This document shows positions 1 to 64,000 of a stretch of 64,000 nt of DNA, piece after piece. The translations under genes were made by a program, and so were the position numbers. The DNA is from Naegleria lovaniensis (taxonomy: Eukaryota > Heterolobosea > Eutetramitea > Acrasida > Naegleriidae): NCBI RefSeq assembly GCF_003324165.1, contig NW_025407866.1:43543-107542 (forward strand), given 5' to 3'. Positions within the stretch are counted from its first letter, which is position 1; the number at the start of each line of letters is the position of its first letter. Below the pieces are notes generated by a model that searched no databases, had not been told where the DNA came from, and was given only the letters and a program-made list of their open reading frames with translations.

Positions 1-723
1 CTTCAAAATTACGAACTTGCTAGTTGCCCATGATAAATTGGGATAATATTCACAAACGAGTAATTCATCTGTTGCAATCACTTTCACGCTTTGTGAAAAC
101 AAAGAAATTGAAATAATTTGTGAAACAATTCCTTGTAGCGAATTCACAACAAGAATACCTCTCGTACGCTCACAAATGTAAATACATTGCTTTTCAATAC
201 ATTCATACTTGAGTGTTGAATCTGAATCCATTCCACAAGGATTGATGCATTCTACTTTCCAATTCTCAAGTCCATCATTTAACATGGATTGTCTATAAGT
301 ATTTGTTTCCAATAAGAGCAATTGCTTCAGATCATACTTGTAAACAAAGTCATTGGAGCAAGCCACCAGTAATGAATCATGTTCGAATATTTGATGTTCC
401 ACACACAAATACGATGGTTTGACATCTTTCACGAATTTCAAACTCCTAATGAATGATCTGTACTGTAAATCATAAATTTCAATACTCTTTTTGTTTTTGT
501 CACTCACAAGAATGCACTGATGTTGGTATGATATTTTTACATCAAACGGAGCATCAGCTTTTAAAGGTCGTTGCGAATATTTCATTAAATTTTGAAAGGG
601 TTTTCGCCATCGTTTCATTCGGATTTTTTCTCCCAATTTCTCTCGGAGTTGTTGATTCAAACAGCCACCATCATCATTGAAATCTATTAAATGAATTGTT
701 ACCAGCATCGTTGAATGGTTCAT
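1..723 (-). CDS. NHL-repeat-like protein, partial (3' end outside window)
   Basis: An open frame runs on the minus strand from an ATG at 723 to the window edge with no stop (about 241 residues). The N-terminal part has a basic helical stretch (LREKLGEKIRMKRW) followed by a beta-propeller-like blade containing CILVSDKNKKSIEIYDL. This matches the layout of the gene at 2004-3197, whose corresponding parts are LFEKLKDKMRSRW and CILVTDFYTFGIRVFDL, so I read the two as neighbouring paralogues. NHL propellers are usually interaction scaffolds; no catalytic function can be assigned. The same frame stays open upstream of the ATG for at least 12 codons, so an additional 5' exon is possible and the start is uncertain. 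Confidence 0.7.
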   Translation of the reverse strand, partial: MNHSTMLVTIHLIDFNDDGGCLNQQLREKLGEKIRMKRWRKPFQNLMKYSQRPLKADAPFDVKISYQHQCILVSDKNKKSIEIYDLQYRSFIRSLKFVKDVKPSYLCVEHQIFEHDSLLVACSNDFVYKYDLKQLLLLETNTYRQSMLNDGLENWKVECINPCGMDSDSTLKYECIEKQCIYICERTRGILVVNSLQGIVSQIISISLFSQSVKVIATDELLVCEYYPNLSWATSKFVILK

Positions 724-753
724 ACTACGGAGAGAATGATGGCATGCTTGTAA

Positions 754-769
754 GTGAACGAACGAACAA
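754..769 (-). promoter_or_regulatory. 16-bp motif upstream of the partial NHL gene (copy 1)
   Basis: The 16-mer GTGAACGAACGAACAA (plus-strand reading) lies about 30 bp upstream of the minus-strand ATG at 723. An identical 16-mer is at 4397-4412, upstream of another minus-strand gene, in the same orientation. A cis-regulatory role is inference from position only. Confidence 0.3.
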
Positions 770-1014
770 TTTTTTTAAGAGAAGGCAATTCAAGAATTAA
801 GCAAGAACTTGATGACAATCATGGGAAAGGTTTGGTTAGGGATGTTAAATCTTCCAACATATTTGTAAGCACAGATGGAAAACGGTATTAAAGAGATTTT
901 GGTTCGTGTGTCGTATCGTTGGGGAAAAAGTACACTCATGTACTCTCTGTTTTCTTCCCCGAAGAAACAACGGAACAGATACTAAACAATTCAATTGTTC
1001 AAACAAACAAAAAA

Positions 1015-1832
1015 ATGTCAAATTCTGCTTTGCCAACAACCCAGCAACAATATTCACCAGCAGTCTTGCATTACGTTCGCAAGTACGATATGAAGCCTCA
1101 CGTGGAAGGTGGATTTTATTCCGAAATTTTCAGAAATCCTCTCACAACTTGTTTTTCTTCACCAAAAGAAAGTCTCTCGGATGATGCTGCTGCCACTTCG
1201 GAACATGAACGTTCTCTTTCCACGAGTATCTTTTATTTACTCGCAGCAAATGATTTTTCATGTTTTCATAAAATCAAAGCATTTGAACAATGGCATTATT
1301 ATTGTGGAAATTCATCACTAATTGTTCATGTCTTGGATGGAAGAAGCGATGACAAGAAGTATGGAAAATTTATTTTAAATAATCATTGTTGGACTCAACA
1401 AGATTCATCAGAAAATTCTGTGAGACATTTAAATCACGAAGGCAATTTATTAACTCCTGTCTATGGTAATTGCAAGAACGATATGAAACAAGTGTTGTTG
1501 AATCAAACTTTTGTGGATATTTCATGCATTGTTCCACCTGATTGTTGGTTTGCTGCAGAGTTATTGAATAAGGAGGAAGATCGATTTGTCATGAGCGGAT
1601 GTACATGCAGTTTTGGATTTGATTTTAAGGTATTTATTGTTTAATTGATACTTTTATGTTTTTACAAATTTCACAAAATATTTGAAACATTTGGAAATGA
1701 TAAAACATACAACAACAGGATTTTGAAACTGGAAAAAGAGAACAATTATTGAGAGAATTTTGTGGAACTGATGGTATCACTGAAGAAAACAAAGAGTTGG
1801 CAGCTCTCATCACTCGCCTTACCAGAGAGTAA
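1015..1832 (+). CDS. DUF985-type cupin protein (two exons)
   Basis: Exons 1015-1629 and 1719-1832, with an 89-bp intron (gtattt...acag), phase 0. The ATG at 1015 sits in the A-rich context seen at other starts here; an in-frame upstream ATG at 919 is less likely. The protein reads like the cupin_5/DUF985 (YML079w-like) family: an N-terminal segment with MKPHVEGGFYSEIF, a central FYLL...FHKIKAFEQWHYYCG strand block, the VPPDCWFAAEL strand, and the terminal CSFGFDFKDFETG, which is only completed by splicing. That family is RmlC-like and often of unknown substrate. The tail after the intron (EQLLREF...LITRLTRE) fits the family's C-terminal helix. Small-molecule binding is inferred; no reaction can be named. 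Confidence 0.85.
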
Positions 1833-2003
1833 ACGCTGAACTTTGTTCGTTATTTTTTCAATTCATTCGAGCTTGATCTCTATTGTGTCGTCAACGCGAA
1901 TCTCAATTAAGATTGAACTTCCTTTCATTGCTATTGATTCCATTTTTGTGTTGTGGTTGACCTGCTCGTGTAAATTGAAGCAAAAACAAAAAAATACATT
2001 AAG

Positions 2004-3197
2004 ATGACACACCATACAACAACAATGGTAACCAAAGATCATGACGATCCAATATATCATAATGTACAACAATATCAAAGAACAATTCAACAAAAACCAT
2101 CGCTCGGAGAAGAGTTTGAGTTTGGAATACATAAGCCTTCGTCGGAACGTGTGATTTTAACGTTAATTGATTTTTTAATGCAATCACCATCAACAACATC
2201 ATTGGACTTGCATACAATGTGCAATGACTGTTATCCTGATGATGAACAAGTATTCAACCATTTATTTGAAAAATTAAAAGACAAGATGAGAAGTCGCTGG
2301 AAGGAACTGAAAGAATTTTCAACTAAATTTGAATGGTTTCATTCCATTCCACTTCCTCCAGATCACGGTCCTTGGGACGTGAAAATATGCTTTTCCTATG
2401 GTTGTATTTTAGTTACTGATTTCTACACGTTTGGAATTAGAGTTTTTGATTTAGTGTCAAAAGAGTTCAAAACCACGATTGCATTACCGGCCTGTCCAAC
2501 TTGTGTATGTGTTGAAGAGCCTCTAAGAGTCACGAGTGATAGTACTGCATTAATATTTGGATGTTCAAAACCTAAAGTGGCTGTTTACAAGTATGAGATG
2601 CGAAAATTATTGAATGCTCGTCGTACTCCAACAACCCGAAATGCTTGTAACGAGAGCCCCATCTGGAAGACTACAGATTTCAAATGGCCATATGGAATTG
2701 CAATTTGGCGTTCAGAAAATCAAGTATTTGTTTGTGATGTTGACACAAAGAGTGTTAAAATATTGAACAGTCAGTCTGGCCTTCTCCTTACATCCATTCA
2801 GCTACAATTCAGATGCTGTTCTGTAGACTTGGCAAGTGATAGAGAACTTGTGGTTAGTGCCGGTAATCAACTTTTCATATTTAAGCAATCGTTAAGCGGA
2901 GAATGGGAGCAGTATAAAAACTTTAGTCGTTTAGGAAGCGAGGAAGGATCTCTCGATGGACCTTTTTCCTTGGTTGTGGACAAGAAAACGAAGAATATTA
3001 TGGTATCTGATTGTAATAATCATCGAATTAATGTTTTCACATTGGAGGGAGAGTTTGTGAAATCTTTTGGAAGCAGAGTAAATACCACACCCACAAATGA
3101 GTACTTTTGTTTTCCTCGTGGTATTTGCTTGAATGACAGGACTGGCGATTTGCTAGTTGCAGATAGAGACAGCTTTAGAATTCAATTTTTCAAGTGA
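2004..3197 (+). CDS. NHL-repeat protein
   Basis: 397-residue intronless protein. The N-terminal ~110 residues are helical and charged. The rest is a beta-propeller of NHL/SMP-type blades; the clearest are WPYGIAIWRSENQVFVCD followed by VKILNSQSG, and PFSLVVDKKTKNIMVSD followed by HRINVFTLEGEFVKSFG, with a last blade GICLNDRTGDLLVADRDS. The pattern of Gly-Ile, Val-x-Asp and a closing hydrophobic-phi-F is typical of NHL repeats (TRIM/PAL-type propellers). No RING, B-box or enzyme domain is present, so a scaffold role is the most that can be said. The partial gene at 1-723 looks like a paralogue on the opposite strand. Confidence 0.85.
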   Translation: MTHHTTTMVTKDHDDPIYHNVQQYQRTIQQKPSLGEEFEFGIHKPSSERVILTLIDFLMQSPSTTSLDLHTMCNDCYPDDEQVFNHLFEKLKDKMRSRWKELKEFSTKFEWFHSIPLPPDHGPWDVKICFSYGCILVTDFYTFGIRVFDLVSKEFKTTIALPACPTCVCVEEPLRVTSDSTALIFGCSKPKVAVYKYEMRKLLNARRTPTTRNACNESPIWKTTDFKWPYGIAIWRSENQVFVCDVDTKSVKILNSQSGLLLTSIQLQFRCCSVDLASDRELVVSAGNQLFIFKQSLSGEWEQYKNFSRLGSEEGSLDGPFSLVVDKKTKNIMVSDCNNHRINVFTLEGEFVKSFGSRVNTTPTNEYFCFPRGICLNDRTGDLLVADRDSFRIQFFK

Positions 3198-3290
3198 AAG
3201 GATTTACTGATATCCAATCAAGTCAACAATTTAAGGTTTACATGTTTTTATTTACAAAACTATGATCTACAATCTTTCATGTGAAATATA

Positions 3291-4295
3291 TTATTGTTTG
3301 GGAAGAGTAGCAGCAAATTCTACAAAGCTTTTTGGTTGGATAGTTGGAAACAATTCATCATTGGCATACTTTTCAGGAGCAGTTTTTCCAGTTGCGAAAA
3401 TCCATCTCAATTGCAACACTAAAAGGGAGAAGAAATCCTGTGGTTGAACACCAGACTTAATTCTATGATCAATCTCTTGTTTCAACTCTGAAACATTGAG
3501 TCCATTGACAAATTTGACGTCATTACCATACAAAAGCGTAGCCACCTCTCTAATGGACTTGATATCTCCTTTGATATCAACATCTCGATTCTTGATATCC
3601 TTTCTAAGAGCAGCTTCAGCAGTGAATTTACCAATATCTTCCAAATCAGTCATAGTTAATGGAGCATTCAAGTCGCCATCAAATTTCACAGTGTTAGTGT
3701 CCTTATCGAATTCGAATAGGAAATTCGGAAGTGTGGCGTACGAGTAAAAGAGACCAGTGTTGACAAAGACGTACTCTAAACCACTTTTCACCAATTCATC
3801 AGCAAACTTCTTCTTGTTGTCATTGGGAAGTAAGTCGCCATATTCAAGTTTGTTGGAATTGACACCAAAACTTGAGGGAAGGAACTTTTTCACACCAACT
3901 CTCTTGGCAGACTCTAATAATTTGAGTTGACCATCAACGATGGTACTTGCATCGCCGAACACAGTGCTCACAATAACATCAGATCCATGTAAAATTTGAT
4001 CAAGTTCTTGAGGAGCAATGGTGGTGAGATCTCCGTTCACGATTTGGGCTCCTAATTGTCTCAACTCAGAGGCCTTTTCCTCACTCTCTTTTCTTACCAA
4101 AATTTTGATTTGAGCATGAGGATGGTATTGTAGGAATGCTTTTGTGACATGTTTTCCAACTGTTCCAGTGGAACCTACAATGAAAACATTGGAATAAGTG
4201 CTGTTTGAGGATGGTTGTGAGGACATTTCTATGAGCTTGTCAATATAGTTTGATAGAATTGTTTTTTTGAGTTGGAAAAGGTCCAACGAGTCCAT
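3291..4295 (-). CDS. NmrA-like NAD(P)-binding Rossmann-fold protein
   Basis: 334 residues, no intron. The dinucleotide-binding loop is VFIVGSTGTVGKHV (Gly41-x-x-Gly-x-x-Gly47), followed by KILVRKE as the cofactor-selecting strand, with basic residues favouring NADPH, and then VIVSTVFGD and KKFLPSSFGVNS. This is the order in the NmrA / isoflavone-reductase / PCBER atypical short-chain dehydrogenase group. The family includes both reductases and redox-sensing regulators, and the sequence does not separate these. The first 24 residues before an internal ATG (4226) are outside the fold; that internal ATG is an alternative start. Its stop faces the end of the plus-strand NHL gene. Confidence 0.85.
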   Translation of the reverse strand: MDSLDLFQLKKTILSNYIDKLIEMSSQPSSNSTYSNVFIVGSTGTVGKHVTKAFLQYHPHAQIKILVRKESEEKASELRQLGAQIVNGDLTTIAPQELDQILHGSDVIVSTVFGDASTIVDGQLKLLESAKRVGVKKFLPSSFGVNSNKLEYGDLLPNDNKKKFADELVKSGLEYVFVNTGLFYSYATLPNFLFEFDKDTNTVKFDGDLNAPLTMTDLEDIGKFTAEAALRKDIKNRDVDIKGDIKSIREVATLLYGNDVKFVNGLNVSELKQEIDHRIKSGVQPQDFFSLLVLQLRWIFATGKTAPEKYANDELFPTIQPKSFVEFAATLPKQ

Positions 4296-4396
4296 CTATT
4301 TTAAAGCATATCTCAGATGGTGAACAATAGTTTATGCGTGCTGTGACGCAGAAAGTTGTTTTCAGAAAACTGCGCCTAGATAGTACGTGCTATTTG

Positions 4397-4412
4397 GTGA
4401 ACGAACGAACAA
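4397..4412 (-). promoter_or_regulatory. 16-bp motif upstream of the NmrA-like gene (copy 2)
   Basis: Exact second copy of the 16-mer seen at 754-769, here about 100 bp upstream of the minus-strand ATG at 4295. Two exact copies upstream of minus-strand starts suggest a shared promoter element, but (GAAC)n slippage could also generate it. Confidence 0.3.
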
Positions 4413-4533
4413 ATTGGCGGAGGTTTAAATTCTTTAGAAACCAAAAAGACTCAAGCAGAAACAAGAAATTTGTGGATTATTTATCGTCCAAATATTTATT
4501 AGTAGGTCAGTTAGTCAATAAAAACAGTCATGC

Positions 4534-6120
4534 TTAAATTTGAGTCACATATTGAGTGTAAAGTCTCATATTTCTCTTCAAGATTTCCTCGCAAGGGCCC
4601 AACAGACTCTTAAAGTCCTTTCTATTAAGTCTAACAAGCTTAACATTTTCACTAGCGTCCTCAGGAATAACTACGCTTGCTTGACGAGTTTGGTCTGTTA
4701 GCAAAGCAATTTCTCCAAAGTAATCACCAACACTTAATCTAGTCAACTCTTCTTCTGGAGCATTTACATCAGCAAGATTCGCTTTCTTTTTGACGACAAC
4801 TTCGCCCTCAATGATAATGTAGAAGGCATCTCCTCGGTCTCCTTGTCGGATGATATAGCGGCCCTTGTCGTCTTCAGCATCGTATGTTTCTTGAACGAGA
4901 GCATCTGCAACAGTCATTCTCTCATAATCAGTTAGAGTTTCTAAAATTGGAACACGTTTCAAAAAGTCTTCATACATTTCACGTTTACGCTTAGTATTTA
5001 GCATGACAATACGACGGAATGTGACACGATCGATAGCATATAATTTACAGTCAGTCTTGGAGCGAACAGTAGCTGCTCTTGGAGTTCCATAAATAAGAGC
5101 CAATTCTCCAAATGAATCTCCTGCTGAATATTCCTTAACTACTTTCTCTTCGTTACCTGTTTTTTTGAGTGCTTCACACTCTCCACTATAAATTACATAG
5201 AACAAATCGCCTTGTTCATCTCCCTGACGAATGATGGTGTCTCCTTTTTTAACATTTACTTCAAACATGGTGTCCAAGATAATTTTTAGATCCTCTGGTT
5301 CCAATGAAGTGAAAAGAGCGTTCGATGACAAAGCTTCTTTAAGCTTGGAAAATTCTTCTGGAGTTTTGTGATGGACTTGTAACTCTTCTGCGGTTAATGG
5401 CTTTGATTCGTCTAACACTTCACTACTAACAGCTCGTCTTCTCGCTACAGAAATGGAATATCTTCTTCTACGATTCTCGCTTTCGTTCCAATCAATGCCT
5501 GAACTGTTTTCAGCCAAAGCACTTGAACTTGGAGAAGGAACAGCAAAGCGAACAGAAGCATCCCCATTGGACTTGGAGGGTTTTTCAGTAGCAACTTCTC
5601 CAGTATCTGTGAAAGCACTTCTACTGTCCCAACTGAATGGAGAAGGAGATTTTGCTGGTTGTTGTTGGACGGAATTATTTATTCCAATTGATGGAGGGGA
5701 TTTAGTGCCAGTAGATTGCTTTGGTTGTGAGGATCCAAAAGAATAAGCTTGTTGTTGTTGTGGCTGTGGAGGTTGTTGTTGTATGCTGTTATTGTATGAT
5801 GATGGTGCTGTGGTTGTATAAATTTGTTGTTGCTGTGGCTGTGAGGGTACTTGTTGATGAGAAACAACACCAGCAAAGCTTTCAATTTGAGTCAATTTCT
5901 GATGAAGGAACGGAATGATGTGTTGGGGACGTTCCAAACAAATGGCTTGCATCAAGCTTACAAATAATTCTTCAACTCTCTTCTCCTGTAAATATTGCTG
6001 TAAATCAGCAACGGAAAAAGAAGGAGAGGAACCTGATCCGAAGGGAGTGGTGTTGTATGAAGATACACGACTCTGTTGTTGGTGGGGTGATGTGTAATGA
6101 GAAGAGGGATGAGGAAACAT
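4534..6120 (-). CDS. cAMP-dependent protein kinase regulatory subunit
   Basis: 528 residues, no intron. In order: an RIIa-like dimerisation/docking helix pair at about 34-80 (VADLQQYLQEKRVEELFVSL...PFLHQKL); a Gln/Pro-rich linker (90-165); the inhibitor segment at 217-234; and two cyclic-nucleotide-binding domains. Their phosphate-binding cassettes are FGELALIYGTPRAAT (about 337-351) and FGEIALLTDQTRQAS (about 468-482), each with the Gly-Glu and Arg that hold the cyclic phosphate. The inhibitor segment RRRRYSISVARRRAVS carries both a phosphorylatable RRxS-I site and a pseudosubstrate-like RRxA-V site. By family knowledge it binds and silences the PKA catalytic subunit until cAMP (or another cyclic nucleotide) binds. 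Length is greater than the usual 370-400 because of the Q-rich linker. Confidence 0.95.
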   Translation of the reverse strand: MFPHPSSHYTSPHQQQSRVSSYNTTPFGSGSSPSFSVADLQQYLQEKRVEELFVSLMQAICLERPQHIIPFLHQKLTQIESFAGVVSHQQVPSQPQQQQIYTTTAPSSYNNSIQQQPPQPQQQQAYSFGSSQPKQSTGTKSPPSIGINNSVQQQPAKSPSPFSWDSRSAFTDTGEVATEKPSKSNGDASVRFAVPSPSSSALAENSSGIDWNESENRRRRYSISVARRRAVSSEVLDESKPLTAEELQVHHKTPEEFSKLKEALSSNALFTSLEPEDLKIILDTMFEVNVKKGDTIIRQGDEQGDLFYVIYSGECEALKKTGNEEKVVKEYSAGDSFGELALIYGTPRAATVRSKTDCKLYAIDRVTFRRIVMLNTKRKREMYEDFLKRVPILETLTDYERMTVADALVQETYDAEDDKGRYIIRQGDRGDAFYIIIEGEVVVKKKANLADVNAPEEELTRLSVGDYFGEIALLTDQTRQASVVIPEDASENVKLVRLNRKDFKSLLGPCEEILKRNMRLYTQYVTQI

Positions 6121-6218
6121 TTTTTCGTGATGAAATTATCTCCTTCAAGTGTAGCTCTTCCAGAAGAGAAGTGCAACACATTTTATTAAAATCTGGTAAT
6201 TTAGGACAAAACCAAGAA

Positions 6219-6289
6219 GCGTCGATGGTTTAGTGGTAGAATACGGCGTTGCCATCGCCGTGACCCGGGTTCAATTCCCGGTCGACGCA
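6219..6289 (+). tRNA. tRNA-Gly (anticodon GCC)
   Basis: 71-nt cloverleaf. Acceptor GCGTCGA pairs with TCGACGC, discriminator A at 6289. D arm contains TGGTTTAGTGGTAGA (A box). Anticodon stem CGGCG/CGCCG has loop TTGCCAT, giving GCC at 6251-6253. T arm is CCGGGTTCAATTCCCGG (B box). No intron. Nuclear-type gene. Confidence 0.97.
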
Positions 6290-6300
6290 AAATATTGTAC

Positions 6301-6306
6301 TTTTTT
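6301..6306 (+). terminator. RNA polymerase III terminator of tRNA-Gly
   Basis: Run of six T residues 12 nt downstream of the tRNA-Gly 3' end, as expected for Pol III termination. Confidence 0.7.
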
Positions 6307-6555
6307 AGCGAATGTTGTTTTCGTTGGTGCTAGGAAGCTTCTGCTTGTTATGTTGAGAATTGAAGAACAAAATGATTTCGAAATGATCCACTTTAATGTA
6401 AATAAAATTAGTTTTATACTAGCAATTGAGAAGGAATGTTCGGAAGGGAAACTGTTGAGTGATTTGATGATGAAATTATAAGAAAATGGTTTTGGAATAT
6501 TTACTAGTTCCGTTCATCATCGTACTAGGCTCTAAAAACACGGAAAAGAATTAAT

Positions 6556-6732
6556 TTACTTCTTCACCTTGGCTTCCGTAAACAGCACATGTCTATCCAC
6601 TATTGGGTCGTATTTCCTAAAAGCGAGCTTTCTCTGAATATTTTGTGTGTTTTTTGTTGTAGTGTAGAAGAATCCAGACTTGGCACTGGACACAAGTTTG
6701 ATGAGGATGGTCTTTGCCTTCTTCTTTGCCAT
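6556..6732 (-). CDS. Ribosomal protein bL33, probably mitochondrial
   Basis: A 58-residue protein starting at the ATG (6732) and ending in TAA at 6556-6558. It begins MAKKKAKTILIKLVSSAKSG, then FFYTTTKN, KLAFRKYDPIVDRHVLF and TEAKVKK. These match the bacterial-type L33 signature (KLVSSAGTGHFYTTTKN..., KFDPVVRQHVIYKEAKIK) along the whole length. bL33 is a large-subunit protein near the E site; in a eukaryotic nuclear genome this type serves the mitochondrial ribosome. No cleavable presequence is evident, which is common for this small basic protein. The gene lies between tRNA-Gly and RPB7. Confidence 0.93.
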   Translation of the reverse strand: MAKKKAKTILIKLVSSAKSGFFYTTTKNTQNIQRKLAFRKYDPIVDRHVLFTEAKVKK

Positions 6733-6972
6733 TTTTTGAATTTGATTGAAAAAATTATTTGGCTGCTGTGATGATACGAAAACTTTAATTTTTCTATGAA
6801 AGCAAATTGTATCATCATGGTGAGATGAAAAGGGACAACATCAGCTCATCCATTTTGAGTGATCCATTGTTTGAAAGTAATTTTCATCATGAACTTGATA
6901 CTTGAAGAACGTTTCCGCTGATGCTCATCACCAAGAGAGTGAAACTTGTGAAATAAATTTTAATTAAAAAAA

Positions 6973-7947
6973 TGTTCTTTTTGGTAGGTATTGCTGATTC
7001 GTCGAGATGGAAAAGAGGCTTACCTAGTCCGTATGACATGACGATCCATAATGTTATTATGACAATGGGATGACTGATTGAATATCGGCTTTGAATATAC
7101 AACAACCCGAATATTGTTGATGATGATATTGTTCTGATCAAATTAATATCTCTACAATACATTCAAAATCGCAAACAATGACCATCCGATGATTCATTAA
7201 CATTTTTACTTTTATGAATTTTTCATCATCCATTCATTGTGTGTTTTTCAAAGGTGGATTTGGATAAGAACATTCGTTTGCATCCCAAATTTTTCGGCCC
7301 TGAGCTTACTCGTACTCTTCGTGCTCGTCTTCAAAACGATGTGGAAGGTCAATGTACAGGAAGAACAGGATACATCGTTTCCGTTACGGAAATTACTAAA
7401 ATTGGGCAAGGAAAGATTGGTGAATCATCAGGATATGCTACATTCCCAATCAATTATAAAGCAGTAGTGTTTAAGCCATTCAAAGGAGAGGTCTGTGATG
7501 CCACTGTTACAAAGGTGACAAAAGTTGGATTTTTCGCTAATGTTGGTATGTAGATCAAGTATTGAACAAGGATGTGACCATTAGTGGAATCTTGATGATT
7601 GAATGATTTTTTACAATTCATGTTGACAGGTCCATTACCTGTATTCGTTAGTAGACACGGTATTCCTGATGACATGAAATATGATCCAGATCACTCACCA
7701 CCAAGATTTGTCTCCGAGGAAGCACAAGTAAGTTTTAAATAATTCGAAAAATCAAGATTACACAACTACCATTGGATCTTTTCTCAATGAATAATTATTG
7801 CACGTAATACCAATCATCATCATCTTGTAGGTATCCATTATGGAAGATAAGGAAGTTCGATTGAAAATTATGGGTGTCAAAACTGAGGCTAATGGACTTT
7901 TCGCTATTGGTACAATTAAGGAAGATTATTTAGGATGCTTAAATTAA
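6973..7947 (+). CDS. RPB7: RNA polymerase II subunit RPB7 (four exons, 12-nt first exon)
   Basis: Exons 6973-6984, 7254-7545, 7630-7727 and 7831-7947; introns of 269, 84 and 103 bp, all GT-AG. The spliced product is 172 residues, the normal RPB7 length. The first exon encodes only MFFL, which splices in phase 0 to VDLDKNIRLHPKFFGPEL, restoring the family start (M-F-Y-x-x-x-L-E-x-x-I-x-L-H-P). Then come the tip-domain segment (VEGQCTGRTGYIVSVTEI), the OB/S1-type segment (YKAVVFKPFKGEVCDATVT, VTKVGFFANVGPLPVF), and the C-terminal VRLKIMGVK...LFAIGTIKEDYLG. RPB7 pairs with RPB4 to form the stalk of Pol II, contacting nascent RNA. An archaeal/Pol III homologue (RPC25) is less likely given the length and C terminus. 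Confidence 0.93.
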
Positions 7948-8046
7948 GTTGACCTGAAACCATTGCTAGGATTTATGTACAATCAAAATTAATTTATAAA
8001 GTTAGATGATGACTCTAAAAATTCAACAAAATCTAGATGGTGTAAT

Positions 8047-9537
8047 TTACAAAACATTAATCTTCTTCAGCCTATCACTATTCAGCTTCATTTCAGTTTC
8101 CGACATGGCACTGGCTTTTGCTGAAAATTCTTGCTTTTGTTTGACTTGTGAATTAAGCACTTCACGTTGATTCTTTAGGTTTTCTTTGAACTTCTTTCTT
8201 CGCTCTTTTTCTTCTTGTTCTGCCTTTTTGATGTCCTCTTCAATTTGTTTCTTCATTTGTTGCTCTTGAGTAAATTGCTCTTTTCTTGTGTCAAACTTGT
8301 TTTGAATTTGTTTGGCAAGAGTGTCCATAATTTCTTCCTTCTGCTTTTTCGATTTCTCCAGCTTCTGTTTTTGCTCCAAATCCTTCTTCATTTCCATTTC
8401 GGCTTGAATACGTTCTGCCTTCTTCTCGTCTTCCTTGGCTTTTTCGTCCAAATTAGCCTCTAGTTTAGTTGCCAAAGCAATTGAAAAACTTTGTCTTTCG
8501 TACATCTTTTTCATTTCCATTTCACGTCGTAATTCTTGTTGACGTTGCTTTTCTTCATAGGCTTTCAAAGCTTTAATGTCTTCTTCAATCTCTTTCTTTG
8601 CTTCCTCCTCTTTTCTTGCTTTGATTGTATCATTGTATGCAAGGAACGAAGACAGCTCTTTCTTGTTGTGCTCTCGTGTTTTGAGTTCTTTTTCCTTTTC
8701 TTTAGTAATTTGCTTTTTCAATTTTTGAACCAACTCTTCTTCTTCTTCCTTTTTCTTATGCTCAATCATTTGCTTTCTCATTTTAGACTGCTCTAATTGT
8801 TGGTCTCGAACTCTTTTTTCTTCGATAATTCGTTGTTTGCGTTCTTCCTCCTTTTTCTTTTCTTCCTCAATTTCTCTCTTTACAATTTCTTGTTGCTCCT
8901 CAACATATTTTTGCTCCATTTGCTTCTTAAGTTCTTGTTGACGCTTATTCTCCTCTGCTTGTTGTTTTAAAGTTTGTCGAAGCTCAACCTGCTTGTTCTT
9001 TTGGCGCAAAAACTCATCATGTTGTTCCCTGTGATACTCTTCCGTATCCTTTAGTGCGATAGCAGCCCAGATGTCGTCACCAGTGGTTGGTTTTGTCTTT
9101 GGTTTGGCCGCCTTCTTGATACCACCTCCAAATTGGCCTCCTAATGTTGTGATCACCACTTCTTCCTCTTCCTCTTCTTTGGATGCTTTGACGTCGCTGG
9201 TATGGGAATGTTCTTCATTGTGAGAGTCGCTTTGTCGAGAAGCAACGCTTCTTGTGTCGATCGGAGGAACCGATGGTTTCGATCCAGCCGAGCTAGTATT
9301 CCTTGGGAGTAAATTCTTTGCCTTTGTTGCAATACTCTTCAATTCGGATTCGGAGCCCTTGCCTTCCTTAATCAAAGCCTCCACTTCTTTTGAAATGAGA
9401 GTCAAAACTTCGGGAGTAATTTTTACGTCCTTGCTTCCTTTCTTGATCAAATCCAACACCTTATCGCTCAATAATGCCTTCAGCTTCTCTCTCTTCTGGG
9501 AGGCTGTCGATGTTTTACTGCTTGCCACACTACTCAT
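8047..9537 (-). CDS. Lys/Glu-rich coiled-coil protein of unknown function
   Basis: 496 residues, no intron. Residues 1-80 look globular and helical (LKALLSDKVLDLIKKGSKD..., LTLISKEVEALIKEG). Residues 80-130 are Ser/acidic with a run of Glu. From about 150 to 480 the sequence is an almost unbroken K/E/Q-rich coiled coil with short repeats such as KKKEEERKQRIIEEKR and QKLKKQITKEKEKEL. The composition resembles cytoskeletal or axonemal rods (caldesmon/trichohyalin style), but similarity of coiled coils is not evidence of function. No motor, EF-hand or membrane segment was seen. Confidence 0.85.
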   Translation of the reverse strand: MSSVASSKTSTASQKREKLKALLSDKVLDLIKKGSKDVKITPEVLTLISKEVEALIKEGKGSESELKSIATKAKNLLPRNTSSAGSKPSVPPIDTRSVASRQSDSHNEEHSHTSDVKASKEEEEEEVVITTLGGQFGGGIKKAAKPKTKPTTGDDIWAAIALKDTEEYHREQHDEFLRQKNKQVELRQTLKQQAEENKRQQELKKQMEQKYVEEQQEIVKREIEEEKKKEEERKQRIIEEKRVRDQQLEQSKMRKQMIEHKKKEEEEELVQKLKKQITKEKEKELKTREHNKKELSSFLAYNDTIKARKEEEAKKEIEEDIKALKAYEEKQRQQELRREMEMKKMYERQSFSIALATKLEANLDEKAKEDEKKAERIQAEMEMKKDLEQKQKLEKSKKQKEEIMDTLAKQIQNKFDTRKEQFTQEQQMKKQIEEDIKKAEQEEKERRKKFKENLKNQREVLNSQVKQKQEFSAKASAMSETEMKLNSDRLKKINVL

Positions 9538-9601
9538 TTATGAATGAATCAATTTTTTTTAAAAAATTTAAAGGAGGGGTGTTCTGTAACGTTTACAGTT
9601 G

Positions 9602-9610
9602 GGCGGGAAA
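9602..9610 (-). promoter_or_regulatory. E2F-like site upstream of the coiled-coil gene
   Basis: GGCGGGAAA on the plus strand (TTTCCCGCC on the minus strand) lies about 65 bp upstream of the minus-strand ATG at 9537. It matches the E2F/DP consensus core. Chance occurrence is possible. Confidence 0.25.
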
Positions 9611-9702
9611 ATAACGAAATTCGGTTTGTCATCTCGACACGTCAAATGTCGTAAGTGAGCGCATGTTATTTGAGGCATTCCGTCGACGAACACCTTCTGT
9701 GG

Positions 9703-10819
9703 TCAATGTGTCCTTGATGGTGTATGGTAAACAGTCTGTATGACACAAGATTTGAAATAAGGCAAGCAATCTCTAACGTAATTCGTTCTTAATCTAGAAT
9801 TTGTCTCAAAACTGTAGTATCCTGTGTGAATTTTTCCAGAGTAGGTCTGCCCAATTCGATCCGTGCTTGCTGATTGTGCCATGACAACAATTTCACGATT
9901 GGGATTTGAATAAATGATACGGATTGGTGGTATAGTATAGAGATTTTGTTCCAATAGGACCACCTCGTTTGTTTTTTCTTTTTGTGGTTGTCATACTTGT
10001 CAAAAAACATCCAATGAGAATTCTTTGGATACCACAATCGTTGTTGTCATCAGACTGAAAACTCTTGTTTCTAACATTGGCTGGTGTACACAATTCATAC
10101 AAATGATCAACAGATTTTGGAACTGTCTTGTCATTTTGCGAGAAACCACTCACGTCAAAGAGGAAAGCATGATTGGAGCTGTCAATTTTGCCCATTAATA
10201 AATATCTGTAATCAATGGGGTCAAAGATCTCTGAGGTGTTGTGATTACAGTCCCTTCGGATTCGGATATAGACATGTTTTCTTTTTTCATCTACGTCTAA
10301 AATTTCTACTAATTGATTTAATAATTGTTCTTCAATACTTTGTGTGGATGTGGAAGAAAAGTATTTTAAGAGATCACTCGGTGAAGCTTTCAAAAATTCA
10401 ATTTCAATAGTCATGACATCGATTGGTTCTGATTTCTCTAACGACGTTTCTATTTGTTTGTAGAGCTCAAGTGTGAGGTAATCCCTTGAACTGTGATAGT
10501 GTCCAATCGAGGCTGTAGAAAATTTAATTCGAAATAATTCATCATGCAAGTTCTTTGTGATGGAAATAGGGTGATCGTTTGATGAAATTTGTAATTGTTC
10601 TTTAATTTGTTGTACAGTGCTCCGGGTTGGTTTGTCCTTGGTTTGTTGGATTGCAAATTTGATTGGTCGTAAATTGACTTTCACTCCGAAGCATGAGAGA
10701 AGGGATATTAAAGAATCAGAGTGGGTGTGTGTTGATCCTGAATATGAATTTGTAACTTTATGGCTCCGAAAGGTTTTTTGCTGATGACAGGGTTGAGTGG
10801 ATAGTTTGGGAATGGGCAT
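9703..10819 (-). CDS. Unknown protein, two-exon model
   Basis: Start at the ATG at 10819 (good A-rich context). The first frame would end at 9893. A 55-bp intron at 9978-10032 (gtatcc...aaaaag) instead joins it in phase to a second, protein-like frame that ends at 9703, giving 353 residues. The joined tail contains IRIIYSNPNREIVVMAQ and GKIHTGYYSFETNSRLRTNY, which looks more protein-like than the short unspliced tail. The intron size matches others here (46, 48, 54, 58 bp). The body contains an acidic/hydrophobic stretch (LVEILDVDEKRKHVYIRIRRD). I do not recognise the family. The alternative is an unspliced 308-residue product or an indel in the A-rich tract. Confidence 0.6.
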
Positions 10820-10875
10820 TTTCGATTGAAGCTGGCAGTGTTCTATTTTTTTTATCAATAGTTGTTGACAAGTTC

Positions 10876-13800
10876 TTAAAGTAATTTCTTTTGAGCTAGC
10901 TGTCCTTCATGCCATACTTCTTCGAAAGATGTGGATATAGGTCTGAGTCCCTTCTTTGGAGGCGTCATAGGAATATATTTTGTGGACGTCATAACGCCGG
11001 TGCAGTGCTTAACTCCGTTTTTCCATTCACCTCTAAAGTACGATCCTGACTTTAATGACCCAAAGTAGTATACTCCTTTACCATGTTTCTTGTCATTTTC
11101 CCAATGTCCTTCATAAACATCACCGTTTGAGTATGTAAATGATCCATTTCCATGTCGTCTTCCATCTTTTACTTGACCAGTATACACCCCTTCCAAATAC
11201 ACAATTTTTGCATTTCCTGTTCTTCTGTCACAATCCCATTCACCTTCATATTTCGTAATACCATCAGCATATTGAATTGTACCTACTCCATGCCTCCATC
11301 CATGTTTAAATTCTCCTGTATAAATGGATCCGTCGCAGAAACAATATTGGCCTTTGCCGTCGGGAAAGTTATTTGTAAAACAGCCATCATATTTGTCACC
11401 AAAAACATATTCTATCATTCCTTGACCGTTTCTCTTGTCATTTGCCCACAAACCTTCGTACACGTAGTTTGGAGTTGTGTAGTGTCCATGACCGTGTCTC
11501 ATATCATTTAAAAACTCTCCTTCATAAACTGAGCCGTCAGGGTATTCCAGTCTTCCTTTTCCGTTTCTTTTGCCTTGGATCCATCCACCATCATAACTGG
11601 TACCATCTTTTGTATAATATAAGCCTTTCCCATGTGGTACACCATTTTCAACGTCTCCCTTAAACATCCCTGACTGAAAAAGAATTTCTGTCGTTTCTGT
11701 AATAGGTGTTGATGTGGTTGGTTCAAGGGCAGTCTCAAGTATATCTTGGTTATCTTTGCTTGTTTCGTGCTGGGTTTCATCAAGGAATGGATGTGTATTG
11801 TCGTTGAGGTCTGCCTCACCGACGGCTAAGATGGGCTGGTCTGAACTACCTTTGTTTGGCTCTTCCATAGCTGTAATAACCTCTGCTTGGGTACTGATGT
11901 TTATGGTTTCCTCAGATTCATTTGCTGTTGCCACTGTTGGTGGAAGGCTTCCGTTCAAAACGATATGATGCTTGCTGCTTTCATCTGAAAGCTGTGCAAT
12001 AGCTTCTTCCTCTTTTTCATCATTGTAATACTGAACTAGTACAGTGGTTGAGTTTGAGACATCCTCTTCAGATTCTGTTTTCCAGACATTTGTTATTAAA
12101 TGTTCAGTTGTTTGTTGTGACTGTAATTCCTCGGTGGGTTTGCAAGTTTTCTCCAGCTCTGTTACCGAGTTTCTTTCATTATTTTCTTCATCCTTGCTAG
12201 TTGAACAAGGAGGGTTTTCGGATTCAAAGGTGTTTTCCTTGTTCAAGAAAGGTAATCCAAGTTCATTACCTTGTGTTTCGGCTGAAGAAAAAGCATGATG
12301 ATGAGAACATGAAGGTTCTGAGTACCGCGTACCATCGCTTGTTGTTGTATTGCTGGTGGTGTTTCTTGAAATGACGTCTTCACCATGTTGCTTGAAATCA
12401 CTATTTGACAATGATTGAGTTGTTAACTCTGAATCTCCCAAAGAGAGCTGGTTTAATCCACCCACATAACCTGCGCCCGTATCATCATCGCTGTCAGTTT
12501 CATCCTCATATTGTACTGTAGATGATCCAGCATCTGTCGACACCGGTAAAGATGGAGCTGTTGTACTTGCGGGGAGGGTTGTTGAGGTAGAATTGGATTG
12601 TGTTGAGGAGGCGAAAGTTGAAGATAATACTCCTGTACCCATAACACCTTGTACTGCAGAGTGGTACGTTGTTGCGGAGCTTGCAGTTACTGCTGAAGGA
12701 GTTTTTGAAGTGTCCTCTGAATTCTCTCCTCCTATCGTATTTCGAAGGGGACTAGTCGCGAATAAGCTGCCAGTTGCTGAGGTGTTTGTGAGTGACAGTT
12801 CAACCTTCTCTGGAGAATGTCGCAGAATGTCAATAGGCACAGCGTTGTCTTCGTCTAACAGATCCTCCTCTTGGGAAATTGATGCTTTTTTACCGCAAGT
12901 CAGCCTTTTATCCTCATCCTCCTTAAATAATTGCGATGTTTCGTTTTGAAGAGGAATAGCATGCTCAGACTCTCCTGAATTGATTGGAATGGAAACAGAA
13001 CTGTCCACAGGCACACCTTGCGAGGGCAGCTCATCCCGTGTTCCATTGTTATCCAGTTGTGGAGACGATTGAGTTCCGGACGAAACTTTACCAGAAATTG
13101 GTGTCGAGCTAATCGAAGGTTGTGGTAGATCGTACTCCTCCAAAAATTGTGATAAATCGTATGATTTGGGTTTCTTTTTCTTTGTCTTCTTCTTTTTCTT
13201 TTTTGAAGGACTTGGTGTTTGTGTTTCTGCGTGCTCACTTTTAAGAGTGCTCTTCAGCTCATTTTGTGAATTTTTAGGCTCATGCTGTTGTTCAAAAAGG
13301 TGATCTTCCACTTTAAATCGTGCGTTGATCCATTCGGTGCTTGACGCATCATTGGTCGGAAAAGTAATTTTGCTTTTTTCATCCAGATTTGTGGTTGTAC
13401 CCTTGTCCTTAATCTTGATGACCCGTTTAGGACTATCTTTTTGATGATCCGAAGGTACAAACAGTTCAGTTTGAGTCGCTACATCTATTTCAAAGTCCGG
13501 GGTTTGTGTTTTTACCTCTCTTTCATTGATCCTTTGTTTCACTAATTCAACATCCGGTGAATTTCGTTCATAGATTAATTCTATTTTTCTTCCTCGTGCA
13601 AGTCCAATGTTATCATAGTTGTTGATTTTAGGTTCATGAAGTCTAGATCCGAAGAGGTTCCTGGAGGAAAGAATAGAGGAAGGAGGTATCACAGTTTCTT
13701 TTGAGCTTGAATGGTTTAAAAACTGCGTTGAAGGGGAACTGGAGTTAGGATAGATAAGACTAGGGCTAATGTTGATTGTTTTGTGTAGATCATGCTTTCC

Positions 13801-14238
13801 TTGCTCAAGAATCAATTCCTTCTTCCTTTGTTCTTCTTCCTGTTGTCGTAAGGATAAATATGAGTTTTTTAAATGATCGACCTCTGGGGTCGTTGATCTG
13901 TCTGTATTTAATGTAAACGTATTACTTCTGTTGTAAAAGCTGTCTTTGAGAGGAGTAGATACATGGGGCATTTCATATTTCGGGGTTAAACGAAGGCTCA
14001 TGTCCTCGGGTTTTGATGAAACAGATGATAAAGAATGTTGTTGCTGATCTGATGGTCGTCTTATGTTTGAAAACAAAAACTGGGGACTGGAAGATGCAAC
14101 AGAGGAGGACCAAACATTCGTTGTATTGCTAGGCTCGTTGGGTGTCTGAGCAATAAGCGAAGAAGCAACAGGTGGATCAAATAATCCGCTTCTCAAAACC
14201 TTGGCCCTGAACGAGTCCGCAGCTTCATTCCAATTCAT
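10876..14238 (-). CDS. MORN-repeat protein with long disordered N terminus
   Basis: 1120 residues from the ATG at 14238. About 850 N-terminal residues are low-complexity Ser/Thr/Asn/Glu-rich, with a lysine cluster (KKKKKKTKKKKPK) that could be a nuclear signal or lipid-binding patch. The C terminus holds ten consecutive MORN units, e.g. YEGEFLNDMRHGHGHY, YTGEFKHGWRHGVGTIQY, YEGHWENDKKHGKGVYYF. MORN arrays form elongated beta-hairpin stacks that organise membranes, cytoskeleton or PIP kinases in protists. No kinase or SET domain follows the array. Intronless as read. The repeats end about 55 residues before the stop. Confidence 0.88.
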   Translation of the reverse strand: MNWNEAADSFRAKVLRSGLFDPPVASSLIAQTPNEPSNTTNVWSSSVASSSPQFLFSNIRRPSDQQQHSLSSVSSKPEDMSLRLTPKYEMPHVSTPLKDSFYNRSNTFTLNTDRSTTPEVDHLKNSYLSLRQQEEEQRKKELILEQGKHDLHKTINISPSLIYPNSSSPSTQFLNHSSSKETVIPPSSILSSRNLFGSRLHEPKINNYDNIGLARGRKIELIYERNSPDVELVKQRINEREVKTQTPDFEIDVATQTELFVPSDHQKDSPKRVIKIKDKGTTTNLDEKSKITFPTNDASSTEWINARFKVEDHLFEQQHEPKNSQNELKSTLKSEHAETQTPSPSKKKKKKTKKKKPKSYDLSQFLEEYDLPQPSISSTPISGKVSSGTQSSPQLDNNGTRDELPSQGVPVDSSVSIPINSGESEHAIPLQNETSQLFKEDEDKRLTCGKKASISQEEDLLDEDNAVPIDILRHSPEKVELSLTNTSATGSLFATSPLRNTIGGENSEDTSKTPSAVTASSATTYHSAVQGVMGTGVLSSTFASSTQSNSTSTTLPASTTAPSLPVSTDAGSSTVQYEDETDSDDDTGAGYVGGLNQLSLGDSELTTQSLSNSDFKQHGEDVISRNTTSNTTTSDGTRYSEPSCSHHHAFSSAETQGNELGLPFLNKENTFESENPPCSTSKDEENNERNSVTELEKTCKPTEELQSQQTTEHLITNVWKTESEEDVSNSTTVLVQYYNDEKEEEAIAQLSDESSKHHIVLNGSLPPTVATANESEETINISTQAEVITAMEEPNKGSSDQPILAVGEADLNDNTHPFLDETQHETSKDNQDILETALEPTTSTPITETTEILFQSGMFKGDVENGVPHGKGLYYTKDGTSYDGGWIQGKRNGKGRLEYPDGSVYEGEFLNDMRHGHGHYTTPNYVYEGLWANDKRNGQGMIEYVFGDKYDGCFTNNFPDGKGQYCFCDGSIYTGEFKHGWRHGVGTIQYADGITKYEGEWDCDRRTGNAKIVYLEGVYTGQVKDGRRHGNGSFTYSNGDVYEGHWENDKKHGKGVYYFGSLKSGSYFRGEWKNGVKHCTGVMTSTKYIPMTPPKKGLRPISTSFEEVWHEGQLAQKKLL

Positions 14239-14354
14239 AGTTCTTGAGCGAATTTTTTTTCGATTACTTTGAGCTTTCAACACAACTACAGCTGAGCGAT
14301 CAAGTCATTCAACTGTCCACATCGAAGTAGGAGAAACAGTAAGGTTTAATGTAA

Positions 14355-14428
14355 GCAGCGGTAGATCAGTCGGTTAGATCGTCAGCTTTACACGCTGAAG
14401 GTCATGGGTTCGATTCCCGTTCGCTGTA
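14355..14428 (+). tRNA. tRNA-Val (anticodon TAC)
   Basis: 74-nt cloverleaf. Acceptor GCAGCGG pairs with TCGCTGT (two G-U pairs), discriminator A. D arm GATC...GATC contains AGTCGGTTA. Anticodon stem TCAGC/GCTGA has loop TTTACAC, giving TAC at 14389-14391. T arm is ATGGGTTCGATTCCCGT. The gene starts only 117 bp upstream of the MORN-gene ATG (opposite strand) and ends 14 bp before the PQ-loop ATG. Confidence 0.95.
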
Positions 14429-14430
14429 AC

Positions 14431-14435
14431 TTTTT
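14431..14435 (+). terminator. Possible Pol III terminator of tRNA-Val
   Basis: Five T residues 3 nt after the tRNA discriminator base. It lies within the short leader of the PQ-loop gene. Confidence 0.5.
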
Positions 14436-14442
14436 AAAATTG

Positions 14443-15879
14443 ATGAAGTCTCTTTTTGGACTCCAGCCTTTACAAATCAAATACAAAAAAACCTTCATTG
14501 ACCTCCTTTCAATGACCGTCAACTTGCAATCATTAGCTCCGACTCTTACCGAAATCGTCACCAATTCATCGTCCAATAACACAAATTGTTTAGAATTTGA
14601 CCCCGATGGCCTTCAATATATCAAATGGATATATATTGTTTTTGGTGAGTGTGTCCATTCCGCCAGAGAACAAGCATCGTTTTACGTTGGACTTGCAAGT
14701 TTGTTGTTTTGGATGTGTGCCATCTTTCCTCAAATTTATGCAAATTTCAAAAACAAGGTATGTCAAATTTTTAAAATTTTTTATGAATGACAGTCCAGTG
14801 TTTCTTGATAGGACGCCACTTCTCTCAGTTTAGGTTTTTTGTTACAAGCTTTCATATCTGATAGCAGTAACTTCATTTCATGCATCTTATCGAGACAGCT
14901 CACGACCCAAATCATTGTCGCTTTATATTTTGTATCCACTGACATTATTGTCCTATTTCAATACTTTTATTATCTTGTAGTTAAAAAATATCTTCTTAAA
15001 TGGTCGGAACAAAGGAAGAAACGAGGCAACCAACAACTTTCTATCAATGACAACGAAGAGCATCTTTATCATCATGAGGAGGATGACATCCATCACGACA
15101 ATCATCAAGTGACTTTATTAAATCCAAATGTCACAAAAACAATACCCAGCCCAACGAAACTAAATATTAAGGTTGGATATGCCTTGATCCTGGTCCTATT
15201 GGTTATTATGATTTCGTTTAGATTTAAAATATGGAATTTACAACAAGAAACTTTTTCCCCTAACTCGAAAAGCAATGACGAATCAATGGTCTATCCACAA
15301 CGAATTTACACAACCTCCTCCACCCATATTGGAAGAAAACTATTCAGCACTGAAATGAATGTCATGGAAACACAGTCAATAAGTAAGACCAGTAACTCAT
15401 CGAGTCGAGAAGAGGATTGGGCCAAGCATGACGCATTTGTTTTCCCACCCAATACTCCCATGTCCATTGTTGGATACACAATTGGCTGGTTGTGTGCATT
15501 ACTTTATTTGGGATCGAGACCTCCTCAAATTTATAAGAATTTCAAACGAGGCAGTGCTGAGGGTGTTTCAAGAATATTCTTTTCATTGGCTGTGTTGGGG
15601 AACTCAAGTTATGTGGCTTCTATTTGGTTGTTTTCATTTAATGGAAATTATTTAATGATGCGTTTACCGTTTTTGTTGGAAACATCTGTCAATGTGTGCA
15701 TGGATTCATTTATTTTGTTTCAAATAGTGTATTATTATAGGAAAAACTTAAAGAAAGACAAAGACAACCTTCACAAACATGAGCAAGGCAACGACCACGT
15801 GAATTCCATTGAATTGGAGATTCATGAGCATGGTGAAATGCCTGAAAGTGTGGATTCCAAAAGTTCCATAACCAAATAA
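14443..15879 (+). CDS. PQ-loop lysosomal/vacuolar amino-acid transporter-like protein (two exons)
   Basis: Exons 14443-14757 and 14812-15879, with a 54-bp intron (gtatgt...atag), phase 0; product 460 residues. Splicing joins FPQIYANFKNK to DATSLSLGFLLQAF, reconstituting the first PQ-loop exactly as in the family (PQ-x-x-x-N-x-K...S-x-GLS). The second PQ motif is SRPPQIYKNFKRGSAEGVSRIF. Six to seven membrane helices flank the loops, with a His/Asp-rich cytosolic loop in the middle (about residues 165-210). The closest described group is SLC66A1/PQLC2 and yeast Ypq1, exporters of cationic amino acids from lysosome or vacuole; substrate here is inferred. An in-frame ATG at 14404 lies inside the tRNA and is unlikely to be used. 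Confidence 0.88.
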
Positions 15880-15998
15880 TCAAATATATTTGGTGACCAA
15901 ACCTCACACGACTTTATTCATCCAACATCAATTGCAAGAAGAAGCATGACAATGTCACATCATTTGAAATTCTATCATCTTGATGTGGTGTGATCACA

Positions 15999-16880
15999 TT
16001 ACTCATCCTTACTCATCAAGACAATCAACACCTCATTACCAATAGGTTCATTCTTTTCAAATGTTTCATTGGCCATTCCTTCCAACACACTCAACACTTC
16101 CAATCTCTTCTCTTCTGATCCTTCCACAAGAGCTCTAAAATCAGGAGTGAGAATATTCAACTCGGCATATTCACGAGCACTAAATGAATGAAAAGGTTGA
16201 AATTGATACCAAGCCAAACATTTGGAAAATCCAGAATTCAATACTCTCTCACGCAATGGATCTTTTTGATGCAAATGGAAAGGAGATCTCACCACTGCAT
16301 TACTTTCATCTTGAACATTGAATCTCTTCTTACATTCGATCATGGCTTTTTGCATGACAGTGAACGAAGGAGAATTCTCGGGACGACCCCAAACACTCAA
16401 ACAAGCCTTTCCTCCCTTCTTCAAGACTCGATGTATTTCCTTCAGCATTTGATCTGGATTCGGAACTAAATGCAAACAATAATTGGAGAAGATGGCATCA
16501 AATGTTTCATCTTCAAAAGGAAGTTTCTCTGCAGAGCCTTCTACAAAATTAATTTTTCGATAGAAAGGAGCTTGAGTGAGAAGATGGCATCGATCCCGAG
16601 TTAATTTGATCATCTCGGAAGAGAGATCCATACTCGTAAGCTCACAATCGGAAGGCATTTGAGAAGCAATGAGATAGGAACCACCTCCTCCTCCACATCC
16701 GATATCTAAAATGTGTTTCTTTTGATTTAATACGAGAGAGGAAATGAGAGATTGAGCAGTAATGTTGGTGCTAGGTTCAATCACTTGCTGAAAGATTTTA
16801 GAGAAGGCATCCCATTTGGATTTTAATTCATCATGATTGAGAATGCGAGGTGTTTGTTGTTGTGGTGTTGTTGGTTGCAT
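15999..16880 (-). CDS. Class I SAM-dependent methyltransferase
   Basis: 293 residues, no intron. Motif I is HILDIGCGGGGGSYL (about 56-70) and the acidic motif II is LTSMDLSSEMI. The post-motif segment EGSAEKLPFEDETFDAIFS and NYCLHLVPNPDQMLKEIHR followed by VLKKGGKACLSVWG complete a Methyltransf_11/UbiE-like Rossmann fold. Substrate is not readable from the sequence; UbiE/COQ5-like and sterol/arsenite-type enzymes share these motifs. The C-terminal 100 residues (FHSFSAREYAELNIL) are outside the core fold and may cap the active site. Confidence 0.88.
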   Translation of the reverse strand: MQPTTPQQQTPRILNHDELKSKWDAFSKIFQQVIEPSTNITAQSLISSLVLNQKKHILDIGCGGGGGSYLIASQMPSDCELTSMDLSSEMIKLTRDRCHLLTQAPFYRKINFVEGSAEKLPFEDETFDAIFSNYCLHLVPNPDQMLKEIHRVLKKGGKACLSVWGRPENSPSFTVMQKAMIECKKRFNVQDESNAVVRSPFHLHQKDPLRERVLNSGFSKCLAWYQFQPFHSFSAREYAELNILTPDFRALVEGSEEKRLEVLSVLEGMANETFEKNEPIGNEVLIVLMSKDE

Positions 16881-17049
16881 TTTTTGTTTGTGTGTGATGA
16901 ATCAATTACAAATGAGAAACACGGTTGAAAGTGGTTTGAAAATCGCCTATTCTCTTTGAACAGAAAGGATTCCGTGGAGAAAATGCGGAGAAAGGTTACT
17001 CCGTCCCCGCTTCGTTTGGTATTACCTACACCCAAAGATCATTTGCATT

Positions 17050-19436
17050 TTACTGTAAATTCAACAAGGAGTGATAATCCGTTCTCTTACTAAGGACCAT
17101 TTCCTCGTCGTGACCACTGGTTTGCGTGGTGTTTGGACGATACATGGGTACATAGGTATCCATAATTTGATGTCTTTGAATGGAACAATAAACTGAAAGT
17201 AATCGTTCTTGATTCAAATATTCTTCCATGCTTTCAATCAGTTGAATACTGTTCAGTTTTGCTTCAACGATACTGGAATATGGGGAAGTTGTAGTTATTT
17301 CTTTCATTGTTGGATGGTTCCTGTCCATCCAAAATTTCACAATTTTCTCTCCATACTTTTCAATACGTTCAAAATCCACAATGCATGATTTATGGAGGAT
17401 CCATGACGATACACCAAATCTTGCACCCAGCATGTAACCACTAATGGCACCAACCGTATCAGTGTCATATCCATTGGTAATTACCGAATATAGTAATAGC
17501 TCAGGAAATGGAATGTTACAACGAGTGTTTTTCGATTGCATGAGTGCTTTGGATGGATGTGCATTCAAAATAATAGATGTTCGTTCAGGAAGAAGAGCAA
17601 TGACAATCGAGTGAATTCCTCCCAATAAACAAAATCCTTGATTGACACAAGCTTTCATAGGCTTCTGTTTTGCTTTTTTAGCGTTTTCAGAAATCTGTCA
17701 ATTCCACAATGTACAAGCAACAGAGTTCAGTCATTATAGATGTAATCGACAATGAATTTGTCAACACTGATTAAAGGAATTGAATTTCCAGTAACTAGGG
17801 CTTACCTTTTCACGAAGATCTTTCAACAATGAATCATCCTCTTTGTGATCTTTCATATAATCAAATAATTCCATTAAAATAGATGACACGGTATGAATCG
17901 AATGGTTCAATGGATCATACAATGTAAACATTTGATTGGCAGATTTCTCTTGATTTCTTTTCAAGGAAGGACAAAAACTCATTTCAAACCAATACGTTTC
18001 ATGTCTTGCTAAAATTCGTGGCAAATGATCCAATAACCAGTCAATCGTTTCCTCATTATTTCCACATTCTATGAATTTATAAGCAATGACATTGGATGCA
18101 AATGTGACTGTAGCACTTTCAATCGTCGAATGTGTGGTAAGACATTGAGAATACGAGAAATAGGAAAGCGCTTTCAAAATTGGATCATCATCTCCAATAG
18201 TCTGACTAGAAGAAGAGGCATGTTTGGATTGTTTTCTGTTTTCGTTTGATTTTGATTTCTCATAAATATCATCCTGTTCTTCATTTTGCTGACATTTTAA
18301 AAATTCTTTGGATTCTCCAAATAAATCCATTTTGATTAGATAATCTTTCAATGCAAAACAAATTGGCGCAATAGCACATCTCATCATTCCTCCAATTCCA
18401 AATGTGTTCGAACCACTGTCATAGGCGCTACATTTTTGAAGTGTTAATTTTTTCAAAGCCCGCGAAGTGTTGGAACCAAATTGTCTGAAGGCTCTTGCAT
18501 TCTTTGCTAATAGAATTGGTGTGTGACTCTCGTCCGAATCTCCAGAAGAAGGACGAACTATTTCACAATTACCTTCACTGAAACCAGCCATTAACCATTT
18601 GGCCCAAAATTCCACAAATTCAACCTTAATAGGTAATAATTTTGAAGAAGTCGGTTCATCTTGATAATTTTCCAAGACAAATTCAATGATTGCGTTCATG
18701 AGTGCGAGACCTTGCTGAGTGTCGTCACTGTGAATTCCAACAGGACGAATATGACGTAAGAATAATTCAGTGGCAGATTCTTTTCGTTCTTTCTTTGAAG
18801 ATACTTGTCTCTTTTTTTCTAATTGTTTAAAATCTTTGGATGCCATCAATTCCTTACTTGGATATCCTTTGGTAATAATTTGTGAAAAATCGAATAGTTG
18901 TAAATCCTTATTTCCATAGAATTTTCGAATTTCTCCACTCTTCCAACCCTCAATAGGACAACCCACAACGTCACCATAGACATGTCCCCAAATAGAGCCC
19001 ATTAATCGATCTGAAATTGCCAGTAATGACTCGTTGGATGAAGGACAAGTTTTTGGAGATTGAATTTTCAATTCCCGATCAGAGTCATTTTCTTGTTCGA
19101 TTTCAAAATCTTGATGATCGGAAATGAAATTATTACCATCATATGATGAGAGTGAAAATAATGAAGTTCCTGCTTTGTTTTGCCCATATTGTTTTTTGAT
19201 GGCAAGTTCCTTTTCAACCTCAACACGGTTATATAAAATACGTTGTGTGTGATTTGAAACGGATGAGGACGATGCTCTTTGATCCAAGTCATCAAAGTCG
19301 TCGTCACCATTTTCGTGTTCATCATGATCGTCGTCATTGATCGTTAGTTCATGTTGGATTGTTCTTCCACAATGTCACCATGGTCGTGTTGTTCTTGCTG
19401 AAACTTCTTCTTTCGTTGCTGTTTTGATAATGGCAT
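17050..19436 (-). CDS. ADP-ribosylglycohydrolase-like protein (multi-exon)
   Basis: Well supported are exons 17050-17694 and 17806-19287, joined by a 111-bp intron (gtaagc...gacag, phase 0). The N-terminal part has DRLMGSIWGHVYGDVVG and HSDDTQQGLALM (the metal-binding S/T-D-D motif of ARH enzymes) and GIGGMMRCAIAP. The exon after the intron has NGYDTDTVGAISGYMLGA, the second D-T-D metal site. The family removes ADP-ribose from proteins or dinitrogenase reductase using Mg2+. No ATG opens the long exon. A first exon from the ATG at 19436 (MPLSKQQRKKKFQQEQ) would fit if a 104-bp intron at 19275-19378 (gtgaca...aaagag, containing ACTAAC) is removed, giving 723 residues. The donor is weak, so the 5' end is tentative; a fallback ATG is at 19002. 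Confidence 0.82.
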
Positions 19437-19592
19437 TTCGATTCTATTTTTTGTTTTGAGATTAACGAAGCATATGGTTCAGTTTCAGAAATGAATCATC
19501 AAAAAGGTCAAACAACAACAAGACGCTCTACGTTCAACTACGTTCAAATCTAAAATTGAGTACAACGAAATTCGGGTTGATTTATATTCCAT

Positions 19593-20969
19593 TTAGAAAA
19601 TAGGTTCATCGAGAGTAGCAATGAATTGACCATCAAGTAAGAATTTTCGATCATTAACTTGAATTTCTTTTCCAAAGTAATGTTTGAAAACTTGAGGGAA
19701 TAAATAATTGGTGACTCCCTTAAATTCCACATTGAGCAATCCTCTATGTTCACTATGACTCTTTTCTCCAAGCATTTGATCGTTGATATATTCTTTAACA
19801 TAACCAACGGCTTTGTCTCCCAATTTTGAGCTCTTAATTTGTTGGAGAGTAAAACCTTCAACACGGAAAGTAACTTGTTGCAAGTAAGGTTCACTGTCGA
19901 TAGTGTCTCTGATAAACTTCATGAGAATATTGGTGTGTAAAAGTTGATCTTGTTTGGAAAGTTGTTCAGCAATGTTGTCTCTCTTAGTGTCAGAAACTCT
20001 AATGACAATTTCGTCGGCAGTACAAGATCCAAATCGATCAGTGGTGAGATACTTTTTGACGATAGGGTTGTCGCATTGATCAGCTTTTTCGAGCAATAAT
20101 TTGATTAAACTTCTCATGACACATTTTTGAATGACTTGTTGTCGCTTTGGAGACAACTTTCCAAAAACAACTTGTCTCAAGTATTTAGCATCGGTCACAT
20201 ATTTAAAGAATGGGCTATCATCATTTTGCACATCCTTCAGCAAACTATCAACATCCAACTTGTGCATTGTCTGATAGTTGTTGTTTGGGTCTTCCAATTT
20301 TGATTTCAATCCAAAACGAATCAATTCCTTGTATGTCTTACAATTCAAAGTCAATTCAGGGTCAACAAATCTCATAATATTAAAATTGGCACTTGTCATA
20401 TCTACAGAGACAAATGAGAATCCATCATAATTACCAGTATAAACTTCCTGTTGCACGTTGGTCAAGTTTGGGAAAAATGGTTCTAAATTATTGGCAGAAA
20501 CATTGGCATTTGGGTAGTATTTCAAATAATTTGTAACCCAAATTTCTTCTGGTTTCACTTTGGAAGAATTGAAATAATTCACATAAATGTCAGAGTTTTC
20601 AATGATATTTAAAATACGATACACGCTGTCATTAACGACCAAAGAAAACAATCCTTCCGATGATCGGAATTGTTGATCTACAATCTGTAACATGGTATTC
20701 CACTGTCTTCTACATCCCAAATAATCATCATACAAATCCAAATAATATTCAAAATATGGGCTTGTAGTGATAGAGATTGGCAAGTTATAGTCTTTACAAA
20801 ACTTCTTTCTCAACATTTCTTGTCTATTGGAATTGGTCGAGTTCATTACACTCGATGAGGCTTTATCGGAAGACATTTTCAGAGAAACACGTGAAATGAT
20901 CGCTCTGAAAACAAAAGGCTCTTGATGAAGAAATATTTTTTTGTTGAAACAGGTGATGAAGTTGACCAT
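19593..20969 (-). CDS. Unknown protein with possible polymerase-like acidic motifs
   Basis: 458 residues, intronless; the ATG at 20876 (MSSDKASSS) is an alternative start. I do not assign a family. Two features stand out: FSFVSVDMTSANFNIMRFVD around Asp190, and CTADEIVIRVS with Asp319-Glu320. Between them is KYLRQVVFGKLSPKRQQVIQ. The spacing of a beta-strand Asp followed by a helix, then a loop Asp-Glu in a hydrophobic strand, recalls motif A and motif C of a polymerase palm. It also recalls uncharacterised proteins I associate with giant viruses of amoebae; this is from memory and unverified. The C terminus ends FLLDGQFIATLDEPIF. Confidence 0.8.
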   Translation of the reverse strand: MVNFITCFNKKIFLHQEPFVFRAIISRVSLKMSSDKASSSVMNSTNSNRQEMLRKKFCKDYNLPISITTSPYFEYYLDLYDDYLGCRRQWNTMLQIVDQQFRSSEGLFSLVVNDSVYRILNIIENSDIYVNYFNSSKVKPEEIWVTNYLKYYPNANVSANNLEPFFPNLTNVQQEVYTGNYDGFSFVSVDMTSANFNIMRFVDPELTLNCKTYKELIRFGLKSKLEDPNNNYQTMHKLDVDSLLKDVQNDDSPFFKYVTDAKYLRQVVFGKLSPKRQQVIQKCVMRSLIKLLLEKADQCDNPIVKKYLTTDRFGSCTADEIVIRVSDTKRDNIAEQLSKQDQLLHTNILMKFIRDTIDSEPYLQQVTFRVEGFTLQQIKSSKLGDKAVGYVKEYINDQMLGEKSHSEHRGLLNVEFKGVTNYLFPQVFKHYFGKEIQVNDRKFLLDGQFIATLDEPIF

Positions 20970-21238
20970 CGTTTTTGTGCAATTTCGAAAAACAAGGGTG
21001 TTTTCTGATAATGATGAAGTGTTATGTTCGTGAAGGGTTTGTGAAGCTTATCGTCTTCGCTGGGACAGCCATATGGGCCAATACAAGGTTTAAACCCTAT
21101 CAGTCATATCGACAATCATCGAGCTGAATGGAACAGTTGGGTTCTACCAAGAATGATAGGATGCAACAAGAAGACGTATCTAGGATCAGAACTTGTAAAA
21201 ATAAATAGTTGAAATACATTTATATATTTACATTATAG
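20970..21238. other. Intergenic, no feature seen
   Basis: 269 bp between two minus-strand genes. I see no ORF, RNA gene or clear repeat. It ends in an AT-rich stretch (TATATATTTACATTATAG) just before the stop of the next gene. Confidence 0.5.
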
Positions 21239-21706
21239 TTAATTCGACAAATACCTAACAAGGTCGAAATCGGATGTTCCCACCTGCAAGAATGAATTCA
21301 CCCATTGCGACGTGATTTGAATACTATTTTCACAATTATTCATTTCAAGACCCTCCCGGTGGTCATCATCATCATCAACATACATAAATTCAGAACGATC
21401 AAGATGTTGTACAAGACGGACAGCATCATGACTGGTAGATGAAGATACATCTGACTCTTCTTCGGTCAGATCAATGATAACTTCTTCTTCTTCTTCGGTC
21501 AGATCGACGATAACTTCTTCATCGGTAAGATCAACAGTATTTGTGATTTCTTGTGTAATGGAAAATTCGAGATCATCATAGATGTCCATAAACTGAGAAT
21601 ACATGATTTCAGAATTCATTCGATATATACACCTAACGTTGAGACGTATACAAAAGGGACAAGGTCGATAGGTACAGTGACGGGACGAGGTAGTAGGTGC
21701 TTGCAT
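21239..21706 (-). CDS. Small Cys-cluster protein with three SUMO-interaction-like motifs (family member A)
   Basis: 155 residues. The N terminus has CTYRPCPFCIRLNVRCIYR, a CPxC...C cluster. The centre has three consecutive acidic-flanked hydrophobic motifs, TVDLTDEE, VIVDLTEEEEE and VIIDLTEEE, each matching the SUMO-interaction consensus (hydrophobic-x-hydrophobic-hydrophobic or VIDLT, with an acidic tail). It resembles the genes at 23789-24304 and 24764-25243 in Cys cluster and acidic design, although helices after the cluster differ. SUMO binding is inferred; no RING finger is present, so it is not a typical SUMO-targeted ubiquitin ligase. Confidence 0.7.
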   Translation of the reverse strand: MQAPTTSSRHCTYRPCPFCIRLNVRCIYRMNSEIMYSQFMDIYDDLEFSITQEITNTVDLTDEEVIVDLTEEEEEVIIDLTEEESDVSSSTSHDAVRLVQHLDRSEFMYVDDDDDHREGLEMNNCENSIQITSQWVNSFLQVGTSDFDLVRYLSN

Positions 21707-21900
21707 TTCCTCTCTTTATTTTTTTTGACGTTTGTTTTTCTATTATAAATGAGGATTTTCCTTGGAGAAAAAGTCTTTAGACTCGAGTTCGAAATTTTTT
21801 GCTCTTCATGATTCTTCTGAGTTCGGCACATTTAGTGTTCGTTAATGAGAATAGGTATGGCCAATCTTTATATATTAACAAGGGCCAAGAGGGAGATACT

Positions 21901-22085
21901 GTGCTCAATAAACCTGGAACGGATTTTTGAGATCGGTTCTCCTTAATGAAATCGAATGAGGCCATTGGAATTGGGAGGGACATTTACAATGATAACTTCA
22001 TTTAACATCCCAAACGAAACTGTGTTGTTTCACAAGTTTTCTATCTCAATCCCAAATTTATATTAAGAACATCCCAAAAGTTATT
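21901..22085 (+). repeat. Left arm of a long inverted repeat
   Basis: The core 21913-21980 is the reverse complement of 26864-26931 with one difference in 68 bp. The flanks are recognisable but diverged on the inner side, sharing spaced (T)TTGGGA(TG) strings out to about 22085. It starts 195 bp upstream of member A. The two arms are about 5 kb apart and point at each other. Confidence 0.85.
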
Positions 22086-22300
22086 TAGTAACATCTTGTT
22101 CTTCATCTTCGTCCTCAACAACGTTTCGATGAGTGAGAGTATGTGAGTATGTGAGTATGTACTACCATTTCTTTGTGTCGAATCAGTATTGTCCTTTTTT
22201 CCTTCCAACGTTACTACGCTTAGATATGGAAAATTGATCCAGAACGCATGGGCTTCCCATGTTTTGATTTCTGCATCATGTTCCATCACCGTATCAATCC

Positions 22301-22342
22301 GGAGAGCTGTTTCCGTGGAAAGGACCAGACCAGGTTCCGTTG
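22301..22342 (+). repeat. 42-bp inverted repeat, left arm
   Basis: This 42-bp segment is repeated in inverted orientation at 22583-22624 with two mismatches (around the GTGGAAAGG/GTGGCAACG position). The arms are 240 bp apart. Confidence 0.85.
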
Positions 22343-22582
22343 TGAGCTTTGCAAAGGTAAGGTATTCGAACATTTTCTTTGGTTTCAACGTTTACCGCAG
22401 CGACCGATACAACTGTACATTTGGTTTGCTGAGGGCTTTTTGAGAACGGTTCAGACCAAACAAACAAGTAGGTGTCGGAGAAATAAACTCGTCCCAAATA
22501 ACCTGAAATATCCCTAATTTTGGCTGGTGGGGATAGGTCCATCCCAAATGCTTTGAAACATTTCCATGAGATTGTGGAGTTT

Positions 22583-22624
22583 CAACGGAACCTGGTCTGG
22601 TCGTTGCCACGGAAACAGCTCTCC
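22583..22624 (-). repeat. 42-bp inverted repeat, right arm
   Basis: Reverse-complement partner of 22301-22342, near-identical. Sequence beyond both arms does not match, so the repeat unit is short, as in a MITE-like or foldback remnant. Confidence 0.85.
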
Positions 22625-23307
22625 AAGTATGGAATTGTTTGATGATCAACGAGAGTTGTTAATACTGAAAACTCGACGGCCCTTTCATCACTAAAGGGAC
22701 GGAACGAAGATCATATGGATGTGTTTGTGAGAGTACGTAGTTCAAACATGACCTCCAGTCATCAAACACCCTCCTTTATGTTTTTGAGAGGTTGTTTAAA
22801 TGCAAACAATGCAGAGATCATTGTTGTCCTCTAGTGTAACGTTGAAACTAGTCACCTGTTTTCAATACTGGACAATCAACCAAGAACAATTGTTGCAGTG
22901 GTCTAGTATGTTGATGATGATGCAAGAAGCATCAGGGGAATTATATCCATCATATTAACAATACGATTGAGAATAACTTTTTGATCAGCATGTGGTGTTT
23001 CTAATTGGGCTTCTAAATCCTGTTTATTCCTTTCTTGATACCATTCATTGATGCAGGACTGTAACTAGACAAGAAGCCAGTTTAATATTGAATGGACCGA
23101 AGATGGTCTCCTACCGATTGACAGTCACATGATGGAACGGAGGTCGTTCGGGTACAACGGTCGGTTGGTCAGTTAGTCTGTGACTGTGTCTGGCGTGATG
23201 ATACATACACAACAGCATCTTTCAGTACGATCCTCTGTGTCAGTTTTGATGTACGCCATACAGTGCAAAATAATTTGAAAAAAAAACTTTCAGATTTTCT
23301 GATGGTT

Positions 23308-23745
23308 TCAATCCATTTCCAATGACACTAACCGTTGGATCCGATTACGTACCAGTATCATCCATCGTAATCTATATACATGACGAGACCAAGTAGCCTT
23401 TTCAATGTAGTAGATGGCCAAACCATTGCATAACACAGAACCATCTTTGTTGAAAGAACCCAACACGAACAAGTATCTATTGTTGTTGGAATGAATGATC
23501 TTCATTACTTGCACTGGTGCAGCTTATAAAAGTTTTCATAGGTGTAATCAACTTGTTACAAACCACCATCCAATGCGGACAAGGTGTATCATCTGAATCA
23601 TAGAGACCGAAGTATGGAGCCCAAGTTCTGTAACAGACCACCGATGCAAAGAGGATAAGAGAAACAAGTCACTCCGGATCATATATAAATTTGAAGTTGT
23701 TGACGTCGCTTGCGGATGATGTGGTTTTGAAAAATTCATGATCAC
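23308..23745 (-). pseudogene. Possible decayed gene fragments
   Basis: Two adjacent minus-strand frames (23548-23745 and 23308-23514) with a third frame between them read as protein-like patches: WAPYFGLYDSDDTPCPHW in one and YLFVLGSFNKDGSVLCNGLA in another. The latter resembles a propeller-type repeat (LyVgGsF...G). No single start, splice pattern or continuous frame connects them. I read this as debris of an older gene; unrecognised introns are an alternative. Confidence 0.3.
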
Positions 23746-23788
23746 TTGCGCAAGTTATTTTACACGTTTATTTTTATCATTCTTCTAT

Positions 23789-24304
23789 TCAAATTTCTTC
23801 AAAATAATACATTTCATTCTGATGATCAACATCGTAAAAGACAAAACGTGTTGGAAGACCACTTGAACCGTGATTTGAAGAGGGAGTCGTATCTGGATTC
23901 AAGATTTCATTTGTGTTGTCTTCCTCTTCCGTATCTGCCAAATCATCAATGTCTTGATCGTCGCAAGCATCTTCCAAACACGAATAAACATCTCGCACGA
24001 GTTTTTGATTAAACTCGTCAATCAAGAATTGAAAATCGTCCGCTCTCTCATATTCCTCTTGAGCGGTTTTGATAAATCCACTAATACATCCTGAAGACAT
24101 GGGTCTAATAACTTGCTCCACAAAGATCTTTTGTTGTCTGGGATTATTTCTAAAAATCTTTAAAACTTTTTCTTTAAATCTTTGTTGTTCTTTTGGAAAT
24201 CTATAGTCAGGACCGAACATGTTCTCTAATTCTTTGCGGTGGCGACACTTTCTTTGAGAAAACATGCACACTGGACATTTTTTGTAGGTGGATTCTTTTG
24301 GCAT
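23789..24304 (-). CDS. Small Cys-cluster/acidic-tail protein (family member B)
   Basis: 171 residues from the ATG at 24304. N terminus: KKCPVCMFSQRKCRHRKELE, then MFGPDYRFPKEQQRFKEKVL. Member C has KKCPHCALLNRTKCKHRRSI then YFGTDFQFPNKQGLFMDAVL, so the two align across the Cys cluster and the following helix. The putative metal ligands are Cys-Cys-Cys-His. A helical middle (FVEQVIRPMSSG..., FLIDEFNQKLVRDVYS) precedes an acidic tail (DDQDIDDLADTEEEDN), where a SUMO-interaction motif would be degenerate. The gene lies inside the long inverted repeat. Function unknown. Confidence 0.75.
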   Translation of the reverse strand: MPKESTYKKCPVCMFSQRKCRHRKELENMFGPDYRFPKEQQRFKEKVLKIFRNNPRQQKIFVEQVIRPMSSGCISGFIKTAQEEYERADDFQFLIDEFNQKLVRDVYSCLEDACDDQDIDDLADTEEEDNTNEILNPDTTPSSNHGSSGLPTRFVFYDVDHQNEMYYFEEI

Positions 24305-24763
24305 GGTGTCTCGCGAGACTGAATTCAAAAGCTTTAAGTTGTGTATTGGTTTTTTTATTGTGTGTTGATCAAAGCACTTCCTTTGATATGAAGACTAATG
24401 TGCATTAAAAATAGGCTCAAGAAAGCAGATGGATTCTTTTCTAAAAACCCTGCTAAAATGGACCATGTACTGGTAAAAAAGGTCCATGGTAATCATATGT
24501 CGATCAAAAAATTTTGCTCCGCCTTATTTTTTTTTAACAGTTTGAATCAAAGAAGAGGAGTAAAGACCATAGCGATCATTTCCTTCCTTATTTAATTTAT
24601 ACAAATATCAATGTCACAATCAGTGCGAGCCTAATCTATTCTTTGGGTTATCCTTTGGTAGATATTTATTCCAATCTTCAGCCACCGTAAAACCCAGGAT
24701 TGGAATTTACAACAATATATGGCATAGTTTATATCCATGTCTTTGACTCATGTTCTTTATTTT
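24305..24763. other. Intergenic between family members B and C
   Basis: 459 bp, AT-rich, no ORF with a credible start and no RNA gene seen. A short palindromic string (ACCATG...CATGGT) occurs near 24460-24490. Confidence 0.4.
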
Positions 24764-25243
24764 TCATTGGGATTGAAGGAACTCTTGTTGATACTCGATG
24801 GTTGGTTCGGGGACTGTTTCACCATCTTCATCAAAGGGCTCTTCGATCGATTCTTTGGCATCGTCTTCAGTGGTGAGATCAATCACTTCCTTTTCAATTG
24901 ACAATGAATATATTTCTTCTTCTAATCTTCTTATAAACCACTCCTCAAGGAAGGAATAATCTTTTAATCCTTTGAAAGAAGTAGCAACTTGTTTAAAAAA
25001 GTTTATAATATAATTATCAGCCTTGATGGCAATTTCAACGATTCTCTCCCTCTTAAATTTGAGAACGGCATCCATGAACAAACCCTGTTTATTTGGAAAT
25101 TGAAAATCAGTTCCAAAATATTTTTCAATCGAGCGACGATGTTTGCATTTGGTACGATTCAACAGAGCACAATGAGGACACTTTTTGAAAGGTCGGACCT
25201 GTTTTCTTGGAGAGGTGCGAGGTTTTTTAATAGAAGGAGGCAT
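24764..25243 (-). CDS. Small Cys-cluster protein with SUMO-interaction-like motif (family member C)
   Basis: 159 residues from the ATG at 25243 (the frame is open further upstream but has no other ATG). A basic leader (KKPRTSPRKQVRPF), possibly a nuclear signal, precedes KKCPHCALLNRTKCKHRRSI. A helical middle (FLEEWFIRRLEEEIYSL) is followed by KEVIDLTTEDDAKE, a textbook VIDLT-type SUMO-interaction motif with acidic flank. Close relative of member B. Located inside the 5-kb inverted repeat. SUMO binding and nuclear location are inferred. Confidence 0.75.
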   Translation of the reverse strand: MPPSIKKPRTSPRKQVRPFKKCPHCALLNRTKCKHRRSIEKYFGTDFQFPNKQGLFMDAVLKFKRERIVEIAIKADNYIINFFKQVATSFKGLKDYSFLEEWFIRRLEEEIYSLSIEKEVIDLTTEDDAKESIEEPFDEDGETVPEPTIEYQQEFLQSQ

Positions 25244-25408
25244 AAGAGCGATGATGCTGGATGATATTGAAGATCGTTGTTGTTGTTGTTGTTTTGTGCT
25301 TGTTGTGTATACTCGCAGCGGTTGTGTCAATTGCTGTTGGTCTCAAGATGGTGTTGGAGGTAATTTTTTAGATGGTTGAAAATGAAAGAAAGGAACCTTT
25401 CTAAAAGC

Positions 25409-25690
25409 TTACAAGCCTTTATCCACTTGAAGGGCTTTCCCACTTACTAAATGAGGTCCTTCCTCTTCGTGGTGTGAGAACAATGGTTGCGTCCACAACT
25501 CAATACATTCTTTTTGCTCTTCAGGACTGAAGATAGGAACTTGAAACTTCATACTCGGAACAATTCATCTCTATCATTAATGTTCACAAAGAGAATAATT
25601 TCATGGTCCACCACATTTGCTGGTAGCGTCTCCCCCACTAGCCAAACTCTCTGTGCATACGAGTGTTTCAGTGGTCTCGGAACCAAAAGT
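25409..25690 (-). pseudogene. Possible frameshifted gene remnant
   Basis: A minus-strand frame reading RVWLVGETLPANVVDHEIIL then FVNINDRDELFRV stops near 25550. At the same point an overlapping frame starts (ATG at 25552) and runs to 25409, reading MKFQVPIFSPEEQKECIELW and ending LVSGKALQVDKGL. The two read like consecutive parts of one protein separated by a frame change. No intron fits. It may be a decayed copy, or the short 47-residue ORF alone may be used. Confidence 0.35.
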
Positions 25691-25701
25691 TATAAAAAAA
25701 A

Positions 25702-26043
25702 ATGATACCTGGTGTTGCGTGGTGGTCAACCAAAAAGCCCATCGAAGTGACAGACGCAAGCGAGATGGAAAGTGATGAAGAAGAAACAGAGAGTGAAGAG
25801 GAGATGGAAAGTGATGAAGAAGAAACATACAGTGAAGATGAGATGGAAAGCGATGAAGAAGAGGACGAAACTGACAATGAAGAGAGTGATGATGAACAAG
25901 CAGACAGTGAGGAGGAAGAGAGTGATGAACGGAGAGAATACAATCGAATCATTTACCAACTAACACATGGCATGAAGACACTACGATCAGACCCAGATGA
26001 AGAAGGTTATTGTTACGTTGAGCAACGAATCATCTTCTTGTAA
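25702..26043 (+). CDS. Small acidic repeat protein
   Basis: 113 residues with a strong start context (A-run before ATG). After MIPGVAWWSTKKPIEVTDAS comes an acidic tract made of nearly identical 13-residue units (EMESDEEETESEE, EMESDEEETYSED, EMESDEEEDETDN), then DEEGYCYVEQRIIFL. No domain is recognisable. Acidic tracts of this type are common in chromatin and nucleolar proteins, but that is compositional. A downstream exon is possible but no good donor site was found. Confidence 0.55.
   Translation: MIPGVAWWSTKKPIEVTDASEMESDEEETESEEEMESDEEETYSEDEMESDEEEDETDNEESDDEQADSEEEESDERREYNRIIYQLTHGMKTLRSDPDEEGYCYVEQRIIFL
25762..25866 (+). repeat. 39-bp tandem repeat within the acidic ORF
   Basis: Two complete 39-bp units (25762-25800, 25801-25839) and a partial third, differing at a few positions, encode the repeated Met-Glu-Ser-Asp-Glu-Glu-Glu unit. 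Confidence 0.75.
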
Positions 26044-27171
26044 TAAAAATAATTTCGTTGCAATCTCTGATCTTTGTTCTATAGGGAAGCTATAATGGAA
26101 ATGTTGTGCGTGTGTATGAATGGCATTTGAAAAGACCATAAGGCTAAAGGCCCAACATCGAAGTTTGTAGTTCACCATTATGGGTACTAGTTATGCTTTT
26201 TATTAATACCCACCTTCAATTGTATTGTTGTTAAAAATAGATTGTTGAAACAAAATTATTTTTAGAACATTGGGAAACAAAAAATAATGACCCGTCACAC
26301 AATGTTTTTTGATAGGCCCAACTGCTTTGATGGTACAATCGCCATCGATCCTCCGCTTTTCCACCGAAAGTTGGAACGAGTTGTGTTATAGTAAAGCAAA
26401 ACACCATCAGATCAGGTCGTTGCTCTTTACTAGAAATCGACGAACAACCAAACCACCTGGTGGAGGAAGATCAGTTACATGATGCAGAGTTGTGGATGGA
26501 AAAGCAGTTGTCGAATACACGAATTCATTAAAATGAAAGTTTTTATTGCAAAATCCTTGATTGAATCTGATCCGGTGGGCTTTGGCTGCGGATTTGTCGG
26601 ACCCTCATGAAGATTGTTGTAAATTTTTTGAAGTAAAACAACCAAATAATACGTACCAACATTCTCTTGAAGGATTGATACGTTGAAGGAACGTTACGCA
26701 GAAATCAAAACATCGCAGTCCATGCGTATACTCTGAGATGTACTGGAGGACAAAGAGGAAGAACAAGATGATACTATATAACTTTTGGGATGCTCAAAAT
26801 AAAAATTTGGGAACTTTTGAATCTACACCGTTTCATTTGGGACGTTTGAATAATTATAAATGATCCCTCCCAATTCCAATGGCCTCATTCAATTTCATTA
26901 AGGAGAACCGATCTCAAAAATCCGTTCCAGGATAAATGAGCACTGTAAAGACCTCTATGATCACAGTGAAATTCCTCTCGTCAACCATTAGAGAGCTTGA
27001 CATATGCAATTCTTTACGAAATTAGGGCGAGACTCAACCATATTAATAAACACCAACAAACTTTAGCTAGAGTCAACCCCCTCCATTGTAAATTGTATGG
27101 CTTAGGTTCATGAATGGCAATCTTTTTGACTATATTTGTACCTCTTCATAATACAAATCTACAACAAAAAA
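26044..27171. other. Gene-poor stretch containing the right inverted-repeat arm
   Basis: About 1.1 kb with no credible coding frame. The inverted-repeat arm occupies 26776-26944. The rest shows nothing beyond AT-rich sequence. Confidence 0.45.
26776..26944 (-). repeat. Right arm of a long inverted repeat
   Basis: Core 26864-26931 is the reverse complement of 21913-21980 (67 of 68 bp). The inner flank (26776-26860) resembles the left arm more loosely (ATAACTTTTGGGATG..., AAATTTGGGA, TTTGGGACGTT). Confidence 0.85.
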
Positions 27172-27300
27172 ATGTCTCAAAGTAATACTTCATTCGCTTA
27201 TGGTTTCGTTGCTGGTGTTGCTGCTACCCTTTTGGTCTGCAAGCTTGCCAAATGCTGCTGCAAGAAGGACGGTTGTTGTGGAAAGAGTGAGTCCAAGTAA
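27172..27300 (+). CDS. Small Cys-rich single-pass membrane protein
   Basis: 42 residues, with start context ACAAAAAAATG as at strong genes nearby. It begins MSQSNTSFAYGFVAGVAATL, forming one hydrophobic segment (about 9-24), followed by CKLAKCCCKKDGCCGKSESK, a short basic tail with six Cys in total from Cys23. Palmitoylation or metal binding of the Cys cluster is a guess. It follows the right arm of the long inverted repeat by 230 bp. Reported because the ATG context and composition are unlike random sequence. Confidence 0.6.
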   Translation: MSQSNTSFAYGFVAGVAATLLVCKLAKCCCKKDGCCGKSESK

Positions 27301-27429
27301 AGGAACATTATACAACGCAAGCAAGATGGCTTAACATGCTCGGAGCTAGGTGGTGCCAATCTAAAAGTCATCTTTAATAAATAGCTTTATATTAATTCGA
27401 AAATATTCTTCTTCATAGTAATGGATGGG

Positions 27430-29814
27430 TTATTGCAATCTCTGCAATATTTCATTGGAGGACAAACGTTCATCAGGATCTATCTTCAGCATATCAAATG
27501 TGAGACCCGTGAGGACTGAGATGGTTTCAATATCTGCATCAGAACCTGAGCTCCAAGCTCTATTAATTTGAGACCTCAAATAATTCACGTCGTTCTCTAG
27601 GATTTTACCCTTAACATCGGTTACAAAGTCTCCCACGGAAACGAGTTGATAAAACATCACTCCCATTGACCAAACATCGGTCTTTAAATCATATCCCTTT
27701 CGGGTAGTCATTTCCGGAGACATGTAGGAAGCTGTAAACATGTTTCCAGTTAATTACGCAAATATTCAAATTTTGTTGAAATAGTCATCGCAACAAGAGT
27801 AGATTTATAATGGCCAACGATGATGATAACGCGTTCAAAAAGATGATGAGGTCAAAAATTTTCGATATTCAGAAAATTGTGTAAATGACATAACAAAAAT
27901 ACATATAAACATACCTGTACCAGCAATTTGTGTCTCTGTCTTGAGGAGAGTCTTGGCCAAACCAAAGTCTGATAAAATTGGTTTCAATGTTTTTGCTGCA
28001 ATATTGATGGAATCAATCAAAACATTTTGTGGTTTGATGTCACGATGAACAATACTCATTTCGTCATGAAGATACGCGAGTGATTCCATCAATTGCTTCA
28101 TGATTGATCGTATCATTATTGGTGTCAAGATATGTGGTGCGTTCTTGACCAAATCATAAAGATCACCATGGCTATAGTATGGCATGGCAAAACATAAATA
28201 ACGTTTAGTTTCGACACCCATTAGACCAATATCACTGCTTTGAACTTCGAATACGTCAAAGATTTTTGCAATATTTGGATGGTCAAGCTGAAGCATTTGG
28301 ATGCCTTCTCTCATTGAACGGTTAAAGTTGATCACGCTGTCAATTTCAATGTACTTGAGAGCGGCCAAGGTTGGTATCACGTCAGAGAAATTGTTTGCAA
28401 GGTATACTAAATAATTGGAATATTGTGAATTTTAAACATGATAGGTTTTCAATCACGTCGTTGGCAAGATCATATCAACATACAAATGACGACAACATGT
28501 ATAATTTCGTCAAATGTCATCAAAAAACATACCTGTACCAAAACCACCCTTTCCAAGTCTCTTTAAAATTTGATACTTTTCGTTCACTAACTGAATGTTG
28601 GTATTTCTCTCAACGATTTGTTCCATTTGTTCATTTTCAACTTTTTCTTTCGTGATACGAATTTTTGCAACAGAAGGTGTTTTTGGAATATCTTCAATCC
28701 ACTCAAATTCAATCCAATCATTAATACCGTTTTCAAAATATTCAACGATATAACCCTTGTCATAGAGATTATTTAAATTGGAACAATCTTCTTCAATTTG
28801 ATACTTTTCAAAGACAACCTGCAACAAGGAGGCCAGAGTATGATTGCTTTTCTCCTTAATTTTTTTCTTCTTTCCATTGTACTCAACCATGAGAAGATAT
28901 TCTCCATCCTCGAAACTCAAATCAGCTTCGTTTGATTCTTTCAATTTTTCACCAATAGAAAATATTTCAGTCATTACAGGTTTGTTTGTATCAAAAATGA
29001 TTGGAGCTATCTTGTTGAGCTTGTCAAGTAGATCAGAGGAATCTGGACTATTGAAAAGAGCTTCAGGATTGCTATTCACCAAATTGAAAACACTATTCAA
29101 AATATGTTGTTCTTTCGATTCTGATTTTTCTTTTTCAGCCGTGACGACCAGTCCATTGATCGCTTCCTTCAAATACGGTAGAATACTTTTTGGATGTTTT
29201 GAAGCAGCCTCATAAACTTGAGATGCATAGGAATACGCATTTCCAGAAGGAGCATTTAAAAGAAAATAAAGAGGTTCATACTTCTCAACAAACAAATTCC
29301 AATCGTTTTTTGCAACAACAGGCATTATTGGAGCAAGAAGAACATGATTTTCAACACTGCCCTCAATTTCTGATTTCATATACTGATACACTCTTTCATC
29401 ATGTAATAATTCCATTAAATAATCTGTTTTAGAGCGTGTACCAAATGACAATTGAATGAACATGGAAAGGAACGTTGTTTTGTAGATTCCCAATTCATAT
29501 AAATGTCGGATCAACACTCCAAACAGAGTCCGAAGCTCTATTCCAACTTCTGGTGATTTATAAACTTGAATGGAAATTGAAGAGACCAGTGTTCCAATAG
29601 AATATAACTGATCTTCCATCATTTGTAAACTATATTTAATTCCATCATATTGTTGTTTGAGATGAGGAGGTAATTGATTTGGATCATCCACACCGCTCTC
29701 ACGTAAAAGAGTATCTATGCTTCGGTAGAGTGGATCCATAGATGCCACATACATGCTGGAGTTGTAAATGATTTTCTCTTCTTCACGAGTGAGATCAGTG
29801 ATTCTTGCTTGCAT
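27430..29814 (-). CDS. Protein kinase with unusual N-terminal region (three exons)
   Basis: Exons 28533-29814, 27915-28406 and 27430-27731; introns 126 and 183 bp, both with GTATGT donors. Product 691 residues. Splicing yields LGKGGFGTVYLANNFSD (Gly loop), AALKY (Lys445), VHRDIKPQN (548-550 HRD), DFG (574-576), then GTASYMSPEM and DVWSMGVMFY, a complete Ser/Thr kinase of NEK/CAMK-like style ending soon after subdomain XI. Residues 1-300 are helical and unfamiliar. Residues about 310-410 (YLLMVEYNGKKKKIKEKSN..., LASLLQVVFEKYQIEED) look like a ubiquitin-like or PB1-like fold. Both introns interrupt the kinase domain. Substrates unknown. Confidence 0.88.
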
Positions 29815-30406
29815 TTTTTAGTTTGTTGTTGTGATGTTATGATGATGAGTGTGAAGGTCTGTCATCATCACACTTCAAAAAATGACACAATCAACCAAAT
29901 GAACGATACATTTGTCATTCTATTCATGACATTCACTACCTTGACAAATCCTAATAATTTATTCAAAGCCGTTGTCATCCAATGCGTTCATTTAGACATG
30001 GCATCAATAGTGGAAATTTTATTTGTTGATTTTTCTCTCTCTCGGAGCGAAGGTATCTTCACACGTACTCTTAACAAATACGTTTTATCCGATCATCATG
30101 GAATCTCCTTTTATAATTTACCATATATTAACCACCACCTCATCTTCTAATTCCAATCTTCTAAGTTAGAATGTGAAACATACATTAGAATATTACCAAT
30201 GAATTGGAGTCCGTTGATGACACGTGCACGAATAATGGTCTCAAAATTTATTCGGATCGCTCCACTCGGACGATAATGGACACCATGATGCACGCTATTA
30301 TTAAAGTCAATTCTTCTACTTCAAATACAAAGGGCAAATAATTGATTTCAAAACCCAACCCACCACCAACAACAACAGAAAAGAACAACACAACAACAAT
30401 TGCTTG
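29815..30406. other. Divergent intergenic region (kinase / CHR transporter)
   Basis: 592 bp between two genes transcribed away from each other. It must hold both promoters. A 113-codon plus-strand frame (29809-30150) overlaps the kinase start and has no protein-like features. No RNA gene or repeat seen. Confidence 0.5.
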
Positions 30407-32649
30407 ATGCATCGTCCTAATATATACGACAAACAACAAGAAGGCTTTCGAGATGATGTAGCCTCTTCGGATCCAAACGACAATCATGACAACAACACCA
30501 CCAACATTACTTCAGACGAAGCAAGTATTGGCTTTACCTTTGGAAGGAAATGCTCATCTTCGAACATTATCACTTCTTCATCATCACCACAACATGTACA
30601 TTTTCAAAACGCAAACACTGATGAAAATAGTAGTAGCAATACTATTACCAACCATAATCAACCAGTCATTGTTGTACCACCACTCTCATCAAACAACCGA
30701 TTCAATCCTCAGTTGAGTAATGATGAACACCATCATGAAGAGGAAGAAATTGAATTGAAGGATTTAAACGATGATTTCACTCCAAGACAACACTATTTTC
30801 GTAACAATCATTCAGCTCCTTCCGAAAGTGCATTCGAGAGTGAGTCGCTGGTTGAAGAAGGAGAGCATGAACAATTGTTCAAGCAACTACGAGAAGAACA
30901 GCAACGAAAACGAGAGCTACGTAAAAAGATTACTTGGTGTACCATGCTGAAGGAAACATTCAAGATCTTTTTACCTTTAGGTTGCACAACCTTTGTAGGT
31001 GGTATTGCTGTGGTACAGAAAATGTTTGTCGACCAAAAAAAGTGGCTGACAGAAAATGAATTTATGGAGGTATGTTTTTGTAGTGCATTACAAAATTCTT
31101 GTTGGAATATATATATATTGGATTCTTGTGTGTTCAAAAATAATCACTCACTTTAACATAGATTTATGCTCTAAGTCAAAGTTTGCCTGGACCCATCATT
31201 AGCCAAGTTGTATTTTCTATCGCCATGCTCAGATTTGGTTTTTGGAGTGGATTTTTATCGAATATTCTTTTTTGTGGTCCTGGTTTTTTGGGGTGTTTGT
31301 TGTTTGGATGGCTTATGGCCGATGTCAATATTGATGAGAACTCGCCTCGTTGGCTTGCAAATTTACAATTTGGTTTGGCAACTTCAGGTATTGCTTTTGC
31401 AGTATCATCGGCTTGGAGAATGGCTGGAATGTTAACCAAAATGAAGAGCAAAGTTTTTCCTTATGTTTTGGCAGGATCTATTGCTATTACAACCATGATT
31501 TATAGGACTACGTGGCTATTACCTGCTCTTATTGGTTTGGGTGCGGCTCTGAGTTGCATTTATTTGAAAATTGAAGCTATTATTGAAAAGAGAATTCAAG
31601 ATTATCATATCAAAGAGCAAGCAGTTGGAGCTGCAACATTTGAGGATGAAGAAATGACCATCAAACAAAAACTGAAATTTGTTTGGATACTTTTACAAAG
31701 TTTTGTTAAACCAAAACCTTCAGTGAGCACAGAAGAAGTTACTGTGAATGATGCTGAAGTTGAAGCAGAACAGGAGCAAGTAAGAGATGTCATGAGCAAG
31801 CAAGTTCGAACACATTCTCCATTATGGCTTGGGTTTACCATGTTAGCCATATTTATCATGTTGTTCGTGGTCCTATTGGTGTGTTCTGCAATTTTTGCAA
31901 AATACAAAAGACCCCATTCTTCTCCTACTGGTGCTGACATTTTCAAGGAAAGTATTTTAGTTTTATCATTCTTCTATAGGATGGGAACGTTTATATTTGG
32001 AGGTGGAGTGGGTGGAATACCTTTATTGATGCCAGAAATGTTACAACGACAATGGATGACAAAAGAACAATTTATGAATGGATTTGCTCTGTCCAATGCT
32101 TTACCTGGTCCAAAGTATAATGTTGCTGCATATTTTGGAGCAGCTATTGGTGTTAAATTTTCCTCGTTTCCTACTGCTCTTAATTCAACATCGAATTCAA
32201 CATTGATTGCTAGTAACGTGACAAGCGTAATGACATTCGATACAGATTTTTATAGTGTCAACGGTAGTACTATACCTATTACTCCAAACACCCATAGAAC
32301 TGCTCTATTCTTCATATTACCACCATTACTAGGATTGTTATCAGGAATTTTCTTCCATTTGCCAGGTTATCTGACAATGACAGGCTTTCTTCCTCTCTGG
32401 AGAAAAATTAGAGAAAACAATATTATCAAAATGTCACTGGTGGGTGTGAACGCTGTTTGTATTGGATACGTCATTTCAAACGCCATTGATATGTGGATTG
32501 ACAATGTTGGAATGAATCAATACCTTGCTGCCTGTACCATGTTTTGCTTTTTGCTGAACTTTTTCGATTTTTCTCCTCCAATTATTGTAATTGCTGGTGC
32601 AGTGGTGGCTATTGTTGGGGGTGAAATTGGATACGCTATCTTTGGATGA
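30407..32649 (+). CDS. CHR-family (chromate-transporter-like) membrane protein (two exons)
   Basis: Exons 30407-31069 and 31162-32649, 92-bp intron (gtatgt...atag), phase 0; 716 residues. The intron falls inside the first repeat, rejoining KKWLTENEFME to IYALSQSLPGPIISQV. Two homologous CHR domains are visible. In the first, FLPLGCTTFVGGIAVVQKMF then ALSQSLPGP; in the second, TFIFGGGVGGIPLLMPEML then FALSNALPGPKYNVAAYFGA. Each carries the family FGG...ALPGP signature. Bacterial members move chromate/sulfate; eukaryotic substrates are unsettled. About 180 N-terminal residues are disordered and His/Asn/Glu-rich. Membrane location, multi-pass. Confidence 0.9.
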
Positions 32650-32782
32650 TCGTTTGTTAGAAAGAAACATTCTCAGTAAACATTCTACGGTTCAATATTC
32701 AAACTCGCAGTTGAATCAACAAATCAAACTTGATTAACAACTCAAACTCGATTTTGAAAAACAAAAAAGAATTCAAAAAAAA

Positions 32783-35700
32783 ATGTCCTCTTCGTCTGCT
32801 GATATTTTCGAAAAGTTGCTTCCGAGAGCAATAGGATCAAGAAGTCTTTCTTTTCTTTCGGGAGAAGGAAACGATTCATCATCATCTACGACATCAATGG
32901 ACCTGCTAATATCTCCACCACGATTATCAAATGTGTTGCGTGAAAAGACTATTGGTAATAATTCTTTGCAATTGTTTGATGAGACAAAATCATATTATGA
33001 ATTATTTCCAGCGATTGAAAACAAGAGAAAGAAGAACGCTGAAGATGATTTGGTAAAATTTGGATTAACTTGGGATAGTTTCATCAAACCAAAAATTTCC
33101 TTCTCTCAACCTTCACGTAAAGTGAACGCGAATTTTGATAAAAGAATTGAAGAACAGAACGGAAGAAATTTGTTGGACCACTTTTTGACAGCGATCGAAG
33201 AGAATTTGCGCTTGGATCAAGTGTCATCCAACAAATATGGAGTTGCAAGTGGCTTATCGAAAGGACAGCTTGCTTGTTTGATCGCCAAACAACTCTATAT
33301 TGCCAAAAGAAAGTTTAAGAACAATTTGAGTGTTAAAAGTGTCTTTAAAGATTTACAGAACATGGGTATTGGTTTGACATTAGATCCTAAAATTCAAAAA
33401 CTTGTTCAAACTGTAAAAGAAGAAAATGTTATCAAGGTTATCCAATATTTAGAAAAAGTCGTTGATTGGATTGACAGATTTGCAAAACCTGGACTACATG
33501 AAGAGGAAGAACGAAGATACTCCAAAATAGAAAAGGTACTCATTGGAACTGGTGAATCGAAGAATACCAACACTCATTTTGTTACATCTGAAAGTGAGAA
33601 TGATGACAACGGCATTGATATTGATGAGAATGTAGAATTCGGATCTATGGATGATGCTGAGCACTCCGCACATTTATATCACCAATTTAGACCTCTTGTG
33701 GTATTCTCTAAGAGTCAACTTGAGAATGTGTTGGATCAAACAAATTTATTTTCACATATTTCTCAAGAAGATGAAGATATTTATGACGAAAACGAAGAAG
33801 AAGAGGAAGAACCAACATCCATGTTCAGCATGGAATGGCTTGAAAAAGAATGCAAAAAAGTTTGTAAAACAGCAGGAATTGAAAATGCTGTTATGGAATT
33901 GTTGCAAAAGAAGGGCCAAAGCGATGTTGAACTTCAATCACGACTGTTTGACATTCTTGGAGAAAACGCTTTCGAGTTAATGTCAATTATTATGGAACAC
34001 AAGTCAGAGCTTTTGAAAGATTTTTACAAACGACAAATGGAAGAAAATGCCGTTGAAGGTATCAACTCTTTCTCTCATATCAAGATGACCACTTCAAAAT
34101 TCAAAGAAGCTAAAAAGGGTTTGAGAAAAGCAGGTAAAAAACTTGGAAGAAAACATCAAAAAAAAATCAATCTTTCTGGTGGCGGTGTTAATTTGAACGA
34201 ACAACTTGAATTGAAAGAACTATATCAAAAATTCAAAAAAGAAAAGGATCGTACAGTTTTGAAGGAAGGAGAAGGAGAAGCAAGAGTTTTGAAATTAGGA
34301 AGAGATGTCATTCCAGAAGACAAGAATGAAGCTGACAAGGAAACACAAGAACGTGTCATTAGACAACAAACCTATGAAGAACACGTTTTTCCAGCTCCAA
34401 AACCACGTCAAGATACTCAACCTTTGGTACCTATTTCAGTTTTTGAGGACTGGGCACAACTTGCATTTAAGGGATACACTCATCTTAACCGTGTTCAATC
34501 TGATGTTTTCTACTCAGCTTACAAAACCTCAGAAAATTTACTAATTTGTGCACCAACAGGATGTGGTAAAACAAACGTTGCTATGTTAACAGTATTGAGA
34601 GAGATTGGACAACATTTCAGAGGTGGAAAAATAAGACGTGAAGAATTTAAAATTATTTATATTGCTCCTATGAAAGCTTTAGCAGCTGAAATGGTCGAAA
34701 ACTTTTCAAAGAGACTTGCTCCGTTAGGTATTGTTGTAAAAGAAATGACTGGAGATATGCAACTTACAAAGCAAGAGGTTCAACAAACTCAAATGATTGT
34801 CACAACTCCCGAGAAATGGGATGTGACTACAAGAAAAGCTACTGATCAGGCACTCATTCAACTCACTCGATTAATCATCATTGACGAAGTTCATCTACTG
34901 AATGAAGATAGAGGTCCAGTCATTGAATCCATTGTTGCAAGAACATTACGACAAATGGAAACTACTCAATCATTAATTAGATTAGTTGGTCTTTCTGCTA
35001 CATTACCAAATTATATGGACGTTGCTCACTTCTTGAGAGTGAACCCTCATTCAGGATTACATTTCTTTGATGGATCTTATAGACCTGTACCTCTTGAACA
35101 GAGTTTTATTGGTGTTAGTTTAAGAAATCCAATTCAAAGAAGTCAAGAATATAACAATATTGCTTATAATAGAGCTCTTAAGAATTTGAAGAAACAAAAA
35201 CAAGTAATGGTATTTGTACATTCAAGAAAAGAAACTTCAACTACCGCAAAAGCATTACTAGATTTAGCAATGCAAGAAGGTACTTTAGAGTTTTTCACTC
35301 AAGGAGTTCCTGAAAATGAACATACAAAGAAATGGGTAACCAAAGCCTTGGAGAAATGTCATAATAGAGAATTGAAAGATTTAGTTCCAAAAGGGCTTGG
35401 TATTCACCATGCTGGTTTAGTAAGATCTGACAGAAACCTTGTTGAAAAATTATTTGCTGAAGGTGTTATTAGAGTTCTCTGTTGTACATCAACACTTGCT
35501 TGGGGTGTAAACTTACCTTCCTATTGCTGTATTATCAAAGGAACAGAAGTCTATAATGCAGAAAAAGGTCAAATGACTGAACTTGGAATGTTAGATATTA
35601 TGCAAATTTTCGGTCGTGCTGGTAGACCTCAATTTGATGTTGAAGGTGAAGGTGTAATCATCACTAGTTATGACCAATTACCACGATATTTGAACTTACT

Positions 35701-38700
35701 CAAACGTAATTTACCAATTGAATCACAAATGACCCAAGATTTAGCAAATCATTTGTGTGCAGAAATTGTTTTAGGTACCGTATCCAATGTGAGAGAAGGT
35801 TCTCTATGGTTGAATTACACCTATCTATTTTTAAGAATGAGACAAAATCCAATGAACTATGGACTTACATTTGAAGAAGTTCAACTTGATCCTACTTTAA
35901 CTGGTACAAGAAGAACACTTATTGAAAAAGCTTGTAAGGTTCTTCAAGACAGCAAAATGATTATCTATGATGAAAAAACAGGAGTTGTTTCAGCAACCGA
36001 TCTTGGACGTATTGCTTCTCATTATTACATCCACTATGAAACAATTCAACTCTATAACGAAAAGTTACATGCTAATTTATCTGAATCTGATGTGTTACAA
36101 ATTGTTGCAAGCGCTCGTGAATTCAAAAATATCAAAGTTAGAGAGGATGAAAGCGAAGAGTTACAAGAATTATGTACAAACTCTCCTGTTCAAGTTAAAG
36201 GATTGAACGATTATACTGGAAAGGTCAACGTCATGATACAAAGTTACATTTCACATGTAAAGATCAAAAACTCTTCCTTGATATCAGATTGCGCTTTCAT
36301 TGTACAAAGTGTAGGAAGAATTGTTAGAGCTCTCTTTGAAATTGCTGTCAAGGAACGATGGTCATCATTGATGGACAAACTTTTAACTCTGACAAAATGT
36401 ATCGATAGAAGACAATGGGTTTTCGAACATCCTTTAAGACAAATACCAAAATTACCATCTTACACTATTCAAAAACTTGAAAGTAAGAAATTAACACTTT
36501 CTAGATTGGTGGAATATGAAGAATCAGAGCTTGATCAAGTTATCAATGTTAAAGGAATGGGAAGAGTGGTTATGGAAGCAATTGATAAATTCCCTAATCT
36601 TGATTTGGAAGCAAACGTTCAACCAATCACAAGATCAGTTTTGCGATTCCAAGTTAAAATCAGACCAAACTTTACATGGGACAAAAAACTTCATGGAGAA
36701 ACTGAACCATGGTGGATTTGGGTTGAAGATGAAAATTCAGAATATATTTATCACTCTGAATATTTCCTATTGAAACAATCAGAACATGAAAAGATGATGA
36801 AAGAATCTAAAGGTGAAGAGGATGACCCATGTTTCACTTTGAACTTTGTTGTTCCATTTAAAGAAGATCCACGACCACTATATTTCATTATTCGTGCAGT
36901 TTCAGATAAGTGGATTAGTGCTGAAGCTCAATTAACGATTAACATTAAGGATATTATTTTACCCGAAGGTTTTGCTCCAAGTACACCATTATTGCCACTT
37001 GATCCACTTCCAGTAACTGCTCTCAATAATCCAAATTATGAAAAACTCTTTACAGATAAGGGAATTAAGTATTTCAATCCTGTTCAAACACAAATCTTCC
37101 ACATGGCTTACCATTCTGATGAAAATATTTTGGTGGGTGCTCCAACTGGTTCAGGAAAGACCTCAATTGCAGAATTGTGTATGATGAGATTGTTTACTTT
37201 GAAACCTCAATCTAAAGTTATTTATATTGCCCCATTGAAAGCCCTTGTAAGAGAACGATTGACTGAATGGGAAAAGAAATTTGTTCAAAAACTTGGAAAA
37301 AGAATGGTTGAATTGACAGGTGATTTCACTCCTGATGTCAAGTTATTGAAGCAAGCTGATATTGTCATTACCACACCTGAGAAATGGGATGGTATTTCCA
37401 GAAATTGGCAAAATAGATCCTATGTTAGAGATGTTGGACTCATTGTCATGGATGAAATTCATTTACTTGGAAGTGAGAGAGGTGCAATTCTTGAAGTTAT
37501 TACATCACGTATGAGATACATTTCTTGGAATACTCAAACACCAATTCGTATGATGGGTCTCAGCACCAATATGGCCAATGCTACTGATTTGGCTGATTGG
37601 TTAGGTGTCACTCAAAGAGGTCTATTCAACTTTAGAAGTTCAGTTCGACCTGTTCCATTACAAATCAGTATTTCTGGATTTAGTGGAAAGAATTATTGTC
37701 CTCGAATGAACTCTATGAATAAGCCAGCATATCAAGCTATTTTGAGACATTCCAATAACAAGCCATGTCTTATTTTCGTATCATCAAGAAGACAAACCAG
37801 ATTAACAGCTATGGATTTAATTGCATATTGTACTGTTGATGAAAATCCTCAAAGATTTTTGAACATGAATAATGATGAGCTGATTCAGGTTTGTGAGTTA
37901 GCTCGTGACACTAATCTCAAACAATTTTTAACGTATGGTATTGGAATTCACCATGCTGGTTTAACTCCATCAGATAAGAAACTTGTTGAAGAATTGTTTT
38001 TGAATGGTAAAATTCAGGTTCTCATTGCTACCGCAACATTGGCTTGGGGTGTCAATTTGCCAGCCTACTTTGTCATTATTAAGGGAACTGAATACTTTGA
38101 TCCAAAAACTAAGCGATATGAGGATTATCCACTTGTTGATGTGTTGCAAATGGCAGGTCGTTCTGGTCGTCCTGGATTTGACGAAGAAGGAAGAGTATTT
38201 ATCATGGTTCATGATGTGAAAAAGAATTTTTACAAGAGATTCCTCTATGAGCCATTCCCAATCGAATCAAGCTTACACACTCAATTACATGATCACATTA
38301 ATGCTGAAATTGTATCAGGTACCATCAAGACAAAACAAGATTGTTTGGATTATTTAACATGGACATTTATGTTCCGTCGTTTAGTTCAAAATCCTTTTTA
38401 TTACGGTATTGAAGATTTATCTTATGAAGGTCTTAATAAGTGGTTATCGAATAAGATTTCTGAAATTATTGACGACTTGGAATTTGCTGGACTTGTGAAG
38501 GCCACAGATTTATCTATGGATAAGAAGAAACTTTTACAAGTTATGGCTACTGAGTCTGGAAATACCTTTGGTACCATGACAGCAGAGAAGGAAAAGTCTG
38601 AAAAAGAAAAACAAAAGAGAAAGGGAATTTATTTAGAACCTACTGCTACAGGTATTATTGCCAGTTACTATTATCTATCATATAGAACTGCATCTCATTT

Positions 38701-39661
38701 CAACAGACTTATTAGACCTGATTCTAACATCAATTATCTATTGGAACTGCTTTGTGAAGCCAAAGAGTTTGCTGAAATTCCAGTTCGACATAATGAAGAC
38801 AAGTTAAACAAGGAATTGAGCGAGGTGGTGCCATTAGGAAGTTATTTATATGATTATGAATCTCCTCATGTGAAATGTTACTTGTTGTTGCAAGCTCACT
38901 TCGAACGAGTCAAATTACCAATTGTAGATTATATTACCGATACTAGAACTGTACTAGACTCAACTATTCGTATTGCACAAGCATATATTGACATTTGTGC
39001 TGAGAAAGGTTATTTACAAGCGTCTTTAAATATGATGCATATTTTACAAATGATTATGCAAGCGAGATGGGAGAAAGACTCAACTTTATTCCAATTATTT
39101 AGTAACTTGCCATGTCCACGTGAAAACACTAACACGAATGATGAAATTTATCAACTTGTCGAATTATTAGGAATTAAGGAAAATATTACTGAATTGAAAC
39201 AATTACTCTCCATTCGATACTCTTCAAAGAATGGAGAAAATTCTTTACAGCAATTGCTTTCCAAGTATACAAAGAAGAATAGTTTAGTGAGCAACATTAT
39301 GAAAATCATTGATGAATTTCCATATTTAACTGTTCGTGTGGATCAAGTATTGCATGACGAAGAAGAGCACAAGATTGAAGTGAACATTATTATTGAAAGA
39401 ATAAGCAAATCAAAAGAGCAAGCTTATACTCCCATGTATACCAAGCAGAAAGATGAAGGATTTTGGCTCATTGTTTCAAATCCAACCAATCAAGAACTGT
39501 TAGCCATGAAGAGAGTGAGAGCCAATAAGAAAATCAATCCTACAGAAATTTATCTTCCAATTACTGAGAACGATAAGGAATTGGAAATTCGTGTAGTTCC
39601 CGATTGTTATTTAGGTTTGGACACGAGTGCTAAATTCTTGTGCAAGATTCAAACACAATAA
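32783..39661 (+). CDS. ASCC3: ASCC3/Slh1-type Ski2-like RNA helicase with two cassettes
   Basis: 2292 residues, intronless. Two helicase-Sec63 cassettes. First: APTGCGKT (about 590), DEVH (about 701), GLSATLPN, IFGRAGRPQFD. Second: GAPTGSGKT (about 1452), DEIH (about 1556), GLSTNMAN, MAGRSGRPGFD. Each is followed by winged-helix, ratchet and Sec63 domains (e.g. LFEIAVKERW, RFQVKIRPNFTW). The segments VARTLRQMETTQSLIRLVGL and YCPRMNSMNKPAYQAI match ASCC3 more closely than the splicing helicase Brr2. Human ASCC3 and yeast Slh1/Rqt2 split collided ribosomes in the RQT complex and also act in alkylation repair. Both ATP sites look intact. The N terminus (to 480) is divergent, with a basic RKAGKKLGRKHQKK stretch. 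Confidence 0.92.
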   Translation: MSSSSADIFEKLLPRAIGSRSLSFLSGEGNDSSSSTTSMDLLISPPRLSNVLREKTIGNNSLQLFDETKSYYELFPAIENKRKKNAEDDLVKFGLTWDSFIKPKISFSQPSRKVNANFDKRIEEQNGRNLLDHFLTAIEENLRLDQVSSNKYGVASGLSKGQLACLIAKQLYIAKRKFKNNLSVKSVFKDLQNMGIGLTLDPKIQKLVQTVKEENVIKVIQYLEKVVDWIDRFAKPGLHEEEERRYSKIEKVLIGTGESKNTNTHFVTSESENDDNGIDIDENVEFGSMDDAEHSAHLYHQFRPLVVFSKSQLENVLDQTNLFSHISQEDEDIYDENEEEEEEPTSMFSMEWLEKECKKVCKTAGIENAVMELLQKKGQSDVELQSRLFDILGENAFELMSIIMEHKSELLKDFYKRQMEENAVEGINSFSHIKMTTSKFKEAKKGLRKAGKKLGRKHQKKINLSGGGVNLNEQLELKELYQKFKKEKDRTVLKEGEGEARVLKLGRDVIPEDKNEADKETQERVIRQQTYEEHVFPAPKPRQDTQPLVPISVFEDWAQLAFKGYTHLNRVQSDVFYSAYKTSENLLICAPTGCGKTNVAMLTVLREIGQHFRGGKIRREEFKIIYIAPMKALAAEMVENFSKRLAPLGIVVKEMTGDMQLTKQEVQQTQMIVTTPEKWDVTTRKATDQALIQLTRLIIIDEVHLLNEDRGPVIESIVARTLRQMETTQSLIRLVGLSATLPNYMDVAHFLRVNPHSGLHFFDGSYRPVPLEQSFIGVSLRNPIQRSQEYNNIAYNRALKNLKKQKQVMVFVHSRKETSTTAKALLDLAMQEGTLEFFTQGVPENEHTKKWVTKALEKCHNRELKDLVPKGLGIHHAGLVRSDRNLVEKLFAEGVIRVLCCTSTLAWGVNLPSYCCIIKGTEVYNAEKGQMTELGMLDIMQIFGRAGRPQFDVEGEGVIITSYDQLPRYLNLLKRNLPIESQMTQDLANHLCAEIVLGTVSNVREGSLWLNYTYLFLRMRQNPMNYGLTFEEVQLDPTLTGTRRTLIEKACKVLQDSKMIIYDEKTGVVSATDLGRIASHYYIHYETIQLYNEKLHANLSESDVLQIVASAREFKNIKVREDESEELQELCTNSPVQVKGLNDYTGKVNVMIQSYISHVKIKNSSLISDCAFIVQSVGRIVRALFEIAVKERWSSLMDKLLTLTKCIDRRQWVFEHPLRQIPKLPSYTIQKLESKKLTLSRLVEYEESELDQVINVKGMGRVVMEAIDKFPNLDLEANVQPITRSVLRFQVKIRPNFTWDKKLHGETEPWWIWVEDENSEYIYHSEYFLLKQSEHEKMMKESKGEEDDPCFTLNFVVPFKEDPRPLYFIIRAVSDKWISAEAQLTINIKDIILPEGFAPSTPLLPLDPLPVTALNNPNYEKLFTDKGIKYFNPVQTQIFHMAYHSDENILVGAPTGSGKTSIAELCMMRLFTLKPQSKVIYIAPLKALVRERLTEWEKKFVQKLGKRMVELTGDFTPDVKLLKQADIVITTPEKWDGISRNWQNRSYVRDVGLIVMDEIHLLGSERGAILEVITSRMRYISWNTQTPIRMMGLSTNMANATDLADWLGVTQRGLFNFRSSVRPVPLQISISGFSGKNYCPRMNSMNKPAYQAILRHSNNKPCLIFVSSRRQTRLTAMDLIAYCTVDENPQRFLNMNNDELIQVCELARDTNLKQFLTYGIGIHHAGLTPSDKKLVEELFLNGKIQVLIATATLAWGVNLPAYFVIIKGTEYFDPKTKRYEDYPLVDVLQMAGRSGRPGFDEEGRVFIMVHDVKKNFYKRFLYEPFPIESSLHTQLHDHINAEIVSGTIKTKQDCLDYLTWTFMFRRLVQNPFYYGIEDLSYEGLNKWLSNKISEIIDDLEFAGLVKATDLSMDKKKLLQVMATESGNTFGTMTAEKEKSEKEKQKRKGIYLEPTATGIIASYYYLSYRTASHFNRLIRPDSNINYLLELLCEAKEFAEIPVRHNEDKLNKELSEVVPLGSYLYDYESPHVKCYLLLQAHFERVKLPIVDYITDTRTVLDSTIRIAQAYIDICAEKGYLQASLNMMHILQMIMQARWEKDSTLFQLFSNLPCPRENTNTNDEIYQLVELLGIKENITELKQLLSIRYSSKNGENSLQQLLSKYTKKNSLVSNIMKIIDEFPYLTVRVDQVLHDEEEHKIEVNIIIERISKSKEQAYTPMYTKQKDEGFWLIVSNPTNQELLAMKRVRANKKINPTEIYLPITENDKELEIRVVPDCYLGLDTSAKFLCKIQTQ

Positions 39662-39699
39662 AGTGCAAATAAATCTTTTTGTAAAATCTTCATTCAATT

Positions 39700-41590
39700 T
39701 TATTTGAGTGACACTTCTTCCCATGATTTGTTGCCGTGTATGAGATCCAGTAATGTAGGAACAAGCTCATCAAGTGGAAGCCTTACTTGGTCGCACGAGT
39801 CACGCTCCCTAATTGTAACGGTGTTGCACTCGACGCTTTGATTGTCAATAGTGACAGCAAATGGAACACCAATTTCATCAGCTCGTGAATATTTCTTACC
39901 AATGGTTTGATTGGCAGAATTGTCCACACGAAAGGTAATACCATTTCTTGTGAATAATTGTGTTAAAGTTTTGCTCATACCTTCGAACGAAGATGCACGA
40001 TTGGAAATTTGTGAAATCAATACGACCATGTAGGGAGCAATTATTGTTGGGAGTGACAATACATATTTTTGTGACATCTTTTCATGTAAGTAATTTCCTT
40101 TTCGTACCCAGAAACACTGTTCAAGTAGGCTATAGATCAATCGACCGATATGAAAAGTCGTCTCAACAGCACACGGTTCGTATTTGTACCCATATATTTT
40201 CGTTATTCTTTTTTGGAACGAAATGAAATCACTCGAAAGCTCTACTTGTCGATCGAGTTGTGGGATATAGATTGAAAATTTTCCATTACTCTCTAATTCT
40301 TGTTGAAGTTCCAGCTTTTTGTTATTCGTCAGTGTTTCCAGAAAGTTAAGAACCACACGTTTGTTCTTTCTCAATATTTTTCCAAGCTTTTCGTGTTCAA
40401 CTTCCATCACAATATTTTCTGACGTCAATGGCTGGTCGAATGTTTCAAATGCCACCAATACATGCCTCGACTGAGAGGAATGGCATTTAAGATCGTAACA
40501 ATAATTGTTAACAATATCAACAACCTCAATCCATCCCAAAGAGCTTTTCAATTCACAGCTCCAATGATCCGTGGTTGAAAAAGACATTTCGTGTGATAGG
40601 TGTTGCCGAAATCGAATGGCATTAGGTAATACACCACACAGATCCATAAACAATTTCACTTTTGCAATATAATATGCTTGAATGGGGCTGTTGACAAATT
40701 GTTGATTCAATACATCTTCAATGGAAAAATCCATAGGTGGCAAACTCATGGTTTGATTTTCTCGTGTCAACAATGGCACCATGACATGCTTTACTTGATC
40801 CATTCGAGGATGCATGTCTCTATTTGGGTTGAAAAAGCATATAATTTCGGTACTTGTGAATTCTCTCACCCTTAACACACTTTTTGGATAAATTTCATTT
40901 CGAAACACTTGTCCTATCTGTGCTGCAGCAAATGGTAGCTTGTTTCTATTGACCTGCAACAAGCGATTGAAATTGCAATAAATATTTTGTTTCAAATCTT
41001 TACGAAGGTAATTCTTGACCTTTTGATTGGTAGATCCTTTGTTATGTATGGAAATTGGGAACATTAAATTGTAGAAATGAATATTGTGCAAGTATTTTCC
41101 TGTTGCTGGATTTTTCACACGATACTTTTTTATAAATTCATTCCAAAACTCTTCATCACCACTTCCAGCCAAAGATGAACGAATTTTCTTCAGTTTCAAT
41201 AAAATTCTCTAGAATTCGATCCACTCTCGAAACGTAGTTGTTTCTTGCTGAGTATGGATGCTGTTGAGATGAATGGCACGGAAAATCAAATTCTTGTGCC
41301 ATCCAATCGGAATGTTGTTGGAGGTGTCCATTGGCTGATAACACACATTCCATGGTCAGACTTGAACCATCCATTTCGTGTACATTTTCCTCATCTCTAA
41401 TAAAATGTTGTCTCCATAATTGCAGAATATTATTCTTGATGGAGCAAGTTGGAGGTCCATAATCATAACATCCAGAAAAACCTCCATAAATTTCAAAAGA
41501 AGGAACAATGAAGAAGCGCCGAATCAATAATTGATGAAAATCATCATCTTCCGACGAGGAAGATGTATCGTTAGTGTTGTTGCTACTCAT
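39700..41590 (-). CDS. Divergent glycyl-tRNA synthetase (eukaryotic type, two exons)
   Basis: Exons 41234-41590 and 39700-41187, with a 46-bp intron (gtttcg...ctgaag) that restores frame; 614 residues. Family landmarks: FEIYGGFSGCYDYGPPTCSI (motif 1 region), WRQHFIRDEENVHEMDGSSL, KLPFAAAQIGQVFRNEI (motif 2), REFTSTEI, RFRQHLSHEMSF, SLGWIEVVDIVNNYCYDLKC, IGRLIYSLLEQCFWVR (motif 3 region), and an anticodon-binding domain with GKKYSRADEIGVPFAVTID. Odd: the usual YLRPETAQGIF segment reads YLRKDLKQNIY, losing the RPETAQ residues that line the active site, and ...EPSFGLGR reads ETTFHIGR. It may be a paralogue with altered activity or a degenerating copy. The intron donor is weak; a frameshift is the alternative. 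Confidence 0.85.
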
Positions 41591-41855
41591 CCTCAAAAAT
41601 ATTTTTCGTTATTTTTGCAGCCAAGGACTTCTTTTTGCATTTTTAGCACCAAAGTTCTGGAAAATGACAACGAAATGCATTTCAAATGAAAATGTCATTG
41701 ACTAATCACCTTGGTTAACAACATGAGAAAAAGAGGCCAAATTCAAGGGGTACCAGTGTAATCTTCAACATTAAGCGTACAAAACGTGTGAGGAAAGACC
41801 TTAAAGTTAAGATAATTTTGGTATAGTTATTAATAGAAGAAGAAAAAACGAAAAA

Positions 41856-42923
41856 ATGGCGTTATTGAACAGCACTTGTACCACTCACTTGTTAGATCTT
41901 GATTTTAATGTTCTTCTGTATGAGGTTGTTGTGGCCCATCTCGACGATGCTTCATGGATCTCTTTCGGATCATCATGTAAATTATTGTACAACAAACTCG
42001 TCAATAACCCCAACATTTGGGAAGAAAAATTGAAATTCCTAGATCAACAATTTGATAAAACTCTCAAAGAAGAGGAATATCTCGATCATTTCAAAGGACA
42101 AGAACAACGTATTGCAGATAATTTTCTGCATGGATATTATCAATTCAGACACAACATGTTTACTCGTTTGGATTCCAATAATTGTTTAAACGACGGAGGA
42201 AATGATCTTGAGCCGTTGATGAGAGCTTGGAAAAAGACCATGACCTCAGAAGGGCAACAAAAAGAGGACACCAGAGCATCCACCATGAAAATTCAATACT
42301 TGTTATTTAAGAAATATATGTTTTGTAATATTGTGAGCAACGGCGGCTCAGACAATGCCCCTAATGTTTGTAGACATTTAAATCACTCGGTAATGGCGAC
42401 TTACAATGGGTTTTGGAGATCCTATTTTGTGAATAATCAACTGAAACCACAACAAACGTATTGTTGGTCCATTTTGTTAACACAATTTGATCGATCTTCT
42501 TCCAACAGTTGGACAATTCTTGTAGGTGTAAATTTCAACGATATTCAAGGAACACCAGAACCATTGACCACATGGTTGAGTTTTGGTTATTGCGTCAAAT
42601 CCAATGCCATTGTCAAGCAATCATACACTTCATATGATCTCTCAAATGTCAACCAAGAGGGACATTTAATTGGGATTAAGTGCAATTACCGAAGAGGTCA
42701 CGTGGATTTCCATGTGTATTTAGCAAATGGCACAATTCACCGTTTTGAATCAAACGAAAGTACAAAGGGTATCTGTCGACCGATTGTATCGTTAGTGAAT
42801 GGCAAACATATGGTAACTGTGTTGCCTTGGGATGGTAATGTCAGTAGTTTACAGTTGTCGAGCAGTGACACTGATCCACCTTCAGGCGGATCTTCCGAAG
42901 AAAAGAAATGTTTGAATATGTGA
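41856..42923 (+). CDS. F-box-like / SPRY-like protein
   Basis: 355 residues with a strong start context. Residues about 12-50 (LDLDFNVLLYEVVVAHLDDA..., SFGSSCKLLYNKLV, NIWEEKL) follow the F-box spacing: a hydrophobic helix, then Ser/Cys-Lys-L, then W. Residues about 170-340 (HSVMATYNGFWRSYFV, YCWSILLTQFD, LIGIKCNYRRGHVDFHVYLA) resemble a B30.2/SPRY sandwich. An SCF ubiquitin-ligase substrate adaptor is the likely role by architecture. It is the first of three same-strand genes of adaptor type. The F-box is weak, so confidence in that label is moderate. Confidence 0.75.
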   Translation: MALLNSTCTTHLLDLDFNVLLYEVVVAHLDDASWISFGSSCKLLYNKLVNNPNIWEEKLKFLDQQFDKTLKEEEYLDHFKGQEQRIADNFLHGYYQFRHNMFTRLDSNNCLNDGGNDLEPLMRAWKKTMTSEGQQKEDTRASTMKIQYLLFKKYMFCNIVSNGGSDNAPNVCRHLNHSVMATYNGFWRSYFVNNQLKPQQTYCWSILLTQFDRSSSNSWTILVGVNFNDIQGTPEPLTTWLSFGYCVKSNAIVKQSYTSYDLSNVNQEGHLIGIKCNYRRGHVDFHVYLANGTIHRFESNESTKGICRPIVSLVNGKHMVTVLPWDGNVSSLQLSSSDTDPPSGGSSEEKKCLNM

Positions 42924-43075
42924 GCAATCGAACTTCATAAATTTTCACGATACTTCAACAATTATTGAGAGTTCGCTAGTAATTCCAGGATTTTAAAGAA
43001 TTCATTCACACATGTTAAGAGAAAACATCTTCCAAAACAAAATCAACAACTTGACGGTGGTCACACTTTTGACAC

Positions 43076-44371
43076 ATGCTTCATTTTGCAACCCATCCTT
43101 TTGCTTCTTCGTCCTCATCTTCCGAAGATGTTGTTGTTGCCAACCATTGTGATGATCCGAACTGTTCCGCGATTGGATCATTTGAAAAACAACAACCTTC
43201 TCCTCTCTCTGATCATCTCTCCTCCACAAAATCCATCAAACGAACCTTTTCCAAACTTCTTTTACAATATGAACATGATTTCAAAACAGCACTCTCTCAA
43301 GAACAAGATGTTTGGAATGAACGAAAACGTCTTCTCACAGAAAAAGAACAAACCATTGCTCATAAAGAACATGTGCTAGAACAGAATGAACGAGAATTTG
43401 AGAATATTGTGCAAGCACAGGTTTCCAAACTCATCGACAAGAAACGCAAGGAAATGATGAGCGATTATGAAGAACGAGAAACAAAAATTTCAAAAATTGA
43501 AAAACGCATTGCTTCAAGTGCCTTGTTAGAGTCTCGTCTAGGTCCGAATCAAGTCATTCGTTTAAATGTTGGAGGTAAAATCTATTGTACATTTCTCTCC
43601 ACCTTGAAGAATGAAAAGGATTCCTTCTTTTGTGCCTATTTTAACGATTACTTTGATCCGAAACCGGAAGAACACGATCAAGCCTTTTTCATTGATCGTC
43701 CCTATGAACATTTTCATTTGATTTTGAATCATTTGCGAGGAATGGATATTTCCAAAAACTTGAGCGAGATGAAAGAGAGTGAATTGTGTAACTTTATGGA
43801 AGAGGTGGTCTATTATCAAATCTCTTCAATTTTCAATTTATTTCCGAGTCATGGGAAAGCCATGTTGATGAACAAGTTCAATATTCATGTTCCAGATATG
43901 CTATTTCATCCCAATTACATTTCTTCTAATGCAGAACTCTCACCTGACCACAGAAGAATTCAAAAGATCAGTGGTGGCTATGAGTGGAACTGTGCCTGCA
44001 TGGGAAAAACAGAATGTACTGAATTTTCAGTCAAGCTTGTAGCCAATTGTTCGCATGTATCCATTGGGTTCTGTACTACACGATTGGTTAAGCTCAATTC
44101 TGACAATACTTCACTGTCCTTTAGTTTATGTACCCATGACGGAAAATTGTATTGTTCAAGAAAGTGTTTACGATATGGTCACAAGTATATATATCAATCC
44201 ATCCATGATGGATCCGTCATTAAGGTTATTTACGAACCCAAGAGAGGAAGAATTTCGTTTCTTGTGAATGATATCAATCATGGAATGGCATTTGATCGTG
44301 TTGGGTCAAATTTGACACTTTATCCAATTATTGAGCTTGGTACTCCAGATGCTCAAGTGGAATGTTTGTAG
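43076..44371 (+). CDS. BTB/POZ (KCTD-type) protein with coiled coil and SPRY-like C terminus
   Basis: 431 residues. A coiled coil spans about 65-150 (ALSQEQDVWNERKRLLTEKE and onward). The T1/BTB domain at about 159-262 starts IRLNVGGKIYCTFLSTLKNE, the diagnostic LNVGG...T...TL of KCTD/Kv T1 domains. The remaining ~130 residues (YEWNCACMGKTECTEFSVKL, VSIGFCTTRLVKLNSD, GRISFLVNDINHGMAFD) resemble a SPRY fold like that of the preceding gene. KCTD proteins usually recruit substrates to cullin-3. No transmembrane segment, so not a channel. Confidence 0.87.
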   Translation: MLHFATHPFASSSSSSEDVVVANHCDDPNCSAIGSFEKQQPSPLSDHLSSTKSIKRTFSKLLLQYEHDFKTALSQEQDVWNERKRLLTEKEQTIAHKEHVLEQNEREFENIVQAQVSKLIDKKRKEMMSDYEERETKISKIEKRIASSALLESRLGPNQVIRLNVGGKIYCTFLSTLKNEKDSFFCAYFNDYFDPKPEEHDQAFFIDRPYEHFHLILNHLRGMDISKNLSEMKESELCNFMEEVVYYQISSIFNLFPSHGKAMLMNKFNIHVPDMLFHPNYISSNAELSPDHRRIQKISGGYEWNCACMGKTECTEFSVKLVANCSHVSIGFCTTRLVKLNSDNTSLSFSLCTHDGKLYCSRKCLRYGHKYIYQSIHDGSVIKVIYEPKRGRISFLVNDINHGMAFDRVGSNLTLYPIIELGTPDAQVECL

Positions 44372-44489
44372 AAGAAGGTATATGGTGTATCATAATGTAA
44401 TTCAATAACAACCCTTACTTATTGTTGGACCTTGTTTTTTGAACAATGAACTTTTTTCACCATCGCCTGCTGTCAGACATCAAGAAAAA

Positions 44490-46925
44490 ATGTTCGCTTG
44501 CTTCTCGGGTAACAACAAACCCAGACAGTCATCAAACACCTCACCATCATCAACATCTCCCAAATCATCATCCTCTCGTCAACAATTGAATGATCAACTC
44601 TCTTCGGAATTACTCTCCATTTTACTTTCCTATTTTTCTCTTGAAGAGAAATTACGAGTGTTGAGATTTGTTTCGAAAGCATGGTTTACCTTTTGTTGGA
44701 TTAGTACCAACAAAATTCATATTGATCAAACATGGAATCAACAATTTGTGGAATATGTAATTAAATATGTAGTATTAGACAAGGCATTACCATTTGTGGA
44801 AGAATTGAGAGTTGAGCATGAAGCAGTCTTCAAAAAGGAATTTTCAACAACTAGTTCTACCATTAAATTATTTTCACAAAAGTTTGCTTCGAAAAGCCGT
44901 CGCCTCAAATCACTGTATATCAAACCAGCTATTAGTGCAGATGAACTCTATTTTATTTGTACTAAATTACCAAATTTGACACATTTACATGTGAACATTC
45001 ATAATTGCAGAAATGAAACCACCAACAACATGATTAGTGAATTTTTTGAAGAGCCATCCATGACTGAACCTAACAATATTCAGTTCAAAAGCAATGATAT
45101 TGTTTTGCCCAAGTTGAAGTCTATTACGATTGAAAATGCCAACTTGTCGAAAGAATTCATCTCAAAATTCTTATTATTGATGCTACAGAAGAATCTATTG
45201 ATGAATCTCAGAAGCATGGGACTTGTTCAATCGGTTCAACAAGGAGTTCCATCAACCGACGGCTGTGAAATGTTAGATCATTTAGAAATTGCTAAAAGTA
45301 GTCTATTAGATGAAGCGTTTGAACAGTTCGAGAAGTATTTAAAATTCTACTGCGAAAATGAATTGAAAATATTCGGAAGCGTCAGTGAGAAGTCTTACAA
45401 AAATACCATTCCCTTAAAATCACTTATTTTCAAGTACAATTTGTCGATTCAAGATTCTGGATGTGTGGCTTGTTCAAATATATTCAAAGGTATTGAAACG
45501 TTACATTTTGATAAGAATAAGAAACCTGAATTGACATTTGGAGCTGCTCCTAAAACGAACGAAGATTCATTGATCACAGAAAATAATGGATTGACAAGCA
45601 TCTTGTACAAATTCAAAGATACTTTAAAAGATTTGAAATTGTCAGAGTTTGCATTTCATGCGTCAGGACTACAGGATGACATTCCATATAATTTCACACA
45701 AGTTCTAACTCATTTGACAGAATTGAGGGAAATTCATCTTGATTTGGGTTCATGCTCAAGATCTGTCAGCGTACAAGCTCCCTATTTATGCTCGAATCTA
45801 TTTGAATTATCGAATCATCTCGAAAAAATTGTGCTCAATGAATGTGGTGATGTTCTAACACAAGAAGGATGGGATTCCATGACTGGAATGCACATGTCCA
45901 CAGATAATTCCATTTATCCCAAACTGCATACTCTCTATATTCACAGTGGGAAAATGTATAATGTGACTAGGAGTTTAATCAGAGAAAATGTCTTTGTGAA
46001 TTTGAAACATCTCACTTTGGATTATTGTTGCAGAATTGAGAGTTTATTTACCACTGCAAAGGAACCTGCCTCTACCTCAACCATTAATGAGAAAGATGAA
46101 GTTGTATCAGTGATCTATAAGAAAAAGCTACACTCGTTGACATTTGAGAGATGTATTCGACTCAGGCGTGGAATGGAGCAATTGCTAGCTATGTGTGATC
46201 TCAAGGTTCTGGAACAGCTTGATTTTATTGACTCCAGGGAGTATACAAATTTTGAATGGATGTTAAAACTGAATCATGTGAAACAGTTGGACCTGAGTAA
46301 CAACATTCAAATGAAGGATGAAGATTTGAGAGGCCTAGTTAATTGTGAACAACTTGAAAAATTATCTCTTGCTCATAACAAAACTCTCAACGGAAAGGGA
46401 CTTAAATATTTGGCAAATTCTCCTCGTGTTTGCGAAACAATGCGAGAATTGAATTTAGATTGGTGTACCAAGTTAGAGGATGAAGGCTTGGAAAGCGTTT
46501 CCAAATTCACAAATCTGAGAGTATTCAACATTCTGCATGTTAAACGAATCAATCGATTTGACTACTTGAAAAGTTTGACACAACTTGAAACATTAATCTT
46601 AGTAAGATGCTTCAATATCAAGGATGACAATATCATTCCAGTGATAGAAAATTGTCCTCATATTAGAATTCTTACCATTCATGGTGGTCATTATGGTTAC
46701 AATGAATTCATTACTAACAAAACCATCAAAGCTATTACACAACATTTGAGATCAATTCAACAATTGACTATCAACTTTGCAGCCATTACAGACAAGGGAG
46801 TGAAGGAATTAAGCTCATTACCATATCTCACTCATCTTAATGTCCAGAGATGTAAAGTCACAGAAAAGATGCAAAAGTATTTCCCTCACACTTCAATCAT
46901 TATGGATATTGATTACAAAAAGTAG
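44490..46925 (+). CDS. F-box-like leucine-rich-repeat protein
   Basis: 811 residues from the ATG at 44490 (A-rich context; the frame is open upstream without an ATG). An F-box-like segment occurs at about 30-70 (LSSELLSILLSYFSLEEKLR, then VLRFVSKAWFTFC). LRRs of the cysteine-containing/AMN1 type are best seen in the C-terminal 250 residues: VKQLDLSNNIQMKDEDLRGL, LEKLSLAHNKTLNGKGLKYL, MRELNLDWCTKLEDEGLESV, LTHLNVQRCKVTEKM. This is the FBXL architecture, typically an SCF substrate receptor. It ends 6 bp before the stop of the convergent gene. Confidence 0.85.
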   Translation: MFACFSGNNKPRQSSNTSPSSTSPKSSSSRQQLNDQLSSELLSILLSYFSLEEKLRVLRFVSKAWFTFCWISTNKIHIDQTWNQQFVEYVIKYVVLDKALPFVEELRVEHEAVFKKEFSTTSSTIKLFSQKFASKSRRLKSLYIKPAISADELYFICTKLPNLTHLHVNIHNCRNETTNNMISEFFEEPSMTEPNNIQFKSNDIVLPKLKSITIENANLSKEFISKFLLLMLQKNLLMNLRSMGLVQSVQQGVPSTDGCEMLDHLEIAKSSLLDEAFEQFEKYLKFYCENELKIFGSVSEKSYKNTIPLKSLIFKYNLSIQDSGCVACSNIFKGIETLHFDKNKKPELTFGAAPKTNEDSLITENNGLTSILYKFKDTLKDLKLSEFAFHASGLQDDIPYNFTQVLTHLTELREIHLDLGSCSRSVSVQAPYLCSNLFELSNHLEKIVLNECGDVLTQEGWDSMTGMHMSTDNSIYPKLHTLYIHSGKMYNVTRSLIRENVFVNLKHLTLDYCCRIESLFTTAKEPASTSTINEKDEVVSVIYKKKLHSLTFERCIRLRRGMEQLLAMCDLKVLEQLDFIDSREYTNFEWMLKLNHVKQLDLSNNIQMKDEDLRGLVNCEQLEKLSLAHNKTLNGKGLKYLANSPRVCETMRELNLDWCTKLEDEGLESVSKFTNLRVFNILHVKRINRFDYLKSLTQLETLILVRCFNIKDDNIIPVIENCPHIRILTIHGGHYGYNEFITNKTIKAITQHLRSIQQLTINFAAITDKGVKELSSLPYLTHLNVQRCKVTEKMQKYFPHTSIIMDIDYKK

Positions 46926-46931
46926 AGTTCA

Positions 46932-48569
46932 TCAGTTTCTTTGAAGTACGTATGGTAGAAAATCCAATCTTGTACCGCTGTAATACATGAGAAGGAGATC
47001 TATAATGTACACTAATAATGTCCTTATGGGCAAGTTCATTAAAAACAGCTGTAATCTATCGTTTAAGGAAGATTCTCGTCTGTAAAACGGAGTGCTGAGA
47101 GCGTCACTGCTTGGCGGACATGATGTTAGAGTTGATAGCTTGTTACATTGCTCATCCAATTGTTTCAATACTTCTCGGTACTGATCCATTGTCTTTTCAA
47201 CGCGACGGTTCTTTTTTGAAGATTTATCTTTTCCAACTTTGTTTATGGATGATGTCTGATTATCCTTGTCACGTTCTGCGGCTGTTCCAGAAGTTTTTAC
47301 AACCTCGTTTACGGCATTGTTAATATTGTTAATCGTTTCTTTAAAGATTGGTAACAATTCGCGTGTTTGTGAGAGGAGAGTGTACGACAGAGTTTCAGCT
47401 GCATCAATCACATTTTCTGTTGTTGTTTTCATTTCTGCTTGAATAAGGTTGAGACTATTATATTTACACGTCCACTCCTCAGCTTTTTCAAGAATTGAAA
47501 TTAATTTTTTAAAGCATGCTTTTGATTCTTCCACTAGTTGTTGAATAGATTTTGAAAGGTCCTCCTTGGCGTTTGCAGAGCATATTGACAACGTAGTTAA
47601 AATATTGGAAAGTTTAAGCTGTGCCTCATAAATTTTCTCTGATTGAGCACGACTTTGTTGCATTTCAGCGTTTCTCAACTGATTTGACACCTGTGGAGTG
47701 ATAAATACATTGTTTCCAATTGAAGTGTCAGCTCCATTAAACTTAGCGATTTCTCTTTCACGCTCTGTTCTAGAATTGGCTTTGGCAATGCTCAATAAAT
47801 TACTCATGACCGAATCGATCAAATCATAACTGTAAAACACTATTACAGATCTCAAAATAGCCTTTATCACCTGAGAAATCCATGGTATGTCTGTTATAGT
47901 TTGTGTACTAGAAGTGGGTGATTCTGATTGCATGTTGTTGTTGACTTTCAATGTTCGTAGCATCATCAATAAATTTCCAATTGGTTCCACATTGAATACA
48001 TTGAAAAAGCTATAGTAAAGTCCAGATACAATCATATGAATAATTCTAAACGATTTTCTTTTAAACATATTCAATGTATCGACATGATCATCATTTTCCA
48101 TTCTTCTCAGCTGAATAGCTGTTTCTATTATTTCGTTCAAAAACTGTTTTCTTTCTCGCAAATTCAAAAAATCCTTCCAATAGTAATTTTCGTGATCATA
48201 ATTTTCGGAACGATCCGAATTTTTCTTTCTAATTCTAATTTCTTGATTTGTAGTATTAAGAGAAATTTTCAATTCTCCAATTTCATGATTTAAATAATTA
48301 AATAAATCTCTTCTTAAAATCTCGCTTAATTTTTCATATCGCATCATGTAATGATTCCGAGATTGTCTTCTATATAATTTATCTAACAAAAAGGAAATGA
48401 AACAAACAATGCTATCATCCAACGCCACACTCCAGAAAAGAGAAAGATATCGCTTTCCAGCCACAGGAGAAGATGTACTCAGCCACGAAGACCATGTTGA
48501 AGAATTTGGCGAGTAGTAACTCGAGTTATAATTCCTGTCATTGCCAAAGTAAGAACCAGATGCATTCAT
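46932..48569 (-). CDS. Unknown protein, possibly membrane-associated
   Basis: 545 residues, intronless, good start context. Hydrophobic stretches occur at about 50-65 (SVALDDSIVCFISFLLDKLY), 175-195 (IIHMIVSGLYYSFFNVF), 238-262 (VIKAILRSVIVFYSYDLID), and near the C terminus (IRTLLVYIIDLLLMYYSG). They are separated by helical, charged segments, with a probable coiled coil around 290-400 and a basic Lys/Ser-rich spacer near 450. I do not recognise the family. It converges on the FBXL gene with 6 bp between stops. Confidence 0.8.
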   Translation of the reverse strand: MNASGSYFGNDRNYNSSYYSPNSSTWSSWLSTSSPVAGKRYLSLFWSVALDDSIVCFISFLLDKLYRRQSRNHYMMRYEKLSEILRRDLFNYLNHEIGELKISLNTTNQEIRIRKKNSDRSENYDHENYYWKDFLNLRERKQFLNEIIETAIQLRRMENDDHVDTLNMFKRKSFRIIHMIVSGLYYSFFNVFNVEPIGNLLMMLRTLKVNNNMQSESPTSSTQTITDIPWISQVIKAILRSVIVFYSYDLIDSVMSNLLSIAKANSRTEREREIAKFNGADTSIGNNVFITPQVSNQLRNAEMQQSRAQSEKIYEAQLKLSNILTTLSICSANAKEDLSKSIQQLVEESKACFKKLISILEKAEEWTCKYNSLNLIQAEMKTTTENVIDAAETLSYTLLSQTRELLPIFKETINNINNAVNEVVKTSGTAAERDKDNQTSSINKVGKDKSSKKNRRVEKTMDQYREVLKQLDEQCNKLSTLTSCPPSSDALSTPFYRRESSLNDRLQLFLMNLPIRTLLVYIIDLLLMYYSGTRLDFLPYVLQRN

Positions 48570-48642
48570 TTTTTTGTTTGCTTTGCCTAATCAAGAACAA
48601 TTCTCGAATATAATATAATCATTAAAAGATTTAACTCATGAA

Positions 48643-49641
48643 TTACTTTAACAACATTTCCAATATTGCCATTCTCATGAACATGCCATTGTTCATTTGT
48701 CTGAAATATGCTGCTCTTTCATCAGAATCAATAGCTTCATCGAGCTCATCTACTCTTGGTAATGGATGCATAATAATTGGCACATGGGAATTCCTAGAAG
48801 CACTTAAATTTTCTTTCTTTAAACAGAACGAGGACTTGAGCTTTAAATATTGTTCTTCACTCTCAAATCGTTCTTTTTGTAATCGAGTGACATAAATAAC
48901 GTCCAATTCGTTCATAATTTCAGGTGTTAACATTTCAGTCTGTACGAGAGTATGATTGACACCCAATTGAACACATTCATCAATCACGTATTGAGGCATT
49001 CTCAATCCTTCAGGGGAAATTAAATAAATTTTCAAAGGTTGATTTCTAAAATAAATGTATAACAATCTCAGTAAAGAATGAACCGTTCGACCATATTTTA
49101 AATCTCCAAATAAACAAATTGTTTGCACTTGAAAATCAATCTTCTTGGCCACTCGATCTTGTTCTTCCTTAATTGTAAATAAATCTAAGAGAGCCTGTGT
49201 TGGATGTTCTCCATCACCGTCTCCTGCATTGACCAAAGGTTTTGTTAGATAGGACGACATTTCTTGATGAACTCCTCTCTTGGAATGTCTCATCACAGTT
49301 AAATCTCCATATTGTTCCATCACTCGGAGTGTGTCTTGAAGAGATTCACCCTTCACGCTACTGCTACTTTGAATATCCAAAGTTAGAGGATGACCTCCCA
49401 ATCTCAACACTGCACTCTGAAAACTGCACATGGTTCTGGTAGAAGGCTCAAAAAACAACAAATTGACAATCTTATCTTTGAGGATGGAATTGTATTGATC
49501 ATGTTGTTGAGTACTGAAAAAATGTTTAAATTCAGAAGCACGGTGGCAAAGCCTTTCGCTGAGTTGCGGAGTGATTTGTTTGATAGTAATGAGATGAGAT
49601 AATTTGTTAGTGCTTTCGGAATGAATGGATTGGGAAATCAT
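48643..49641 (-). CDS. pyrB: Aspartate carbamoyltransferase
   Basis: 332 residues from the ATG at 49641 (the frame continues upstream without an ATG). Carbamoyl-phosphate binding motif FFEPSTRTMCSFQSA; active-site loop SSSSVKGESLQDTLRV, which includes the incoming Lys; GDGDGEHPTQALLDLFT (His-Pro-Thr-Gln); and MHPLPRVDELDEAIDSD near the C terminus. These are all the catalytic landmarks of ATCase, which makes carbamoyl-aspartate, step two of UMP synthesis. It is a monofunctional enzyme, not the CAD fusion of animals. It is divergently paired with carbamoyl-phosphate synthase at 50394, so both may share a control region. No cleavable targeting peptide is evident. Confidence 0.95.
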   Translation of the reverse strand: MISQSIHSESTNKLSHLITIKQITPQLSERLCHRASEFKHFFSTQQHDQYNSILKDKIVNLLFFEPSTRTMCSFQSAVLRLGGHPLTLDIQSSSSVKGESLQDTLRVMEQYGDLTVMRHSKRGVHQEMSSYLTKPLVNAGDGDGEHPTQALLDLFTIKEEQDRVAKKIDFQVQTICLFGDLKYGRTVHSLLRLLYIYFRNQPLKIYLISPEGLRMPQYVIDECVQLGVNHTLVQTEMLTPEIMNELDVIYVTRLQKERFESEEQYLKLKSSFCLKKENLSASRNSHVPIIMHPLPRVDELDEAIDSDERAAYFRQMNNGMFMRMAILEMLLK

Positions 49642-50393
49642 GGTGTGTTTTCGGAGAGGTGGCTGGTTGTGTTGGTGAAGATGATGAAAATACTGGTTAT
49701 TGTTTTTTTCCAAGGTGCTGGCTTGGTCGGACCAAATTGAGAACACAATCCAGGTGATTTAATTCTTTGGATAATAGTTGTAAGCCATCAAATGTGGATC
49801 ATGCACCGGTATCTAACAAGCAATTCTCATTCATACCATCATCATCGTTCAGTCTGAATCATTATGAGAGAAGTGTTGTACGATAACGACAAACAACACT
49901 CCTTGAAGCTCATTAACACTATCCTCATGCCATGAGCTCTCAACAACGAATAATTTGGTGGGTACCATCATTTAACCCGCAAGGTAATTACAACAAGCGA
50001 GCCGTACCACAAAACCTGCAACAATTGTTTGAAATTCAAAATCTTCCTCTCGAAAAAAGAGAGCACAAGCAGGAGCAACCTTCTTTCGAGTTGACCATCA
50101 TCGTTACCAACGTTTGTTGTACATAGCCAACCAATCTCTCTTTCCAGACATTAGAAGTGAATTCAATTTTCAAAGGTAGGTAATCTATTTGGCTGGCCAT
50201 TGAGCTGGTATAAACCAAGCTGTGATACCACATGACGATTCATTCGTGCATCTTCTAATAACCACTGTCCTTGTAATACCATCAACAATTGTTGAATTAC
50301 CTTATATAACACTCCGATGATGGCTATTGATGCATCATTTAGCTTGTAGAAAAAAACAAATAGGACCTCTCACACTCGAACAACACAGAAGAA
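49642..50393. promoter_or_regulatory. Divergent intergenic region between pyrimidine genes
   Basis: 752 bp separating the two first enzymes of pyrimidine synthesis, transcribed in opposite directions. It is the only sequence that can hold both proximal promoters. Short frames inside (49932-50126 plus, 50036-50233 minus) are not protein-like. No specific motif was identified. Confidence 0.45.
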
Positions 50394-53300
50394 ATGTATC
50401 CTTCATCCTCGCCATCCAACAAATCTTTCATGAGTTATTACAGTCCAAAGATGGGCTCAACTCCTCCTTCTCATCTTTCCGCTCATCACCAATACCATCA
50501 CCATTCTCATCATTCTCACCATAGTCCTTCTTCTACCAACACAGCTTTGAGCAGCTTGTTGAATTCAGCACAAGCATTGTTGTCTCCTAACAGTAGTAAT
50601 ACTCAATTCATGAGTCAACAACCTCATCATCAACCCTCTCAAGCTGTGAGTAGTGGTGTTTTAAATCCGAGCACTACTAAATTCGGACCTCACATTTTTG
50701 ATAGCTACTTGGAATTGCAAGATGGTACAAGATACTATGGTAAGGCTTTTGGAGCTACCAAGTGCATGAATGAAAAGGATACCAATTGGGATACATCATT
50801 CTCTGTAAGTGGTGAATGTGTATTTACCACTGCAATGGTTGGGTATCCAGAGTCTTTGACAGATCCATCGTATCAAGGACAAATATTGGTGTTAACTTTT
50901 CCACTTGTGGGTAATTATGGAGCTCCTCCATTCAAGAAAAATCAATTACCTTCTGCAGCTACTATGAACAATACTATGGCCAATGAATATGTTGATGATT
51001 TTGGTTTGTTACCTCGTTTAGAGAGTGACAGAATTCATATTCGAGGATTAATTGTTCAAGATTATTCTCACAATTATTCTCATTATGAAGCTATTTGTTC
51101 ACTTCATCGTTGGCTACAAGAATATAATATTCCAGGTATTTATCACGTTGATACCAGAGCAATCACAAAGAAATTAAGAAATGAACGCTCCATGCTTGGC
51201 AGAATTGTCACAGACATTAATGCTGCAGATGAGATGATAAAGTTATGTAAGGAACTTAACTGGTATGATCCAGGTGCAGATCCAGACATTATTACACAAG
51301 TAACATGTAAGGAAGTCAAAGTATACGGGCATGGAAATACCTTTAAGGTTATTGCAATTGACTGCGGAATGAAATATAACATTATTAGAGAGCTTGTGAA
51401 GAGAGACATTGAATTGAAGGTAGTTCCATTCAATTACAATTGGGTTGAAGAAGTTGACCATTTGGATGGTCTATTTATTAGCAATGGACCAGGTAATCCA
51501 AACAATTTTGTTTCTACAATTGAGTATTTAAAGGATTATATTAGAAAAGCATCATCAAAGGAATTACCAATGATCCCTATATTTGGAATTTGTTTGGGTA
51601 ACCAACTTGTTGGTAGAGCTGTTGGAGCATCTGTTTACAAATTACCATTTGGTAATCGTGGTCACAATCAACCTGTAATTGACCAATTGACAAGAAAATG
51701 TTTTATAACCTCCCAAAATCATGGTTATGCTGTTGATAACTCCAGTCTACCCTACAACTTCAAACCATACTTTATTAACGCAAACGACAACAGTAACGAA
51801 GGAATTTATTGCACAAACATGCCAATTTTCACTTCACAATTCCATCCTGAAGCCAAAGGAGGTCCAGAGGACACCTTCTTCCTTTTCGACCAATTTGTTG
51901 ACTTGATGAAATTGAAATGTAATGGCAAATTGTTAGAAATTACCAACTTCGAGTCACACTACAGCAAGGTGTTTGTAAGACATCATAAGAATATGAGAAC
52001 CAAATTTAATGAACTTTTGCAATCTATTGAGGATACATCAGACATTAGCACACCAATTTTCCAACAACAAGAAATATTGATGAAGAAGAGTATCTTCTCG
52101 GCTGAATATAAGAGAGATCCGTCACAAAAACGAGAAAAATCAATTTCCAAGAAACCTCCTCTCCCAAAGAAAGTTATTGTGCTTGGAAGTGGTGGTCTTC
52201 AAATTGGACAAGCAGGTGAATTTGATTACAGTGGTTCACAATGTATTAAGGCCCTCAAAGAAGAGGGAATCTTTACAATTTTAATTAACCCAAATATTGC
52301 TACAGTCCAGACATCGAAGGAACTTGCTGATAGAGTATACTTCGGCCCAGTTACTCCAGATTTTGTTGAAAAAGTTATTGAAAAGGAAGCAGCAGATGGA
52401 TTGTTACTCTCATTCGGAGGTCAGACAGCACTAAATTGTGGTGTTCAATTGCACAAGAGTGGTGTGTTGGAAACATTAGGATGTAGAGTATTAGGTACGC
52501 CAGTTCAATCTATTATTGATACCGAAGATAGAGATATTTTCAATCAAAAGATGAGAGAAATTGGCCAACCAGTTGCCGATTCATGTGCATGTGACAATGT
52601 CGATGAAGCCATTGTTAGTGCACACAAAATTGGATTCCCAGTGATCGTGAGAGCTGCTTTCGCTTTGGGTGGTCTTGGTTCTGGTTTTGCAAATGATGAA
52701 AGAGAGTTAAGAGAATTAGCTACTCAAGCATTAAGCTCATCTCCTCAAATTCTTGTCGAAAAGAGTGTTAAAGGATGGAAAGAGATTGAATATGAAGTTG
52801 TAAGAGACTCTAACGACAATTGCATTACAGTTTGTAACATGGAAAACTTTGATCCTGTTGGCATCCATACTGGTGAGTCAATTGTCGTTGCTCCTTCTCA
52901 AACTCTTAATAATGACGAATATCATATGCTCAGAACTGCAGCTATTAAGGTGATTAGACACTTGGGAATTGTTGGAGAATGTAATATTCAATATGCTCTC
53001 AATCCTTACAGTAGAGAATATGTAATCATTGAAGTCAATGCTCGTCTTAGTAGAAGCTCTGCCTTAGCAAGCAAAGCCACAGGATATCCTCTTGCTTTTG
53101 TTGCTGCGAAGCTCTCATTGGGAATGGAATTAATTGATATTAAGAATTCAGTGACAAAGGAAACTACTGCATGCTTTGAGCCAGCTCTTGACTATTGTGT
53201 TGTTAAAATGCCAAGATGGGATTTGAAAAAGTTTGTTCGTGTCTCTACTAACATTGGAAGTGCAATGAAGAGCGTTGGTGAAGTCATGGCTATTGGTCGT

Positions 53301-56042
53301 AATTTTGAAGAAGCCATTCAAAAAGCTATTCGTATGGTCAACACGAGTTATAGAGGATTTGAAACCACTGGATCACTATTTGATTATGAAAAGCTATTGA
53401 AGACCATTCCAAATAACATTATTCAACCAAATAGCAATCCATTTGCAATTCCAACAGTGATCAATGCTAAGGAAGAGGTTAAACAAAGAGTAATTAGAGA
53501 ATTGTTACATCCAACAGATCAAAGAATTTTCGCAATTGCTCTGGCCATGGACTTGTTTGACATGACCGTAGACCAAATTCATCAATTCACACAAATTGAT
53601 CGTTGGTTCTTGTACAAGCTCAATAACATTGTACAAACCAGAAAGGCACTCAAAGGAGTCGGCAAGTATATGCAATCAACTGTTGACATTCCATACCCTC
53701 TCTTAATTCTCTCAAAGCAGCAAGGTTTCTCAGATTTGCAAATAGCATCTTACCTTCCAAACTCTGTGTTCCAAAACTTTGTTCCAGATTCGTCTTTCCC
53801 TTACAAATTATCCTCAAAAGATCATTTAACAAATATTGATAAGGAATTGATCGTTAGATATGTCAGAAAGTATATTCACAAGATTCAACCAATTGTTAAA
53901 CAAATTGACACCTTAGCAGCAGAGTATCCTGCCCAAACAAATTATCTTTATACAACCTATAACGCTGGAATCAACAGCATTGCATTACCTGATGAGAAAT
54001 CCCAAAATAAGTCCAAATTTGTATATCCTGATCATCATCTCCACCATGATGTGACATTTAATGATAAGGGTGTTATGGTTTTGGGAAGTGGAGTTTATAG
54101 AATTGGTAGCAGTGTAGAATTTGATTATTGTGGTGTGATGTGTATTCGTGAGTTAAGAAGATTAGGATTTAAGACTGTCATGATCAATTACAATCCAGAA
54201 ACTGTTTCTACTGATTATGACGAACCAGATCGCCTCTATTTTGAAGAACTGAGTCTTGAAAGAGTGATGGATATTTATGAACAAGAATCATGTTCTAGTG
54301 CTATAATTAGCGTTGGAGGTCAACAACCCAATAACATTGCTCTTCCTCTCGATAAGCAATGTAATGTGAATATTCTTGGAACAAGTGCAGATTCCATTGA
54401 CTCATGTGAAGACAGAAACAAGTTCAGCAAACTTTTAGATTCTCTTGTCGACAATCGAGGAGAGAAACTTGTCTATCAACCTGAGTGGGCTGCTCTAACT
54501 ACTGTTGAAGATGCTCTTTATTTTGCCAACAAGGTTCAATACCCAGTTTTGATTAGACCAAGTTATGTATTGAGTGGTGCAGCTATGAATGTGGCGTACT
54601 CAGACACTGAATTATTACAACAATTGTATGAAGCTGCTGACGTTTCAAGCGAACATCCTGTTGTTATTTCCAAGTTCTATGAAAACGCCAAAGAAATTGA
54701 AATTGATGGTGTTGCTCAAAATGGATTTATTATCATTGATGCTATCAGTGAGCATGTAGAAAGAGCAGGAACTCATAGTGGAGATGCTACTTTAATTTGT
54801 CCACCTTACAGCTTGAGTTTTGATATTCAAGATCTTATTAGAGAAAAGGCAGCTCTTATTGCCAAAGCACTTAACATTAGTGGTCCATTCAATATGCAAT
54901 TCCTCTTTGATAATGAACTTCCACATGACAGTGCGAACAATACTCAACCATCTTCATGGAGTGACGAAGAGGAAGACCCACAAGAGGAAGCTCTCAAGTT
55001 ATATAGAAGTTTATCAAAGAGATTGAGAGTTATTGAATGCAATTTAAGAGCCTCAAGATCATTCCCATTCGTATCAAAGACTCTTGATTTGGACTTTATC
55101 GCCCTAGCAGCCAAAGTTTTCACAAATACCTTCCTTTTACCATCAAATATTGAGCAAATGACATCCAAACAGAAAGTACCAACTCAAAATTATTATGAGC
55201 AAATGAATTTATTGAATGAAATTGCTCAACTACGTTCCAATAATCAACAGCAACAATCCTCTCCAAATCACAATGAGTTGATTGATAAATACTCAATGAC
55301 CTATGAATCCATTCAAAGAAAACGATTCTGTAAATCGTTCTACGGATGTAAGACTCCAATGTTTTCATTCAAGAGATTGGCTGATTGTGATCCAAAATTG
55401 GGTGTAGAAATGGCCAGTACTGGTGAAGTGGCATGCTTTGGACAAACTGTCAGAGATGCCTTCTTAAAGGGCATGAGTAGTGCATTCCCAAATTTACCAA
55501 CTTCATTAGATCATCGTAGTAAGAGCGTGTTAATTGCCTCATTCCCTCACTCAACCAAGGCCAATATGGAGTTAATTAACCATTTACTTCAATCTATTTA
55601 CATTCTATATCAACATTTACGATACACTATTTATGTTTCACCCTACGTTGCTGAGAAATTGTCTCAAAACTTACCCCAGCTCAAATATCACGTGCTACAG
55701 TTGCAGCAATATGTGCCGCTTGATGAAAGAGGAATTTGTCTTGCCAGCCAATTGAAGTTAGACGAGGAGGCTGAGATTTTGAAGAAGATTGGCTCTGACA
55801 TTAGCATGATTGTTGACGTTCCATTCCCAGACAACAACCAAAAGTTAAAGGAACAACATTATCTCATCAGACGAAAAGCAATCAATTACGATAGACATTT
55901 ATTCAACAACTACGAAGTGTTTAACCTGTATGTGAAATGTTTAAAGGATTTGAAAGACAAGAAGCAAAATTTGGATACATTGAATGTTAACCCATACTCG
56001 CATTACCTTGAACTTCAAGCTACAGACTTGAGACTTTGTTAA
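50394..56042 (+). CDS. Glutamine-dependent carbamoyl-phosphate synthase II (amidotransferase-synthetase fusion)
   Basis: 1882 residues, intronless. Residues 1-100 are His/Ser-rich. The small-chain and class-I glutamine amidotransferase part spans about 105-510: GLFISNGPGNP, nucleophile Cys400 in FGICLGNQ, and His484/Glu486 in FHPEAKGGPEDT. The synthetase starts near 594 (VIVLGSGGLQIGQAGEFDYS) and its second half near 1225 (VMVLGSGVYRIGSSVEFDY); both ATP-grasp halves are recognisable (FPVIVRAAFALGGLGSG, YPVLIRPSYVLSGAAMN). A C-terminal MGS-like regulatory domain starts near 1711. It makes carbamoyl phosphate from Gln, bicarbonate and ATP. No dihydroorotase or ATCase domain follows, unlike CAD. 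A charged Gln-rich insertion (about 1515-1640) accounts for extra length. Confidence 0.95.
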   Translation: MYPSSSPSNKSFMSYYSPKMGSTPPSHLSAHHQYHHHSHHSHHSPSSTNTALSSLLNSAQALLSPNSSNTQFMSQQPHHQPSQAVSSGVLNPSTTKFGPHIFDSYLELQDGTRYYGKAFGATKCMNEKDTNWDTSFSVSGECVFTTAMVGYPESLTDPSYQGQILVLTFPLVGNYGAPPFKKNQLPSAATMNNTMANEYVDDFGLLPRLESDRIHIRGLIVQDYSHNYSHYEAICSLHRWLQEYNIPGIYHVDTRAITKKLRNERSMLGRIVTDINAADEMIKLCKELNWYDPGADPDIITQVTCKEVKVYGHGNTFKVIAIDCGMKYNIIRELVKRDIELKVVPFNYNWVEEVDHLDGLFISNGPGNPNNFVSTIEYLKDYIRKASSKELPMIPIFGICLGNQLVGRAVGASVYKLPFGNRGHNQPVIDQLTRKCFITSQNHGYAVDNSSLPYNFKPYFINANDNSNEGIYCTNMPIFTSQFHPEAKGGPEDTFFLFDQFVDLMKLKCNGKLLEITNFESHYSKVFVRHHKNMRTKFNELLQSIEDTSDISTPIFQQQEILMKKSIFSAEYKRDPSQKREKSISKKPPLPKKVIVLGSGGLQIGQAGEFDYSGSQCIKALKEEGIFTILINPNIATVQTSKELADRVYFGPVTPDFVEKVIEKEAADGLLLSFGGQTALNCGVQLHKSGVLETLGCRVLGTPVQSIIDTEDRDIFNQKMREIGQPVADSCACDNVDEAIVSAHKIGFPVIVRAAFALGGLGSGFANDERELRELATQALSSSPQILVEKSVKGWKEIEYEVVRDSNDNCITVCNMENFDPVGIHTGESIVVAPSQTLNNDEYHMLRTAAIKVIRHLGIVGECNIQYALNPYSREYVIIEVNARLSRSSALASKATGYPLAFVAAKLSLGMELIDIKNSVTKETTACFEPALDYCVVKMPRWDLKKFVRVSTNIGSAMKSVGEVMAIGRNFEEAIQKAIRMVNTSYRGFETTGSLFDYEKLLKTIPNNIIQPNSNPFAIPTVINAKEEVKQRVIRELLHPTDQRIFAIALAMDLFDMTVDQIHQFTQIDRWFLYKLNNIVQTRKALKGVGKYMQSTVDIPYPLLILSKQQGFSDLQIASYLPNSVFQNFVPDSSFPYKLSSKDHLTNIDKELIVRYVRKYIHKIQPIVKQIDTLAAEYPAQTNYLYTTYNAGINSIALPDEKSQNKSKFVYPDHHLHHDVTFNDKGVMVLGSGVYRIGSSVEFDYCGVMCIRELRRLGFKTVMINYNPETVSTDYDEPDRLYFEELSLERVMDIYEQESCSSAIISVGGQQPNNIALPLDKQCNVNILGTSADSIDSCEDRNKFSKLLDSLVDNRGEKLVYQPEWAALTTVEDALYFANKVQYPVLIRPSYVLSGAAMNVAYSDTELLQQLYEAADVSSEHPVVISKFYENAKEIEIDGVAQNGFIIIDAISEHVERAGTHSGDATLICPPYSLSFDIQDLIREKAALIAKALNISGPFNMQFLFDNELPHDSANNTQPSSWSDEEEDPQEEALKLYRSLSKRLRVIECNLRASRSFPFVSKTLDLDFIALAAKVFTNTFLLPSNIEQMTSKQKVPTQNYYEQMNLLNEIAQLRSNNQQQQSSPNHNELIDKYSMTYESIQRKRFCKSFYGCKTPMFSFKRLADCDPKLGVEMASTGEVACFGQTVRDAFLKGMSSAFPNLPTSLDHRSKSVLIASFPHSTKANMELINHLLQSIYILYQHLRYTIYVSPYVAEKLSQNLPQLKYHVLQLQQYVPLDERGICLASQLKLDEEAEILKKIGSDISMIVDVPFPDNNQKLKEQHYLIRRKAINYDRHLFNNYEVFNLYVKCLKDLKDKKQNLDTLNVNPYSHYLELQATDLRLC

Positions 56043-56243
56043 AGCGAAAATGAACATGTCAACAAGCGTAATTAAACATGCTAAACAAGGTAAATCTACT
56101 ACTAATTTCAAATTAAGACAAGCATCTATTTTAATCATGTGAAATTTGCCATGTGACTCGGGTTGTATAGCCAATAACGACATGACAAATTCATTATTGG
56201 ACGGTTGGAACGTGCTGATTGGTGGGATAGAAAAATCAAAACT

Positions 56244-57325
56244 TTAATAATAATAGCTCTTCTTGACTGCTGGCTTCAATATTTGGAATGAACACATCAA
56301 AGTTTCATCTACGGACATCATTGCGCCTGCATTATCAAATTCGTTACAGTAGTTTGGTGCACTGAAAATCGTCACCAATTGTCTCTTGGCGAAGAATTTA
56401 TATCCATCTTCTACTACTTGGTGAGCACGACAAACAAGATCCAAATCGTGTTTTTTCAGGAATTTTTCTACAACATCACTTCCAAAAGTAAATGATACTC
56501 CTCTATCATTTTCTCCCCATCCTTGGATTCCTTCTTCAGGATCACTCCACAATAAATCGCAAAGTAAACCGCTATCTGGTACATCGCTAAAATCGGTCAC
56601 ACAAACTACTGCACAATCGTGTGTGTACTTACGTTGGACGCATTACTTTTCTGATTTGTTCCATGTTATGAAGTTCTGGTGACAATCCACCATGCATACA
56701 GAATATTTTCTCATCTATGATTGCTGCAACTGGCATACAGTTGAAACAATCAGTAAAGCTCTTCCATAATCTTATGGAGTATCTCCTTTTACATTCATCG
56801 TAAAATCCGTAAATTCTGTTAATAGAAGCACACTCTAATAACAACATTAAACATTACAAACAGGTTTGATCAATGTACATACCGTGATTACCTCTCAAGA
56901 GGAAGAAATTTTCTGGATATTTGATTTTGTAGGCGAGTAAAAGGCAGATAGTTTCTAATGATTGCTTTCCTCTGTCCACATAGTCACCTAAAAAGAGATA
57001 ATTAGCTTCTGGTGGGAATCCTCCATATTCAAACAATCTCAATAGATCATAATATTGCCCGTGTACATCTCCGCAAATTTTAATAGGTGCTTCGAGCTCC
57101 AGCAATGGAGGTTGAGATATGAATATTTCCCTAGATTTTAATATTAATTGTTTGATTTCGTTTTCAGTTAGGTTCACTAGTACGCACAGTGGATGATGAG
57201 TTCATCAAATGATTACCATACCGAAAATACAAACCTTGTTTTCCAGGTCGAGAACCTCTAACCTCTAATAATTTGAAAATGATGCCATCAATATCGATGT
57301 CTGTTGGTGTTGTAGGAGTAGACAT
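56244..57325 (-). CDS. Protein phosphatase 1 catalytic subunit (four exons)
   Basis: Exons 57235-57325, 56883-57176, 56633-56834 and 56244-56586; introns 58, 48 and 46 bp, all GT-AG; product 309 residues, normal for PP1. Metal-binding motifs [19 protein letters not shown] and [20 protein letters not shown] are intact, the last only after splicing. [20 protein letters not shown] and [20 protein letters not shown] (beta12-beta13 loop) follow, with a short tail lacking the vertebrate Pro-Thr phospho-site. PP1 dephosphorylates Ser/Thr on many targets through regulatory subunits. Near-complete match to animal PP1 rather than PP2A ([20 protein letters not shown] is PP1-type). Confidence 0.97.
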
Positions 57326-59324
57326 GATGATGTATATATGTATTTACGAAAGTTGTTGTACGTTAAATTAAAAGTGGAAGATATCAGCAAAGAAAAAAAA
57401 AGTCGTCTGATGATTGTTGTTGTTGTATATATTTACTCAAGATTCCAACAACGTTCAATGTAGTGGGAATATATATTGTAGTTGATGATGATAAAATGAT
57501 GCAACAGCTGCGGTGATGATGGTATTCTTTGCAGCGCTGGGAAGAGAGATGGCTGATGTGGAGCAGCGCCGATTCGATTTTTTTTTGGATGGCGGTTGTC
57601 GCGCCATTTTAACGGTTGACCATTACAATTATGGTCATGTCAAACGAATATCTTTACGAAATTAAGAGTGACACACAGTGGTTTAACCCGAGCCAAAATA
57701 CTCCAGCGAATTTGTTGGCGAGTTGGCGAGGGTCAACGTTTCTTGATGCATCATTTGAGTGCTTTTGTTTATGTACTTTATTGCACAACAACTTGCCTCA
57801 GTTCCAACCGAGAGGGTGTATGCCTTGTAAAGCTTTAGGCAGATCCGCCCGGAATTGCATAACGATTTTTGGCAAAATACAAATAGTACATGCAGAACAT
57901 TTGCAACTCGTGAGAACAACAATATTTGGATGAAACATGATAATAAGGGACTAATAAATGGCAGCAACAACAACAACCGATAAAACTTGAAAATAACCCT
58001 AAGGGACTACTCAATAACGAGCCGTGAGGGGCAGAAGTATGGACGGATCACGATTACGAGCGGGTGGGTGATGAATATAGTGATACTTCTTCTGATGAAG
58101 AGTCTGATGAGTCCTAGGAAATGACATCATTGGTTCGTATTGAATCTCTCAAAAGGGCATCATTGGTTCGGAAGGCTTGCTGTTGTTCATTATCATCACC
58201 ACCCTACCCGAACGATAGAAAATATTTATTATTATTAAGGATATTTTTTTGAGTGTTCGAATTCTTGCTAAATATTGAGTTGGAGAACAATCATGCGAAA
58301 TGCACTCAACACCTGGCCACCCACTCCGATGTTCAAGTCCATTGATCATCATGGTTGTTTCTATTTTGAATAATAATCATTGCGTATTAAAACGATTGTT
58401 GAACCAATAATAAACAAAAACAACACGGTTATTCATCAACACTTTAAAGCAGTAACCGAAAAACAGGTCCTGCCATCAAAATCATCAAAAATAACCTTCT
58501 CCTTGATGCCATCTCGTTGAAGCTGTTGTGGTGAGAGTACAAGCGGTGGGTATGATTATCAATGAACAACCTTCAAGCGGAGCATTCTCCATGTATAAAC
58601 ATGGACGACAACCCTGTTTCTCCCTCACGAGAGTTCTCCATACTACTGGATACAGTAGATCAGCGAGAAGGTATTGCCAGTGTAAAAACGATGAAAGGGT
58701 TGCAATGATTATAATTTAACAAAATCATCAAAATTGTGGGTTTTGAAAAATATGTTTGATAAGCAATTTTTAACAATTAATCATCATTTACAACATACAA
58801 CCAACATCCACCACGCTTATTTCAATCATGAGAGTCTTTTGACTTTGTCTTCATCTATTCTACTCAATTAGAAATTGATTTTCCAAGTTTTTATCAACGC
58901 GAGGGTGTTGTATGTTTGATTGTATTTAAAACTAAGGCGCGATGAATGTAAATAATTTGTGTCTTGTGAAAAAGAATCTGGTACAAGTATAGGGATTACA
59001 AAAAATTACCAAACAAAGATTTTTAATTAGCGAAAGGAATTTGTCACCCTATCTCGAATACACGTGCAAGTATGGATGTCATGGCTTCCATTTTCGGTGA
59101 AATCATAAATATTACTTGATCCTACAGATACCCCTAAATAAGGAATTTATGAAATGGGTAAAAATTAATGCAATTTCGAAATTGGTGCTACAAATTTCTC
59201 GAATTGAATTATTAAACGTTGAAAATGGTAATTTAAAACGTAATGGTAGGACATTAAGAATACAATAAATACATGCTGAATTTTAGTTGTGTTATTGAAT
59301 CATCATTAAAAAAAACAATTCATC
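57326..59324. other. 2-kb gene-poor stretch upstream of the Fanzor gene
   Basis: No credible complete gene. It contains the PP1 promoter; poly-T/GTT-rich sequence near 57400-57430; a 106-codon open frame at 57616-57933 with no recognisable features; an acidic tail-like reading at 58031-58117 (EYSDTSSDEESDES then stop) that could be a terminal exon or gene remnant; and a duplicated CATCATTGGTTCG near 58125-58175. The last 500 bp are very AT-rich. The left boundary of a possible Fanzor-bearing element would lie in here but I could not identify it. Confidence 0.45.
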
Positions 59325-62300
59325 ATGAACAACCAGAGTCGTGAGGAGAATAATTCAAACAACCCTCGTTTCACCTCCTCCCATCATCCATTCCTTCAAC
59401 CTATATTCCCACCAAATCCCAATCTTTTCACTCAACAAAATCCATCCTCTCAACCAATTTTCCCTCCAAATCCCGCCATTTTCTCCCCAAATCTCTCTTT
59501 TCAACCTAGATTTCCTCCACCATGGATTCCTCTAAATACCTTCTCTCCTCAATTATATCCAATCATTCCCCCATTTCCTCCAAGAACTTCAGAACAAACA
59601 TCAACAAAGGACCAAGAATCACCCAAGTTGGAACATGTTGACAATACCAATATCAACCCCATCAAATCACCCAATCCTACCAGAGAAATTGAAAAAACCT
59701 TTCAAAATTCAAAGAGAGTCTTGGCGATAAAGGGGCAACCACAAATGATATGCAAACATCCTTATCAAAAACGTTCCATGATGGAACGTATTGATAAATG
59801 GCGTAAATTGAAAGGCGTTGGTGGTTTTGGTGGTTTCTCTATCCCTCCATACATACCAATGGCGCAAATTAAATTTTCGCCATGTGAACACACTTTAAGT
59901 GATCATTACAAGTGTGAGGAAGAAAGAGCAAAGAAAAAGAAGAAGGTTGCTTCTCATTGGCAGAGATTGGAAGTATTGAAAGACGTATCTACTGTTGATA
60001 AATTTGGAGACTTATTAAGGACTGCTTATTTGGAGCGTGGAATTAGTATTGAACCTCTCTCTCTCGATCAAGGAAAAGCATACGCAACCCAAGAACATTA
60101 CATGTTGTTATTTTTAAAACAATTCAATCTGGAATGGAGCAAAATTGGTACTTTCTTTTTTGATAGATCCATCAACTCATTGAAGAAAAAGTATAAGAAA
60201 TTGAAAAGAAAGATTAATCGTGCCAGATTGGAAGGAGCGTATGATGCTTCAGATGCAACAAATTTTATCATTCAATGGAGTGTCGATGATTTAACCTTTT
60301 CAGAATTCACTGATAGTAACACCTTTACCTCTACTGTATCGATAACTTTTCCAGAAACATGGACAAATTCTGATCATTACCAGAAAATGATTATGAAACT
60401 TGGTCAATTAAGTCCATCCAAACCCTTACCGTTAAGACAAGCACAACCATCATCGAACAAGTCCAATGTATCAACGACTCCAGGAGAACCTTATTCACAG
60501 TCGGAAGAGGATTTAATTGTGACATCCTTGCGGAAGGGAATGAATTTGGAACAAATTTACCGAGATTACTTTATACACCGAACATTTCAGTCGCTGAAAA
60601 ATAAGGTTCGACGGTTAAAAAAAAGGCAACTCTATCACAAACAACAACCATCGAAGAAGAGATTGAATAAGAGAAGGATGGTTCCCAATTCCACTGTTTC
60701 AACTGATTCAAAGGAGTTAAGAAAACCGTTTTGGCATGATGATACGGTTGATCGTTTGAACAAGACTTGTCCTGTGTCATGTTTTGCCAAGAATGGTTTG
60801 AAAATACCGACCCAAAGTTGGTTTACCCTCTCCGTTCGCCAACGATGTCCATCCACAAAACCACCTCCGAGCAAGAAGGAATTGGTAGAAAAAGTGTGGT
60901 GCAAATCAGAAACTTGGAAAAAGACGCCATGTAAGTGTGGAAATTCCAAGTTTAAAAGGACAGTCTGCTCGTTCAACGGACGCAAGTTTGGGTCAGAAAA
61001 GAAGAAGCTTGTTCAGGAATTCAAGCAAGTATCTGCGTTAGAGGAGTCTTTAACAATGCTTCAAGAGAACGGAGTGAATTCATCCACGACTGCTGAGAAT
61101 GAAGTGAGTTCATCTGCGACTGCTGTGAACGAAGTGAATTCATCCACTACTGCAGAGAATGAAGTGAATTCATCTACGATTGCTGAGAATGGAGTGAGTT
61201 CATCTACGACTGCTGAGAATGGAGTCAATTCATCTACGATTGCTGAGAATGAAGTGAGTTCATCTACGACTGCTGAGAATGGAGTCAATTCCTCCACTAC
61301 TGCGGAATCAAAGGAAAAAGCTGATGACACTATCGAGAAATTGCTAAAACAAATTTACACCTCCTTCTCAATCTCAAACGAAGACAATTATTTTGTGAGA
61401 ACAAAGAAAGTGAGATTGAAACTCACCTCAGAACAAAAGAAGGTCTTTGAAAGATTTTTCTTCAATTCTAACCATGCTTATAATGAAGCATGTCTCCTTC
61501 ATTTCATGTTAGAGCAAAACAAGGGAAAAACACTCCTTACCACCACAGAAGACGATTACTTTAAAATTTTGAAGAATCCCCAAACCAACCTGAGATTCAA
61601 ACAAACTAGGTGGCTATGGGATCAAGAGTTGAAACATTGTCCAGCAGATATTAAATTGAACGCTGTGAAAGACTTTGTCAAGGCTGAGAAAATTACTAGA
61701 TATAAAAACAAGCAAGCAGCAGAAAAGGAATCCAAAGAGGCTGCTCGAAAGGCCAAAACCAAATTTCTTAAAGATGTTCAAAAAGGAAAGAAGGAGATGA
61801 TTACTGATGAGGAATTGAACGAAAGATTTAATCCCAAGCATTTTACTCGACAACCTCGTGAATTCGAAATGAAAGGACGAAGCAATCAACATCCATATCA
61901 GTCGTTCAAAGTGAGAGACATTTCATTATCACAGGAAGGAGTGTTGTTAAAACCTACCTTTTTTAAAGGGAATGAAAGTGCATGTCCTTCCAAGAAATCT
62001 ACGGATCATCTTTTGAAATTTTATTATCCTGCAAGAGCACGAAAGTGGTTAAAGGAAGAGATTGGTATGTATATATATGTATTTCGATTTTACTTACATG
62101 TGATTTGAATCCCTTACATGAATGTGATTGATTCATGTGATTGGAACTTTTCTGAATTCTAATTTTTCCATGATCCGTCTGCCCTTTGCCTGCCCAAACA
62201 TCAAGACAACAAAAAATTTTCACACGAGACAACCTTTGTACGAGAAAGAGGAAGATATTTTGTTTGCCTTCCAGTCCGTTATCACAAAGCTTTAACTCGA

Positions 62301-63245
62301 CAAGAATTCCAACGGTTTGATAAAAGCTTCTACGAGTCCAATTCGAACAGTGGAACTGAATATGACACGAAATTTCTCAAGGACTGCCCACAACCTTCTC
62401 AAGATGAACTCAGAAAGGAATACATTGCATTGGATCCAGGTGTTCGATGCTTCATGTATGGTTATGATAGTAATGGAGACGCGTTGGAGTTTGCCGCTCA
62501 AGGAGAAAACACCATACTCTTTTCCCTTTCTCTAAAGCAAGATCAGCTCAGGTCGGAAATTGCCAAGAACAAATTTCTAAAATACAATTCTCGGCAGGAA
62601 CGAAAATTTTATAAGGGTTTAAGAAAAGCCTTAAAAAAGAAGATTAGAAGGCTGGAAAGCAAAATTAGAAATAAGGTGAATGATATGCATAACAAAATCA
62701 TTGACTATTTAACTTTCCACTATTCTGAAATTATAATACCTGAATTTAATGTCAAGGCCATGATTGCAAGAAAACAAAAACAAAGGAAGCGTCAAGGAAA
62801 AGAAGATACCACGTGTCAAGGACAAGAAGGTTATACTAATGGCCAAACGGAGAATATGGATGTGCGAACAGAACCTCTTGTTGCATCGTCTTCACCATTC
62901 GAAGGATGGGAATCAAGGGACACCACTACGAGTGAAACCACCACCAACACTTCCGAATGGGTTGGAAGAAAAATTACTAGAAAAACTGTTCGCCAAATGT
63001 TGCGATTTAGACACTATGATTTTCGAATGAAACTCTTGCAAAAGGCAGAAATGCGTGGATGCAAGGTACATGTTGTCACAGAACAATATACATCGAAAAC
63101 GTGTGGAAATTGTTCAGTGATCAAGGAAGACCTTTATGGAAGCAAATGGTTTCATTGCAATCATTGTCACTTCCACATCCCTCGTGACGGTAATGGAGCA
63201 AGAAATATTTTGATCAAGAATTACCATCATTTATTACATTGGTAA
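59325..63245 (+). CDS. Fanzor (eukaryotic TnpB-like RNA-guided nuclease) with SANT/Myb-like N-terminal extension
   Basis: Exons 59325-62064 and 62206-63245, intron 141 bp (gtatgt...tcaag); 1259 residues. The catalytic half has RuvC-I ALDPGVRCFMYG (Asp990), RuvC-II IIIPEFNVKAM (Glu1093), the zinc finger TSKTCGNC...FHCNHC (Cys1213, 1216, 1231, 1234) and RuvC-III IPRDGNGARNIL (Asp1241), all intact. The TnpB-like N-terminal lobe runs from about 688 (YFVRTKKVRLKLTSEQKKVF). Preceding it: a Pro-rich start with FPPNP repeats; two SANT/Myb-like helical modules at 252-297 (WSKIGTFFFDRSINSLKKKY) and 390-435 (IYRDYFIHRTFQSLKNKVRR); Cys clusters (481-548); and a 10-residue repeat linker (581-660). A ~65-residue loop separates RuvC-II from the finger. 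Family members cut DNA guided by an RNA encoded at the 3' end. The fusion is unusually long for Fanzor. Confidence 0.9.
61065..61304 (+). repeat. 30-bp minisatellite (8 copies) inside the Fanzor gene
   Basis: Eight head-to-tail 30-bp units, in frame, encode Glu-Asn-(Gly/Glu)-Val-(Asn/Ser)-Ser-Ser-(Thr/Ala)-(Thr/Ile)-Ala. Units differ at two to four bases. It forms a flexible Ser/Thr-rich linker between the N-terminal modules and the nuclease. Confidence 0.92.
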
Positions 63246-63309
63246 GTTGAAGAGACAACTAAAATGATTCATCATTCGGGCCATAGATCTATATAATAAT
63301 AACTATGTG

Positions 63310-63428
63310 ATTATCATTCTGTCAAGATGATAATTCCGTCTCTCGTGTGAGAGATGAGTATGTGATCGGAGCACTTTAAAACACCAAAAAATCATTGTTA
63401 TCATTGATGGAGTATGGTGTGCTCTCCG
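63310..63428 (+). ncRNA. Candidate guide (omega/f) RNA scaffold downstream of Fanzor
   Basis: Three hairpins lie in 119 bp beginning 65 nt after the stop. Stem 1 is ATTATCAT (63310-63317) with ATGATAAT (63327-63334). Stem 2 is TCTCTC (63339-63344), loop GTGT, GAGAGA (63349-63354). Stem 3 is compound: CGGAG...ACACCA (63367-63386) with TGGTGT...CTCCG (63415-63428), and an inner ATCA/TGAT pair. In TnpB and Fanzor systems the guide-RNA scaffold overlaps or follows the 3' end of the nuclease gene. Transcription is not shown; assignment is positional inference. Confidence 0.45.
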
Positions 63429-63560
63429 AGTAAGTGTTGTTGTTGTATTTTTAACGCGTGTGACTTTTTAATTTTGTAAAGATATTCTTTGTTGTGATGA
63501 TGGAATACACTCGGAACGATCTTTCTCTGTCATGGTATTTCATGCAAATAATAAAAAAAA

Positions 63561-63716
63561 ATGAAGGACACAAAGAAGGCTGTTTGTTTGTGCGTCGTAT
63601 TGGGGTTGGCTTGTTTGGCGTTGTATGCATTCATCATCATGGCTGCAATGATTGCGGTAAAGACACCAGTGAAAGACGGAAAACTGACTTTCGCAGGATA
63701 TTTGAACAACAACTAA
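63561..63716 (+). CDS. Small single-pass membrane protein
   Basis: 51 residues starting after a run of nine A residues (63552-63560), ending in TAA at 63714-63716. It begins MKDTKKAVCLCVVLGLACLA, continues LYAFIIMAAMIAV, then KTPVKDGKLTFAGYLNNN: a basic start, one membrane helix (about 7-33) and a short hydrophilic tail. No family recognised. The start context and clean helix support a real gene; it could also be a conserved short peptide linked to the upstream element. Confidence 0.55.
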   Translation: MKDTKKAVCLCVVLGLACLALYAFIIMAAMIAVKTPVKDGKLTFAGYLNNN

Positions 63717-64000
63717 AGAAACCATGCATGTTTAAGGCATCGTATCCGTAATCATTCGGAACCACATCAATCAGTACTTAACTGAAAACTCGTAACAATT
63801 CTCAACTCTCCTTCAGCTGAAGATCTTGTTACGCCTCTTGATGAGATCTCTAATTGAATATCGATGACTTTATAACCCAACATGGAAAATTACGTTTTTG
63901 ACTTCTTTAAATGTCATGTTGCTTGATTGAGTTTAGCTGGTTTTGTATTATTTCCACCATTCAAAAATCTTTCATTAATTGAACATTTTTCAACCAAACA

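Follow-up and report, generated by a model that had tools for sequence, protein, structure and literature searches.

The window, a stretch of 64,000 nucleotides of Naegleria lovaniensis DNA (contig NW_025407866.1), contains at positions 59325 to 63245 a single gene with one predicted intron, whose protein of 1,259 residues is open throughout (Table 1). The open reading frame at 59325 to 62108 (927 amino acids) is joined by a predicted donor at 62065 and acceptor at 62205 (GTATGT...CATCAAG) to a second, 3' reading frame that stops at 63245; further in-frame splice pairs exist for the gene, with donors that by eye are poorer than the one at 62065. The preliminary description had read the gene as a full-length Fanzor in frame with two N-terminal modules and a repeat linker, and the open reading frames, the landmark residues, the finger cysteines and the 10-residue repeats were all found as it had described them. 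The gene is itself contained within a larger feature, an inverted-repeat DNA transposon at 57652 to 63481, in which no transposase was recognised and of which the fusion is the sole recognised gene.

Table 1. Features of the fusion gene and of the transposon that carries it (positions within the window)
Feature	Position	Strand	Basis or remark
Whole transposon, 5,830 bp	57652..63481	+	Copy boundaries, inverted-repeat pairs, duplications, empty site
Left target-site duplication, ATAT	57648..57651	.	
Left terminal inverted repeat, CTTTACGAAATTAAGAGTGACACAC	57652..57677	+	Length of about 25 bp estimated by eye in the window and in short elements
5' non-coding stretch missing from four copies (C2:940k, C5:724k, C38, C55)	58248..59305	+	Same break-points in all four
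Exon 1	59325..62064	+	Residues 1-913 plus the first base of codon 914
Module 1, residues 252-297, Myb/SANT-like	60078..60215	+	Profile searches, BLASTP, shuffles
Module 2, residues 390-435, related to module 1, helical in structure prediction	60492..60629	+	Without profile match
PFW...SWF motif, residues 468-501, probably the N-terminus of the Fanzor itself	60726..60827	+	Not significant by profile
Tandem repeats of 30 bp (10 residues)	61065..61304	+	Number varies between copies
WED / HTH_OrfB_IS605 stretch, about residues 691-722	61395..61490	+	Profile comparison
Predicted intron, 141 bp	62065..62205	+	Splice-site prediction
Exon 2: RuvC, C4 finger	62206..63245	+	D990 62433-62435; E1206 63081-63083; D1241 63186-63188
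Candidate guide-RNA (omega-RNA) scaffold	63246..63485	+	Strong conservation from about 63031, within the ORF
Right terminal inverted repeat, reading inwards CTTTACAAAATTAAAAAGTCACACGC	63456..63481	-	Copy alignment, repeat pairs
Right target-site duplication, ATAT	63482..63485	.	

The nuclease half of the protein was recognised by its TNB domain (E value, 4e-18; 65.7 bits against a cut-off of 26.3), and OrfB_IS605 scored 27.1 bits, under its cut-off of 30.5. The closest chains in the PDB were the TnpB-like L79 (5e-13) and TnpBs, with Cas12f also among the 14 PDB matches, none of which was a chain named Fanzor. Passages of a previous study give as the Fanzor signature a DPG at the first aspartate and a glutamate six residues ahead of the first CxxC (PMC10711439). 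The window protein carries this signature in D990 (as DPGV), E1206, C1213/C1216, C1231/C1234 and D1241, the last of which falls 4 to 8 residues past the second CxxC, where the final aspartate is also expected of a Fanzor. The RuvC residues had previously been given as D990, E1093 and D1241. D990, D1241 and the C4 finger are intact, but E1093 occupies the ordinary TnpB glutamate position, at which a separate 495-residue Fanzor family of the same genome has serine, and by the signature E1206 is the predicted Fanzor-type catalytic glutamate. Among the 80 rows of a tree, none of them a Fanzor1, the window protein had the longest branch and its placement, also as between Fanzor1 and Fanzor2, was unsure; judged by its sequence, it is a very divergent Fanzor.

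A P[FY]W ... [SG]W[FY] motif marks the start of relatives, being present in 69 of the 79 prokaryotic and 28 of the 49 viral ones, and the window protein has this motif at residues 468 to 501. A slightly stricter pattern, which 11 of 14 relatives satisfy, arose in 12 of 100,000 shuffles of residues 1 to 690, and a profile of the N-terminal motif block gave no significant match in the window protein. Near residue 691, profile comparison placed a WED/HTH stretch (E value, 1.7e-5; probability, 78%). The Fanzor proper probably starts near residue 466, which would make the added region about 465 residues long; the 10-residue repeats can, with some reserve, be placed inside the Fanzor proper, ahead of the WED/HTH stretch. 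Thus, the N-terminal extension, which had been put at about 690 residues including a region of cysteine clusters, is real and long, but the motif reduces the added part to about 465 residues, and the cysteine-cluster region probably belongs in part to the N-terminus of the Fanzor itself. Met452 lies between the modules and the motif, just ahead of the latter, is invariant among the aligned copies and is preceded by A at -3 and followed by G at +4. A start at this codon would yield a plain Fanzor of about 808 residues, made either alongside the fusion or as the only product. We consider this arrangement quite unlikely, and a Met452-only product is opposed by the upstream frame, which is open and under selection (see below), so that an upstream product would be made in any case.

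Two similar SANT/Myb modules had been proposed to lie ahead of the Fanzor, with a profile search and structure prediction suggested as checks. The two are related to each other (BLASTP E value, 6e-5; none of 5,000 shuffles was as good), and both are rich in lysine and arginine. In the profile search, module 1 came near to the cut-off of the Pfam family Myb_DNA-bind_6 but did not reach it (E value, 2e-4; 21.9 bits against 22.9); its Myb score within longer stretches was 16.6 to 19.3 bits, and four of its five Pfam matches were Myb families. Against a profile made from the genome's own Myb domains, it scored 7.2 bits, a value equalled or exceeded by 2 of 893 scored shuffles. Module 2, on the other hand, had no match to a Myb family in Pfam, and 154 of 896 shuffles were as good against the genome-derived profile. 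The predicted model of residues 225 to 450 (mean pLDDT, 50) had three helices in module 2 at 74 to 80, with module 1 poorly modelled, and module 2 modelled alone (pLDDT, 79) had one short and one long helix, but Foldseek found no match at an E value of 0.001 or less for either model. "Myb/SANT-like" is, on these comparisons, a fair but unproven label, which is stronger for module 1. Folds of this kind bind DNA or proteins. The modules might then be SANT-like binders of protein or chromatin that recruit the Fanzor to chromatin or the missing transposase, a role we regard as doubtful yet as a real possibility: the Myb similarity is weak, and the richness in lysine and arginine is compatible with it, equally with DNA binding, whereas module 1 has its best profile matches to Myb DNA-binding families, although these do not discriminate between the two roles.

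The genome (30.7 Mb in 97 contigs) was searched for copies of the gene. The Fanzor TNB domain occurs at 41 places, and close DNA copies of the window stretch form a family; the N-terminal extension was found at 12 loci and as one relic on contig C8. The relics on C8, C20 and C24 retain too little module sequence for the module tests, and, among the best-scoring candidates for a source of the extension, there was no match in the genome beyond the Fanzor family. Both exons are open across the fusion at 4 of the 12 loci (the window, C2:595k, C2:940k and C5:724k); the remaining eight are interrupted, truncated, incomplete or insert-bearing. All coding indels of the other three intact copies are multiples of three, and two of these indels are whole 30-bp repeat units. 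The break-points shared by the four loci that lack part of the 5' non-coding DNA (Table 1) indicate that the shortened form has multiplied.

Ratios of nonsynonymous to synonymous differences (pN/pS) were calculated from unique differences versus the window in 15 fetched pieces of 10 other loci, with the older C38 copy excluded; the P values are indicative, as decayed copies and shared ancestry are included. The ratio was 0.38 (P = 0.015) for residues 1 to 130, 0.40 (P = 2e-4) for residues 131 to 440 and 0.58 (P = 0.08; not significant) for residues 441 to 580, with values of 0.22 (P = 0.005) for module 1 and 0.51 (five differences; P = 0.38; not significant) for module 2. For the Fanzor part, it was 0.49 (P = 0.02) in the first exon and 0.22 (P = 5e-6) in the second. 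By these ratios, purifying selection acts on the extension and the Fanzor alike, the protein sequence of the extension being conserved to about the same degree as that of the first Fanzor exon and less than that of the second. The fusion of a Fanzor with Myb-like modules is real beyond chance, since the extension is present at 12 loci, four copies are open, selection is seen on both halves and the two modules are alike. The very long tree branch and the 8 of 12 loci that are broken or incomplete would also suit a nuclease that has become inactive, with the protein persisting as a DNA-binding regulator or a relic passenger; however, the catalytic and finger residues are intact and the pN/pS of exon 2 is lower than that of the Fanzor part of exon 1, and we hold this explanation to be very unlikely.

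The termini of the element read CTTTAC[AG]AAATTAA in the aligned copies and in paired inverted repeats. Genome-wide, 78 repeat ends match exactly over 17 bases, and 368 match with at most two mismatches, compared to 180 for a reversed control pattern. Among the first 100 of these 368 places there are at least 20 pairs of facing repeats less than 12 kb apart, many of which are short non-coding elements. The target duplication is 4 bp long, of the form ANNT, and is perfect in 11 of the 20 elements examined (6 of 10 that bear a Fanzor and 5 of 10 others; at C45:281k, counted among the 11, it is ACCT on both sides), the other nine having no perfect duplication. The element has terminal inverted repeats and target duplications around a Fanzor, features expected of Fanzor2*.

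An empty site was found on contig C29, which was compared with the window over 52000 to 56000 and the insertion flanks and which has the same neighbourhood without the element and with ATAT present once. Because of its near-identity to the window contig, C29 is probably allelic to it, a segmental duplication being the alternative. Searches via the right flanks of three other copies found no empty sites. Across 1,357 columns of 5' flank, alignment of the occupied with the empty sequence gives 3 mismatches and 12 gap columns. Directly 3' of the insertion there are three indels (1, 4 and 9 nt), which all lie no more than 15 bp from the duplication in the occupied sequence and no more than 29 bp from it in the empty one, and further 3' there are no differences over 440 columns. 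This cluster of indels is located where the target of a guide would lie, in what is a single case with the direction of change unpolarised. The preliminary description had also entertained host domestication. The long open frame under selection would be expected of a domesticated host gene, but a gene present at twelve loci within a transposon with inverted repeats, duplications and an empty site contradicts that reading, to which we give almost no credence.

No transposase of their own was found in any of the same-end elements inspected; these included six further stretches around same-end pieces (L055-L060), which were examined by eye. A 4.1-kb element on contig C9, with the same ends and a 747-residue ORF, was considered as the autonomous partner and rejected, because this ORF is part of a nested, unrelated transposon, as is seen from five identical copies that have 2.55-kb ends of their own. 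The partner search covered the first 100 of the 368 inverted-repeat places, and a partner with diverged ends could escape it.

Divergence from the window was compared between the two ends of the copies, with each genomic locus counted once. The 5' non-coding part had 179 mismatches in 7,525 sites (0.024), the last 215 bases of the ORF had 9 in 2,568 (0.0035), and the stretch from the stop codon to the right end had 6 in 2,831 (0.0021); at the eight loci covering both ends, the respective values were 0.022, 0.0017 and 0.0026. Divergence between copies at the 3' end is about one-tenth of that in the 5' non-coding DNA. In passages of earlier studies, the guide RNAs of both Fanzors and TnpBs are described as arising at the 3' end (PMC10432273, PMC10711439), and the conserved 3' end is a candidate to encode the guide RNA of this element. 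The predicted fold of the candidate was modestly better than those of shuffled sequences (z = -2.0 and -2.6). None of 91 predicted pairs showed two-sided change, as the copies are too alike, and a single sub-threshold Rfam match inside the element was taken as chance. Instead of a guide RNA, the 3' conservation could reflect gene conversion or a constraint that movement places on the ends.

Harbinger-type transposons have a Myb-like accessory protein, which is separate and is encoded beside a DDE transposase. The present element has in common with them a Myb/SANT-like module from a DNA transposon, but here the module is fused to a Fanzor and the target duplication is 4 bp. With Fanzor2*, the cut-and-paste transposon-captured Fanzor2 as presented in passages of Yoon et al. 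2023 (PMC10711439), it shares the DPG and the shifted glutamate, terminal inverted repeats, a short target duplication and a guide RNA expected at the right end. In contrast to the roughly 500 residues of those proteins, the window protein has 1,259, is very divergent in sequence and carries about 465 extra N-terminal residues, two Myb/SANT-like modules and the repeat linker. NlovFz2, from N. lovaniensis itself, is described in passages of Saito et al. 2023 (PMC10432273) with a 96-residue disordered N-terminus and without inverted repeats, unlike the window element. The separate 495-residue Fanzor family of the genome resembles NlovFz2, in layout only. The Fanzor1 in Sola2 of Dictyostelium fasciculatum, in the account given in passages of Bao and Jurka 2013 (PMC3627910), likewise belongs to a DNA transposon, one whose inverted repeats are short and whose target duplications are 4 bp long, of the form A..T. 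Those elements, however, have a Sola2 transposase or derive from one, and their duplications are AWWT (PMC3627910), whereas the present element has ANNT duplications, several copies showing C or G in the middle, as well as a fused extension and no transposase that was found.

Among 128 relatives measured (79 from the best 80 of 427 prokaryotic matches and 49 viral, after 2 of 130 loci without a recognisable ORF were dropped), some of whose ORFs are short or cut, the longest has 631 residues. DPGV, where recognised (94 relatives), lies at residue 430 or earlier, compared to residue 990 in the window protein. The fusion was not found in viral contigs, either by module scans or by exon 2, or among the prokaryotic and viral relatives found by Fanzor profiles. 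No such fusion is described in the titles and abstract openings of the Fanzor papers listed or named in passages of Fanzor papers including PMC10711439, PMC10432273 and PMC3627910. With prokaryotic and viral relatives as the comparison, the Fanzor-Myb-like fusion is likely undescribed.

The reading that we favor, and to which we would give about an even chance, is that of an inverted-repeat transposon whose only recognised gene encodes a Fanzor with two Myb/SANT-like modules, working through a guide RNA, cutting and DNA binding, all three of which we infer from features of the DNA and protein sequences. The 3' end would give rise to a guide RNA extending into the flanking DNA, and the Fanzor ribonucleoprotein would cut unoccupied target sites, at which repair would copy the element back, by analogy with TnpB. 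Such a copy-back role is discussed for Fanzors in passages of Saito et al., where their role is called unknown (PMC10432273). The Myb-like modules would bind DNA and would most likely concentrate the nuclease at certain DNA, e.g., the element's own ends, thereby adding a protein-read address to RNA guidance; insertion would probably need a transposase supplied from elsewhere. In a more specific form, which is tentative and on the whole unlikely, the modules would read the terminal or subterminal DNA of the element and tether the Fanzor ribonucleoprotein there, making it a homing nuclease with a protein and an RNA address that helps all members of the inverted-repeat family, the short non-coding ones among them, to persist. 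If such tethering were true, the indel cluster beside the insertion would be the scar of Fanzor cutting. What Fanzors do in eukaryotic transposons is not yet settled, and a natural fusion of this kind would let the question of action at an element's own ends be asked concretely. As a selected, multi-copy fusion with an empty site available for comparison, it may serve as a natural model for an RNA-guided cutter with a protein address.

Compared with the empty site on C29 (L028, a near-identical, probably allelic sequence lacking the transposon), the occupied site showed three indels clustered immediately 3' of the inserted transposon (window 63482-63520). On the left flank, the third base before the target duplication was A, as counted by eye, in 9 of 10 Fanzor-bearing copies versus 5 of 10 other elements, and this A may belong to a target-adjacent motif.

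The genome contains at least one further family of Fanzors (L001 to L008 and further places matching the Fanzor domain profile, TNB); its proteins are approximately 495 amino acids long and lack the N-terminal extension, and several copies retained a full-length open frame. This family is possibly of the NlovFz2 type, the N. lovaniensis Fanzor of Saito et al. (2023).

A separate 2.55-kb element with the terminal sequence GGGA(G/A)G(A/T)GCCACTAATTACA and apparent 3-bp target duplications is a young transposon. It contains a 747-amino-acid ORF that does not differ between the five copies, and the best Pfam match of the ORF was a weak zinc finger, with nothing stronger. Among the other genes in the window, the 1,882-amino-acid ORF resembles a carbamoyl-phosphate synthetase, as judged by inspection of the sequence.

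Coordinates of the separate element and of other genes in the window
Feature	Location	Further copies
2.55-kb element	L047:1515-4059 (C9)	L049, L051, L052, L053
ORF, 1882 aa	window 50394-56042	
tRNA gene	window 6219-6289	
tRNA gene	window 14355-14428	

The ends of the window transposon were also found on non-coding elements of 84 to 903 bp (L039, L040, L042, L043, and L044), four of the five being flanked by perfect ANNT duplications. These non-coding elements and the window transposon likely share the machinery that mobilizes them.
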